This document shows, piece after piece, positions 1 to 45,857 of a DNA stretch of 45,857 nt; position 1 is the stretch's first letter; each line of letters begins with the position of its first letter. The stretch comes from Pseudomonadota bacterium. Lineage in GTDB: Bacteria; Desulfobacterota; Desulfobulbia; Desulfobulbales; CALZHT01. The translations under genes and the position numbers were made by a program. Under the pieces are notes generated by a model that saw nothing but the letters and a program-made list of their open reading frames with translations, was not told where the DNA came from and made no database searches. The DNA is taken from NCBI GenBank assembly GCA_018823135.1, contig JAHJJF010000126.1, positions 78,302 to 124,158 of the forward strand, given 5' to 3'.

Positions 1-729
1 GGCGTGTTTCTTGGCTTCGCGAAAAAGATCGCGCACCCGGGAAGCGCCGACACCGACAAACATTTCAACAAAATCGGAACCGCTGATACTGTAAAAAGGC
101 ACCCCGGCTTCACCGGCTATGGCACGGGCCAAAAGGGTTTTCCCGGTTCCGGGAGGCCCCTGAAATAAAATACCCTTGGGAATTATCGCTCCCAGCTTAC
201 TGTATTTCTTTGGCCTCTGAAGAAAATCTACTATTTCGAGGAGTTCTTCCTTTACCTCCGGAATCCCTGCAACATCCCGGAAGGTGACCTGCCCCTTAGA
301 TCCGGAAGAAAACTTGATAGCCTTATCTTTACCGAATTCCGACGACTCATCCTTTCGGCTTTGACGCCCTGCCACAAAGAACCAGATAATAAAAACTACC
401 AGGATCGGAATACCGACCATTGCCAGATTTACGATAAAAGGAGTTTTGTCAGCTTCGCCGTATATAACGACATTTTTTTCAATAAACCGTGGAACAAGCG
501 CCTGAACATCAGGGGCAAAAGTCGTTACTTTGCGTCCCGTCGCATCGGTAAGGATGATGGATCCGCCCTTGACATGGACCTCGACGACCTCTTTGCTGTC
601 GAGCATCACAAGAAATTCATTATAGCTTAGCGACGGCAGTTTGTGCTCGAGGTTCCAAAACAGAGCGATGACACCCCCGACAATAACTATTATAAAAAAA
701 ACAAATAAACCTCGGATAAAAGTGCCCAC
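1..729 (-). CDS. ftsH: ATP-dependent zinc metalloprotease FtsH, N-terminal part (gene runs off the window)
   Basis: Membrane-anchored AAA+ protease that degrades misassembled and short-lived membrane and cytosolic proteins. Only the first 243 codons are here; the second AAA half and the HEXGH protease domain lie beyond base 1. Seen: a GTG start with AGGAAGAGGG just upstream, a first membrane helix (about residues 5-22), a periplasmic segment of about 80 residues, a second helix (about 103-121), then the start of the AAA domain with Walker A GPPGTGKT near residue 190 and the [13 protein letters not shown] pore-loop region near the cut. The order helix-periplasmic loop-helix-AAA is diagnostic of FtsH. 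A possible promoter lies about 70-100 bases upstream. Confidence 0.96.
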
Positions 730-798
730 TATCAGCCCTCTTCCTGATGAAAATATCCATCATTAAATGAATAATAAAACAACATTTTTATTAGTTCA

Positions 799-827
799 TT
801 TATACTCCTGCAGGCTATAAATAGCAA
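799..827 (-). promoter_or_regulatory. Possible sigma-70 promoter for ftsH
   Basis: On the minus strand a TTGCTA box (822-827) is followed after 17 bases by TATAAA (799-804). This would put the transcription start near 792 and leave a leader of about 60 bases before the GTG start of ftsH. Judged by eye only; the -35 box matches consensus at 4 of 6 positions. Confidence 0.35.
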
Positions 828-1022
828 CAGAGCAGGAAAACTTTAGCCCGAATATTTCTTGTGTGATATCGATAGGTTTTTCAACTAATTGCATTTTCAA
901 ACAGTAACTTGCCCTGCAGCAAAATTTTTCAAAATCCAAATTGTCCGATACAGGTAACATGCTGATTCAGATCGAAATCACTCCCCGAAAGGCGGGCTGG
1001 TGAGTCCGAACCATCAGGGCAT

Positions 1023-1061
1023 AAAAAAAGCCCGCGGCTCTTGATAATTGCACCGGGGCTT
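1023..1061 (-). terminator. Intrinsic terminator, minus strand
   Basis: The arms AAGCCC and GGGCTT (1028-1033 and 1056-1061), with further partial pairing inside, are followed on the minus strand by seven T residues (plus-strand A run 1023-1029). It lies downstream of the small membrane protein and the folded segment, and upstream of the ftsH promoter candidate, so it would insulate ftsH. Confidence 0.7.
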
Positions 1062-1112
1062 CTGACAAGCTTATTGTAATAAACGAAAAATATATTCCGT
1101 AACTGAGTATTC

Positions 1113-1235
1113 AAAAAAAAGACTAGTGCAGAGTCCCAGCCCCCGCCAAGTTAAGACTGGAACCCTGTCACTAAATCTTGCCGCCCTCAACTGGGCAGCC
1201 CTTCCTATGCCAAACAGAACCTGCGGTTACTGCTT
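1113..1235 (-). ncRNA. Candidate structured RNA or complex 3' UTR, class unknown
   Basis: Just after the stop of the small membrane protein, the minus strand can form three successive hairpins: AACC/GGTT with a 3-base loop, GCTGCCC/GGGCGGC with a 6-base loop, and a 9-bp stem (1131-1139 with 1157-1165, two G-U pairs). An eight-T run follows (plus-strand A 1113-1120). I compared it by eye with 6S, 4.5S, tmRNA and common riboswitch cores and found no match. It may be an independent sRNA or only the 3' UTR of the upstream gene; the second terminator at 1023-1061 makes a separate transcript conceivable. Confidence 0.35.
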
Positions 1236-1247
1236 AAGCCTCATTCA

Positions 1248-1511
1248 TCACATCCCTAACACAGATCCGAACCAATTCCTGGCCAAATCAATCAATCCCC
1301 CGCCCAACATGGCACCTATAAGACATGCCAGACCCCATAAAAATACAAAGGTGGAAAACATCCCAAAAACAAGCAAACCGTCCCGGGATGTCCTTGCCAT
1401 ACCGTGTCCGGCCAAAAGGGGCCTGCCCGACTGAGACACTGCCTCCCTCTTTTTCACCGCGACTCTCGCTATAGCTTCAGGAGAATTTATTTCCATACCT
1501 CTACTTATCAT
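1248..1511 (-). CDS. Small membrane protein of unknown function
   Basis: Encodes about 82-87 residues. The N-terminal half is basic (VAVKKREAVSQ...) and is followed by one or two hydrophobic segments (LLVFGMFSTFVFLWGLACLIGAMLGGGL), so a one- or two-pass inner-membrane protein is likely. I do not recognise a family. The frame opens further upstream at a TTG (1538), but a near-consensus promoter covers that part, so translation must begin at the ATG at 1511, which almost coincides with the predicted transcription start, or at the ATG at 1496. The function is unknown; a hairpin-rich stretch follows directly. Confidence 0.5.
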   Translation of the reverse strand: MISRGMEINSPEAIARVAVKKREAVSQSGRPLLAGHGMARTSRDGLLVFGMFSTFVFLWGLACLIGAMLGGGLIDLARNWFGSVLGM

Positions 1512-1517
1512 TTTTCG

Positions 1518-1545
1518 AATATAACCGGCCCGAAACAATTGTCAA
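1518..1545 (-). promoter_or_regulatory. Sigma-70-type promoter for the small membrane protein
   Basis: On the minus strand a perfect TTGACA (1540-1545) is followed after 16 bases by TATATT (1518-1523). The start would fall near 1511, at or next to the first usable ATG, which implies a leaderless or very short-leader transcript. Confidence 0.5.
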
Positions 1546-1604
1546 TAAAAAAATCAAATAATATCAGCAAGTTACATTACATTTTGAATTGTCATGATTT
1601 AAGC

Positions 1605-1642
1605 AAAAAAAAGAGTCCAGGATTTAACAAAATCACGGACTC
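1605..1642 (-). terminator. Intrinsic terminator of the CBS-GGDEF gene
   Basis: GAGTCC/GGACTC arms (1613-1618 with 1637-1642) enclose a second GATTT/AAATC stem. They are followed on the minus strand by eight T residues (plus-strand A 1605-1612). It lies about 75 bases after the stop codon of the GGDEF gene. Confidence 0.85.
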
Positions 1643-1716
1643 GGGTATTTCTTACAATGAAAACTTACAGGTCAGCATTAAGTCCCTGCGTCTCTTAGCT
1701 TTTTCTCACCGTTGTC

Positions 1717-3450
1717 TCATCTCATTTCCGGAAGGAACCTTTGAAATCGGTTCTTTCCATGGTTCTTGGCACTGTACATTGCAAGATCAGCACATTTAAT
1801 AAGGTCATTTGGGTTATCACAGTCATCCGGAAAAATGGCGATTCCCACACTGGTGGTGATGCTTAACTCCTGACCATTAACAATAAAAGGCAGGTTTATG
1901 GCTCCGACAATTTTTTCGGCAATGAGCGAAGCCTCGCTGCTCTCCAAAAAACCAGGAAGAAGCACAATGAATTCATCGCCACCCATTCGCGCCACCGTAT
2001 CACTTTTACGAAGTGTTTTCTGAAGCCGTCCACCAACTGACTGCAGAAGTTTATCCCCCACATCGTGGCCAAGGGAGTCATTAATCGTTTTAAATTCATC
2101 AAGATCAAGGAACATGACTGCGAATTTTTTCTTATCACGCAGGATGTGCGCCGCCTCATGGTTAATAAGATTGTGCAGTAAAGCCCTGTTGGGGAGACCG
2201 GTAAGAAAATCATGGGTCGCCATATGGGCAAGTTCATCTTCTGCTCGCTTTCTTTCAGTTATGTCATGCATCATGATGACAAAGCCGAAGAGTTCCTGAT
2301 ATCTGTCCCAAATCCCCGACACGCTTGAATGGATAAACCTGATATTTCCTTTGATTTTTTGCTCAATAACAAAGGATTCGCGCTTAAAAGTATCAAAGGT
2401 TTTTGTAATGTTGCCTTTATAGATAAGCTTACCGCTTTCTGAAATGACTATATTGTCAATATCTGTGCCGATAACCTTTTCAGCCTCAACACCGAGAAGA
2501 CTTTCAGCGGCGGGATTGAAATAGACAATCACAAAATCAAGATTGACCGCAATCACCCCCATATCAACTGATGAATGAAGGATGTTTTCCAGATACACGG
2601 TGGTTTCCACCAGATCCCGTGAGATGCTCTCCAGCTTCATATCCTGCTGTTTGATGATCTGCTTGAGGGTATCAATATATTTTCCTTCAAGCTCTTTAAT
2701 GATATCGGTCTGGGTTGTCAAACCACAAAGATGGCCGTCCTCATTGACGACAATCAGCCGGCGGATCCCATGCTGCTGCATGGATTTCGCCGCTTCGAGG
2801 ACAGCGCTGCCCTCGGAAATGGTGATTAACGGCTTGCTCATCGCATCCAGAACTTTCATTTCATCCAGAGGTAGATTGTCCACCAGAAAACGGGCCATGT
2901 CCCTTTCAGTGAGGATTCCCACCGGAAAACCATTTTCAGTAACAATTGCGCAGCTCACTGCATTTTTGGCCATTTTGGAAAGGACTTGAGCAACCGAGTG
3001 ATCCTTGGAGACGATAAAGAGATTTTTTGACATGATCCGGGAAATTTTTTTCATCTCAATGAAATATTCATACCCGAGATTCTCAATAATATTTGACTGG
3101 GTGACAATTCCTATGGCATCACCATGATTATTCACCACCACGAGATGCCGGATCTTGTGCAAGCTGAACAGACTGTAAGCATCATATACATCAAGATCGC
3201 TCTTGCCGGTTAACACCGGTGAACTCATAAGTTCCTTGATCTTGATCTTATTGAAATCATGTCCCTTTTCGGTTGCGTAGCGGACAATATTTCTTTCGGT
3301 GAAAATTCCCACCGGCTTCCTGTCTTCAAGAACAAGAATACAGCTCACATCTTTTTCCCGCATCACACGGATAGTTTCCTGGACCGTGGCGTCCGGGGCT
3401 ACCCAGAATACCTCCGGGGTTATGAGATCATTTAAAAATTTTTTCTCCAT
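1717..3450 (-). CDS. Four-CBS, PAS and GGDEF domain protein (probable diguanylate cyclase)
   Basis: A soluble 577-residue signalling protein, probably making cyclic di-GMP from two GTP. In order: two pairs of CBS domains (about 1-125 and 135-265), a linker helix, a PAS domain (about 285-400) ending in a DITERKRAEDEL junction, and a GGDEF domain with an intact GGDEF catalytic motif near residue 490 and the FLTGLPNRALL entry motif. No EAL domain or membrane helix is seen. CBS pairs usually bind adenine nucleotides or SAM, so nucleotide control of cyclase activity is a reasonable inference. It appears to be a single-gene unit with its own terminator at 1605-1642. A short inverted repeat lies just upstream of the start. 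Confidence 0.93.
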   Translation of the reverse strand: MEKKFLNDLITPEVFWVAPDATVQETIRVMREKDVSCILVLEDRKPVGIFTERNIVRYATEKGHDFNKIKIKELMSSPVLTGKSDLDVYDAYSLFSLHKIRHLVVVNNHGDAIGIVTQSNIIENLGYEYFIEMKKISRIMSKNLFIVSKDHSVAQVLSKMAKNAVSCAIVTENGFPVGILTERDMARFLVDNLPLDEMKVLDAMSKPLITISEGSAVLEAAKSMQQHGIRRLIVVNEDGHLCGLTTQTDIIKELEGKYIDTLKQIIKQQDMKLESISRDLVETTVYLENILHSSVDMGVIAVNLDFVIVYFNPAAESLLGVEAEKVIGTDIDNIVISESGKLIYKGNITKTFDTFKRESFVIEQKIKGNIRFIHSSVSGIWDRYQELFGFVIMMHDITERKRAEDELAHMATHDFLTGLPNRALLHNLINHEAAHILRDKKKFAVMFLDLDEFKTINDSLGHDVGDKLLQSVGGRLQKTLRKSDTVARMGGDEFIVLLPGFLESSEASLIAEKIVGAINLPFIVNGQELSITTSVGIAIFPDDCDNPNDLIKCADLAMYSAKNHGKNRFQRFLPEMR

Positions 3451-3473
3451 AATGAGAATCCTGTTTGAACTTG

Positions 3474-3495
3474 AGGCCCTTGAGTAAAAGGGCCT
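3474..3495 (-). repeat. 8-bp perfect inverted repeat in the GGDEF gene leader
   Basis: AGGCCCTT (3474-3481) and AAGGGCCT (3488-3495) form a perfect hairpin or operator with a 6-base spacer, 24 bases upstream of the ATG. No T tract follows on either strand, so it is not a terminator. It could be a protein-binding site or an mRNA hairpin close to the ribosome site. Confidence 0.4.
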
Positions 3496-3599
3496 AGACC
3501 CTGAATAAGTTACAACAACAGCTTAAGGTGTCCAGGCTTTTGCACCGGGATAATTTCTAACATATTTTTTGCATATTCTAATCTCTGAAATTAAATATC

Positions 3600-5771
3600 T
3601 CAATATAACTTGCCAAAATAATTAAAGGTGCTGAGCTTTTCCCTCATCGCGGAAGGGTTCCCAATCTTGCCGACAAGTGCGGTCAAGGCGCCTTTACGAA
3701 AGGCCATGTTGCTTATGTCAATCACCCCATAGCCGAGCCCCATGGAGTATATCTCGGAAAGAACCGGCAGCAGTGAAAAGGGTTTTTCAGCCAGAACAAC
3801 GGTTTTCCCGAAAGATTTTTCAAGGACGAATTTCTCCCGCAAGGGACTTCTAAAAGCCTGGTTAAACTGAAAAAAACCTGCAAATGTCCTGGCCATACTC
3901 AATGGCGGTCTCCCGTAAATTGTCAGCCCGACATCAAGGGGCAACCTTTTCTTCAAAATACCTTCAAGGTTCTTTTTGTCGGTCTCAATGGAAAGCTGAC
4001 AACCGCGAAGTCCGAACTCGGAAAGACTCGCCAGGGAAAAAAAGTTTAAAGCGTTCAAGGTATAGTCTCCGAAAACACTCACCTTGCTCTTATACGGATT
4101 AAAAAATTGGAGCTGACCAAGATGGCCGATCTGCCACGTCTTGAATCCCATGCTGATCAATTCGTTAATTGCCTGCGCAAAAAATTCAATATCCGCCTCA
4201 TCGATGAGCGGCGGCAGGGACCAGACAACCGTTCGCCCATAAGATCTAAGCATTTTTTCCATTCGTTTGAACTGTGAAAAAGTTTCTCCGGTCAGCATCA
4301 CAATCAGGCGGGCCGGCTTATCGGGAAGGTGCTGCCTGAGCTGCATAAGGTTGTCAATTTTCAGCCACCAGGGGACTCGACCGGCATCCAGGGTTTTGCT
4401 GCGGCGTGATTTCACAGGTCCTGATTTTCTTTGCTTGTCAGCGTCCCGCAGCTTCATCTGCCGCTTCACTTTGGCCCAAATAATCTCCCCTTTATGCCGG
4501 TGATTCAAGGCCTTTATCTTTTCATCAAAACGACCGGGCAGAATGCTCTTCTGCTTGCCTTCAAGGGCTCTTCTTTCCTTGGTATCCACCAGATACAGGC
4601 TGTCGCCCGGCGCCGCCTGCACTGGAAGTTCAATTAAAACCGTCTCCCCTTCTGAAGCGTTGTTGACCGCCTGCTGACCGGAATACATTTTTTTAACGGT
4701 AAAGGCCTTGCGCTCACCGGTTTTTTCAAAATGAAGTCTGACCCGGTCACCCACATTAAGCCCGTTTTTCAGGGCAATTGTTGCTTTTTCGCCGGAGGAC
4801 TTCTCGACCTTGCCGATAAAATGACCGATATTGCCGGAATGCTCCGGCGACAGAATATCCTCTGGCTGGGGTCCTGAAAAATACCCGGAAGCCATCTTTC
4901 GGCTCATCGAATTATGCAACAGCCTGCCTGCTTCTTCCTTTGCGGCTGTATCTCCCTCCGGCGCATCCAGCATAATACGATAGGCTTTCACCACCGAACT
5001 CACATACTGTGCGCTTCTCATCCTGCCCTCTATCTTTATGGAAACAACCCCGGCTTTGGCCAGCTGCGGCAACAGATCAATGGCGTTTAAGTCATTCATT
5101 GAAAAAAGATATCCGGCCGGCTTGCCGCTTTTATCCCAGGTATAACGCCGCCTGCAAGGTTGAACGCACCAGCCCCGTAAACCACTTTTACCACCGAGAT
5201 AGCTGCTGAAAAGACAAAGCCCTGAATAACTGAAGCACATTGCCCCATGGACAAAGACCTCAAGAGGAACCGATGTTGTTTGCCCAATCCGCGAAATCTC
5301 CTGGAGATTCAATTCCCGGGCCAGGACCACCCTGGAAAATCCCATTCGGGCGAATTGCCGGACAGAGATAGAATTATGGGCCGCCATAAGGGTGCTTGCA
5401 TGAATTTTCAGGGTAGGAAAATATTTTGTTGCCAGATAATATATGCCGAGATCCTGCACAATAATCGCGTCAATCTTCAGGCTCTCAAAGAGCGCCAGGG
5501 TCTCAATTGCCTGAGGTATCTCCTCGTCTTTCATCAGACTGTTCATCGCTGCATACACTTTTACCCCGGATTTATGCCCGTGGGCGACCATTGCCGCAAT
5601 CTCCTGCGGTGTAAACTGTTTTGCCTGCGCCCTGGCGTTGAGTGCCGGCGCCCCTATGTAAACCGCATCAGCACCCTGCTCCACCGCAACCTCAAAGACT
5701 TCCACGGTGCCTGCCGGCGCCAGAAGTTCCATTTGTGTGCCTGAGGGGTTTCTTCTTTTATTTGATGACAT
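3600..5771 (-). CDS. U32-family peptidase-like protein (RNA hydroxylation type, long form)
   Basis: A 723-residue member of the U32 'collagenase-like' family. Characterised bacterial members (TrhP/YegQ, RlhA) hydroxylate tRNA uridine 34 or 23S rRNA rather than cut protein; which RNA this one modifies cannot be told from sequence. Seen: the N-terminal TIM-barrel start MELLAPAGTVEVFEVAVEQGADAVY split over residues 14-40, and the U32 signature EVFVHGAMCFSYSGLC with nearby Cys residues (GWCVQPCRRRY), consistent with an Fe-S site. A long C-terminal region (about 300-723) extends beyond the short TrhP form. It starts 3 bases after the rhomboid stop codon, so the two are probably translationally coupled. 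It is last in the pyrR-kinase-rhomboid run. Confidence 0.9.
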   Translation of the reverse strand: MSSNKRRNPSGTQMELLAPAGTVEVFEVAVEQGADAVYIGAPALNARAQAKQFTPQEIAAMVAHGHKSGVKVYAAMNSLMKDEEIPQAIETLALFESLKIDAIIVQDLGIYYLATKYFPTLKIHASTLMAAHNSISVRQFARMGFSRVVLARELNLQEISRIGQTTSVPLEVFVHGAMCFSYSGLCLFSSYLGGKSGLRGWCVQPCRRRYTWDKSGKPAGYLFSMNDLNAIDLLPQLAKAGVVSIKIEGRMRSAQYVSSVVKAYRIMLDAPEGDTAAKEEAGRLLHNSMSRKMASGYFSGPQPEDILSPEHSGNIGHFIGKVEKSSGEKATIALKNGLNVGDRVRLHFEKTGERKAFTVKKMYSGQQAVNNASEGETVLIELPVQAAPGDSLYLVDTKERRALEGKQKSILPGRFDEKIKALNHRHKGEIIWAKVKRQMKLRDADKQRKSGPVKSRRSKTLDAGRVPWWLKIDNLMQLRQHLPDKPARLIVMLTGETFSQFKRMEKMLRSYGRTVVWSLPPLIDEADIEFFAQAINELISMGFKTWQIGHLGQLQFFNPYKSKVSVFGDYTLNALNFFSLASLSEFGLRGCQLSIETDKKNLEGILKKRLPLDVGLTIYGRPPLSMARTFAGFFQFNQAFRSPLREKFVLEKSFGKTVVLAEKPFSLLPVLSEIYSMGLGYGVIDISNMAFRKGALTALVGKIGNPSAMREKLSTFNYFGKLY

Positions 5772-5774
5772 TAT

Positions 5775-6458
5775 CTATTTTCTCCCGACTTTTCTTTTTG
5801 TGAAGAAATACACGAAAAACACCCCGGCTGCAAAACCGCCGATATGGGCCCAGAATGCTACCCCGCCCTCAACCAGGGAACCGAAGGTCAACAGATAGTA
5901 CCCCTGTACAAACTGGATGAGAAACCAGATTCCCAGAAAAACAAATGCAGGGATCTCAACGAGATAGAAAAAAATCACAATGGGCACCAGGGTAAGAATT
6001 CTTGCCTTGGGATATAACAGCAAATACGCTCCGAGAACTCCTGCAATGGCTCCGCTTGCTCCAAGCATCGGCATCGCCGAGTTCGGCCCGGACCAGGCCT
6101 GGGCAACCACAGCCATGATCCCGCAGAGGATATAAAAGAAAAAATACCGCAGATGCCCCATGCGATCTTCGACATTATCCCCGAAAATCCACAGCATCCA
6201 GACATTGCCAAGGAGATGCATGAAATTCGCATGCAGAAACATTGAAGAAAATACCGGCACGAATCGCGAAACATCAACAATATTTCTTTCCTGAAGGTAC
6301 AGAAATCTTGCCGGGATAAAACCGTACATCCTTACAAATTCTTCCAGTCCATGGCCAAGTTTCACCTCGTAGATAAAACAAAGCACATTGACCAGTATCA
6401 GCCAGAGATTAACCGCTGGAAAATGCTTTGCGGGAATATTATCCTTTAAGGGAAACAT
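5775..6458 (-). CDS. Rhomboid-family intramembrane serine protease
   Basis: A six-helix inner-membrane protease of 227 residues that cuts transmembrane substrates. Catalytic Ser135 lies in GASGA and catalytic His205 in FWAHIGG; the conserved His76-x4-His81-x3-Asn85 cluster (HANFMHLLGN) is also present. No extra domains are seen, which matches the compact bacterial GlpG-like core without a cytosolic domain. The substrate is unknown. It lies between the GAF-kinase gene and the U32 gene on the same strand, with a 100-base gap upstream and a 3-base gap downstream. Confidence 0.95.
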   Translation of the reverse strand: MFPLKDNIPAKHFPAVNLWLILVNVLCFIYEVKLGHGLEEFVRMYGFIPARFLYLQERNIVDVSRFVPVFSSMFLHANFMHLLGNVWMLWIFGDNVEDRMGHLRYFFFYILCGIMAVVAQAWSGPNSAMPMLGASGAIAGVLGAYLLLYPKARILTLVPIVIFFYLVEIPAFVFLGIWFLIQFVQGYYLLTFGSLVEGGVAFWAHIGGFAAGVFFVYFFTKRKVGRK

Positions 6459-6559
6459 AGATGCTGGCTGACCGGTGGAGAGATACCAAAAGTTCGGAAG
6501 GCCGGATTAATAACTGATTTTATCAACTGGCCTGGGAGGCAGGGTCAACTGAATGCTTT

Positions 6560-7969
6560 TTACCCGAGCTGCTCCAGATCCGGAATACTCTGCCTGTCGA
6601 TGCCCAGGGGCAAAATAAAGAAAAAGTTGTTTCCTTCCTCCGTTGGCTCATAGCCGACAACGCCGCCATGGATTTCTATAACATGTTTGACAAAAGACAA
6701 TCCGTGCCCGGATCCGGGGGTGCCGTGACTTCCCATCCCCCTGAACCCTTCGGAATAAATCATCTTTGCATCCGATTCCCTTAAATGAGGTCCGGTGGAA
6801 AAGACATTGAATTTTATGCCATTCTTGCCGGGCCCGAAATAATCGGCCATGAACTCACGTCCATAAGCCACGGATTTTCTACTTAAACCGTGTTCACGGA
6901 TAATCTCCTCGGTATACTTCACCGCATTTGAAAACAGGTTGGAATACACCTGGGCCAGCAGACCGACATCGGCGTTGAGCGGAATCTCTTCACCGATCAT
7001 GTCCTTGGGCTTCTCGACTTCTATGCCGCGGGAATGAAAACGTTTGCAATAATACTCCAACTGCGGTGCGATTATTTCTTTTTCGATCAGACATTTTTTC
7101 GAACGCAAGACGAGATGCCCTTCTTCAAAATGTTCCCGTCTGAAAAGGCTTTCGAGAAAGAGGCTTATGGTGGCATGGTGGCCCATAAGCTCATTGTAGT
7201 TTTCTGCAAGATTTCTCCGCAGGAACTCCACTTCAGCCGCCACCTTATCGCATAGCGGCCCTGAAACCCCCTGATCTTCCTTAAAGGCATGTATGAGTAT
7301 TCCAAGATTTTCAAGATCTAGTATCCTTTTTTTCAGCTGATTGAAGATATGCCTGAAATACATGTTCGGAACAATGACATTATGGTCAATGTCCCGTACC
7401 AGATTATTGATAAATTTAAGATGCCGGATATTCTGGTGGCCGACTATTCTGTTATGCAGATTATAGCCGATTCTGCCGGTGTATTTTTCAAAAAACAGGC
7501 GGTCAGCTTCGGTAAGTCGGGATTGGGGAAAAATCTCAAACATGCCCAGCACATGATTTTTTCCAGGCAGAAGAGGAGTAATATCTTCGGCATGGGCGCT
7601 TTTTCTGAAAACAGGAACAATATAGGAATCGGAATCCTGATAGGAACTGGACGCCAAACGAATATAATCCGGAACTTTGCTGCCTGCGGGACTCAGCCCT
7701 TCAATGCTGTCACAGACCAGTTTCAGTGTGACACCTGCCTCATCGGTCAAATACAGTCTGCTGTCTACCTGGAGAAAATCCTTGGGCACTGCAACGCAGA
7801 TTCGATAAAAATCCTTTAAGGAATCAAATTCCTGGGCCAGATCAAAAAAGGTCTTGAGGATATCGTTTTTAATCGGGCTGAAGGCGTATTTCTTATAATC
7901 ATCACGTTTCTGGTGGACGCGGCAGAAAATAATTTCAAGATCAGGGGGTATGTTATTACTGTTTGCCAT
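6560..7969 (-). CDS. Soluble GAF-type sensor histidine kinase, divergent ATP-binding motifs
   Basis: A 469-residue protein without membrane helices. The N-terminal half (about 40-175) resembles a GAF domain. Then comes a probable dimerisation helix with candidate phospho-acceptor His196 in the unusual box RDIDHNVIVP, and an HATPase domain with an N box VYSNLFSNAVKYTEE and a G2 box SGHGLSFVKHVIEIHGG. The usual Asp-x-Gly of the G1 box is not obvious (FNVFSTGPHL). It could be a true kinase with a divergent H-box or a phosphatase-like partner. No response regulator is adjacent. It starts 8 bases after pyrR, so it is probably cotranscribed with it. Confidence 0.8.
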   Translation of the reverse strand: MANSNNIPPDLEIIFCRVHQKRDDYKKYAFSPIKNDILKTFFDLAQEFDSLKDFYRICVAVPKDFLQVDSRLYLTDEAGVTLKLVCDSIEGLSPAGSKVPDYIRLASSSYQDSDSYIVPVFRKSAHAEDITPLLPGKNHVLGMFEIFPQSRLTEADRLFFEKYTGRIGYNLHNRIVGHQNIRHLKFINNLVRDIDHNVIVPNMYFRHIFNQLKKRILDLENLGILIHAFKEDQGVSGPLCDKVAAEVEFLRRNLAENYNELMGHHATISLFLESLFRREHFEEGHLVLRSKKCLIEKEIIAPQLEYYCKRFHSRGIEVEKPKDMIGEEIPLNADVGLLAQVYSNLFSNAVKYTEEIIREHGLSRKSVAYGREFMADYFGPGKNGIKFNVFSTGPHLRESDAKMIYSEGFRGMGSHGTPGSGHGLSFVKHVIEIHGGVVGYEPTEEGNNFFFILPLGIDRQSIPDLEQLG

Positions 7970-7977
7970 GAAAATAT

Positions 7978-8520
7978 TTATGCGTATTGTTCCAGGACAA
8001 CTTCATTCTTGCCGCTGATTTCTTCCAGCAGAACATGGACATGTTCATTGGGACTGACAGTAATTTCCATGCCGGTAAAATCAGGACGGATAGGAAGTTC
8101 ACGACCTCCCCGGTCAATGAGCGCCGCCAGTTGAATAAAACAGGGCCTGCCGAAATCCATTATTGCGTCCAGCGCTGCACGAATGGTGCGACCGGTAAAA
8201 ATCACATCATCGACAAGAACCAGGGTAAAGCCTTCAACGGCAAAATTAATATCCGTCTTTTTCACCAGAGGACTCTGGCAGGCAAGGCTCCAGTCATCCC
8301 TGTACAAAGTAATATCAAGGCTGCCCACCGGCAACTCCACCTTTTCTCTGGCCTTGATTATTTTCTGCAGACGGTCGGCCAGGAAAACTCCACCGGTATG
8401 AATACCCACCAGCGCAATGTCCTTGACCCCGGTATTATGTTCCATGATCTGCAGGGCCATACGATTCAGGGCCCGGTCCATGTCCCGCGAATTCATTATT
8501 TTCTTTGTTGATTTTGCCAT
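7978..8520 (-). CDS. pyrR: PyrR: pyrimidine regulatory protein / uracil phosphoribosyltransferase
   Basis: A type I phosphoribosyltransferase-fold protein of 180 residues. The PRPP-binding loop is clear (LVLVDDVIFTGRTIRAAL), as are the IHTGG loop and the DITLYRDD flexible-loop motif typical of PyrR. In Gram-positives PyrR binds pyr leader RNA; in Proteobacteria it may act only as UPRTase. No pyr genes or PyrR-type antiterminator are in this window, so its target here is unknown. The frame is open further upstream to a GTG at 8541, but AGGGA ahead of the ATG at 8520 favours the shorter form. It is first in the run pyrR-kinase-rhomboid-U32. Confidence 0.94.
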   Translation of the reverse strand: MAKSTKKIMNSRDMDRALNRMALQIMEHNTGVKDIALVGIHTGGVFLADRLQKIIKAREKVELPVGSLDITLYRDDWSLACQSPLVKKTDINFAVEGFTLVLVDDVIFTGRTIRAALDAIMDFGRPCFIQLAALIDRGGRELPIRPDFTGMEITVSPNEHVHVLLEEISGKNEVVLEQYA

Positions 8521-8652
8521 GGGTAATTTTTCCCTGCACACTTGAATTTAGCGTAAGATCAGAAGATAAAACGAAAAAATTTCATGCACGATGAATCAAT
8601 CAAAAGTACCTGTGCGACAATAACCTGTCAAGAAAATTGCCGCGCCAGCATG

Positions 8653-9219
8653 TCATGGCCAGAAATGATCAATCCCCTTGGCGGCAACCAGATTAATCGC
8701 TTCCGGAAAAGCAATGCATTCCATATCAAAGACCTTGGCGGCAATATCTTTCGGCGTATCCTCTTCATCAAGGGGGACGCATTTCTGAACGACAATGGGG
8801 CCTTCGTCATACTCCTCATTGGCAAAATGCACTGTGCAGCCACTCACCTTTACGCCGCGCTCCTTGGCCGCCCGGTGTACACGCATCCCGTAAAATCCGT
8901 CGCCGCAAAAAGCAGGGATCAGCGACGGATGAATATTCAAAACAGCCTTTCTGAGTTGCAGAGGCGGCTCATAAAGCTTCAGATATCCGGCCAGGCAGAT
9001 GAGATCAATATCGTAACCTTTGAGTATCTCGTTGGTTGCCTGGTTGTCTTTTGCATGAAAGGCAGGGTAGCCGTATTTTTTCGCCTTGGTGAGCCCCAAT
9101 GCATCAGCAACATTGGAAATGACCACATCAATCGTCGCATTCAGCGTGCCCTTTTTAATGCGTTCATGAAAATTATCAAGGGTCCGGCCGGAGCCGGAAA
9201 GCAGGACCGCAAGTTTCAT
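8653..9219 (-). CDS. purN: Phosphoribosylglycinamide formyltransferase (PurN)
   Basis: Transfers the formyl group of 10-formyl-THF to GAR in purine synthesis. At 188 residues it is slightly short of the usual 200-215. Catalytic residues are present: NIHPSLIPAF (Asn and His) and the Asp of FANEEYDEGPIVVQ. The phosphate-binding loop reads GSGRTLDN instead of the usual GSGSNLQ, a mild deviation seen in some relatives. A good ribosome site (AGGAGA) precedes the ATG. It follows the short purH gene but is separated from it by that gene's terminator and 220 bases, so it probably has its own promoter. Confidence 0.93.
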   Translation of the reverse strand: MKLAVLLSGSGRTLDNFHERIKKGTLNATIDVVISNVADALGLTKAKKYGYPAFHAKDNQATNEILKGYDIDLICLAGYLKLYEPPLQLRKAVLNIHPSLIPAFCGDGFYGMRVHRAAKERGVKVSGCTVHFANEEYDEGPIVVQKCVPLDEEDTPKDIAAKVFDMECIAFPEAINLVAAKGIDHFWP

Positions 9220-9432
9220 ATCACTCTCCTGATGTATTATTTAATGTGGCTCTTACAATTCTCAGCGGTTTTATCAATTTCTGCAGGCCACTTACGTCCC
9301 GCCAGAATTTCGAAGCGATCAGTTCCACAAGGAGCGTGACAGTCAGTTACGCCCCGATGAAGCCGGTGCACATGAACCGGAAGAAATAGAAAAAACGACA
9401 CGCCTTTTGGGGAACTCAGGATGCAATAGCCT
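9220..9432. other. Gap between purN and the purH terminator
   Basis: About 210 bases with no convincing gene. It should hold the purN promoter, but I could not pick one with confidence. Confidence 0.5.
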
Positions 9433-9456
9433 AAAAACCCCTATTCAAAATAGGGG
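9433..9456 (-). terminator. Intrinsic terminator overlapping the purH stop codon
   Basis: CCCCTATT/AATAGGGG arms (9438-9445 with 9449-9456), an exact 8-bp stem with a 3-base loop, followed on the minus strand by TTTTT (plus-strand A 9433-9437). The hairpin contains the last codons and the TAG stop (9441-9443) of the IMP cyclohydrolase gene. Confidence 0.9.
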
Positions 9457-10055
9457 TCGTTATCCACATCGACCCTATCCAGCCAGGCGGAAATAGCCGT
9501 ATCGTATTTGCTGGTAAGGGCAAAAACCTTGGCTGCAAGACGGAAACGGGTTTTGAGGGTGGTATTGCCGGTTGCCTTGATTTCAGCAAGGACCTGCGGG
9601 TAGTCCGCCGGATCCACAAGCACGGTGACATCATGGAAATTTTTTGCAGATGAGCGGATCATGGTCGGCCCGCCGATGTCGATATTTTCAATAGCGTGAG
9701 GAACGGTGCAACCCGGCTCAGCGGTGGCCTTGTCAAAGGCATAGAGATTCACCGCAATCAGGTCGATTGGTTTCAAGCCATGTGCTGCCATCTGTTTCTG
9801 GTGGTCAGGATTATCCCTCTGCGCCAGGATGCCGCCGTGAACCTTGGGATGCAGGGTTTTTACTCTGCCGTCCAGCATCTCTGGAAAGCCGGTGAATTCG
9901 GAGACATCCATGACCGTAAGCCCATGGTCACGAAGTTTTTTCGCGGTGCCGCCGGTTGAAAGAATCTCAACCCCCAGATCCTGCAATTCCCGGGCAAAAC
10001 CCTCGATACCGGATTTGTCGGTCAAACTTATAAGTGCACGCTCTATTTTTTTCAT
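9441..10055 (-). CDS. purH: IMP cyclohydrolase: stand-alone N-terminal domain of PurH
   Basis: Catalyses the last step of IMP synthesis, ring closure of FAICAR. Only the MGS-like cyclohydrolase domain is present (204 residues). Bifunctional PurH is about 510-530 residues and carries an AICAR formyltransferase domain C-terminally, which is absent here. Seen: the STGGTAKKL loop, [22 protein letters not shown], and [14 protein letters not shown]. The protein ends cleanly at the domain border, and an intrinsic terminator covers the stop codon, so this looks like a mature short gene and not a recent break. The formyltransferase step must be encoded elsewhere. GGAGG lies 7 bases before the ATG. Confidence 0.92.
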
Positions 10056-10091
10056 TGGTAGTCCTCCATAAATTTATTCGTTCAAGATAAT

Positions 10092-10484
10092 CTAATCTTT
10101 TCGCGTAAAACGTCTGATCAGTCTACGGTCCTTCTTCCCCGGACGTCCTTCCGGGCCGAAATTGCTGCCCGGTTTCAGCAGGCGCCGTTCTTCCCTTGTT
10201 GCCGCGCGGGCGGATATACTCTCCCCGGTCTCTTCATACATTTTTTGTGCAACAACCGCAGGCCCGCGCCGGCCTGAAAGTTCATGAACGATTACGATAA
10301 ACTCGACCTCACCTCTCTGGATCCGCAGTTCATCACCGATACTGACGGTTTTTGCCGGTTTGATTCTGGCATTATTGCAATGCACCTTGCCGCCGGCAAC
10401 CGCAATTGCCGCTAACGACCTGGTTTTAAAAAAACGGGCGGCCCACAACCATTTATCAATCCTGACCTTTATTTCTTCAGTCAT
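10092..10484 (-). CDS. hslR: S4-domain RNA-binding heat-shock protein Hsp15 (HslR)
   Basis: A small basic RNA-binding protein (130 residues) of the HslR family, which in E. coli binds free 50S subunits carrying a nascent chain and helps recycle them. The S4 domain covers about residues 6-65 (VRIDKWLWAARFFKTRSLA...GGKVHCNNARIKPAKTV). It is followed by a charged helix and a strongly basic C-terminal tail (GRPGKKDRRLIRRFTRKD). It lies 36 bases upstream of the short purH gene on the same strand, so cotranscription is possible. Confidence 0.92.
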   Translation of the reverse strand: MTEEIKVRIDKWLWAARFFKTRSLAAIAVAGGKVHCNNARIKPAKTVSIGDELRIQRGEVEFIVIVHELSGRRGPAVVAQKMYEETGESISARAATREERRLLKPGSNFGPEGRPGKKDRRLIRRFTRKD

Positions 10485-10669
10485 CAGCTTTCTTAACGAG
10501 TAGTAACAATTTAAAAAATAATATTTACCACACTTGTTTCCTGAGAGCTATTATCCAATTATAAAAAAATGCCGCTCTTTCCAGCCTTGCAGAAATACAG
10601 TATACAATGCTAGAAAGTCTCAGGTAAAAAATTACATGACTAACTATATATGATAAAAAATATCACGCT

Positions 10670-11407
10670 ATGAAACTCAAATCCGTTGGCATAAAAAATA
10701 TCAGCTACCCGGTCCGGGTTCGAAGAAAAATCGGCGGCACCCAGGAAACCGTGGCAACAATCGCCATGCAGGCAAATATGCCCCGCCGGCAAAGGGAAAA
10801 CTGCATCGCAACATTTATTACGGTTCTTAACAAGTACCAGAAAAACATCAGCGTCGATGAATTCCCGGCGCTTCTCAATGAAGTCAGTGAAAGTCTGCAG
10901 GCAGAATCATCAAAAATCGAAATGACCTTTCCGTATTTCATCGAAAAAAAGGCACCGGTAACCGGAACCAAAAGCCTGATGGAATATCAATGCCGTTTTA
11001 CCGGAATCATGGGACCGGAAGAAGATTTCATTCTTTCCGTCTGGGTGCCGGTAACCACCCTTTGTCCCTGCTCCAAGGAAATCAGTGAAAGCGGCGCCCA
11101 TAACCAGCGGGCTGAAGTGAATCTTAATGTGAAATTCAACGGCTTCATCTGGGTTGAGGATCTCATTTCCATGGTTGAATCCTGCGCCTCCTGCGAGGTC
11201 TTTTCCCTGCTCAAAAGGCCGGATGAAAAATTCGTCACCGAACAGGCGTTCAATAATCCGTTATTTGTAGAAGACGTGGTCCGCATCGTTGCTGAAAAAA
11301 CCCTTGCTCATCCGGATATTCACTGGTTTTCAGTAAGCGTCGAAAGTTTTGAATCCATCCACAAACACAGCGCCTATGCCTATGTTGACAGCGACGAATT
11401 GAATTAA
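10670..11407 (+). CDS. folE2: GTP cyclohydrolase FolE2 (type IB)
   Basis: Converts GTP to 7,8-dihydroneopterin triphosphate, the entry to folate (and queuosine/archaeosine) synthesis. At 245 residues it matches the type IB family. The conserved metal/catalytic block is present, with Cys132 and Cys134 in TLCPCSKEISESGAHNQR. The zinc-independent FolE2 form is often used under metal limitation, though no Zur-type site is evident here. It is the first plus-strand gene. No Shine-Dalgarno is clear ahead of the ATG and no terminator was found after the stop. The promoter must lie in the 185-base gap from 10485, which is AT-rich. Confidence 0.95.
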   Translation: MKLKSVGIKNISYPVRVRRKIGGTQETVATIAMQANMPRRQRENCIATFITVLNKYQKNISVDEFPALLNEVSESLQAESSKIEMTFPYFIEKKAPVTGTKSLMEYQCRFTGIMGPEEDFILSVWVPVTTLCPCSKEISESGAHNQRAEVNLNVKFNGFIWVEDLISMVESCASCEVFSLLKRPDEKFVTEQAFNNPLFVEDVVRIVAEKTLAHPDIHWFSVSVESFESIHKHSAYAYVDSDELN

Positions 11408-11452
11408 TTCTGTGCAATAAATACAAAAACCTCCCCTGCCTAACATTTAATA

Positions 11453-11481
11453 TTGACACGCATTAAAAACTTTCTTATGGT
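11453..11481 (+). promoter_or_regulatory. Sigma-70-type promoter for the small cytochrome c gene
   Basis: A perfect TTGACA (11453-11458), 17 bases, then TATGGT (11476-11481). It lies 45 bases after folE2 and would give a leader of about 185 bases before the cytochrome ATG. That is long for a 106-residue protein, so a second, nearer promoter is also possible. Confidence 0.45.
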
Positions 11482-11671
11482 AACCACCCAGAGCCTGACT
11501 ATCTAATTCTGCAAATCATTTTGAAGCCGAATCAGCTTGATTTCCCGAACTGACACTCTGGCTGCGCAGACATACAGCACATTTAGTCACATTAATGTCT
11601 CAATCCTGTGGAATAAATACCGGGGCTGCTTTGCCAACTTTTTATTAACTTTTATGTAACTGGAGGAAAAA

Positions 11672-11992
11672 ATGAAAAAAAGAATTCTATTGGTTGCTGC
11701 TGCATTGATTATTCTGTCACCGGGTTTAAGCCTTGCCGAGACCTCGTCCATTGAACTTGGCAAACAACTGTTTAATGACCCGACTCTCGGCGGCTCGACA
11801 AACAGCAAAACCTGCAACTCGTGTCATGATAATGGCTCTGGCCTGGAAAAGTCTGGAGACAACCAGAATCTTGTCAAAATGATCAATAAATGTATCGAAG
11901 GACCTCTGGCGGGAAAAGCCATTGACGGCAGAACTGCGCCGATGCGGTCTTTAAAAATGTATATCCAGTCCCTGGGCAACCAACCGAACTAA
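11672..11992 (+). CDS. Small monohaem c-type cytochrome, periplasmic
   Basis: A 106-residue precursor with a Sec signal peptide (MKKRILLVAAALIILSPGLSLAE, cut about residue 22) and a single haem c site CNSCH. A Met in APMRSLKMYI could be the sixth haem ligand. The layout (GKQLFNDPTLGGSTNSKTCNSCHDNG ... PMRSLKMYIQSL) resembles the short class I cytochromes related to the N-terminal fold of di-haem cytochrome c peroxidases. Its redox partner is unknown. It stands alone on the plus strand with a strong ribosome site (GGAGG, 6 bases before ATG) and converges on the outer-membrane protein gene, sharing a terminator hairpin. Confidence 0.88.
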   Translation: MKKRILLVAAALIILSPGLSLAETSSIELGKQLFNDPTLGGSTNSKTCNSCHDNGSGLEKSGDNQNLVKMINKCIEGPLAGKAIDGRTAPMRSLKMYIQSLGNQPN

Positions 11993-11993
11993 C

Positions 11994-12030
11994 AAAAAAA
12001 AGGGGGGCCGAATTGCTTCTGCCTCCCTTT
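11994..12030 (-). terminator. Shared terminator hairpin between the cytochrome and outer-membrane protein genes
   Basis: AAAGGGGGGC (11999-12008) pairs with GCCTCCCTTT (12021-12030) with one mismatch. On the minus strand it is followed by eight T residues, so it is a good terminator for the outer-membrane protein gene. On the plus strand the T tract is weak, so it may act poorly for the cytochrome gene. Confidence 0.75.
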
Positions 12031-12055
12031 CACTTCTTATTGACTTCTGATCTTC

Positions 12056-12829
12056 TTAGAAATCCAGGCCCACCTCGGCAAATGGACCGCTGAAGGTAAG
12101 ATCAGCCTTAATATCTTTTTCGTCAATTTCGATCTGTTCATGCCGATATCCTCCGGCAATATACAATGACTTCATGGGCATTTTAAAGGGGTGGTACTTT
12201 ACTCTGCCTATATAGTCAAAATAACTGTTGTCATCATAGGAAATCCCCCGCCCCTCCGCCTCGATGGCAAGCCATTTAAATGGCTGCACCCGCAAGCCGA
12301 TATATACCATGGGCATGGGAATGGTCTGGCTGGTGGATTCGTCATAACTCCCCTGAGTTACCTGAGCAGACAGATCGATGATCCGCACGTTGATGCCGAA
12401 TTCGGCGCTCAAACGGTCGCCGGTGAGGGTCTCAATAAAAGGGATGCCGTAGTACACCGCAACATCATAATGATCTAAAACCAGCTTCGAATAGAAATCA
12501 GTAGCTGCTGTGAATGCAGGTTGGTCACCAAATTTGAAATTTGCGCTTTTCTGGCCAGTGCCTTCAAATTCCATGGGTGTATACATCAGGTAGATATTGG
12601 GAAGAAAAAGCGGCAGATCGAATTTTGCCCGGACATAGCCGCGGAATTCATCGTCATATTTCGCATCATTCCCCAGATCAAGGTTATCGGCCTGGGTTAT
12701 GGCTTTGTACCCGACATAACCGTCAGGGCTCTGCCCCCAACCCCCCACGGCAACTTCCACGCCAAGGGCTGAAGAAATATCCGGGGCAAGAAAAAGCAAA
12801 AAAACAAATATACATGCTATGCGTTTCAT
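12056..12829 (-). CDS. Outer-membrane beta-barrel protein, TIGR04219-like
   Basis: A 257-residue exported protein: Sec signal peptide (MKRIACIFVFLLFLAPDISSA), then alternating hydrophobic/polar strands rich in Tyr, Gly and Phe, ending in the C-terminal Phe (EVGLDF) typical of outer-membrane barrels. The start GVEVAVGGWGQSPDGYVGYK and the overall pattern fit the TIGR04219 family of small outer-membrane proteins; its role is not established. The ATG at 12829 is preceded by GGAGG at a good distance, which decides against the upstream ATG at 12844. It is convergent with the cytochrome gene. Confidence 0.8.
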   Translation of the reverse strand: MKRIACIFVFLLFLAPDISSALGVEVAVGGWGQSPDGYVGYKAITQADNLDLGNDAKYDDEFRGYVRAKFDLPLFLPNIYLMYTPMEFEGTGQKSANFKFGDQPAFTAATDFYSKLVLDHYDVAVYYGIPFIETLTGDRLSAEFGINVRIIDLSAQVTQGSYDESTSQTIPMPMVYIGLRVQPFKWLAIEAEGRGISYDDNSYFDYIGRVKYHPFKMPMKSLYIAGGYRHEQIEIDEKDIKADLTFSGPFAEVGLDF

Positions 12830-12988
12830 CGGCAGAACCTCCATTTTAGAAATGTTAGCAATAAAACCAGATCGACCTGCGTGAAAAGTATAATTTACAT
12901 GATAACATATCCGCTACATGAATAGAACAATGAAAAGGGACATGGTCGTAAGCCCTTGGCAGTTTCACCTAAGATGAATGGCAGTGCG

Positions 12989-13828
12989 TTACTCTTTTTT
13001 CCCGGCGGGGTCATATCCGTCTTTCTTCCACTGAAGCACACCTTTTTTCAGAAAATAATAATCGGTGATCCCTTCCTTCTCAAAGTAATACTGCACCCAC
13101 TCAACCTGCTTCCCGACATTATCCAGGATAAGGATTCCACTGCGCGGCACGGCTATACTCTGTTTTTCAATCAGACTGATCAGCAGGTCTACGGTCAGTT
13201 GCTTCATTTTCGGAAACCGGATGGGTGATTCGCTTCTTTCATTGGGCTCTCTGAGGTCGATAATCGTGTACTTACCGCTGTTGGCTTTATCAATGAAATG
13301 CTCGGTAGCCAGCTGTTTCCGGTTGAAATCCTCTTTGCTGATCAACGAAGTTTTCAAGGTTTCGCGGGTCATAGGCCTGCCGAAAAAATCAGTTTTTCCC
13401 GGATGATTCTGAACCCAGTAAAAAATGCCGGCATCATAAATTCTGACATTGGCAAATCCCCACTCGGTGGCCCTGGCCCCGGCCTTATAACTGTTTGAAC
13501 ATGTGGTGTCGTTACTGTAGAAAACAAGAGGTGTACTGCTTTTTTTCTCACGAAGCGCCAGCAGGTCTTTTTCCCGCAGCCTGTCCACCGGAATATTTCC
13601 GGCGCCGTTCATGTGGATTACCTTGTATTCCCTGGCATCGCGTGAATCTACGATAATTGCGTCGTTATAGATTAAAGCAAGCTCTTCAGTCTCAATGGGC
13701 GAGAGATCTCTGTACTTCACCCGGAATGGGAACTCCAGTTCGGCAGCCGCTGTCAGGCTTGCACCTGAAAGCAATAATCCTGCAGCCAGAACCGGATAGA
13801 GCAATTTTCTCAACAACATCTTTGACAT
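12989..13828 (-). CDS. Periplasmic tandem-rhodanese protein A, active-site Cys replaced by Ser
   Basis: A 279-residue precursor with a signal peptide (about residues 1-27) and two rhodanese-like domains (about 35-140 and 165-275). In domain 1 the loop reads FYSNDTTCSNSYKAG, where the paralogue at 18928-19770 has FYCNGITCPKSYKAA; the usual persulfide-forming Cys is therefore Ser, although the second Cys of the loop is kept. In domain 2 the loop is LILDNVGKQVEW, with no Cys. A binding or sensing role is more likely than sulfurtransfer, but the remaining Cys might still react. AGGAGG lies 7 bases before the ATG. It is 55 bases downstream of the haem kinase on the same strand, so probably cotranscribed. 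Confidence 0.88.
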   Translation of the reverse strand: MSKMLLRKLLYPVLAAGLLLSGASLTAAAELEFPFRVKYRDLSPIETEELALIYNDAIIVDSRDAREYKVIHMNGAGNIPVDRLREKDLLALREKKSSTPLVFYSNDTTCSNSYKAGARATEWGFANVRIYDAGIFYWVQNHPGKTDFFGRPMTRETLKTSLISKEDFNRKQLATEHFIDKANSGKYTIIDLREPNERSESPIRFPKMKQLTVDLLISLIEKQSIAVPRSGILILDNVGKQVEWVQYYFEKEGITDYYFLKKGVLQWKKDGYDPAGKKE

Positions 13829-13883
13829 TACCAAACCTCCTGTAATTGTGTGATACTTGGAGTCAGAATTCTGTAAGACTTTT

Positions 13884-15704
13884 TCAGGAAAAATTCTTGA
13901 AATCAAGAAACGGCAGGCCATCGGTTACCTGTATATAGAATTTACATTGCTTGCAGTCGGTGATTTTCTGGGCAAAGGTGCCCTGCACTTTACCAGCACA
14001 CAAGGTTCCGGCAACAACCCAGCACACCCTGCCGTAATGCGGGTATGAGGGGCATTTGAGTTCACTGTTTTTATCTCGGCCGCATTGCATGAATTCCCAG
14101 CACGGGATTTTTCCATCATCCTCCCTGCTCTGATACGGGAAATAAAGACTTACTTCCATGCCGCCCTCTTTTCTGTTTCCTGCCCGGATAGAGCCGCCAT
14201 GCTCCTCCACAATTTTTTTGCTGATCGATAACCCAAGGCCGGTGCCCTGGCCGGCTTTTTTCGTTGTGTAAAAGGGCTCAAAAATCAAACCGAGAAACTC
14301 TGTATTCACCCCGGGTCCGCTATCTGAAACATGAACCGCAAGACAAACCACATGATGTATTTCTTCGGAAGTGACTTCAATCGAGAGAGTTCCTCCATCG
14401 GGCATGGCATCCATTGCATTTGAAATCAGGTTGATTACCGCCTGTCTGACCTGTTCGGCGTCGATCATCACGGTAAGATCAGTGTTGTTTTTATAATCAA
14501 CTGCAATATTCAATTCTTCAAGCATTTCACGAAAGAGATTTACCGCATCATTTACGACACTGTCGAGGCTATGCCGTTCAAATGTCATTTTCGGCTCCCA
14601 GGAAAAAACCAGAACGTCCCTGAGAATTCTTTCAAGCCTTTCGGCTTCGGAAACAACAATCTCGGCATAGGCTTCCTGTTTTTCCGAAGAGGCAAGCTTC
14701 AACAATCTCCTGCCGAAACCGCCGAGGGCCGAAAGAGGATTTCGAATCTGGTGCGCAATGTCCGCAGTCAAACGCCCGAGGGCCGCCATTTTCTCTGCCT
14801 GCACGAGCTTGTCCTGGGTTTTTCTGATTTCCGAGGTTTTCTTCTCAACTTCTTCTTCCAGTCGCTGCGTCCATTGTTCCATTTTCTTTCTTGCGACGCT
14901 TAATTCGTGGCTCATATCATTAAATGCCAGGGCAAGGCGGCCAATTTCATCTTTGGAAGACAATTCCACCCTGTGCGAAAGATCCCCTTCTGAAACACTT
15001 TTCATCCCCTTGGAGAGCGCACCCACCGGTTTAAGAATAATTTTCCAGAGGATGAGAGAAATCAAGCCGGCAATCAGCGCAATAAAAAGAAAAATGTAGA
15101 CAGAGGTCTTGATCGTCTGTTTTTTAATCCTGTCATCATAGGACTGGAGGGAAAAATCGGTCATCATCAAGCCGAGCACCTTATCCTGTTCATCGTGAAA
15201 ATGGCAGGAAGCAGTATAACACGCGGTATCGTTGGCGATGGGTTCGACATAAGTCAACAGTCGGGAACCATCCTCCTGATGAACGACCCACTGCTTGTGA
15301 CCGGAAACCGGCAACCGCACTTCATCCGACTCCGGATGGCATTGTCGGCAGGTGCTGCTTATTTTTTCCAATGTGAAACCGATTTCATTTTCCAACGAAG
15401 AATAGGCAATCTTCCCGTCAGGCCTGATTATTCGGACATTATCTATTATTTCGGAGCTTGAAATGACCTCTATGGCCTTCTGTAGCGCCTCAACGCTTCC
15501 TAAAAGCATATCGCGACTGAGGCTCATGCTTACCATTTCGGAAGATGATTTCACATATGCCTGCGCATCCTCCATAAGATGCTTTTCTTCTTCTTTGATA
15601 ATTGTGAACCAGAAGATAAAAGAGCCGACACCGATAATCAGGCTTACTGCTGTTACCAGTTTAGAAGTAAGAGATTTGTTGGCAGAAAAAAGAGTAAATG
15701 GCAT
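13884..15704 (-). CDS. Membrane sensor histidine kinase with two periplasmic haem-c motifs and a C-terminal two-CW domain
   Basis: A 606-residue kinase. TM1 about 15-36; periplasmic sensor about 37-198 with C119-x2-C-H123 and C162-x4-C-H168, two likely covalent haem c sites; TM2 about 200-222; HAMP about 222-275; coiled coil; HisKA with His318 (DIAHQIRNPLSALGG); HATPase with GLGLSISKKIVEEHGG. After the kinase core comes a Cys-rich C-terminal domain (about 525-600: CWEFMQCGRD, CPSY, CWVVAGTLC, CKQC), matching the 'two-CW' type of small domain of unknown role and possibly binding metal or a redox cofactor. Periplasmic haem plus cytosolic Cys domain suggests redox or gas sensing on both sides of the membrane. 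No response regulator lies next to it. Confidence 0.9.
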   Translation of the reverse strand: MPFTLFSANKSLTSKLVTAVSLIIGVGSFIFWFTIIKEEEKHLMEDAQAYVKSSSEMVSMSLSRDMLLGSVEALQKAIEVISSSEIIDNVRIIRPDGKIAYSSLENEIGFTLEKISSTCRQCHPESDEVRLPVSGHKQWVVHQEDGSRLLTYVEPIANDTACYTASCHFHDEQDKVLGLMMTDFSLQSYDDRIKKQTIKTSVYIFLFIALIAGLISLILWKIILKPVGALSKGMKSVSEGDLSHRVELSSKDEIGRLALAFNDMSHELSVARKKMEQWTQRLEEEVEKKTSEIRKTQDKLVQAEKMAALGRLTADIAHQIRNPLSALGGFGRRLLKLASSEKQEAYAEIVVSEAERLERILRDVLVFSWEPKMTFERHSLDSVVNDAVNLFREMLEELNIAVDYKNNTDLTVMIDAEQVRQAVINLISNAMDAMPDGGTLSIEVTSEEIHHVVCLAVHVSDSGPGVNTEFLGLIFEPFYTTKKAGQGTGLGLSISKKIVEEHGGSIRAGNRKEGGMEVSLYFPYQSREDDGKIPCWEFMQCGRDKNSELKCPSYPHYGRVCWVVAGTLCAGKVQGTFAQKITDCKQCKFYIQVTDGLPFLDFKNFS

Positions 15705-16021
15705 TTTTTAGACAAAACCACTCGTGTATGGTAAATTTGTTTAACAGTTTGAGAATAATTTCTTTATAAGGTTAACAAGTGCGGTATCTACTGCTAAGCC
15801 GATGACGTTGGCATATAAACTCTACTCCGGTGCTTCCCGATACAATGTAACTCCAAGCCTGCATGAAAACAGTAATTAATACCTTGCCGTACCTTTTTTG
15901 TAAAACGGACAGCACTGGAAAGTCAAGCGAAGTTATTTTTATAACGAATTAAAATAATTACATATCTCTGGTCAATCAAAATTGACAACCACCGCCAAAC
16001 TAACAATAGAATTGAAGATTA
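15705..16021. other. Divergent intergenic region between the two sensor kinases
   Basis: A gene-free 317 bases that must carry promoters in both directions. A TTGACA (15982-15987) points toward the hybrid kinase, but its -10 match is poor and the start would be almost at the ATG. Near the haem kinase, an imperfect inverted repeat related to TTGTTAAC (about 15737-15779) could be an operator. No RNA gene was recognised. Confidence 0.4.
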
Positions 16022-18895
16022 ATGAGTATTCGCAATAAATTAATACTCGGTTTTTTTCTCATTGCACTCCTTACCGTGGTCATAGGATTTATAGGTCACG
16101 GGATGACCCGACTCATCCAGGATGAGTTCAGCAATGTTGCAAACGAAACCATGCCGGTCATCGAGGCTTTGGAAAATCTTCGTTTTGCAGGCCTCAGAAT
16201 TGTTACATCGACAGTGGAATACGCTTTTTTCAACTCTGAAAAAGAAGCGCTGCTCAAATCAACCGGCTTCACTTCCACACGCCAATCTCGATTAGATAAC
16301 GACCTCTATTTCGATGCCATGAAACTGATCATCGAGGGCAAAGAACAGTATTACATTGCCTTTGATCATTATGCTCAACTGATCACAACCCTTCACCCGG
16401 ACAAAGCCAGCTACCTGAGGTTTATCGACAACACCGGTCAAAGGCTGCTTGAAATCAGCGATATCATCCTTGAAATGAAGGCAAGCGGCATAACAGGTGA
16501 AGAAATACTAAAAATAAAAGAAGAATTTGACAAGAGCGAACGGCTTTTCCTGAACTCGATAAACAGCGTATTAGAGCAAGAAAAGAAAATATTCCAACAT
16601 AGGAAAAAAACACTCCTCGATTCAATTTCCCAATCCTTGACAACTATCTTTATCGTAAGTTTCCTGTCGTTTATTTTCGCGATAATTGCCGGAATAATTA
16701 TTTCACGAAAAATTTCTCGGCCCATTACCGTGCTAAAAGACGCCGCTTCCAACATAGGGGAAGGAAATCTTAATGTCACTCTCCCGCCGCCCACCAAAGA
16801 CGAAATCGGTGAACTCACAACCGGCTTTGCCAGAATGGCGAAGAACCTCAGTCTATACCGCGATGAATTGATAAACTCGGCGTCTTATACTGAAAATATC
16901 ATAAAATCAATGATCAATGCTTTGCTGATCATCACCAGGGACGGACGAATAACAAGGGTGAATACAGCGTTATGCACCATGCTGGGATATCAGGAGGATG
17001 AGCTCTTGGGACACACCGTTGAAAAGATTCTCAGCCCCAATGAACGCTCGGGCTTTGCCAATACCCTGTGGAGCATTGTTTTTGAAAAAAATGAAGTAAG
17101 CAGCATCGAGACCTCATTCCTGACCAAGGACAACCACGAGATTCCGGTTCTTTTTTCAGCCTCGCCGGTGAATAACGAAAAAACCGACCGGATCGAAGAA
17201 GTTGTCTGCTCAGCTCTTGACATTACTGAAAGGAAAAAAGTTGTGGATGAACTGCAGAAGGCCAAAGAAGCGGCCGAAGCAGCCAACATTGCCAAAGGTC
17301 ATTTTCTTGCTAACATGAGCCATGAAATACGTACACCGATGAATGGCATCATGGGTATGACCGATCTCGTCCTGCAAACCAAACTTAACGATGAACAGCG
17401 GGATTTCCTGCTCATGGCCAGAGCATCTTCCGAATCGCTGCTCGGCATAATCAACGAAATTCTTGATTATTCAAAAATAGAAGCGGGCAAACTTGAAATT
17501 GAAGCAATTGATTTCAGCCTGTCACATCTCGTTGAAAGAACGACAAAGGACTTTGCCCTGCAAGCCCACACCAAAAAAATTGAACTTATCTGCCACATTC
17601 CACAGGACATTCATGACGGACTGATCGGCGACCCCGGCAGAATTCGCCAGGTCCTTACCAATCTCATCGGCAATGCCGTAAAATTTGTTGAAAAAGGCGA
17701 AGTGGTTGTGCGGGTTGAAAAAGAAAGCGAAAAAGAGGATTCGATCTATCTTTCTTTTTCGGTACACGACACCGGGATCGGCATTAAAACTGAAAGGATC
17801 GAGAGCCTTTTTGAAAGCTTCACCCAGGCCGATGCTTCCAGCACCAGAAAATACGGCGGCACCGGCCTCGGACTCACTATTTCCCGACAGCTCATTGAAC
17901 TCATGGGCGGCACCATCTGGGTTGAAAGTGACGTGGGCAAAGGAAGCACTTTTTATTTTTCACTGACCTTCAGAAAACAAAAAGGCTCGGCAACCCCTGT
18001 TTATATTAAACCTCCTAATATCAGCGGCATGCGCGTCCTGGTAATTGATGACAATACCACAAACCGTCTCATCCTGACGGAAATGCTCACCAACTGGGGG
18101 ATGAGTCCTGATGCGGTTTCCTCTGGGAAAGAAGGGTTCGCGACCCTCAAAAAAGAGGCCACGGGCAATAATCCATATCGTCTGTTGATTCTGGATTTTC
18201 AAATGCCGGACATGGACGGTTTTGCAGTGACCCAGCTCATAAAAAACGAACCGTGTCTTGCCGGTCTGACGCTTGTCATCCTCACTTCCATGGGTGTCAA
18301 GGGAGATGGAGCCCGTTGCCGGGAGTTGGGTGTTGACGCATATCTGCCCAAGCCTTTTGGCCAGTCCGAGCTCTTTGATATGATCATGAAGAGCCTCAGC
18401 GACCACTCCGCCTTAAACAGAGATCTTATAACACGGCATATGCTGAGAGAAGAGCGCGCAATAATCAGAGGCAAACTCAGCATGGGCAGCAGAAAACAGC
18501 ACCCCCTTGAAGGGATTCAATTAAGTGTCCTGGTAGCCGAAGACAACCCCATAAACCAGAAACTTGCCCAGGCGCTGCTCAAGAAGAATGGTTGGGATGT
18601 ATACAGTGCGGTAAACGGCAGGCTTGCCGTGGAAGCCACGGAGAAAAACAAATTTGATCTGATTCTGATGGATGTTCAAATGCCTGAAATGGACGGCCTT
18701 GAGGCAACCCGTCTTATCCGTGAAAAGGAGAAAGGCTCGGGTGGTCACCTGCCGATTATTGCATTAACCGCAAATGCCATGAAAGGTGATCGTGAAAAAT
18801 GTCTGGCGGCAGGCATGGATGACTATCTTGCCAAACCCATCACTTCAAAAAAACTCAATGAAATTATTGAACGGGTGCTGATTAACATCAATTAG
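16022..18895 (+). CDS. Hybrid sensor histidine kinase, BarA-type, with two receiver domains
   Basis: A 957-residue inner-membrane protein. TM1 about 7-25; periplasmic four-helix-type sensor about 30-205; TM2 about 209-229; HAMP about 230-285; PAS about 290-405 (ending DITERKK); HisKA with His434 (NMSHEIRTPMNG); HATPase with GTGLGLTISRQLIELMGG; receiver 1 with acidic pair 676-677 and phospho-Asp725 (LDFQMPDMDG); receiver 2 with phospho-Asp884 (MDVQMPEMDG). No Hpt domain is present, so the phosphate must go to a separate Hpt protein or the receivers may act as intramolecular brakes. The sensor carries no haem motif, unlike the divergent kinase. The Shine-Dalgarno is weak (GAAG). It converges on rhodanese gene B. 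Confidence 0.94.
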   Translation: MSIRNKLILGFFLIALLTVVIGFIGHGMTRLIQDEFSNVANETMPVIEALENLRFAGLRIVTSTVEYAFFNSEKEALLKSTGFTSTRQSRLDNDLYFDAMKLIIEGKEQYYIAFDHYAQLITTLHPDKASYLRFIDNTGQRLLEISDIILEMKASGITGEEILKIKEEFDKSERLFLNSINSVLEQEKKIFQHRKKTLLDSISQSLTTIFIVSFLSFIFAIIAGIIISRKISRPITVLKDAASNIGEGNLNVTLPPPTKDEIGELTTGFARMAKNLSLYRDELINSASYTENIIKSMINALLIITRDGRITRVNTALCTMLGYQEDELLGHTVEKILSPNERSGFANTLWSIVFEKNEVSSIETSFLTKDNHEIPVLFSASPVNNEKTDRIEEVVCSALDITERKKVVDELQKAKEAAEAANIAKGHFLANMSHEIRTPMNGIMGMTDLVLQTKLNDEQRDFLLMARASSESLLGIINEILDYSKIEAGKLEIEAIDFSLSHLVERTTKDFALQAHTKKIELICHIPQDIHDGLIGDPGRIRQVLTNLIGNAVKFVEKGEVVVRVEKESEKEDSIYLSFSVHDTGIGIKTERIESLFESFTQADASSTRKYGGTGLGLTISRQLIELMGGTIWVESDVGKGSTFYFSLTFRKQKGSATPVYIKPPNISGMRVLVIDDNTTNRLILTEMLTNWGMSPDAVSSGKEGFATLKKEATGNNPYRLLILDFQMPDMDGFAVTQLIKNEPCLAGLTLVILTSMGVKGDGARCRELGVDAYLPKPFGQSELFDMIMKSLSDHSALNRDLITRHMLREERAIIRGKLSMGSRKQHPLEGIQLSVLVAEDNPINQKLAQALLKKNGWDVYSAVNGRLAVEATEKNKFDLILMDVQMPEMDGLEATRLIREKEKGSGGHLPIIALTANAMKGDREKCLAAGMDDYLAKPITSKKLNEIIERVLININ

Positions 18896-18927
18896 ACCAC
18901 AACAGCATATTTTACCAACAGCTGATT

Positions 18928-19770
18928 TCAAGAAAGTTTATGCCCAGATGAATCATAACCTTCCTCAATCCACTTTCGCATACCGCCTTTGAGGAAATAA
19001 TATTCCTTCACTCCCTCCTTCTCAAAAAAATACTGCAGCCATTTAACCTGTCTTCCGACATTATCAATGACCAGCACGTGTTCCCGTGGTATGGCGCTGC
19101 TCTTTTTTTCAAGAAGCTGCACAAGGCTGTCAAAAGACAGGACCAGAACCCTCGGCAGACGGAAAGGCTTATCAAACCTCTCATTGGTGTCACGGATATC
19201 AATAATTCGGTACTGGCCGCTGTGTACTTTTTCGATGAATTTTTCCGGAGTCAGCAGGACCTTTTCAAAGCGTTCCGGGTTAAGAACCATATCTTCCATC
19301 TCAGTTGCTGACAGGATTTTGCCGAAAAAATCTGTTTTCTCAGGATAATCCTTTGACCAGGAAAAAATACCGCTCTCATAAATTTTTACATTTTCAAATC
19401 CCCAGTCAACCGCTTTATCAGCAGCCTTATAGCTCTTGGGGCAGGTGATACCGTTGCAGTAAAAAACTATCGGCACAGGACTTGTTTTGGGGCGCAAAGC
19501 AAGGAGTTGCTCCTGGTTCATTCGGTCGGCAGGGATATTAATGGCTCCGGTCATCCTGATAACCGAAAATTCCATTTGATTCCTGGAATCAATCTTAATT
19601 GCCGAATCAAATATTTCAGCAAGTGATTTGCTATCAATACCGGTGAGAAACGGGTAGCTGCTGCGGAGCGGAAATTGCTGTTCGTCCTCTGCCATGGAAG
19701 CAAATGGGATGGCAATGATGGCCAACAACATCAGACTGGACAAACAACTCTTTTTAAGTGATCGGATCAT
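18928..19770 (-). CDS. Periplasmic tandem-rhodanese protein B, active-site Cys kept
   Basis: A 280-residue precursor with a signal peptide (about residues 1-27, ending ASMA) and two rhodanese-like domains. Domain 1 carries FYCNGITCPKSYKAA, a CxxGxx-type active loop with the persulfide Cys in place and a second Cys three residues after the Gly. Domain 2 has IDNVGRQVKW without Cys, as in paralogue A. The two proteins are clearly paralogous throughout (shared KTDFFG, RQV/KQV-W, YYFLK-G). A sulfane-sulfur carrier or thiosulfate/polysulfide-handling role is plausible but unproven. It converges with the hybrid kinase gene (32-base gap) and has its own promoter with AT-rich palindromes. Confidence 0.88.
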   Translation of the reverse strand: MIRSLKKSCLSSLMLLAIIAIPFASMAEDEQQFPLRSSYPFLTGIDSKSLAEIFDSAIKIDSRNQMEFSVIRMTGAINIPADRMNQEQLLALRPKTSPVPIVFYCNGITCPKSYKAADKAVDWGFENVKIYESGIFSWSKDYPEKTDFFGKILSATEMEDMVLNPERFEKVLLTPEKFIEKVHSGQYRIIDIRDTNERFDKPFRLPRVLVLSFDSLVQLLEKKSSAIPREHVLVIDNVGRQVKWLQYFFEKEGVKEYYFLKGGMRKWIEEGYDSSGHKLS

Positions 19771-19829
19771 AATCAGTAAATATATAAGTGATTAAATAAT
19801 GCGGAGGTACAGAATCAAACTTCGCCATA

Positions 19830-19880
19830 ATACTACATTTAACTATTAATAGATGTCAAACAACAATTAATAGTATTAAT
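19830..19880 (-). promoter_or_regulatory. Promoter of rhodanese B with two TTAATA palindromes
   Basis: On the minus strand: TTGACA (19854-19859), 18 bases, TAGTAT (19830-19835), giving a leader of about 50 bases. The perfect palindrome CTATTAATAG (19843-19852) fills the spacer next to the -35 box, and ATTAATAGTATTAAT (19866-19880, 7-1-7 symmetric) lies just upstream of it. Placement around the -35 box suggests an operator pair, possibly repressor sites; AT-richness makes chance matches easier. Confidence 0.45.
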
Positions 19881-19929
19881 CCTAACCGGTCTGCATAATT
19901 CAACCGGCAGGCTGAAAATGCCGAGAGAA

Positions 19930-20610
19930 TCAGGCAGGTTTGTACAATCCATTCATCTGAATATATTTTTCCACATCAGGGTGAACAAGTTGGTCAATCG
20001 AATCACCTTGGCCAATCCTTTCCCTGATGTCCGTTGAAGAAACCGGCACCGGCTCCATGGTAAGGGGGATTAATTTCCCGGGACATTCTTCCGAAACCCA
20101 AGCCTTTTCCCGGGGTGAAAAAGTATAACGGCTGAAATTTCTTGAAATAAAATGAGCGAGCTTATCAAGCTTAAAAGGCGGCCGATCAATAATCACCAGA
20201 TGAGCAAACAAGGGCAGGTCCGAATACGCCTTCCAGGTGGTAATCTCAAGAAAGGCATCAATACCGATGATAAAAAAAAGCTGTGTATCGGCCGGGACCT
20301 TTTCACGAAGATCTTTAAGGGTGTTGATCGTATAGGAAAGACCGTTTCTTGCCGCTTCAAGTTCGGTGACAAAAAACGTCTTTTTCCCCTGCAGGGCAAG
20401 GCGTAGTAGGGCCAGACGAGAGGCAAAAGGTGCTGGAGGCTGGGCCAGCTTATGGGGCGGCCTGGCTGCGGGGATGAAGAGTACGGAATCAAGTTGTAAC
20501 GCGTTTAATACAGTTTCCGCCGCAGCGAGATGGCCGTTATGGACCGGATCAAACGTCCCGCCAAGCAGCCCTGTTCTTTTTCCCAAACTTTGCGGCAGAT
20601 CCATCTTCAT
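19930..20610 (-). CDS. nadD: Nicotinate-nucleotide adenylyltransferase (NadD)
   Basis: Joins ATP and nicotinate mononucleotide to make deamido-NAD. The nucleotidyltransferase motif GGTFDPVHNGHL is near the N-terminus, with the C-terminal SSTDIRERIGQG motif. Length of about 226 residues is normal. The start is uncertain between ATG 20610, ATG 20604 and a TTG at 20616; none has a strong Shine-Dalgarno. It follows proA by about 20 bases and ends the rplU-rpmA-obgE-proB-proA-nadD run. Confidence 0.95.
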   Translation of the reverse strand: MKMDLPQSLGKRTGLLGGTFDPVHNGHLAAAETVLNALQLDSVLFIPAARPPHKLAQPPAPFASRLALLRLALQGKKTFFVTELEAARNGLSYTINTLKDLREKVPADTQLFFIIGIDAFLEITTWKAYSDLPLFAHLVIIDRPPFKLDKLAHFISRNFSRYTFSPREKAWVSEECPGKLIPLTMEPVPVSSTDIRERIGQGDSIDQLVHPDVEKYIQMNGLYKPA

Positions 20611-20632
20611 CGCCAATCAAGCCTGCAGCGGC

Positions 20633-21889
20633 TCAGGTTCGTATTTGACCATCACCGTAGACAATAAACTTCCGAGTGGTCAATTCCTTCAAGCCCATGG
20701 GACCATATGCATGAAGTTTGGTTGTACTGATACCGATCTCGGCACCGAGGCCGAACTGGCCGCCGTCGCTGAAGCGGGTCGAGGCGTTGACCATGACCGC
20801 TGAAGCGTCGACTTCTTTCAGGAAACGCTGGGCATTGGCATAATTTGCAGTGATTATTGACTCGGTATGCTGTGAGCCGTACCGGGCAATGTGGTCCATG
20901 GCGGCGTCCATGTCCGGCACAACCTTGACCGCAAGAATCAGATCAAGAAACTCCATGCCCCAGTCTTCCTGCTTTGCCGGTTTGGCGTCAGGCAGCAACT
21001 GACAGGTTTTCGGGCAGCCGCGCAATTCAACGCCGGCAGCAGTCAGTTGCGCCGCAACATGGGGCAGAAAACGTTCGGCAATTTCTTCATGGACCAGAAG
21101 CGCCTCCAGGGAATTACAGACTCCGGGACGCTGCACCTTGGCATTCATCACAATATTGGTGGCCATTTGCATATCCGCATCCTTATCAACAAAAATATGG
21201 CACACACCCTTATAATGTTTAAGCACCGGTATCCGTGAATTTTCAGCCACAAAACGAATCAATCCTTCGCCGCCGCGGGGAATTATCAGATCAATCTTTT
21301 CGTCAAGAGTCAGGAGAATATTTACTGCCTGCCGCTCAATGACCGGAATGACCTGAATCACGGCCGAGTCGATATTCTCCTTGGCCAGAACATCCTGCAG
21401 AACTTTGGATAATGCCAGATTTGAGTGAATCGCCTCGGATCCTCCTCGGAGGATTACCGCATTGCCTGATTTCAGACATAACGCTGCTGCATCAACAGTG
21501 ACATTCGGCCGTGATTCGTAAATCATGCCGATAACCCCCAGAGGAATACGCATGCGGCCAACCATCATGCCGTTGGGACGTCTGGCCATTTCGTCAATTT
21601 CGCCCACCGGGTCAGGTAAGGCTGCGACTTCAAGGAGTCCGGCCCGCATGGAATCCATAACCTTGTCCGAGAGCTCAAGCCGGTCAAGCATTGCAGCAGA
21701 CAACCCTTTCTCCCTGCCGGCAATCAGATCCTTTTCATTTTCCTGCCTGATGAAATCCTGCTGCTCGGTCAACGCCTCAGCCATCCGGACAAGCACCCGG
21801 TTTTTAACCTCAGTTGAAAGAGCGGCAAGATTCCTTGAGGCGTTTTTTGCCTTATCCGCCATGGATTCGATTATTTCCTGCACAGACAT
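20633..21889 (-). CDS. proA: Gamma-glutamyl phosphate reductase (ProA)
   Basis: Second step of proline synthesis: NADPH reduction of glutamyl-5-phosphate to glutamate semialdehyde. At 418 residues it is standard length. The catalytic Cys lies in RPGVCNSLEALLVHE, with the IYESRPNVTVDAAALCLKSGNA and FGLGAEIGISTTKLHARGP-like (here HAYGP) blocks present. AAGGAGAG precedes the ATG. It lies downstream of proB in the normal pathway order, but with an unusual 107-base palindromic insert between them. Confidence 0.97.
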   Translation of the reverse strand: MSVQEIIESMADKAKNASRNLAALSTEVKNRVLVRMAEALTEQQDFIRQENEKDLIAGREKGLSAAMLDRLELSDKVMDSMRAGLLEVAALPDPVGEIDEMARRPNGMMVGRMRIPLGVIGMIYESRPNVTVDAAALCLKSGNAVILRGGSEAIHSNLALSKVLQDVLAKENIDSAVIQVIPVIERQAVNILLTLDEKIDLIIPRGGEGLIRFVAENSRIPVLKHYKGVCHIFVDKDADMQMATNIVMNAKVQRPGVCNSLEALLVHEEIAERFLPHVAAQLTAAGVELRGCPKTCQLLPDAKPAKQEDWGMEFLDLILAVKVVPDMDAAMDHIARYGSQHTESIITANYANAQRFLKEVDASAVMVNASTRFSDGGQFGLGAEIGISTTKLHAYGPMGLKELTTRKFIVYGDGQIRT

Positions 21890-22006
21890 CTATCTCTCCT
21901 TGTTGATTTATAGTCGCAGCAAACAAGCACTGGTCTTCAAGCTGCCGGGATTTACCCTGAATAAAGTAAATCCTTTTACAATTGAATTCACATTTTTTCA
22001 TTTCAA

Positions 22007-22113
22007 GTAACCGTTCATCAGTGCTGTAGATTTTGATGATCAGGACTTCCGGCTATAGTCCCCTATGCCGGAAGTCCTGATCATCAAAAGATGCGGTGCT
22101 GCTGGACGGTTAC
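22007..22113. repeat. Large imperfect palindrome with a 23-bp perfect core between proB and proA
   Basis: The core arms 22031-22053 and 22067-22089 are exact reverse complements (23 bp), with a 13-base loop that itself contains ATAG/CTAT. Outer arms GTAACCGT (22007-22014) and ACGGTTAC (22106-22113) are also exact, with partial pairing between, so the whole 107 bases can fold into one long hairpin. It begins two bases after the proB stop codon on the minus strand. There is no T tract, so it is not a standard terminator. It fits a non-autonomous, MITE-like palindrome or an extragenic mRNA-stabilising element; the family is unknown. Confidence 0.85.
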
Positions 22114-22115
22114 CC

Positions 22116-23240
22116 CTATAAGATGACCAGATTATCCCGATGAATAACCTCATCACTGTCTTTATATCCGAGTCTGTTCTCGATCTGCGAGGTCTGAACG
22201 CCCTGGATCTTTTCTATATCAGTGGATTTGTAATTCACCAGTCCAGTGGCAATCGGATTATTATTTGAATCCAGACAATGGACCGGCGCGCCGACTCCGA
22301 ATGTTCCCCGAACCTCGATAATCCCTGAGGGAAGCAGGCTTTTCCCGCCGGCAATTATGGCCCTGCAGGCGCCAGGATCAAGCACCAGTGAGCCTTTAGG
22401 TCGCAAGGTATAAGCGATCCAGTGTTTACGGCTGTGCATTTTTTCCTTCTGGGGAAGAAAAAAAGTGCCAACAGGCTCTCCGGAAAAAAGGAGCCTGATA
22501 ATATCCTTTTGCGTACCCGGTCCGATAAAGGAACTGCCGCCACGAGCCGAGACCGTCTTGGCCGCCATGATCTTACTGAGCATCCCTCCGGTTCCCAGGG
22601 CACTGGCAACATTGCCGGCCATCCCCTGAATTTCCTGATCAACCTTGACCACGGTGTAGACCTGTTTCGCCTCAGAATCGGTCTGCGGATTCCCGGTAAA
22701 AAGTCCGGCAACATCGGTGAGACAGACAAACATATCAGCCTCGGTCATATTGGTGACCATGGCGCCAAGGGTATCATTGTCACCAAACCGCAATTCTTCA
22801 ACCGAGACCGTATCATTTTCATTAATGATCGGCACAAGACCCCAATCCAACAAGGTGAAAAGCGTATTTCGAACATTGAGATAGCGGTCACGATGGGAAA
22901 GATCGTCATGGGTAAGCAGCACCTGCGCAACCTTGATGCCAAGGCCTTGAAAAATATCTTCATAGGCGCGCATCAGACTACTCTGGCCCGCGGCTGCAGC
23001 AGCCTGTTTTTCCCGGAGGCCGATGGGCCTGTTTTTCAAACCGAGTTTTTTCCTGCCCGCAGCAACTGCCCCGGAACTGACCAGAATTACCTCTCGTCCC
23101 TGATCCCGGAGATAATGAATCCCCTTGGCAAGGTTGTGCATCACATCATGGTTCAAGCCGTTTTCCGAGGTGAGGACGGCGCTTCCCACCTTAATCACCA
23201 CGCGTCGCGCTGAAGCGAGATGTTTTTCCCGATATGACAT
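22116..23240 (-). CDS. proB: Glutamate 5-kinase (ProB)
   Basis: First step of proline synthesis, phosphorylating glutamate; feedback-inhibited by proline in known relatives. It has an amino-acid-kinase domain (ARRVVIKVGSAVLT at the N-terminus, LVSSGAVAAGRKKLG, NENDTVS, FGDNDTLGAMV) followed by a C-terminal PUA domain (about 275-370). The frame stays open upstream to 23324. I chose the ATG at 23240 because family members begin 10-20 residues before the VIKVG strand; ATG 23270 is the alternative. It lies downstream of obgE after a 318-base GC-rich leader carrying its own promoter candidate. Confidence 0.95.
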   Translation of the reverse strand: MSYREKHLASARRVVIKVGSAVLTSENGLNHDVMHNLAKGIHYLRDQGREVILVSSGAVAAGRKKLGLKNRPIGLREKQAAAAAGQSSLMRAYEDIFQGLGIKVAQVLLTHDDLSHRDRYLNVRNTLFTLLDWGLVPIINENDTVSVEELRFGDNDTLGAMVTNMTEADMFVCLTDVAGLFTGNPQTDSEAKQVYTVVKVDQEIQGMAGNVASALGTGGMLSKIMAAKTVSARGGSSFIGPGTQKDIIRLLFSGEPVGTFFLPQKEKMHSRKHWIAYTLRPKGSLVLDPGACRAIIAGGKSLLPSGIIEVRGTFGVGAPVHCLDSNNNPIATGLVNYKSTDIEKIQGVQTSQIENRLGYKDSDEVIHRDNLVIL

Positions 23241-23558
23241 TCCTTGTTGCCTGGAGAGTCCGGTTTTCATCTGACCTGTATTTTGTAATTTGTTATTAGA
23301 GGGACATATAACACAGTGACACAAGTTCGAGGCGCCTGGTCAGGCAAGAAACGAGCGAGGATGCTGGCGGAGCAGCCTTCCTGCGCTGTAAGCAGACCGT
23401 CGCAGAGAGACACACTGCATGCCAAGATGGATCGGACTTGGGACGCTGAGTATAATAGTGTAAGTGCAGGAATTGATCAATTGATTTATAGGGGATTTTT
23501 TGATGGCCGGCGGGTAATTATTCCGCCTCGCCGGTGCCATATCAAGCAGGAACTGTCA
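23241..23558 (-). other. GC-rich leader upstream of proB, possible structured RNA
   Basis: A 318-base gap between obgE and proB, inside what is otherwise a tight operon. A palindromic CCGGC...GCCGG sits just after the obgE stop, then a promoter candidate (23452-23480), then about 200 bases that are more GC-rich than the rest of the gaps and contain no recognised gene. A frame reading ...SLRRSAYSAGRLLRQ... runs through it but lacks a start with a ribosome site. It could be a regulatory leader of proB or an inserted repeat. Confidence 0.4.
23452..23480 (-). promoter_or_regulatory. Internal promoter candidate for proB-proA-nadD
   Basis: TTGATC (23475-23480), 17 bases, TATTAT (23452-23457) on the minus strand, with transcription start near 23445 and a leader of about 200 bases. 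It would let proline synthesis be expressed independently of rplU-rpmA-obgE. Confidence 0.5.
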
Positions 23559-24587
<1,029 letters not shown>

Positions 24588-24622
24588 TTACATTGCTGCA
24601 AGCCAACGTTTCGGAATTTGCC

Positions 24623-24889
24623 TCAGGATGTTGATTCAACAGGATAAACACACACCCGTTTACGATTTCTACCAAAATCTTCATACGCAACAACGCCGTC
24701 TATTTTGGCAAACAGGGTAAAATCCCGCCCAAGACCAACATTACGGCCAGGATGAATTTTAGTGCCCAACTGACGTACAAGGATACTGCCGGCACGAACT
24801 TCCTGCCCGCCGAACCTTTTTACGCCACGCCTCTGGCCGGCACTGTCGCGACCATTTCTTGAACTTCCGCCCGCTTTTTTATGAGCCAT
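24623..24889 (-). CDS. rpmA: 50S ribosomal protein L27
   Basis: An 88-residue ribosomal protein whose N-terminus reaches the peptidyl-transferase centre. The sequence [16 protein letters not shown]...GVKRFGGQ is the family start, without the cleavable N-terminal extension of Firmicutes. AGAGG lies 7 bases before the ATG. It lies 43 bases after rplU and 66 bases before obgE on the same strand. Confidence 0.98.
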
Positions 24890-24931
24890 TGGATTACCTC
24901 TTCAGTTAATACAAATTCTTTATGATAACGG

Positions 24932-25243
24932 CTATGCCGTAATCTCGTTAATCTCAAGGCCGGTAAACAACTGCCTGTGGCCGTTTTTCACCTGATAACC
25001 CTTGCGTTTTTTCTTTTTAAACACAAGAACCTTTTTGTCTTTTCCCTGTTCAACAATCCGGGCAGAGACTTTGGCGCCTTCAAGCATCGGTTGCCCGATC
25101 CGGACATTCTCGCCATCTGCCACAAGAAGAACATCATTCAGCTCAATTGTCTCACCAACATCGCCGTTGATTTTTTCAACACGGAGTTTGTCTCCGGATT
25201 CGACCTGATACTGTTTACCGCCGGTTCGTATAATTGCGTACAT
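24932..25243 (-). CDS. rplU: 50S ribosomal protein L21
   Basis: A 103-residue 23S rRNA-binding protein starting MYAIIRTGGKQYQV and containing the KKKKRKGYQVKNGHRQ block typical of L21. GGAGG precedes the ATG at 25243, which decides against the upstream start at 25258. It is the first gene of the rplU-rpmA-obgE-proB-proA-nadD run. Confidence 0.98.
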   Translation of the reverse strand: MYAIIRTGGKQYQVESGDKLRVEKINGDVGETIELNDVLLVADGENVRIGQPMLEGAKVSARIVEQGKDKKVLVFKKKKRKGYQVKNGHRQLFTGLEINEITA

Positions 25244-25691
25244 AATTGCCTCCAACACCAGGGTTTAAGCCAATTGCTTCCCGGTTGTATTACTTATGCA
25301 CCATTCTGGTTTGACACGGAATGGCTAATAAAAATCAATATTTTTATAAAATTTTCTATTTCGCTTGTCTTCAGGCTCGGCAGAATTTCAAACCAGCCAT
25401 GCCTTGAAAGTGTGAAACGGTGATTAATACCACAAAACATTAAATTGTCAAGATACAAATGGGATTAACAATGAGAAAGAAGCAATATTTATAATGTAAA
25501 AAACCGGGCACAGAGGCAGAAGACACAAAGTTTTTTGCAACAACTTCGACCTCAGAATATCTTCATCCCTCATAACTATTTTAAATTATTACAGGATTAC
25601 TTTTACAGCTGTTATTCTGCGCCTTCACTCTTACCGTTACAGTAAGGCAAAGCAGGATGTGTCAGCTGAGCCTTGAATGGCCACCAGATAC
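25244..25691. other. 448-base gap between rng and rplU
   Basis: AT-rich with no convincing gene. It contains the rplU promoter (25423-25451) and about 180 bases of rplU leader. Toward the rng side a CTTAC/GTAAG short inverted repeat is present without a T tract. No known ribosomal-protein leader structure was recognised by eye. Confidence 0.5.
25423..25451 (-). promoter_or_regulatory. Promoter for the rplU-rpmA operon
   Basis: On the minus strand a perfect TTGACA (25446-25451), 17 bases, ATTAAT (25423-25428), or TATTAA with a 16-base spacer. The implied leader of rplU is about 170 bases, long enough for a regulatory structure. Confidence 0.5.
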
Positions 25692-27230
25692 TCAGTTGGC
25701 TTTCCAAACAACTTCATAGCGCTCCATATGAAGGTCTTTGTTCGGGACAATAACGATCCGCTTACCGGTTTCCTCCTCGAGCCTGTCTATTGTCCCGGAT
25801 TCATCTTTAAACATCAATGAAGCAACATGGGGATGCACTTTAATCGTCACCTCGGTGCCGGGCATTTTTTTGGCGTTCCGGACGATCTTTCTAAAAATTT
25901 CATAGCAGATTGATCTGCGGGATTTAAGAACTCCTTCACCATGACAATAGATGCATGACTCGCTCATGGACCTGAACAGATCCTCGCGGTTTCGCTTCCT
26001 GGTCATCTGGACCAATCCGAACTCCGAGACCCTGAGGATGTTTATCCGGCTTTTATCTTTCTTGCAGGATTCCTGAAGAGCCTTGAACATTTCTTCGCGG
26101 TGCGCTTCATTTTCCATGTCGATGAAATCGATTATGATAATGCCGCCGATATTTCTGAGTCGCAACTGATAGGCGATTTCTTTCACCGCCTCCATGTTTG
26201 TTTTGAAAATAGTTTCCTCAAGATCAGCCTTGCCGACGTAACGCCCGGTATTTACATCTATAACGGTTAATGCTTCGGTTGTTTCGATAACAATATACCC
26301 ACCACAGCGGAGCCAGATTTTCTTTTCAAGGGCCCGGCTTGCGTCCATCTCTATTCCGTAGACGTCAAAAACCGAATCCCCTTCTTCGCAAAAATGGACT
26401 TTTTCCTTCAAATGCGGGGCAAATCTATCTACAAAATCCAGAACTCGCTCATATGTTTTCCGGTCATCCACAACCAGCCGGTCAACATTGGTTGTAAAAA
26501 TATCCCGCACCGTTCGCAGTGTAATATCCAGATCTTCGTAGACCAGACTGGGCACCGAGGCTTTACTTGCCCGACCCTGGGTCTCGCTCCAGAGATACAG
26601 CAGGTACTCCATGTCAGCTTCCAGATCTTCCCTTGAGGCATCTTCCCCGGCAGTACGAACGATAAACCCGGTTCCGGCGGGCCGCAACACTTCGATGTCC
26701 TCCCGCAATCGTTGTCGAACGTCCTCTTGATCTATTTTTTTCGAAATACCGACATGATCGGTGCTGGCCATAAACACCAGATTTCTACTTGGCAGAGTGA
26801 TATGACTGGTCAGGCGGGCGCCTTTGGTCCCCATGGGTTCCTTGCAGATCTGAACAAGGATATCCTGCCCCTCGGTCAACAGATCATCTATATCGACACC
26901 CGGAACCGCTCGCGGCAGACTTTCCGGCAAACCGTTTACGCAGCAAGGCTCCCTTCCCTCGGTTTGTTCCAGCTTGGAGATTCTCTGCTCGTAATCTTCG
27001 GGATTGACGAAAATGTCATCGACATACAGAAAACCGGTGCGGTCAAGTCCGATATCCACAAAAGCCGCCTGCATACCGGGCAAAACCCTCCGAACCCGGC
27101 CCCGGTAAATATTCCCAACCAGGCCCTTTTCCGTTGGGCGCTCAAGATAAAACTCCACAAGATTGCCGTATTCCACAAGGGCAATCCTAATTTCAAAGGA
27201 TGTCGCGTTGATAATCAGATCGGTGGCCAT
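25692..27230 (-). CDS. rng: Ribonuclease G (Rne/Rng family)
   Basis: A single-strand-specific endoribonuclease for 16S rRNA maturation and mRNA decay. At 512 residues it is RNase G-sized, without the long RNase E scaffold tail. An S1 domain is near the N-terminus (GNIYRGRVRRVLPGMQAAFVDIG); the catalytic metal-binding block includes DVNTGRYVGK and IIIDFIDM; the Zn-link is CIYCHGEG, keeping both Cys residues. It starts about 10 bases after the radical SAM gene, a pairing common in Deltaproteobacteria. Confidence 0.96.
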   Translation of the reverse strand: MATDLIINATSFEIRIALVEYGNLVEFYLERPTEKGLVGNIYRGRVRRVLPGMQAAFVDIGLDRTGFLYVDDIFVNPEDYEQRISKLEQTEGREPCCVNGLPESLPRAVPGVDIDDLLTEGQDILVQICKEPMGTKGARLTSHITLPSRNLVFMASTDHVGISKKIDQEDVRQRLREDIEVLRPAGTGFIVRTAGEDASREDLEADMEYLLYLWSETQGRASKASVPSLVYEDLDITLRTVRDIFTTNVDRLVVDDRKTYERVLDFVDRFAPHLKEKVHFCEEGDSVFDVYGIEMDASRALEKKIWLRCGGYIVIETTEALTVIDVNTGRYVGKADLEETIFKTNMEAVKEIAYQLRLRNIGGIIIIDFIDMENEAHREEMFKALQESCKKDKSRINILRVSEFGLVQMTRKRNREDLFRSMSESCIYCHGEGVLKSRRSICYEIFRKIVRNAKKMPGTEVTIKVHPHVASLMFKDESGTIDRLEEETGKRIVIVPNKDLHMERYEVVWKAN

Positions 27231-27239
27231 GTTTTTTCT

Positions 27240-29750
27240 CTAAGTCAATTCCCGTGAGGATATTTTCATAACTTTTGCCGTATACATTTCTTCATTGCTC
27301 AAAGCAAGGATTATCCGAAGGAGTTCCAAAGGTTTAACTGATGGCACACTCGCTTCCACCGTCATACATATACGCACCTGATCCTGATCCGTCAACTCGA
27401 TACTGGTTACGAGTTTTCTCGCATCAAGACTTTTTTTCCTGCCACCCCGTTCCAGAGTGATAACAAATTCTTTTTGCCGCATGAAAGATTCAAGTGGTTC
27501 GGGATCAGGGGATTTGGGAAACTTTACATGATAACAGACTTCAAACTTATCGCCTTGTTTCCCCCCAAGTTCGATGGATTGCAATGCAAAGCCCGAGGGA
27601 AGATTTTCGTTTAATTTCTGCAATAAAGCATTTTTGTCCTTCAGGGGTTCAGCAACCGTGACCAGAAGATGTTCCGCCAAACTTTCCGTGCCCAGAGGCA
27701 AAGCCGGGCTGAAGGAGACTTTCGGTGATGGATTAAAACCCTTTGAGAAAACAAGGGGCAGTTTGAGGCGTTTGAACAGCCGGAAAAACATCTGGATCAT
27801 TTCAAGATGACCGACAAACCTTGCGTCCCCTGTCCGCGAATAGAGAATTTTATAAATAAATTTTCCGGATTCCGGTTGCTTGACAATCTGTGATTTATGG
27901 GCGTTGCCGGTAATAACCGGTTGCCCGATTCCTCCGGGATCGATCAAAACCGGTTTCACCTGCTTGAAATCGCAGAGTCCGCAGGTCTGGCATCCGTGAA
28001 CCCGGCAGTCAGGTGTGTAGATTTCATTGAGGGATTTTTCCAGCTCATCCCTGAAAAAATCTTCCCCCACACCGCAATCCAGATGCTGCCAGGGAAGCGG
28101 CTCATCTATTTCCCGGCGTCGCAGATATTCTTCCAGATCGATATTATTTTTTGTGGCCGCCTGAAACCATGTTTCAAGATGGAAATAATCCGACCAGGCA
28201 TCAAATCTTGCCCCTGCCCTCCAGACATCCTCGATTACCTGCGAAAGTTTTCTGTCACCGCGGGACATGACTCCCTCAAGAAAACTCTGCCTGGGATCAT
28301 GCCATTTCAGACGAAGCCCTTTGCCTTTGAGCCGGTTTTTAAGAAAATCAATCTTTGCCCAGCCTTGAGCAATAGAAATCTGCGGCTCCCATTGAAAAGG
28401 AGTGTGGGGCTTTGGAACAAAGGTTGCGGCGCTCACATTGATCTGAAAAGCACCTCGACCCGCAAGAGCGAGGGATTTACGGGCAAGTTCGGCAATCGCC
28501 TGAAGATCTTCTTCGGTTTCCGTGGGCAGCCCGAACATGAAATACAGTTTGATAAGCTTCCAGCCCAGGCTGAAGGCGGCCCGGCATGTCTCAAGAAGAT
28601 CTTCTTCGGTAATCCCCTTGTTTATCACCCGCCGCAACCTGTCTGTTCCGGCTTCCGGGGCAAGGGTAAAACCGGACTTCCTGACCCGCTTGATCTGTTC
28701 CATCATCTCAGGGGTTAACGACCCGACCCGGAGAGAGGGCATGGACACGGACACCTTATCTTTTACAAAATGATCCATGAGCTGCACAAGCAGCGGCGAC
28801 AGGCAGGAATAGTCGCCGCTGCTCAAGGACAACAGGCCGATTTCATCAAAACCGCCTTCTTCAATACCTTTTTTGGCAAGGGCGAATATTTTTTCAGGCG
28901 ATCGTTCTCGTACCGGGCGATAAATGATGCCCGCCTGACAGAAGCGGCAACCGCGGGTGCAGCCCCTGGCTATTTCAATGCCCAGCCGGTCGTGAACAAT
29001 CTTGGTAAGGGGTACCAGGGGCTTCGACTCATAAGGCACCGCGTCAAGATCAGCGACAAAGCGTCTGGTCACCTTTTCATATCCGGGTTTGAGAGAACGC
29101 ATGCCGCAAAACCGGTTGTCCGAGTTGTACTCAGGTACAAAAAAAGCCGGCACATAAACCCCGTCAATCGCCGCGAGAATTTCCAGTAACTCCTCTTTGC
29201 TCTGACCGGAGGACTTGGCGACTCTTACCGCCTCGGCAAGATCAAGAATTGCTTCTTCACCGTCACCGAGCAATATCGCATCAAAGAAATCAGCCACCGG
29301 CTCCGGGTGAAAAGCGCAGGGGCCACCACCGATTACCAGAGGAAAATCAAGATTTCTCTCTGCGGCCCGAAAGGGGATTCCAGCTAGATCCAGAATAGTC
29401 AGGATATTGGTATAACAGAGTTCATAGGGCAGGGTTATGCCGATAATGTCGAAATCTGCCAGGGGTTTCTTGGACTCCAGAGAAAACAGCGGCTCCTTCT
29501 TTTCACGCAGCAGATCCTCAAGATCTTTGTCCGGGGAGTAAACGCGTTCGGCAAGGAGATGGGAGCGGCTATTGATGATATGATAGAGCATGGGCAGACC
29601 CAGATGGGACATACCGATTTCATACATATCAGGAAAGGCGAAAACAATTCGCAGATCAACGCTCTGCCAGTCTTTTCTGACAATGTTGAATTCATTGCCG
29701 CAATAGCGGCTGGGCCTTCTGACCAGAGGTAAAATGCTGTCAAGGTTCAC
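27240..29750 (-). CDS. B12-binding-type radical SAM protein fused to a DUF2344 domain (TIGR03960/TIGR03936 type)
   Basis: An 836-residue fusion. The N-terminal part (about 1-220) resembles the B12-binding-like region of this radical SAM group, the radical SAM core carries CTRGCRFCQ near residue 258 (CxxxCxxC for the 4Fe-4S cluster), a Cys group CRVHGCQTCGLC lies near 575-595, and the C-terminal 220 residues form the DUF2344 module. The reaction is unknown; regular pairing with rng suggests an RNA or translation-related role, which is inference. It starts at a GTG that overlaps the stop of the preceding lipoprotein gene by 4 bases (GTGA), so the two are translationally coupled. Confidence 0.93.
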   Translation of the reverse strand: MNLDSILPLVRRPSRYCGNEFNIVRKDWQSVDLRIVFAFPDMYEIGMSHLGLPMLYHIINSRSHLLAERVYSPDKDLEDLLREKKEPLFSLESKKPLADFDIIGITLPYELCYTNILTILDLAGIPFRAAERNLDFPLVIGGGPCAFHPEPVADFFDAILLGDGEEAILDLAEAVRVAKSSGQSKEELLEILAAIDGVYVPAFFVPEYNSDNRFCGMRSLKPGYEKVTRRFVADLDAVPYESKPLVPLTKIVHDRLGIEIARGCTRGCRFCQAGIIYRPVRERSPEKIFALAKKGIEEGGFDEIGLLSLSSGDYSCLSPLLVQLMDHFVKDKVSVSMPSLRVGSLTPEMMEQIKRVRKSGFTLAPEAGTDRLRRVINKGITEEDLLETCRAAFSLGWKLIKLYFMFGLPTETEEDLQAIAELARKSLALAGRGAFQINVSAATFVPKPHTPFQWEPQISIAQGWAKIDFLKNRLKGKGLRLKWHDPRQSFLEGVMSRGDRKLSQVIEDVWRAGARFDAWSDYFHLETWFQAATKNNIDLEEYLRRREIDEPLPWQHLDCGVGEDFFRDELEKSLNEIYTPDCRVHGCQTCGLCDFKQVKPVLIDPGGIGQPVITGNAHKSQIVKQPESGKFIYKILYSRTGDARFVGHLEMIQMFFRLFKRLKLPLVFSKGFNPSPKVSFSPALPLGTESLAEHLLVTVAEPLKDKNALLQKLNENLPSGFALQSIELGGKQGDKFEVCYHVKFPKSPDPEPLESFMRQKEFVITLERGGRKKSLDARKLVTSIELTDQDQVRICMTVEASVPSVKPLELLRIILALSNEEMYTAKVMKISSRELT

Positions 29751-30544
29751 TTTACAGTAACCCTCTCAAATCTCTTGGGAATATTCACGGTGAAATCTTT
29801 CTCCGAAAGTCTGACATCCTGCTGATTATATTTAAGAAAAATGGTAAGCGAACCATTCTGCTGCCGCGATTCGACAATGACCTTTCCAGGAAGGGGGCAG
29901 GTATCGCCGGCATATCTTTCATACCTCACATCCATGAGCGCCGACCCCTGATCATTGAATAATATATGTCTCAGGATGATTGATTTTTCCGGATCAAAGA
30001 GCACCTGGCTGACTGTTTGTGAATTTTCAATCCTTACTTCAAGCCAGTAGCCCTCGCCCTGGGTGGATCGGGTTATCTCACCGATGGAAATGCGCCCGGG
30101 CCGCAACCGGCCGATGAACCAGTAATATCCGTATTCCGGATCAAACCCTTCAGGGGCGAAGCGTTTAAACGCCTCGGCAGAGACCTTTCCCTCATAGCCC
30201 TTTGCCTCACTCACGGCAATATACCGGAATGCAGTTCCGTCCGTGGTCAGAATCACCGTGGGTTGCCCCAGCGGATTCACACCGATGAACTTAAAGGATG
30301 AGGAAGCCCTGGCCAGAAGATAGCCGTCAATGGTGCCGGAAAACATGAACGAGTGGAGGGACACCGTGGCATTTGCATCAAAACAGCATCCGCATTCCCC
30401 CTGGGAGGCGACCATTTCCTTGAAAGATGAAATCACCACCTGGCGCTCGTCCGCCTGGATCGGCACTGAATCCGGAAGCACAGCACATCCGGCAAACAAA
30501 AAAGCCGCAATTACGCAGCAAAAAGGAACTAATAAGAATTTCAT
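29747..30544 (-). CDS. LolB-like outer-membrane lipoprotein (DUF4292-type)
   Basis: A 265-residue lipoprotein precursor with a lipobox LFAGC (lipid-bearing Cys about residue 20). The mature part has the alternating strands of a LolA/LolB-like half-barrel (SLHSFMFSGTIDGYLLA..., QVLFDPEKSIILRHI). An unusual QGECGCCFDA Cys cluster sits shortly after the lipobox. Likely located at the inner face of the outer membrane and handling lipoproteins or lipid; the specific partner is unknown. It follows the TPR lipoprotein gene and overlaps the radical SAM start. Confidence 0.78.
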   Translation of the reverse strand: MKFLLVPFCCVIAAFLFAGCAVLPDSVPIQADERQVVISSFKEMVASQGECGCCFDANATVSLHSFMFSGTIDGYLLARASSSFKFIGVNPLGQPTVILTTDGTAFRYIAVSEAKGYEGKVSAEAFKRFAPEGFDPEYGYYWFIGRLRPGRISIGEITRSTQGEGYWLEVRIENSQTVSQVLFDPEKSIILRHILFNDQGSALMDVRYERYAGDTCPLPGKVIVESRQQNGSLTIFLKYNQQDVRLSEKDFTVNIPKRFERVTVK

Positions 30545-30701
30545 GACAATTAGTATCGGCGCAGCCTTGTTATAAAAAATGTGAGATTGAGAGGCACTCT
30601 TCTTGAATTTTCCTGTAAGAGGCTGGCATACTCAGGGAGGGGGTATGACTACCGAAAACCCTTTCCATTAAAAACAACAGAGCAAGACGCTCATTCCACG
30701 A

Positions 30702-32432
30702 TTATTTAGTGAAATTATCGAGCTTATCCTTTACCTTCTGTTTCTTTTCTTCATCGCTGTACAACTCGTAGGATTTTTCATAAGCCCCAAGCGCCTTTTC
30801 CTTGTCGCCGATCTTCAAATAAGCATCACCTGCATGCTCGTTGATGGTCGGGTCGTCAGTCTCAATTGACAAAGCTTTTTCGAGCTCTTCCACCGCTCGC
30901 TGGTATTCTCCCTGTTTAAAATAAACCCAACCCAGGCTGTCGCGGATATATCCGTCTTCCGGGCGCAGGGCAACCGCCTGCTGGATATATTCCAGGGCCT
31001 TGGGCAAATGGATGCCTTTTTCAGCCCAGATATACCCCACATAATTTAATGCGTAGGCGTCCTGGGGGTTGATCGCGAGAATCTGTTGCATCCTTTCGGT
31101 TGCCGCCGCAGAGTCACCAAGTTCATCGAGGAACATTCCGTATTCAAAGAGAATTCTTGTATCGGAAGGGTATTCGGCCATGGCCTCTTCAAAAACAGCT
31201 TTGCCTTTTTCGATCTGATCAGATTTCTTATACAGATCCGCAAGTCTCCGATAAAAACTTTTTTTCCGCTTCTCCTGATCGGCAATACAATCCGATAACA
31301 GCTTTATGGCTTCGTCAAACTTGTCTTCCTCCTGCAGCATCTGCACGAGCATCAGCATCGACTCTTCATATCCTTTCGAAGAAGAATGCACCTTGGATAA
31401 ATGATCTTTTGCGGATTGCTTGTCGCCAAGCTTATAAAAAGCCGCCGCCAGCAGCGGTCTGATATTTTCAGGCTCAGAACTTTCCTCAAGGAGACGCGAG
31501 TATATTTCTACCGCTTCATTAAACCTTTCCTGCTCCAGGTAAATCCGGCCTATGGAAAGGTCAACCTTCTGTCGGTCAGAAGCATATTCCCGAAGTTTCT
31601 GCAGCTCCTCAAGGGCTTTTTCCGGTTGCTCCATTCGGAGATATAATCCGGCAAGCTCACCTCTGGCGCGCTCATCAGTATCCTCATTTTCCAGTATTTT
31701 ATTGAATATGGAGATTGCATCGTCATCCTTCTTTTCCTGCATGAAAAATTCCGCAATTTCAAAGGCCAGGGGTGTTGACCAGTTCAGATCAAGACATTTT
31801 TCATACATCGCCCTGGCTTTCTCAAAGGAGCCGTTTTCCCGATACAGTCTTGCAAGATAGTAGTATCCCATATACGACTGATCATCCAACTTCAGTAAAT
31901 CAAGAAATATTTTCTCTGCTTCTTCGTATTGGTGGTTTCTCCCATACAGGGTCCCGAGCATCAATAAGTACTGGGGCTCTTTATCCTTTTCTATCAAGAT
32001 CTTGTAAGTTTCAACGGCCTTGTCGGTCTTTCCCATGGCTGCATAAAGGTTCGCCAGAAGCGACAAGGTTTTGATATCATGGGGGTTGTCAACGGCTAGT
32101 TTCTCCATCAAAGTCAGGGCCTGTTCTCTTTTGCCCATTTTCACCAGAAGGACGATGAGGTTGTGCATGACAAATTCGGCCTTGGTGTCACAGACCAGGG
32201 ATTTTTCATAGGCTTCGCGGGCTTCCTCGTAGCGCTCATCGTGTTGCGCGGATTTCCCCCAGAGATAGTAAAAATAGGCGCAGGCAAGATCAACCGATTC
32301 GTCATAAAGCTCGTGGCTTGATTCGCTAATCGCAACATTCTGCGCAGTACCCTGTAAATACCTGTTGCTGCACGAAGTGCTAAAAACAGCTATGCAGAGC
32401 AGAAGTAATATCTTTCTCGGTCCTGTTATCAT
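30702..32432 (-). CDS. TPR-repeat lipoprotein
   Basis: A 576-residue lipoprotein with a lipobox FSTSC (Cys about residue 21) followed by about 14 tetratricopeptide repeats, seen as repeating G/A-x2-Y and P patterns (YYLWGKSAQHDERYEEAREAYEKSL..., ALNYVGYIWAEKGIHLPKALEY). TPR lipoproteins act as protein-assembly scaffolds in the periplasm. Its position upstream of the LolB-like lipoprotein suggests a shared envelope role. The gap of about 155 bases to the next gene leaves room for a separate promoter. Confidence 0.92.
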   Translation of the reverse strand: MITGPRKILLLLCIAVFSTSCSNRYLQGTAQNVAISESSHELYDESVDLACAYFYYLWGKSAQHDERYEEAREAYEKSLVCDTKAEFVMHNLIVLLVKMGKREQALTLMEKLAVDNPHDIKTLSLLANLYAAMGKTDKAVETYKILIEKDKEPQYLLMLGTLYGRNHQYEEAEKIFLDLLKLDDQSYMGYYYLARLYRENGSFEKARAMYEKCLDLNWSTPLAFEIAEFFMQEKKDDDAISIFNKILENEDTDERARGELAGLYLRMEQPEKALEELQKLREYASDRQKVDLSIGRIYLEQERFNEAVEIYSRLLEESSEPENIRPLLAAAFYKLGDKQSAKDHLSKVHSSSKGYEESMLMLVQMLQEEDKFDEAIKLLSDCIADQEKRKKSFYRRLADLYKKSDQIEKGKAVFEEAMAEYPSDTRILFEYGMFLDELGDSAAATERMQQILAINPQDAYALNYVGYIWAEKGIHLPKALEYIQQAVALRPEDGYIRDSLGWVYFKQGEYQRAVEELEKALSIETDDPTINEHAGDAYLKIGDKEKALGAYEKSYELYSDEEKKQKVKDKLDNFTK

Positions 32433-32480
32433 AAGTATTGTCCCAAAGGTTAGCGAATGTAAAAAATCGCCAAAAACAGC

Positions 32481-33143
32481 TTAGCCGGCAACATTCCAGA
32501 GGCCTTTTTTCCCCAAGGCATTAATTACATGGCGCATAATCTCTTCATGCACTTCATCAAGAGATTTTGTCCCATCAATCTTTTGAATATAATCCCTTGC
32601 AGATAACTGGTCAAAAATGACATCCACCTTACGAAGATTAGATTCCTGTTCAAAATCATTCAATGACTCACCGCGTAGTGTCTGTATCCTGTGAAGACTA
32701 ACCGCAACAGGCACCGAAATCAACAAGACAATATCCGGAGTCGGAGCAAACTTCTCGTTTTCAGCAATTATTTTTTCAGGGTCGTTTCCTGAAGCGCCCT
32801 GATAAGCGGCGGTTGAAAAATAATACCGGTCGGTGAGCACTATCCTGCCGGCCTTCAAGCCCGGGGCAATGACCTGCTCAACGTGCTCTTTTCGGTCCGC
32901 CATAAAAAGATCGAGTTCCTGTTTTTGTGAAACTGTACCGCGCTGCGTATACAGTTTTCTGATCTGTTGTCCGAATTTTCCATCCGTGGGTTCCCGGGTG
33001 GTTACAACATCAAATCCCATCCCTGAAAGTTTTTCGGCAGCAAGGGCAATCTGCGAACTTTTTCCGGTCCCGTCTATTCCTTCAAAGACCAGTAGCATTC
33101 CTGGCCGGTCTTGAATATTTTCAGTATGATTGGTTTTTTCCAT
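32481..33143 (-). CDS. tmk: Thymidylate kinase
   Basis: Phosphorylates dTMP to dTDP. The P-loop FEGIDGTGKSSQ, the LTDRYYFSTAAYQG motif (DRY/H block) and a LID region are present; at 220 residues with a short N-terminal extension it is slightly longer than usual. Its ATG follows the pdxA TAA directly (TAAATG), so it is translated from the pdxA transcript. Confidence 0.96.
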   Translation of the reverse strand: MEKTNHTENIQDRPGMLLVFEGIDGTGKSSQIALAAEKLSGMGFDVVTTREPTDGKFGQQIRKLYTQRGTVSQKQELDLFMADRKEHVEQVIAPGLKAGRIVLTDRYYFSTAAYQGASGNDPEKIIAENEKFAPTPDIVLLISVPVAVSLHRIQTLRGESLNDFEQESNLRKVDVIFDQLSARDYIQKIDGTKSLDEVHEEIMRHVINALGKKGLWNVAG

Positions 33144-34172
33144 TTATTGAGCACCAGATGTATGGATGCGGCGATTAGTGATAATTGCCGTTGCTGTTTC
33201 AAATGCAGCGGCCAGACTTGAAGGGTCGGCCACACCCTTTCCGGCGATGTCGTATGCTGTCCCGTGGTCCACAGATGTTCGGACAATCGGCAAACCCAAC
33301 GTCACATTAACACCATCGGCAAAATGCAGCAGTTTAAATGGAATAAGCCCCTGATCGTGATACATGCTCACCACCGCGTCAAATTCACCACTCGCAGCAC
33401 GATAAAATACCGTATCAGGAGGAAAGGGCCCGGATACGTTCATTCCCAGGGCAACTGACTCCTCAATTGCCGGGCTGATAAGCGTGGATTCCTCATCACC
33501 GAACATACCGTGCTCACCGCCATGGGGATTCAAACCGGCAACCGCTATTTTCGGAGCAATGATGCCGAAATCTCTCTGCAGGGATTCATGGGTTATATGT
33601 ATTATTCTGGTGATTGTATTTTTGGCAAGGAGCCCCGGCACCGACCGATAGGGACAATGAATTGTCACCAGCACCACCCGAAGCTTCTTTCCTGCCATCA
33701 TCATTGCATATTCATCACAGTTACAAAGAGAAGCAAGCATCTCGGTATGACCGGGAAAATTTATGCCGGCCTCCTGCAGGGCCTTCTTGGTTATCGGGCA
33801 AGTCACCATGGCGGAAATCTCTGAGTGCCGGAGCATTTCCACCGCATGTTCAATGTATCCTGCCATTGCCCTGCCGGTTTCATAGCCCGGCTTCCCCATG
33901 GTAAGTCTCTGCGGGTCAAAGTCGGACCCGGCAAAAACATTTACCGCCCGGGGGTTGATTTCCCTTCCCGGCTGCCAGGGGACAATCTCAGCATCAATCC
34001 CCAGACCCGCAGCGCAAGCTTCCAGCACATTCAAATCCCCAAGGACCACTGCCTGGAAAGACCGCGCATTGTTTGTTGCCGACAGGAACTTGAGAATTAT
34101 CTCCGGTCCGATTCCCACCGGACATCCCATGGTGATGCCGATAATATTTTTTGAATCTTTCAGTGAAAACAA
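33144..34172 (-). CDS. pdxA: 4-hydroxythreonine-4-phosphate dehydrogenase (PdxA)
   Basis: Oxidises 4-phosphohydroxy-threonine in pyridoxal-phosphate synthesis (DXP-dependent route). Motifs: GITMGCPVGIGPE at the N-terminus (usual GDPAGIGPE, here with a Cys), the metal-binding His in FPGHTEML, GLNPHGGE, and YHDQGLIPFK. Length 342 residues. The start is a TTG at 34172, as no ATG in frame lies before the GITMG strand; GGGG is a few bases upstream. It lies head of the pdxA-tmk pair, with a 160-base gap before yraN. Confidence 0.95.
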   Translation of the reverse strand: MFSLKDSKNIIGITMGCPVGIGPEIILKFLSATNNARSFQAVVLGDLNVLEACAAGLGIDAEIVPWQPGREINPRAVNVFAGSDFDPQRLTMGKPGYETGRAMAGYIEHAVEMLRHSEISAMVTCPITKKALQEAGINFPGHTEMLASLCNCDEYAMMMAGKKLRVVLVTIHCPYRSVPGLLAKNTITRIIHITHESLQRDFGIIAPKIAVAGLNPHGGEHGMFGDEESTLISPAIEESVALGMNVSGPFPPDTVFYRAASGEFDAVVSMYHDQGLIPFKLLHFADGVNVTLGLPIVRTSVDHGTAYDIAGKGVADPSSLAAAFETATAIITNRRIHTSGAQ

Positions 34173-34331
34173 GTCGTTCGCCCCATTCTCTCATAGAGAG
34201 CTGCACTCAAAGAGGTAACGAGGCGGCAAGAAGGGAGGCCCCTGATGCATACAAATAAGTTTATCGATGAGTCGTCGATGCGGCAAACAGCAGCAAAAGC
34301 GGCGAGATTAGAACTTGTATGCAACCCGGTA

Positions 34332-34703
34332 TCAACACATTTCAAAAGCATTTTTTAAAACCTCAATCCGAGGTGTGCCGTTTTTCTGCAACATTACGCC
34401 GACCACATCAAACCGGGCGGCACGTTCATTTATTCCGTTCCGGGTCATGTATTCAAGTGCGGTTCGTGCAATTTTTTGCTGCTTGGCCCGGGTGATTGCT
34501 TCATGGGGAGCACCGAATAATTCGCTGGTACGGGTTTTCACCTCGACAAACACAAGGTCCCCGGAATCTTCTGCGATAAGATCAAGCTCACCGATTTTCG
34601 TGCGATAATTTCTTATGAGAATTTTATAACCCTGCGCTATCAAATAGTTTTCCGCAAGCCTTTCGCCCACTTTCCCCAGAGTCTGCCTGGTATCTGCTGC
34701 CAT
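34332..34703 (-). CDS. yraN: UPF0102 family protein YraN
   Basis: A 123-residue small protein of the endonuclease-like YraN family. The fold motif GELDLIAEDSGDLVFVEVKTRTS contains the Glu/Asp-ExK-like site typical of Holliday-junction-type nucleases; actual activity is unproven. It begins one base after the rnhB stop (TGAAATG), so the two are coupled, as in many genomes. Confidence 0.93.
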   Translation of the reverse strand: MAADTRQTLGKVGERLAENYLIAQGYKILIRNYRTKIGELDLIAEDSGDLVFVEVKTRTSELFGAPHEAITRAKQQKIARTALEYMTRNGINERAARFDVVGVMLQKNGTPRIEVLKNAFEMC

Positions 34704-34704
34704 T

Positions 34705-35334
34705 TCAGATATATTCCCGCACGCATTTAAAAGTTTTTCGATGAATTGTGCAGGGGCCGTGAATTTCTATGTATTTCCGATGTTCAAGGGTGGGATACCC
34801 CTTATGTTTCCTGAAATTATACTGCGGGAAAATCTCATGATATTTTTCCATCATCTGATCACGGGTCACCTTGGCAATAATCGATGCGGCGGAAATCGTT
34901 GCGGAACGGCAATCGCCCTTGACCAGAGCGGTTTGGGGAATCTGCATGGGAACCTTGAATTTACCGTCGACAAGCAGATAATCCGCAGCAGTGGATAAAT
35001 CCTCAACTGCAAGCTTCATTGCCAGAAGGGATGCCTGAAGGATATTCAGCCGATCTATTTCTGTTTCGGAAACAACGCCGATGCCGATGGAATAACCCGA
35101 TTCCATGAGTTCCTGGAACAACTTCCCCCTCACGGAGGGAGACAGTTTCTTGGAATCCTTGAATTTATGAAAATCGCAATGTTGCGGAAGGATGACGCAA
35201 GCCGCGACAACCGGACCGGCAAGAGGGCCGCGACCTGCCTCATCAACACCGGCAATGGCCCTATGCCCTTGACAGGCAAACTCACGTTCAAATGAAAACG
35301 TATCGGTTTCGTTGAAACCTTGGAACAGGTTCAT
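34705..35334 (-). CDS. rnhB: Ribonuclease HII
   Basis: Removes RNA from RNA-DNA hybrids and misincorporated ribonucleotides. The catalytic start AGVDEAGRGPLAGPVVAACVI holds the first acidic residues, and further acidic residues follow in LLVDGKF and ASIIAKVTRD. Length 209 residues from the ATG at 35334, chosen because GGGGAAGG lies 8 bases upstream; a TTG at 35352 is in frame. A strong intrinsic terminator ends only a few bases before that ribosome site, so rnhB is either read through or started within a very short leader. Confidence 0.96.
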   Translation of the reverse strand: MNLFQGFNETDTFSFEREFACQGHRAIAGVDEAGRGPLAGPVVAACVILPQHCDFHKFKDSKKLSPSVRGKLFQELMESGYSIGIGVVSETEIDRLNILQASLLAMKLAVEDLSTAADYLLVDGKFKVPMQIPQTALVKGDCRSATISAASIIAKVTRDQMMEKYHEIFPQYNFRKHKGYPTLEHRKYIEIHGPCTIHRKTFKCVREYI

Positions 35335-35352
35335 GGGCGACACCTTCCCCAA

Positions 35353-35387
35353 ACAAAAAGCAGGAAAGCCTATCCAGGCCTTCCTGC
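35353..35387 (-). terminator. Intrinsic terminator between rplS and rnhB
   Basis: GCAGGAAAGCCT (35360-35371) pairs with AGGCCTTCCTGC (35376-35387) with one G-T mismatch around a 4-base loop. On the minus strand it is followed by TTTTT (plus-strand A 35355-35359). It ends the rpsP-rplS transcript. Confidence 0.88.
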
Positions 35388-35694
35388 CGAGGATAAACAG
35401 CGAAGGGATATAAAAACCGCTTAAGGTCTTTTATAATGCTCAATCTGATAACTGTCGCAAACCGCACTTACCACGTTTTGCTTAAAACCCTGGAAAATTC
35501 AATTCTCTATTGTTCATCAAATCAGTGTCTGTTCAGAAAAGAATTTTTTTGTTCGAGGTCAAGGAATGCGAAAAAAATAAGCGCAGGCATATGGTTGATA
35601 TCCCGAGCATTATTTTTTTTCGCATGACACAGAGATCGGGCAGGTAAGCGAACTCTGTGAGACACCGAAAAAATCATTCATGGACAGGCACTAA
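35388..35694. other. Gene-free stretch between rplS and rnhB with nested inverted repeats
   Basis: About 300 bases without a recognised gene. It holds a long inverted repeat (35566-35625) and a second hairpin (35628-35659), given separately. The rest is AT-rich. A possible -10 (TATAAA-like) upstream of the rnhB terminator is present but no good -35 pairs with it. Confidence 0.55.
35566..35659. repeat. Two adjacent inverted repeats, possible dispersed element or RNA
   Basis: First pair: ATGCGAAAAAAATAA (35566-35580) and TTATTTTTTTTCGCAT (35610-35625), 15 bp with one bulge, around a 29-base centre containing GCATATGG and TTGATATC. Second pair: CACAGAG (35628-35634) and CTCTGTG (35653-35659). 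The two are back to back, separated by 2 bases. No transposase or known repeat family was recognised. Confidence 0.65.
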
Positions 35695-36042
35695 TCAGTT
35701 CATACCCTTTTCACGGATACGAGCCGCCTTACCACGCAAATTACGAAGGTAATACAGGCGGGAGCGACGCACCCGACCAAGGGTGATAATTTCGACTTTC
35801 TCGATTCTTGGAGAATGTGCCGGAAAGGTTTTTTCCACACCAACGCCATGGGAAATTTTTCTCACCGTAAAACTGGCGCTCATGGCGCCTCTTTTCCGGC
35901 GAATAACCACTCCTTGGAAAATCTGCACCCTTTCCTTGGTTCCCTCAATAATGCGGATATGAACCTTCACGGTGTCCCCCGCACGAAATTCGGGAATATC
36001 ATAACGCATATTTTCTAGTTCAATCTGTTCAATCACACTCAT
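35695..36042 (-). CDS. rplS: 50S ribosomal protein L19
   Basis: A 115-residue ribosomal protein at the 30S-50S interface. The [16 protein letters not shown] and [11 protein letters not shown]...[17 protein letters not shown] blocks are diagnostic. GGAG lies 7 bases before the ATG at 36042, favouring it over the ATG at 36054. Last gene of the rpsP-khpA-rimM-trmD-methyltransferase-rplS run. Confidence 0.98.
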
Positions 36043-36101
36043 AACTGTCTCCATTCACTCAAATTGTACAACATATTTTATATTCAAAGTAATTTATAAA
36101 C

Positions 36102-36683
36102 TTACTCTCTGCCTGTTAACCGATCCAGCACTACGGCAGCAGCCGATCGTACTGAAAGATGATTATAATCCCCCCGGCCGTTTATCGGCGGCAAAAGCCC
36201 ATCCAGATCATCCAGGACTTCCGCTGTCAGCCCCCAGCCGGTGCCGAACAATATGAGAAAAGAATCTCCGGCAAAAATCCTCTGCCGCGCCATTTCATAC
36301 GTCCATCCTCCGGAAGCGGATTTGGCGCTGGTGGCAAGAATAGTCGGCCGTTGCCGCCATTTCTCCGTTACCAGAGCGTACAGTGTTTGTATATCTTCAC
36401 AAACCTGCACCAGAGAAAGGGCTTCTTTCCTGTTTATATTATACCTGGCGCCATACCCATGCAGCCAGTGGTCCAATATTTCTTCAACAAAATGCCGCTG
36501 TTCCTCAAACGGCGTCACGATATATAATGTATCAACGCCGAATGTCTTGCTGGCTCTGGCTATATCGTGAAGGTCAAGATTGGTGACCGCAGAACCGATG
36601 GTCTCGCCGTTTTTATTACAAACAGGATAATGAACCAGTGCCAGATCAAGCTTAATTTTTCGCTCTGGTCGCTCCTGAGACAT
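36102..36683 (-). CDS. SPOUT-type RNA methyltransferase (Methyltrn_RNA_4 / PF09936-like)
   Basis: A 193-residue protein between trmD and rplS, a position typical of this family in Deltaproteobacteria, Aquificae and Thermotogae. Knot-type motifs are visible: LDLALVHYPVCNKNGETIGSAVTNLDLHDIAR at the N-terminus, FLILFGTGWGLTAEVL (SAM-binding loop) and NHLSVRSAAAVVLDRL at the C-terminus. The RNA target is unknown. The frame extends to 36737, but the ATG at 36683 gives the family-like start MSQERPERK. Confidence 0.87.
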   Translation of the reverse strand: MSQERPERKIKLDLALVHYPVCNKNGETIGSAVTNLDLHDIARASKTFGVDTLYIVTPFEEQRHFVEEILDHWLHGYGARYNINRKEALSLVQVCEDIQTLYALVTEKWRQRPTILATSAKSASGGWTYEMARQRIFAGDSFLILFGTGWGLTAEVLDDLDGLLPPINGRGDYNHLSVRSAAAVVLDRLTGRE

Positions 36684-36764
36684 AATGTGACAGATAATAC
36701 CTTTATTGCATGAACACCAGTGAATTCCCACCAGCAAGTGCGGCGATGATCACCGGAGTCCGTA

Positions 36765-37496
36765 TTAATCAATAAGACCGCTTTTTTTTAAAATCTTCAA
36801 CTCTTTATCACTGAAAACAGAATTGTCCAGCAGGTCCGGCCTGTTCTTTTTTGTGCGCATGACCGATTCTTTCAGGCGCCACTCGGTAATCGCCGCATGG
36901 TCACCGGATAACAGCACGTCTGGAACTTCCTGTGATTCAAACACTCTCGGCCTGGTATACTGCGGGTGCTTCAAAACACCCCGGCTGAAAGTATCGTTGG
37001 CCGCTGAATCAGAACAGCCAAGCACACCCGGAAGCAGACGGGTAACGGAATCAATCATGATGAGTGCTGCCAGCTCTCCTCCGGTAAGGATATAATCTCC
37101 GATGGAAACCTCATCATCCACATAATGGGCCCTGATCCGATCATCCACCCCTTCGTAACGGCCACAGACCAGCACAAGATGTTTTTTCTGCGAAAATTCC
37201 TCCGCAACTTGCTGGTTGTAAGGCCTTCCCTGGGGACTCAACAAAACAACATGTCCAATGCCCGCCTGCTGCCGCACATATTGAAGGGCCGCGGCAATGG
37301 GTTCGGGTTTCATGACCATGCCTTCCCCGCCGCCAAAGGGCCGGTCATCGGTCATTGCGTGCCTATCAGTTGCAAATTCGCGAATATTGTGAATAACAAT
37401 ATTCACTTTTTCGTCCTGGACTGCCCGGCGGATTATCCCCTCCTGAAGAGGAGATTCCAGCAGATCCGGAAAAATTGTGAGAATATCAAATCTCAT
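36765..37496 (-). CDS. trmD: tRNA (guanine-37-N1)-methyltransferase (TrmD)
   Basis: Methylates G37 of tRNAs reading CNN codons, preventing frameshifts. The trefoil knot signature is complete: GDYILTGGELAALIMIDSVTRLLPGVLG, with DRPFGGGEGMV and VCGRYEGVDDRI earlier. Length 243 residues is standard. It lies after rimM with an 89-base spacer rich in short near-repeats. Confidence 0.98.
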   Translation of the reverse strand: MRFDILTIFPDLLESPLQEGIIRRAVQDEKVNIVIHNIREFATDRHAMTDDRPFGGGEGMVMKPEPIAAALQYVRQQAGIGHVVLLSPQGRPYNQQVAEEFSQKKHLVLVCGRYEGVDDRIRAHYVDDEVSIGDYILTGGELAALIMIDSVTRLLPGVLGCSDSAANDTFSRGVLKHPQYTRPRVFESQEVPDVLLSGDHAAITEWRLKESVMRTKKNRPDLLDNSVFSDKELKILKKSGLID

Positions 37497-37585
37497 GCTT
37501 TAAAAGATAGTGACAAGTAACGAGTAAATAGTAATGAGTTAAGGGAATATGTTGTTTTTTACTGGTCACTATTCACTCGTCACAA
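37497..37585. repeat. Degenerate heptamer-like repeats between rimM and trmD
   Basis: The gap contains several near-copies of ACTCGTC / ACTATTC / GTCACT-like 7-base words, inverted across the centre: GTGACAAGTAACGAG on the left, and CACTCGTCAC on the right. They can fold into an imperfect hairpin. Such degenerate 7-mers are familiar intergenic filler in several bacterial groups; function unknown. Confidence 0.55.
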
Positions 37586-38140
37586 TCAACTTTCATTTAT
37601 CTCCAGCAAGCCAGGCGGCAGGGTAAGAATCAGCTTCCCCTGCTGATCGTCTTTTTCGACGATGAACTCCTTTTTTGCCGGAATAAGATATTCCCTGCCC
37701 TTTCCGGTTACCACCCAGACTTCATGAGCGCCGCTGGAAAAGATGTCTGATACTTTGCCCAGGGCGATACCATCGTCGGTTTCAATCATGAGTCCTTCTA
37801 TTTCATGCCAGTAATATTCCCCATCGTCCGGCCGGGGCATTAAAGTCTTATCAATCCACAACTCGATGCCACGACACTCTTCCGCATCATTCCTGGTCTC
37901 AATCCCTTCAAGTTTGAGGATCGCATTATTCCCCTGAAACCTGCTGCGGATAACCGGCCAAAGTGTACAACGATTTTTCTCAGTGTCAACCAGAGCTATT
38001 TCCTGATGCAACTGAAGATCATCAGGATAACTGAAATAAGGAGCAACCTTAATTTCTCCCTTAATACCATGAGCCTTGACAATCTTCCCGTAAGGAATAA
38101 AATCCGGTAGATCTTTGAGTTCGCACTCATGAGTAACCAT
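37586..38140 (-). CDS. rimM: 16S rRNA processing factor RimM
   Basis: Binds S19 during maturation of the 30S head. N-terminal RimM fold (IPYGKIVKAHGIKGEIKVAPYF) and C-terminal PRC-barrel (YYWHEIEGLMIETDDGIALGKVSDIFSSGAHEVWVV) are both present. It starts at the ATG at 38140 (a TTG lies two codons upstream) about 33 bases after khpA. Confidence 0.96.
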   Translation of the reverse strand: MVTHECELKDLPDFIPYGKIVKAHGIKGEIKVAPYFSYPDDLQLHQEIALVDTEKNRCTLWPVIRSRFQGNNAILKLEGIETRNDAEECRGIELWIDKTLMPRPDDGEYYWHEIEGLMIETDDGIALGKVSDIFSSGAHEVWVVTGKGREYLIPAKKEFIVEKDDQQGKLILTLPPGLLEINES

Positions 38141-38173
38141 AATCAACGCTTATCAATCTGCCGCTGAACGAGA

Positions 38174-38404
38174 TTATTCCATAATCTCAAGTCTGGCTTT
38201 TTTATTATTCTTGCTGGCTGTAGCTGTAAGCAGAGCCCGGATCGCACGAGCGGTCCGCCCTTGTTTACCAATGACCTTCCCAAGATCTTCCTTGGCGACC
38301 CGAAGCTCGAAAACGATGGTGTCGTCACGTTCTATCTCTTCAACGACAACGTCATCCGGATTGTCCACCAGAGAATGTGCTACAAAAGTGACTAGTTCTT
38401 TCAT
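38174..38404 (-). CDS. khpA: KH-domain RNA-binding protein KhpA
   Basis: A 76-residue single KH domain protein with the GxxG loop IGKQGRTA. In other bacteria KhpA binds many RNAs, often with KhpB/Jag. Its place between rpsP and rimM is the conserved location of this gene. An AGAG-type ribosome site precedes the ATG. Confidence 0.96.
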   Translation of the reverse strand: MKELVTFVAHSLVDNPDDVVVEEIERDDTIVFELRVAKEDLGKVIGKQGRTARAIRALLTATASKNNKKARLEIME

Positions 38405-38713
38405 GCGTCTCTTTTATTATCCATAATTAAAATAAGTATAATGCAGCTTACATCCGGACCAGGCCTTGAGCGCTGATCGGCTAACCGGCGTCATACTCTT
38501 TTATAAAAGTTAAGGACATGATCAACGAGGGTTTATGACCTTTGAGTCTTCCACGCAGCTCCTGGTCGGAGATTACACTCCTTGTGGAACTTATCTGCCG
38601 CATGGTTAGCACCCACTCGGAGCATTAACACGCGAACCTGATCACTGTCCGTAACGTACTGAAATCCCCCATAGCAGGCAAGCACAAGACTTGGAGCTGC
38701 GGGAAAACTTCAA
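38405..38713. other. 309-base gap between rpsP and khpA
   Basis: Unusually long for this operon, and more GC-rich than a typical gap. It stays open in two minus-strand frames over much of its length, including a 40-codon frame at 38481-38603 starting with ATG but without a good ribosome site. A GC-rich leader RNA, a decayed gene or an inserted repeat are all possible. Its only shared word within the window is a 14-mer with 9321-9334, which chance can explain. Confidence 0.45.
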
Positions 38714-38968
38714 TTATTCAGCCGCGGGTGCCGCCGGATTGCTCTCCAGCAGGGACTTTACCGTTTCAGTAGGTTGGGCGCCTTTATCAATCCAGGCTTT
38801 CAGCTTGTCATGATGAAGTTTGACCTCAACCGGATCCTTCATTGGATCATAAGTCCCGACAACCTCGAGAAATTTTCCATCCCTCGGGGCTTCCGAGTTC
38901 GCGACAACAATACGGTAGAAGGGTTTCTTTGTTCTACCCATTCTGCTCAGTCTAATTTTAACAGCCAT
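38714..38968 (-). CDS. rpsP: 30S ribosomal protein S16
   Basis: An 84-residue ribosomal protein starting [25 protein letters not shown], diagnostic of S16, with a short Ala/Pro-rich tail. AAGGAGG precedes the ATG. It leads the rpsP-khpA-rimM-trmD-methyltransferase-rplS run and follows ffh. Confidence 0.98.
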
Positions 38969-39071
38969 TATTACTATTCCTCCTTATGGAAATTACCGAA
39001 TTTTTTCTATCGCCCGGCACCGCAATCTTTCTCACTGAAATCTGATTACAGCCGAAAAAATCTATGCTTGC

Positions 39072-40436
39072 TTATCTGGATAGCCCTTTGGGCCTTTTCC
39101 GCCTCTTGTTTCCACCGGCGACAATCCCGCCGCCAATTATTTTGCCTTTCATTTTTTTCATCATCTTGAGCATGTCTGTATAGCTTTTAATGACTTTATT
39201 GACATCCTGCACCGATGTGCCGCTGCCCTTGGCAATCCTCTGCCTGCGACTGGCGTTGATAATCAGATGACGCCTGCGTTCATCAGGGGTCATTGAATTA
39301 ATAATCGCCTCAACCCGATTCAACTCTTTCACGTCGGGTTTAGGCATATCTTTCATCTGTCTGAATTTATTGATTCCAGGGATCATGCCCATGATCTGTT
39401 CCAGATTTCCCATCTTTTTGATTTGCTGAATCTGGTCCCTGAAGTCTTCCAGCGAAAAAGCATTCTTATTTATCTTTTTGGCAAGTGTTTCAGCTTTTTT
39501 CCGGTCAACAACCGCTTCCGCCTTCTCAATCAGGGTAAGTACATCCCCCATACCGAGAATTCTTGAAGCCATACGTTCTGGATAGAATATCTCAAGGGCA
39601 TCGAGATCTTCACCGGTACCGACAAATTTAATCGGCCGGTCCGTGACTTTCTTAATGGAAAGCGCTGCGCCGCCGCGGGCATCACCATCCATTTTGGTGA
39701 GCACTACACCGCTGATAGACAGGTCGCCGTTAAATTTATCCGCAACCGTCACCGCATCCTGGCCGGTCATTGCGTCGGCGACAAAGAGGATTTCCGAGGG
39801 ATTGACGGCATCCTTGATCCGCCTCAATTCCTCCATCAGGTCCAGATCAACATGCAGCCGGCCGGCGGTATCGATTATCAGGGTGTCATAGTTGACAGCC
39901 TTGGCAGCGGCTAAAGCATCCCTGCAGATCGCCACAGGGTCCTGACTGGTCTGGGACGGATAAACCGGCACATCAATGGCTTTGCCGAGAACATGCAATT
40001 GTTCAATAGCCGCCGGACGGTATACATCCGCAGGCACCAGATACGGTTTGCGGCCCTTGCCTTTGAGCAGCTTGGCAAGTTTTCCCGCCGTTGTGGTCTT
40101 TCCAGAACCCTGAAGCCCGACCATCATAATAATTGCCGGCGGCTTCCCTGCAAAATCGAGAAGTTCTTCCTTGCCACCGAGCAGATCAATCAGCTGTTCA
40201 TGGACAATCTTGACGACCTGTTGCCCAGGGGACAGACTTCCGAGGACTTCCTGGCCCACCGCCCGCTCTGTGATCGAAGCGATGAATTCCTTGACAACCT
40301 TGAAATTGACATCAGCTTCCAACAACGCCCGGCGAACCTCAGCCATGGCATCATTGATATTGGCTTCCGAAAGTTTTCCATGACCGCGAAGGGTTTTGAA
40401 AACTGATTCCAGCCTATCTGATATATTTTCAAACAT
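39072..40436 (-). CDS. ffh: Signal recognition particle protein Ffh
   Basis: SRP54 GTPase that targets membrane proteins with 4.5S RNA. N-domain, G-domain (GLQGSGKTTTAGKLA, DTAGRLHVD, TKMDGDARGG) and Met-rich M-domain (GNLEQIMGMIPGINKFRQM, RRQRIAKGSGTSVQDVNK) are in order; 454 residues with a basic tail. It is upstream of rpsP, a common arrangement. Confidence 0.98.
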   Translation of the reverse strand: MFENISDRLESVFKTLRGHGKLSEANINDAMAEVRRALLEADVNFKVVKEFIASITERAVGQEVLGSLSPGQQVVKIVHEQLIDLLGGKEELLDFAGKPPAIIMMVGLQGSGKTTTAGKLAKLLKGKGRKPYLVPADVYRPAAIEQLHVLGKAIDVPVYPSQTSQDPVAICRDALAAAKAVNYDTLIIDTAGRLHVDLDLMEELRRIKDAVNPSEILFVADAMTGQDAVTVADKFNGDLSISGVVLTKMDGDARGGAALSIKKVTDRPIKFVGTGEDLDALEIFYPERMASRILGMGDVLTLIEKAEAVVDRKKAETLAKKINKNAFSLEDFRDQIQQIKKMGNLEQIMGMIPGINKFRQMKDMPKPDVKELNRVEAIINSMTPDERRRHLIINASRRQRIAKGSGTSVQDVNKVIKSYTDMLKMMKKMKGKIIGGGIVAGGNKRRKRPKGLSR

Positions 40437-40785
40437 GATACTTTCTTAAAAATTAACCAAACTGAATTATGTTGGACTCGTGAAAAATCCCTGCAGCAAA
40501 AGGTCCACCAGACAAAATCAACATGTTACAAGGCAAGTCGATGAAATCAATCTTTTAATCTCTTTACAATTTCATCCATTATCGCCCCAAATTATTTCAA
40601 TAATTAAAGGCTGCATACACATCGGCATCAAGGACTTCAAGATGCACGACAAAATCATTATCAAGGGATGGACGCACCTGTCCCCGATTTTGGAAAATCC
40701 GAGAAAGATACTTGTATATTTGCTGAATGTCAAGCAAGAGTGATCTGGTCAAGCAAAAATGGATACTTTTATTGAGCGGCTTTTT
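40437..40785. other. Gene-free stretch upstream of ffh
   Basis: A plus-strand frame (40480-40743, GTG start) crosses it, but it has no ribosome site or family resemblance, so I do not call it. The stretch contains the ffh promoter candidate. Confidence 0.45.
40705..40733 (-). promoter_or_regulatory. Promoter candidate for ffh
   Basis: A perfect TTGACA (40728-40733), 17 bases, TATCTT (40705-40710) on the minus strand, giving a leader of about 260 bases before the ffh ATG. Confidence 0.4.
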
Positions 40786-41076
40786 TCATAACCCACATTT
40801 CCTCAAATTTCCCGAGATGAAATAACCCAGAAATGTATGCATTCCATCGCTATGGAAGGAGCATGGAGGATACACCTTTGACAGACGCGACCTCTCCGAG
40901 GATGAGCCTCTGAATAAAACGATGGCATTGGAAAAAGTGCTGGCAGAAAAAACCGCTAATACCGAAACACAAATAATGACAGTCAAAATCGCATCTTGCC
41001 GTTTGACTCTTCGGAAATAAAAGGGATCGCTGGGCTTCCTCGGTAGAACCCCCTGAAAAAGCTTGAAAAACTTCAA
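40786..41076 (-). CDS. Doubtful small membrane protein
   Basis: A 96-codon frame starting with TTG, with one clear hydrophobic segment (AILTVIICVSVLAVFSASTF) after a basic stretch (FRRVKRQD). It begins 10 bases after the stop of the Arg-rich small protein and in the same frame, so it could also be a decayed extension of that gene. No ribosome site and no recognised family. Reported with low confidence. Confidence 0.25.
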   Translation of the reverse strand: MKFFKLFQGVLPRKPSDPFYFRRVKRQDAILTVIICVSVLAVFSASTFSNAIVLFRGSSSERSRLSKVYPPCSFHSDGMHTFLGYFISGNLRKCGL

Positions 41077-41085
41077 TAAAGCGGC

Positions 41086-41355
41086 TTACAGATATTCGCT
41101 CCCGACAAAAACGCTGACCCATTCATTATAACGAATCCAGCCGTTTCGTTTTTCATCCTGATTGCGCCGCTCATTTCGGCCACGTCTCTCATGACTCAGC
41201 ATATCCATGCAATCCAGATCGAAGACCTCTCTTCTGTCAACACCCACCCGCCGATCAAATCCCGAACGGGAATAAATCGGTGTCTCAGGCGTCATTAAAA
41301 TCATCTTCCGTGCTGACGAATCTGTGCCTGCCCTATCCAGATGAAGTAAGTCCAT
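41086..41355 (-). CDS. Small Arg-rich protein with repeated DRR/ERR motifs
   Basis: An 89-residue soluble protein of unknown function. The middle has spaced DRRxGxDRR and ERRGRNERRNQDEKR motifs, and it ends NGWIRYNEWVSVFVGSEYL. Similar short proteins with repeated (D/E)RR units are scattered in Deltaproteobacteria, sometimes near signalling genes; I know no assigned role. The ATG at 41355 has AAAGGAG 6 bases upstream, which decides the start. It is monocistronic or followed by the doubtful membrane frame. Confidence 0.7.
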   Translation of the reverse strand: MDLLHLDRAGTDSSARKMILMTPETPIYSRSGFDRRVGVDRREVFDLDCMDMLSHERRGRNERRNQDEKRNGWIRYNEWVSVFVGSEYL

Positions 41356-41621
41356 GTTTTTCTCCTTTAAGTAAAAAAGATATCTGATAAGTAAAGGTTT
41401 TTCAACGATTCTTATTTTTTTCACGAAAAGGCCAATTTACTCCTACTATCCCATCACTGATCTGCAGCGGCTTAAACTGCTGTAAATAGCTAAAAAAACA
41501 GCTGATAAGCTCATCCACAAAATACCATCAGAATAATTACAAGGGGTTGCCATGTGACGAAATGAGACACGCCCGCCACTCAGTAAAAAGAGATCACACT
41601 TGAAATCTGTCACACAAACAG

Positions 41622-42566
41622 TCAGTTTCGCAAACCCTCTATACATTCCTCGAGGGTTTCAGGACTGTCGACCTGGAAACATTTATGTTCATATCCTTTT
41701 GGAACAATCTTGCGTAAAAGCCCGGAAAGAACTTTTTTCGGTCCAACTTCAATAAAAACCCGCACGTCCCGGGCGATAAAGTCATTCATGATATCGAGCC
41801 AGCGCACCATGGAGGACATCTGCCGGGCCATGACCTCCCGGATCACTTCGGGGTCAACCTCAGCTTTCGCAGTCACATTGAACAGCATGGGAATTACCGG
41901 GGGACGAAATTCTATACCCTTCATGACTTCCATGAAATCAGGCACTGCATCCTGCACCAAAGGGCTGTGGTTGGCAATGGCCACATTCAGCGGAATGACC
42001 CGGGCCCCCATCTCGTCAAATATTGCAGATGCTTCGTCAAGGCCGGCCTGATCCCCGGAAATGACGATCTGCGTCTCCATATTGTGGTTGGCGGCAGTGA
42101 CGACGCCTTTTGTAACCCCGGCCAAAACTTCCCGCACCTCGTCGATGGTGAATCCCAGGACTGCCCGCATGCCGCCGGGATTTTTCAGGCCTTCCCTGTC
42201 CATGAGCCGCCCCCTTGCCGAAACCAGGTTCAGGGTATCTTCAACGCTGAGAACCCCAGCTGCACAAAGGGCGCTGAACTCGCCGAGGCTGTGTCCTGCG
42301 ACATAGTGCGGCTTCAATCCGGCCTTTAAAAGCGCCTGCCAGCAGATGAGATCAACAGCTGTCAAGGCTGGCTGGAGATGAAGCGCCTTGGTCAATTCCT
42401 CCATTGGCCCTTGCCGGCATAAAGTGCTCAACTGCAAACCGCTGATTAAATCGGCCTGCGACATCAGAGTCTTGGCCTCGGGATCAGCGTCAATAAATCC
42501 CTGCGCCATACCGAGATACTGGGATCCCTGTCCCGGAAAAATAAAAGCTGTTTTTTTATCGGTCAT
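41622..42566 (-). CDS. fabD: Malonyl-CoA:ACP transacylase (FabD)
   Basis: Loads malonyl onto acyl carrier protein for fatty-acid synthesis. Catalytic Ser in GHSLGEFSALCAAG; N-terminal FIFPGQGSQYLGMAQ; the second catalytic His in NVAIANHSPLV. Length 314 residues. AGAGG precedes the ATG at 42566, which overlaps the end of lspA by 11 bases. No other fab genes lie in this window. Confidence 0.96.
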   Translation of the reverse strand: MTDKKTAFIFPGQGSQYLGMAQGFIDADPEAKTLMSQADLISGLQLSTLCRQGPMEELTKALHLQPALTAVDLICWQALLKAGLKPHYVAGHSLGEFSALCAAGVLSVEDTLNLVSARGRLMDREGLKNPGGMRAVLGFTIDEVREVLAGVTKGVVTAANHNMETQIVISGDQAGLDEASAIFDEMGARVIPLNVAIANHSPLVQDAVPDFMEVMKGIEFRPPVIPMLFNVTAKAEVDPEVIREVMARQMSSMVRWLDIMNDFIARDVRVFIEVGPKKVLSGLLRKIVPKGYEHKCFQVDSPETLEECIEGLRN

Positions 42567-43080
42567 CCGTGTCCTCTTTTCTGTTGTCACCAGCCTCCTC
42601 CTCTGCAGGAGTTAAAAAACTGCCCAGCAGAAAAAGACTGACTCCTGTGGTAATTGCCGAGTCAGCCACATTAAAGGCAGGCCAATGATACGATTGCACA
42701 TAAAAATCCAGAAAATCAATTACTGCGCCGAGCCGGATCCGGTCAACAAGGTTGCCCACCGCCCCTCCGGCTACAAGCCCTGTCCCGTAAACAAACCATG
42801 CGCCCCGGTGACGATAATGGAGAAAGGCAAAATACAGCACCACCAGGGCAATTAATGCAACGGCAATAAAGAACAATTGCCGCCACAAGGCATGCTCTCC
42901 GGCAAGAAACCCGAAGGCCGCACCGGTGTTCAGCACAAAGGTCAGGTTGAAAAAACCGGCAATCACCGGTTTTGTTTCAAGATACGAAAAAGAGTTTATT
43001 ATCCACCATTTACTCAATTGATCGCCGACAACTACCGCCAGCATACAGAGCAGAGGCGTTTTAATGGTGTATTTTTTCAC
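42556..43080 (-). CDS. lspA: Lipoprotein signal peptidase (LspA)
   Basis: The aspartic peptidase that cuts prolipoproteins after diacylglyceryl transfer. A 174-residue, four-helix inner-membrane protein with the conserved NTGAAFGFL, GGAVGNLVDRIRLGAVIDFLDF and FNVADSAITTG blocks, which hold both catalytic Asp residues. It starts with a GTG that overlaps the ileS stop by 4 bases (GTGA), with AAGGA just upstream. The ileS-lspA pair is widespread. It would process the two lipoproteins encoded at 29.7-32.4 kb, among others. Confidence 0.96.
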   Translation of the reverse strand: MKKYTIKTPLLCMLAVVVGDQLSKWWIINSFSYLETKPVIAGFFNLTFVLNTGAAFGFLAGEHALWRQLFFIAVALIALVVLYFAFLHYRHRGAWFVYGTGLVAGGAVGNLVDRIRLGAVIDFLDFYVQSYHWPAFNVADSAITTGVSLFLLGSFLTPAEEEAGDNRKEDTDDR

Positions 43081-45857
43081 AGTGTCCTTACCACTGATAT
43101 ACAGCTGCCGCATAATTGCACATGCTCGGCATCCTGGCCTACGGTCTCGGAACGCACCCAGCACCGTTCGCATTTCTCGCCTTTTGCCGCCGATACTTTA
43201 ATTGCAAGCCCCGGGATTTCCTCACTCCTGTAAGAATCCTCAACCGACGTATCAAGGTGATGTAATGAAGATACAATGGAAACGGTTTTCAAGGTTTGCC
43301 ATTTATCTTTTAAGAATTCTGCAAGCTCGCCCTCCACATGCACCTGCACCTGGGCTTCCAGAGAATGACCGAACACCTTGTCCTGACGGGCGATCTCCAG
43401 AGCCTTGGTGATTTCAGAGCGCACCGCAAGGATCCTGTCCCATTTCTCAGCAAGCTCTTTGGCGACATTTTCATCCTTCATCGGCGGAAACAATCCCAGG
43501 GATATTTCATCCGCCCGGTCCGCATCCTCAGGCAGGTGCTGCCACGCTTCAGCGGCGGTGAACATCATCACCGGAGAAATGAGACTCAGCATCCCTTCAA
43601 GAATTTCATAGAGCACGGTCTGGGCGGCCTTTCTCTCCGGAGAGGTTGGCGCCGAAGTGTACAACCGGTCTTTAAGGATATCCAGATACAGCGAGCTCAT
43701 GGTCACTGTGCAGAAATGATACATGTTGTGAAAAACCCCATGAAACTCGAATTCATCATAGCCCCTGATCATTTTCTTCTTCAAAAGCTCAAACTGGTGC
43801 AACGCCCATCGGTCCAGCTCGCCCATGTCGGCCAGTTTCACATGATCAGTCTGCGGATTAAAATCATAGAGATTGCTCAGCATATAGCGGATGGTGTTCC
43901 TGATCTTTCGGTAGGCATCCGAGAGCTGCCGCAGGATTTCTTCGGATATCTTTATATCATCACGATAATCCTCAGAAGCCACCCAGAGCCTTAAAATCTC
44001 AGCACCGTATTTATTGATGATCTCTTCGGGCGCAATGACATTGCCGATGCTTTTCGACATTTTCTTGCCCTTGCCGTCCACCACAAATCCGTGGGTCAAC
44101 ACCCCCTTATACGGCGGGATACCTCTGGTACCGACCGAGGCAAGGAGAGAACTCTGAAACCAGCCGCGATGCTGATCACTGCCTTCGAGATAGAGATCAG
44201 CCGGGCTTGAGAGTTCCGGACGCGCCTCAAGGACCGCCGCATAACTCACCCCGGAATCAAACCAGACATCGAGGATGTCTTCCTCCTTTCTGAACTGGTC
44301 GGAGCCGCAGGAACACCTGGTGTCATCGCCCAGAAATTCCTGATTGTCATGACGGAACCAGGCATCGGCCCCTTCTTTTTCAAAAAGTGCGACGATACGA
44401 GCGGAAACCTTTTCATCGTTAAGCACTTCCCCGCATTTTTCACAGGAAAATACGGTAAGCGGCACACCCCAGGTCCGCTGCCGGGAGAGACACCAGTCGG
44501 GCCGGGTTTCAACCATGCCGTAAATTCTTTCCAGACCCCATTTCGGTGTCCACTTGACCGCTTTGATCGCCTTCAGGGCATTCTGCCTGAGATCCTGGTT
44601 GTCCATGGCAATAAACCACTGTTCCGTGGCTCTGAAGATCACCGGTTTCTTACATCGCCAGCAATGGGGATAGCTATGCTTGAGGGCACTCTGGTGGACC
44701 AGGGCGCCGGTTTTCGACATATCATCGTTGATCACTTTATTTGCTTCGTAAATGGGCATGCCGGCATAGGGCCCGGCCTCATCGGTGAAAACCCCGACAT
44801 CATCAACCGGCGACAGAACCGGCAGGCCGTATTTCATGCCGCTGATATAATCCTCGCGGCCGTGGCCGGGTGCCGTATGCACACAACCGGTGCCGGTCTC
44901 AAGGGTGACGTATGGAGCAAGAATCATCAATGATTCGCGCTCCATGAACGGGTGCATGCATTTTTTCCCTTCAAGGACCGCAGCGGAAAAGGTCGTGAGA
45001 ATTTTGTAATCAGTGATGCCGAAATTATCAAAGGCCTGCGCCACAAGTCCTTCAGCAAGAATCCATACTTCGTCCCCTACTTCCACTGCGGCATAGGGAA
45101 AATCAGGATGAAACGCCACGGCAAGATTGGCGGGAATTGTCCAGGGAGTGGTTGTCCAGATCACCGCCGAAACTTTGCGGCCTGAAAGCGCAGGGATATC
45201 GCGGCCAAGATCATCAGCCACAGGAAATTTTACATAGATAGAAGGCGAGCTGTGATCGTAGTATTCAACCTCAGCCTCGGCAAGGGCTGTTTTGCACGAT
45301 GCACACCAGTACACCGGCTTCTTGCTCTGAATCACCGCGCCGGAATGCAGAAACCGGGTAAATTCCCTGGCGATTGCCGCTTCATAGCCGAAATTGATCG
45401 TCAAGTATGGATTGTCCCAGTCGCCCAGCACCCCCAGGCGCTTGAACTCCGCCTTCTGGATCTTTATCCATTTTTCAGCATATTTCCGGCAGGCGCCGCG
45501 GAAGGCCAGCTTGCTGATCTCTTTCTTCTTGGGACCGAGTTCCTTATCTACATTATGTTCAATGGGCAGGCCATGACAATCCCAGCCCGGAACATAGGGG
45601 CAGTGAAACCCGGCCATCCGTTTTGATTTAAGAATGATATCCTTGAGCACCTTGTTGAAAGCGGTTCCCAGATGAATATGGCCGTTGGCATACGGCGGGC
45701 CGTCGTGGAGCATATAGACAGGCCTTGAAGCAGTTGCCGCCATTACCCGGCCATAGAGATTTTCCTGATCCCATTTTTTGAGAAACTCAGGCTCCTTCTG
45801 CGCAAGGTTGGCCTTCATTTTAAAATTTGTCTGGGGCAGATTCAGTGTCGCCCTGTA
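43077..45857 (-). CDS. ileS: Isoleucyl-tRNA synthetase, 5' end beyond the window
   Basis: Class I aminoacyl-tRNA synthetase. Motifs: HIGH-type HIHLG near PPYANGHIHLGTA, KMSKS in GKGKKMSKSIGN, a CP1 editing domain between them, and a C-terminal zinc site CERCW...CGSC. A Met codon at 45818 could be taken as a start, but the frame stays open to the window edge and those 13 codons (YRATLNLPQTNFK) match the usual IleRS N-terminus, so the gene starts outside the window. At least 926 residues are encoded here. Confidence 0.97.
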   Translation of the reverse strand, partial: YRATLNLPQTNFKMKANLAQKEPEFLKKWDQENLYGRVMAATASRPVYMLHDGPPYANGHIHLGTAFNKVLKDIILKSKRMAGFHCPYVPGWDCHGLPIEHNVDKELGPKKKEISKLAFRGACRKYAEKWIKIQKAEFKRLGVLGDWDNPYLTINFGYEAAIAREFTRFLHSGAVIQSKKPVYWCASCKTALAEAEVEYYDHSSPSIYVKFPVADDLGRDIPALSGRKVSAVIWTTTPWTIPANLAVAFHPDFPYAAVEVGDEVWILAEGLVAQAFDNFGITDYKILTTFSAAVLEGKKCMHPFMERESLMILAPYVTLETGTGCVHTAPGHGREDYISGMKYGLPVLSPVDDVGVFTDEAGPYAGMPIYEANKVINDDMSKTGALVHQSALKHSYPHCWRCKKPVIFRATEQWFIAMDNQDLRQNALKAIKAVKWTPKWGLERIYGMVETRPDWCLSRQRTWGVPLTVFSCEKCGEVLNDEKVSARIVALFEKEGADAWFRHDNQEFLGDDTRCSCGSDQFRKEEDILDVWFDSGVSYAAVLEARPELSSPADLYLEGSDQHRGWFQSSLLASVGTRGIPPYKGVLTHGFVVDGKGKKMSKSIGNVIAPEEIINKYGAEILRLWVASEDYRDDIKISEEILRQLSDAYRKIRNTIRYMLSNLYDFNPQTDHVKLADMGELDRWALHQFELLKKKMIRGYDEFEFHGVFHNMYHFCTVTMSSLYLDILKDRLYTSAPTSPERKAAQTVLYEILEGMLSLISPVMMFTAAEAWQHLPEDADRADEISLGLFPPMKDENVAKELAEKWDRILAVRSEITKALEIARQDKVFGHSLEAQVQVHVEGELAEFLKDKWQTLKTVSIVSSLHHLDTSVEDSYRSEEIPGLAIKVSAAKGEKCERCWVRSETVGQDAEHVQLCGSCISVVRTL

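Follow-up and report, generated by a model that had tools for sequence, protein, structure and literature searches.

A histidine kinase gene on the minus strand

The window, that is, the whole stretch of 45,857 nucleotides analysed here, carries at positions 13884-15704 a gene (P0001) encoding a histidine kinase of 606 aa. Its coding strand, on which the sequence-only reading of this DNA was silent, is the minus strand, and an ORF check revealed many stops on the plus strand across the same interval. From N- to C-terminus, a first transmembrane (TM) helix is followed by a periplasmic sensor, a second TM helix, a HAMP domain, HisKA, HATPase and a seven-Cys domain. Both elements that define a HisKA histidine kinase, the HisKA H-box and a HATPase_c domain, are present in this single protein:

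13884..15704, minus strand: whole histidine kinase gene P0001, 606 aa (ORF; orthologues 50-56% identical over the full length)
15597..15662, minus strand: TM helix 1, about residues 15-36 (hydropathy)
15108..15596, minus strand: periplasmic Cache-type sensor, residues 37-199, about 163 residues, two haem c predicted (profile and fold matches)
15039..15107, minus strand: TM helix 2, about residues 200-222 (hydropathy)
14901..15047, minus strand: HAMP, residues 220-268, intact (PF00672, 57 bits)
14598..14780, minus strand: HisKA, residues 309-369, H-box DIAHQIRNPL with H318 (PF00512, 52.6 bits)
14130..14462, minus strand: HATPase_c, residues 415-525 (PF02518, 89.2 bits)
13923..14105, minus strand: C-terminal two-CW domain, residues 534-594, seven conserved Cys (NF045718, 64.8 bits)

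Six full-length orthologues (L009-L012, L018, which is the same as L013, and L088; 50-56% identity) were found among relatives and public genomes. The Cx4CH motif of the sensor and all seven C-terminal Cys are retained in 6/6 of them, and the CxxCH motif in all except L018. The sequence-only reading had staked its proposal beforehand on conservation of these Cys in orthologues, and as far as sequence goes the proposal withstands this test. Single-sequence AlphaFold prediction of the whole kinase gave a pLDDT of 38 and was of no use.

Neither an adjacent response regulator nor a common target operon was found at any orthologue locus examined, and no sigma-54 response regulator, multihaem cytochrome or cytochrome b gene is present in the window or at these loci. 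The window kinase is an orphan membrane histidine kinase. Divergently from it, a hybrid kinase of HAMP-PAS-HisKA-HATPase-REC-REC order is encoded on the plus strand (16022-18895); another long, hybrid-like protein is encoded divergently in L098. Downstream lies a gene for an outer-membrane beta-barrel-like protein (12056-12844, minus strand), kept in L098 and L099. Paralogous tandem-rhodanese proteins, probably exported, are encoded on either side of the kinase pair (12989-13921 and 18928-19770, both minus strand). We rejected the rhodanese genes as general functional partners, since they flank the window copy only and are absent at orthologue loci.

The periplasmic sensor and its two haem motifs

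The periplasmic segment contains exactly four Cys, all within CRQCH (119-123) and CYTASCH (162-168). Both motifs arise by chance in about 4 per 100,000 shuffles of this segment (p about 4e-5). This confirmed the CxxCH (C119) and Cx4CH (C162) previously noticed between the membrane helices. The genome of the window also carries cytochrome c assembly genes (PF01578, 4 matches). Motifs and candidate ligands are located as follows:

15507..15509, minus strand: Met66, predicted distal ligand of the core haem (invariant; aligned to Met60)
15336..15350, minus strand: haem motif 1, CRQCH (C119-R-Q-C122-H123), predicted added haem (sequence; absent from mono-haem relatives and from L018)
15201..15221, minus strand: haem motif 2, CYTASCH (C162-YTAS-C167-H168), predicted core haem (aligned to the single CxxCH of GSU0582/GSU0935)
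15195..15197, minus strand: His170, candidate distal ligand of haem 1 (co-variation with motif 1)

In an alignment of 64 unique sensor domains, C162, H168 and Met66 are each found in 64/64, C167, H123 and H170 each in 63/64, and C119 and C122 in 62/64; Met66 is also present in 73/73 of a larger sensor set. The column of motif 2 is constant and its spacing varies: mostly Cx4CH, with Cx2CH in L118, L120, L204 and L152 and Cx3CH in L199. Because the column is kept while the spacing changes, motif 2 has the appearance of a genuine haem-attachment site. The motif of L199 (L199:4355-6664), CSENCH, is an uncommon haem spacing in a column that elsewhere carries Cx4CH.

The homology to Geobacter-type haem-c sensors proposed from sequence is borne out by profile and fold matches. 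A PDB search with the sensor profile retrieved GSU0582 (3b47, E 5e-5) and GSU0935 (3b42, E 1e-3). Foldseek, run with a sensor model built from five sequences (pLDDT 71.7, moderate, and low at both haem loops), retrieved 3b42 (4e-6), 3b47 (2.5e-4), WalK (8e-7) and also the CitA Cache domain. The extracytoplasmic segment, with a TM helix on either side, is thus of Cache fold. In the profile alignment, the single CxxCH of GSU0582/GSU0935 falls on the Cx4CH of the window kinase and their Met60 on Met66. It follows from this alignment that Cx4CH would be the core haem site and CxxCH the added one. Reading two motif spacings as haem sites was therefore right in kind; the roles differ, and the idea that Cx4CH marks a second, exotic type of haem was rejected, as this motif aligns as the core site.

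As for family membership, the haem motif aligns with the position of the conserved insertion of sCache_heme, where CXXCH is found in about 99% of DUF3365, with Cx4CH spacing in the window kinase and Cx2CH in relatives. The sensor domain gave no match to PF11845 (DUF3365/Tll0287), so that membership of Pfam DUF3365 was rejected, and it scored 24.7 bits against PF21563, below the cut-off of 27, which several mono-haem relatives exceed. By sequence comparison, the window sensor is a divergent relative of sCache_heme and no strict Pfam member. Its profile was found in 166/395 genomes of the phylum.

What could complete the coordination of the added haem? Among 73 sensors, motif 1 and His170 are both present in 62 and both absent in 9, with 2 exceptions, counts that are affected by relatedness among the sensors and are not independent. 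Since it co-varies with motif 1, His170 is the foremost candidate to coordinate the added haem on the distal side, a role we consider probable from the alignment. In one orthologue (L018, 51% identical), both Cys of motif 1 are gone while His170 and the rest of the sensor are kept. As predicted from its sequence, this sensor is a natural one-haem variant, and haem 1 is therefore not indispensable. The same loss, together with the position of CxxCH 119-123 in a low-confidence loop of the sensor model, could mean that this motif is haem-free and that the core site alone is occupied. We regard this as very unlikely: CxxCH is kept in 62/64 very diverse sensors, together with the co-varying His170.

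What the sensor detects outside the inner membrane is most likely redox state or nitric oxide. A review describes Met60 of GSU0935 and GSU0582 as a ligand of the haem in its reduced state that gives way to CO and NO, and states that either protein binds NO whether oxidised or reduced (PMC8396549). For haem-c Cache sensors fused to signalling domains, tight NO binding and the lack of a stable oxy complex have been reported (PMC12889525). These properties speak for a sensor that binds NO or another small gas instead of reporting redox potential, which we retain as a distinct but minority possibility. NO binding, however, does not need a second haem, and relatives with the same dihaem sensor adjoin genes for multihaem cytochrome c, cytochrome b and a sigma-54 response regulator, a setting that favours control of respiratory electron flow.

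In these wider-family loci, the dihaem kinase gene also has a stand-alone dihaem sensor beside it. The sigma-54 regulator and cytochrome neighbours suggest that the wider-family dihaem kinases control respiratory cytochromes. Presumably, the loci are linked to the Geobacter CbcBA/BccR region, which they appear to resemble. In contrast to the several dihaem kinases outside the orthologue clade that have such neighbours, the window kinase is an orphan. Kinase-less dihaem sensors of about 280 aa (L191-L198, e.g. L197:10820-11659) are encoded close to a dihaem kinase gene, several of them at loci that also carry the sigma-54 regulator, multihaem cytochrome c and cytochrome b genes.

The two-CW domain and its association with haem sensors

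The seven Cys previously noticed behind the ATPase domain belong to a two-CW domain. The C-terminal segment matches NCBIfam NF045718 (two_CW_domain) with E 7e-18 and 64.8 bits, above the curated cut-off of 35, and possesses both CW motifs and all seven Cys (535, 541, 551, 561, 569, 584 and 587, all past the ATPase domain). In an alignment of 54 two-CW domains, each of the seven Cys is found in 52-54/54. Conservation of the sensor and of the two-CW Cys exceeds chance. No described function for the domain was found in a literature search, and a PDB sequence search with it as query gave no match. It is probably a binder of metal or of an Fe-S cluster.

Fourteen two-CW copies are present in the window's genome, and the domain occurs in 74/198 sampled genomes of the phylum. 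Its contexts include stand-alone proteins of about 100 aa, chemoreceptors, Ser/Thr kinases, PAS kinases and hybrid kinases. Since it is also found in haem-free kinases, chemoreceptors and soluble proteins, two-CW does not require a haem sensor and need not report the same signal as the haems. In one chemoreceptor of the window's genome (L149:2473-4728), CZB zinc-binding domains in tandem are combined with a two-CW at the C-terminus; L240 is also a chemoreceptor with two-CW. In proteins of about 555 aa (L166:124-1782; also L167, L169 and L174), two-CW is N-terminal, and in L166 it is followed by cyclic-nucleotide-binding and Ser/Thr protein kinase domains.

Haem-c sensors are joined to two-CW in at least three arrangements, and mono-haem sensors of the same fold are combined with it in orders other than that of the window kinase. 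The order sensor, HAMP, PAS, kinase, two-CW, receivers is found in a second kinase of the window's genome (L152, 1116 aa) and in its relative L227; L228 is similar. In six further kinases (L215, L218, L221, L237, L241 and L243), two-CW lies directly behind TM helix 2. HAMP is split in these, as in kinases with sCache_3_2 sensors, into helix 1 (about 2-29 of the profile), two-CW, and helix 2 (31-50). Kinases with two-CW inside HAMP, carrying haem or sCache_3_2 sensors, are L214-L219, L221, L225, L230-L233, L236, L237, L241 and L243. Upon in silico deletion of two-CW, a single joined HAMP match was obtained in eight, for example rising from 12.9 to 22.3 bits in L225. We found no published description of two-CW inserted within HAMP. 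Periplasmic haem together with a cytosolic Cys domain, claimed to be unusual, is less so than thought, since it recurs in several architectures.

Across 12 genomes, a haem sensor is present on 16/25 long two-CW proteins vs 20/about 730 other kinases, an odds ratio of about 63 that is indicative only, as the genomes were partly picked for having both and include several close relatives. Counted within the window's genome only, two-CW is present on both of the haem-sensor kinases (p about 0.001-0.004). Tentatively, we suggest that two-CW may act as a cytosolic input responding to redox state, metal or NO, and that Desulfobacterota have repeatedly fitted it into the signal path of periplasmic haem-c kinases, C-terminally, behind the ATPase domain or within the HAMP connector; such kinases would weigh the redox state of both sides of the inner membrane.

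A kinase-core tree bears on how the fusion arose. The window kinase and its six orthologues form one clade (support 100/96), whose sister clade (94/98) comprises L014-L017 and L185-L187. These kinases share the C-terminal two-CW with the window kinase; they are orphan kinases of six-helix type, with a multi-helix membrane N-terminus where the window kinase has a periplasmic haem sensor and HAMP, and no partner response regulator was found beside them. All dihaem kinases retrieved outside the orthologue clade are without two-CW, and they are placed elsewhere in the tree. From this placement, the dihaem sensor with its HAMP appears to have been joined once to a chassis that already carried two-CW. 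On the simplest reading, the architecture looks like a sensor swap by a single fusion event.

If two-CW arrived with the kinase core, sensing might be periplasmic only: the haems would read redox state or NO and two-CW, taken over from the chassis, would be a zinc domain that serves structure and senses nothing. The haem-free sister clade with its own C-terminal two-CW and the rigid conservation of the seven Cys, as for a structural zinc site, agree with this explanation, which we consider possible but rather doubtful. The position of two-CW varies among signal proteins, even to inside the HAMP connector, and the domain also stands alone in proteins of about 100 aa; such spread is more in keeping with a regulatory module than with a domain that caps the structure of a single kinase family.

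Proposed working and comparison with known sensors

Taken as a whole, these observations lead us to favour, with some confidence, a two-haem periplasmic switch of Geobacter type that would drive the kinase via HAMP, with two-CW as a second cytosolic input or brake. By analogy with GSU0935 and GSU0582, the distal Met66 of the core haem (Cx4CH, proximal His168) may move on or off the iron according to redox state or when NO or CO binds. With His123 as proximal and probably His170 as distal ligand, the added haem at CxxCH could serve as a bis-His electron relay or as a tuner of the core haem. The ligand switch would move TM helix 2 and HAMP and thereby alter autophosphorylation of HisKA at H318. 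The seven-Cys two-CW, with a probable metal or Fe-S centre, may provide a second, cytosolic input or act as a structural brake beside the catalytic domain. Of this picture, sequence analysis shows the order of the domains, their homology and conservation, the co-variation, the sensor swap and its recurrence; haem occupancy, ligand switching, the metal of two-CW and the integration of both inputs are inferred. The two-sided idea of the sequence-only reading is thus plausible in outline and is aided by recurrence; that the kinase compares the redox state of periplasm and cytosol stays a hypothesis.

For anaerobes with many respiratory acceptors, gene expression has to be adjusted to the redox conditions both in the cell and around it. 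If our proposal is true, a covalent-haem sensor outside and a conserved Cys domain inside one kinase would make a directly testable integrator. There are several ways in which related bacteria have combined haem parts outside with cysteine parts inside, and the survey gives the widespread, uncharacterised two-CW domain a strong signalling context, including an unusual site within the HAMP relay.

How does the window kinase compare with known systems? As in other NF045718 proteins, its seven-Cys domain is above the curated cut-off, whereas many of those proteins are stand-alone and small or form part of other signal proteins. GSU0582 and GSU0935 share with it a Cache domain between two TM helices feeding HAMP, the position of the core haem site and the distal Met. 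They differ in having one haem, bound at CxxCH, and a chemoreceptor output, whereas the window kinase has Cx4CH at the core site and an extra CxxCH, signals through a kinase and carries two-CW at its C-terminus. Sensors with two motifs are already on record: GSU0591, GSU0599, Adeh_2011 and Adeh_3383 (PMC3831638, PMC8396549), known as motif counts only. GSU0599 and GSU0591 likewise carry two CX2-4CH motifs in one sensor domain, and for GSU0599 the annotation is that of a two-component protein (PMC8396549, PMC3831638); the window kinase, too, is a two-component kinase whose sensor has two haem motifs. Given GSU0599 and GSU0591, its periplasmic half is of an already known kind.
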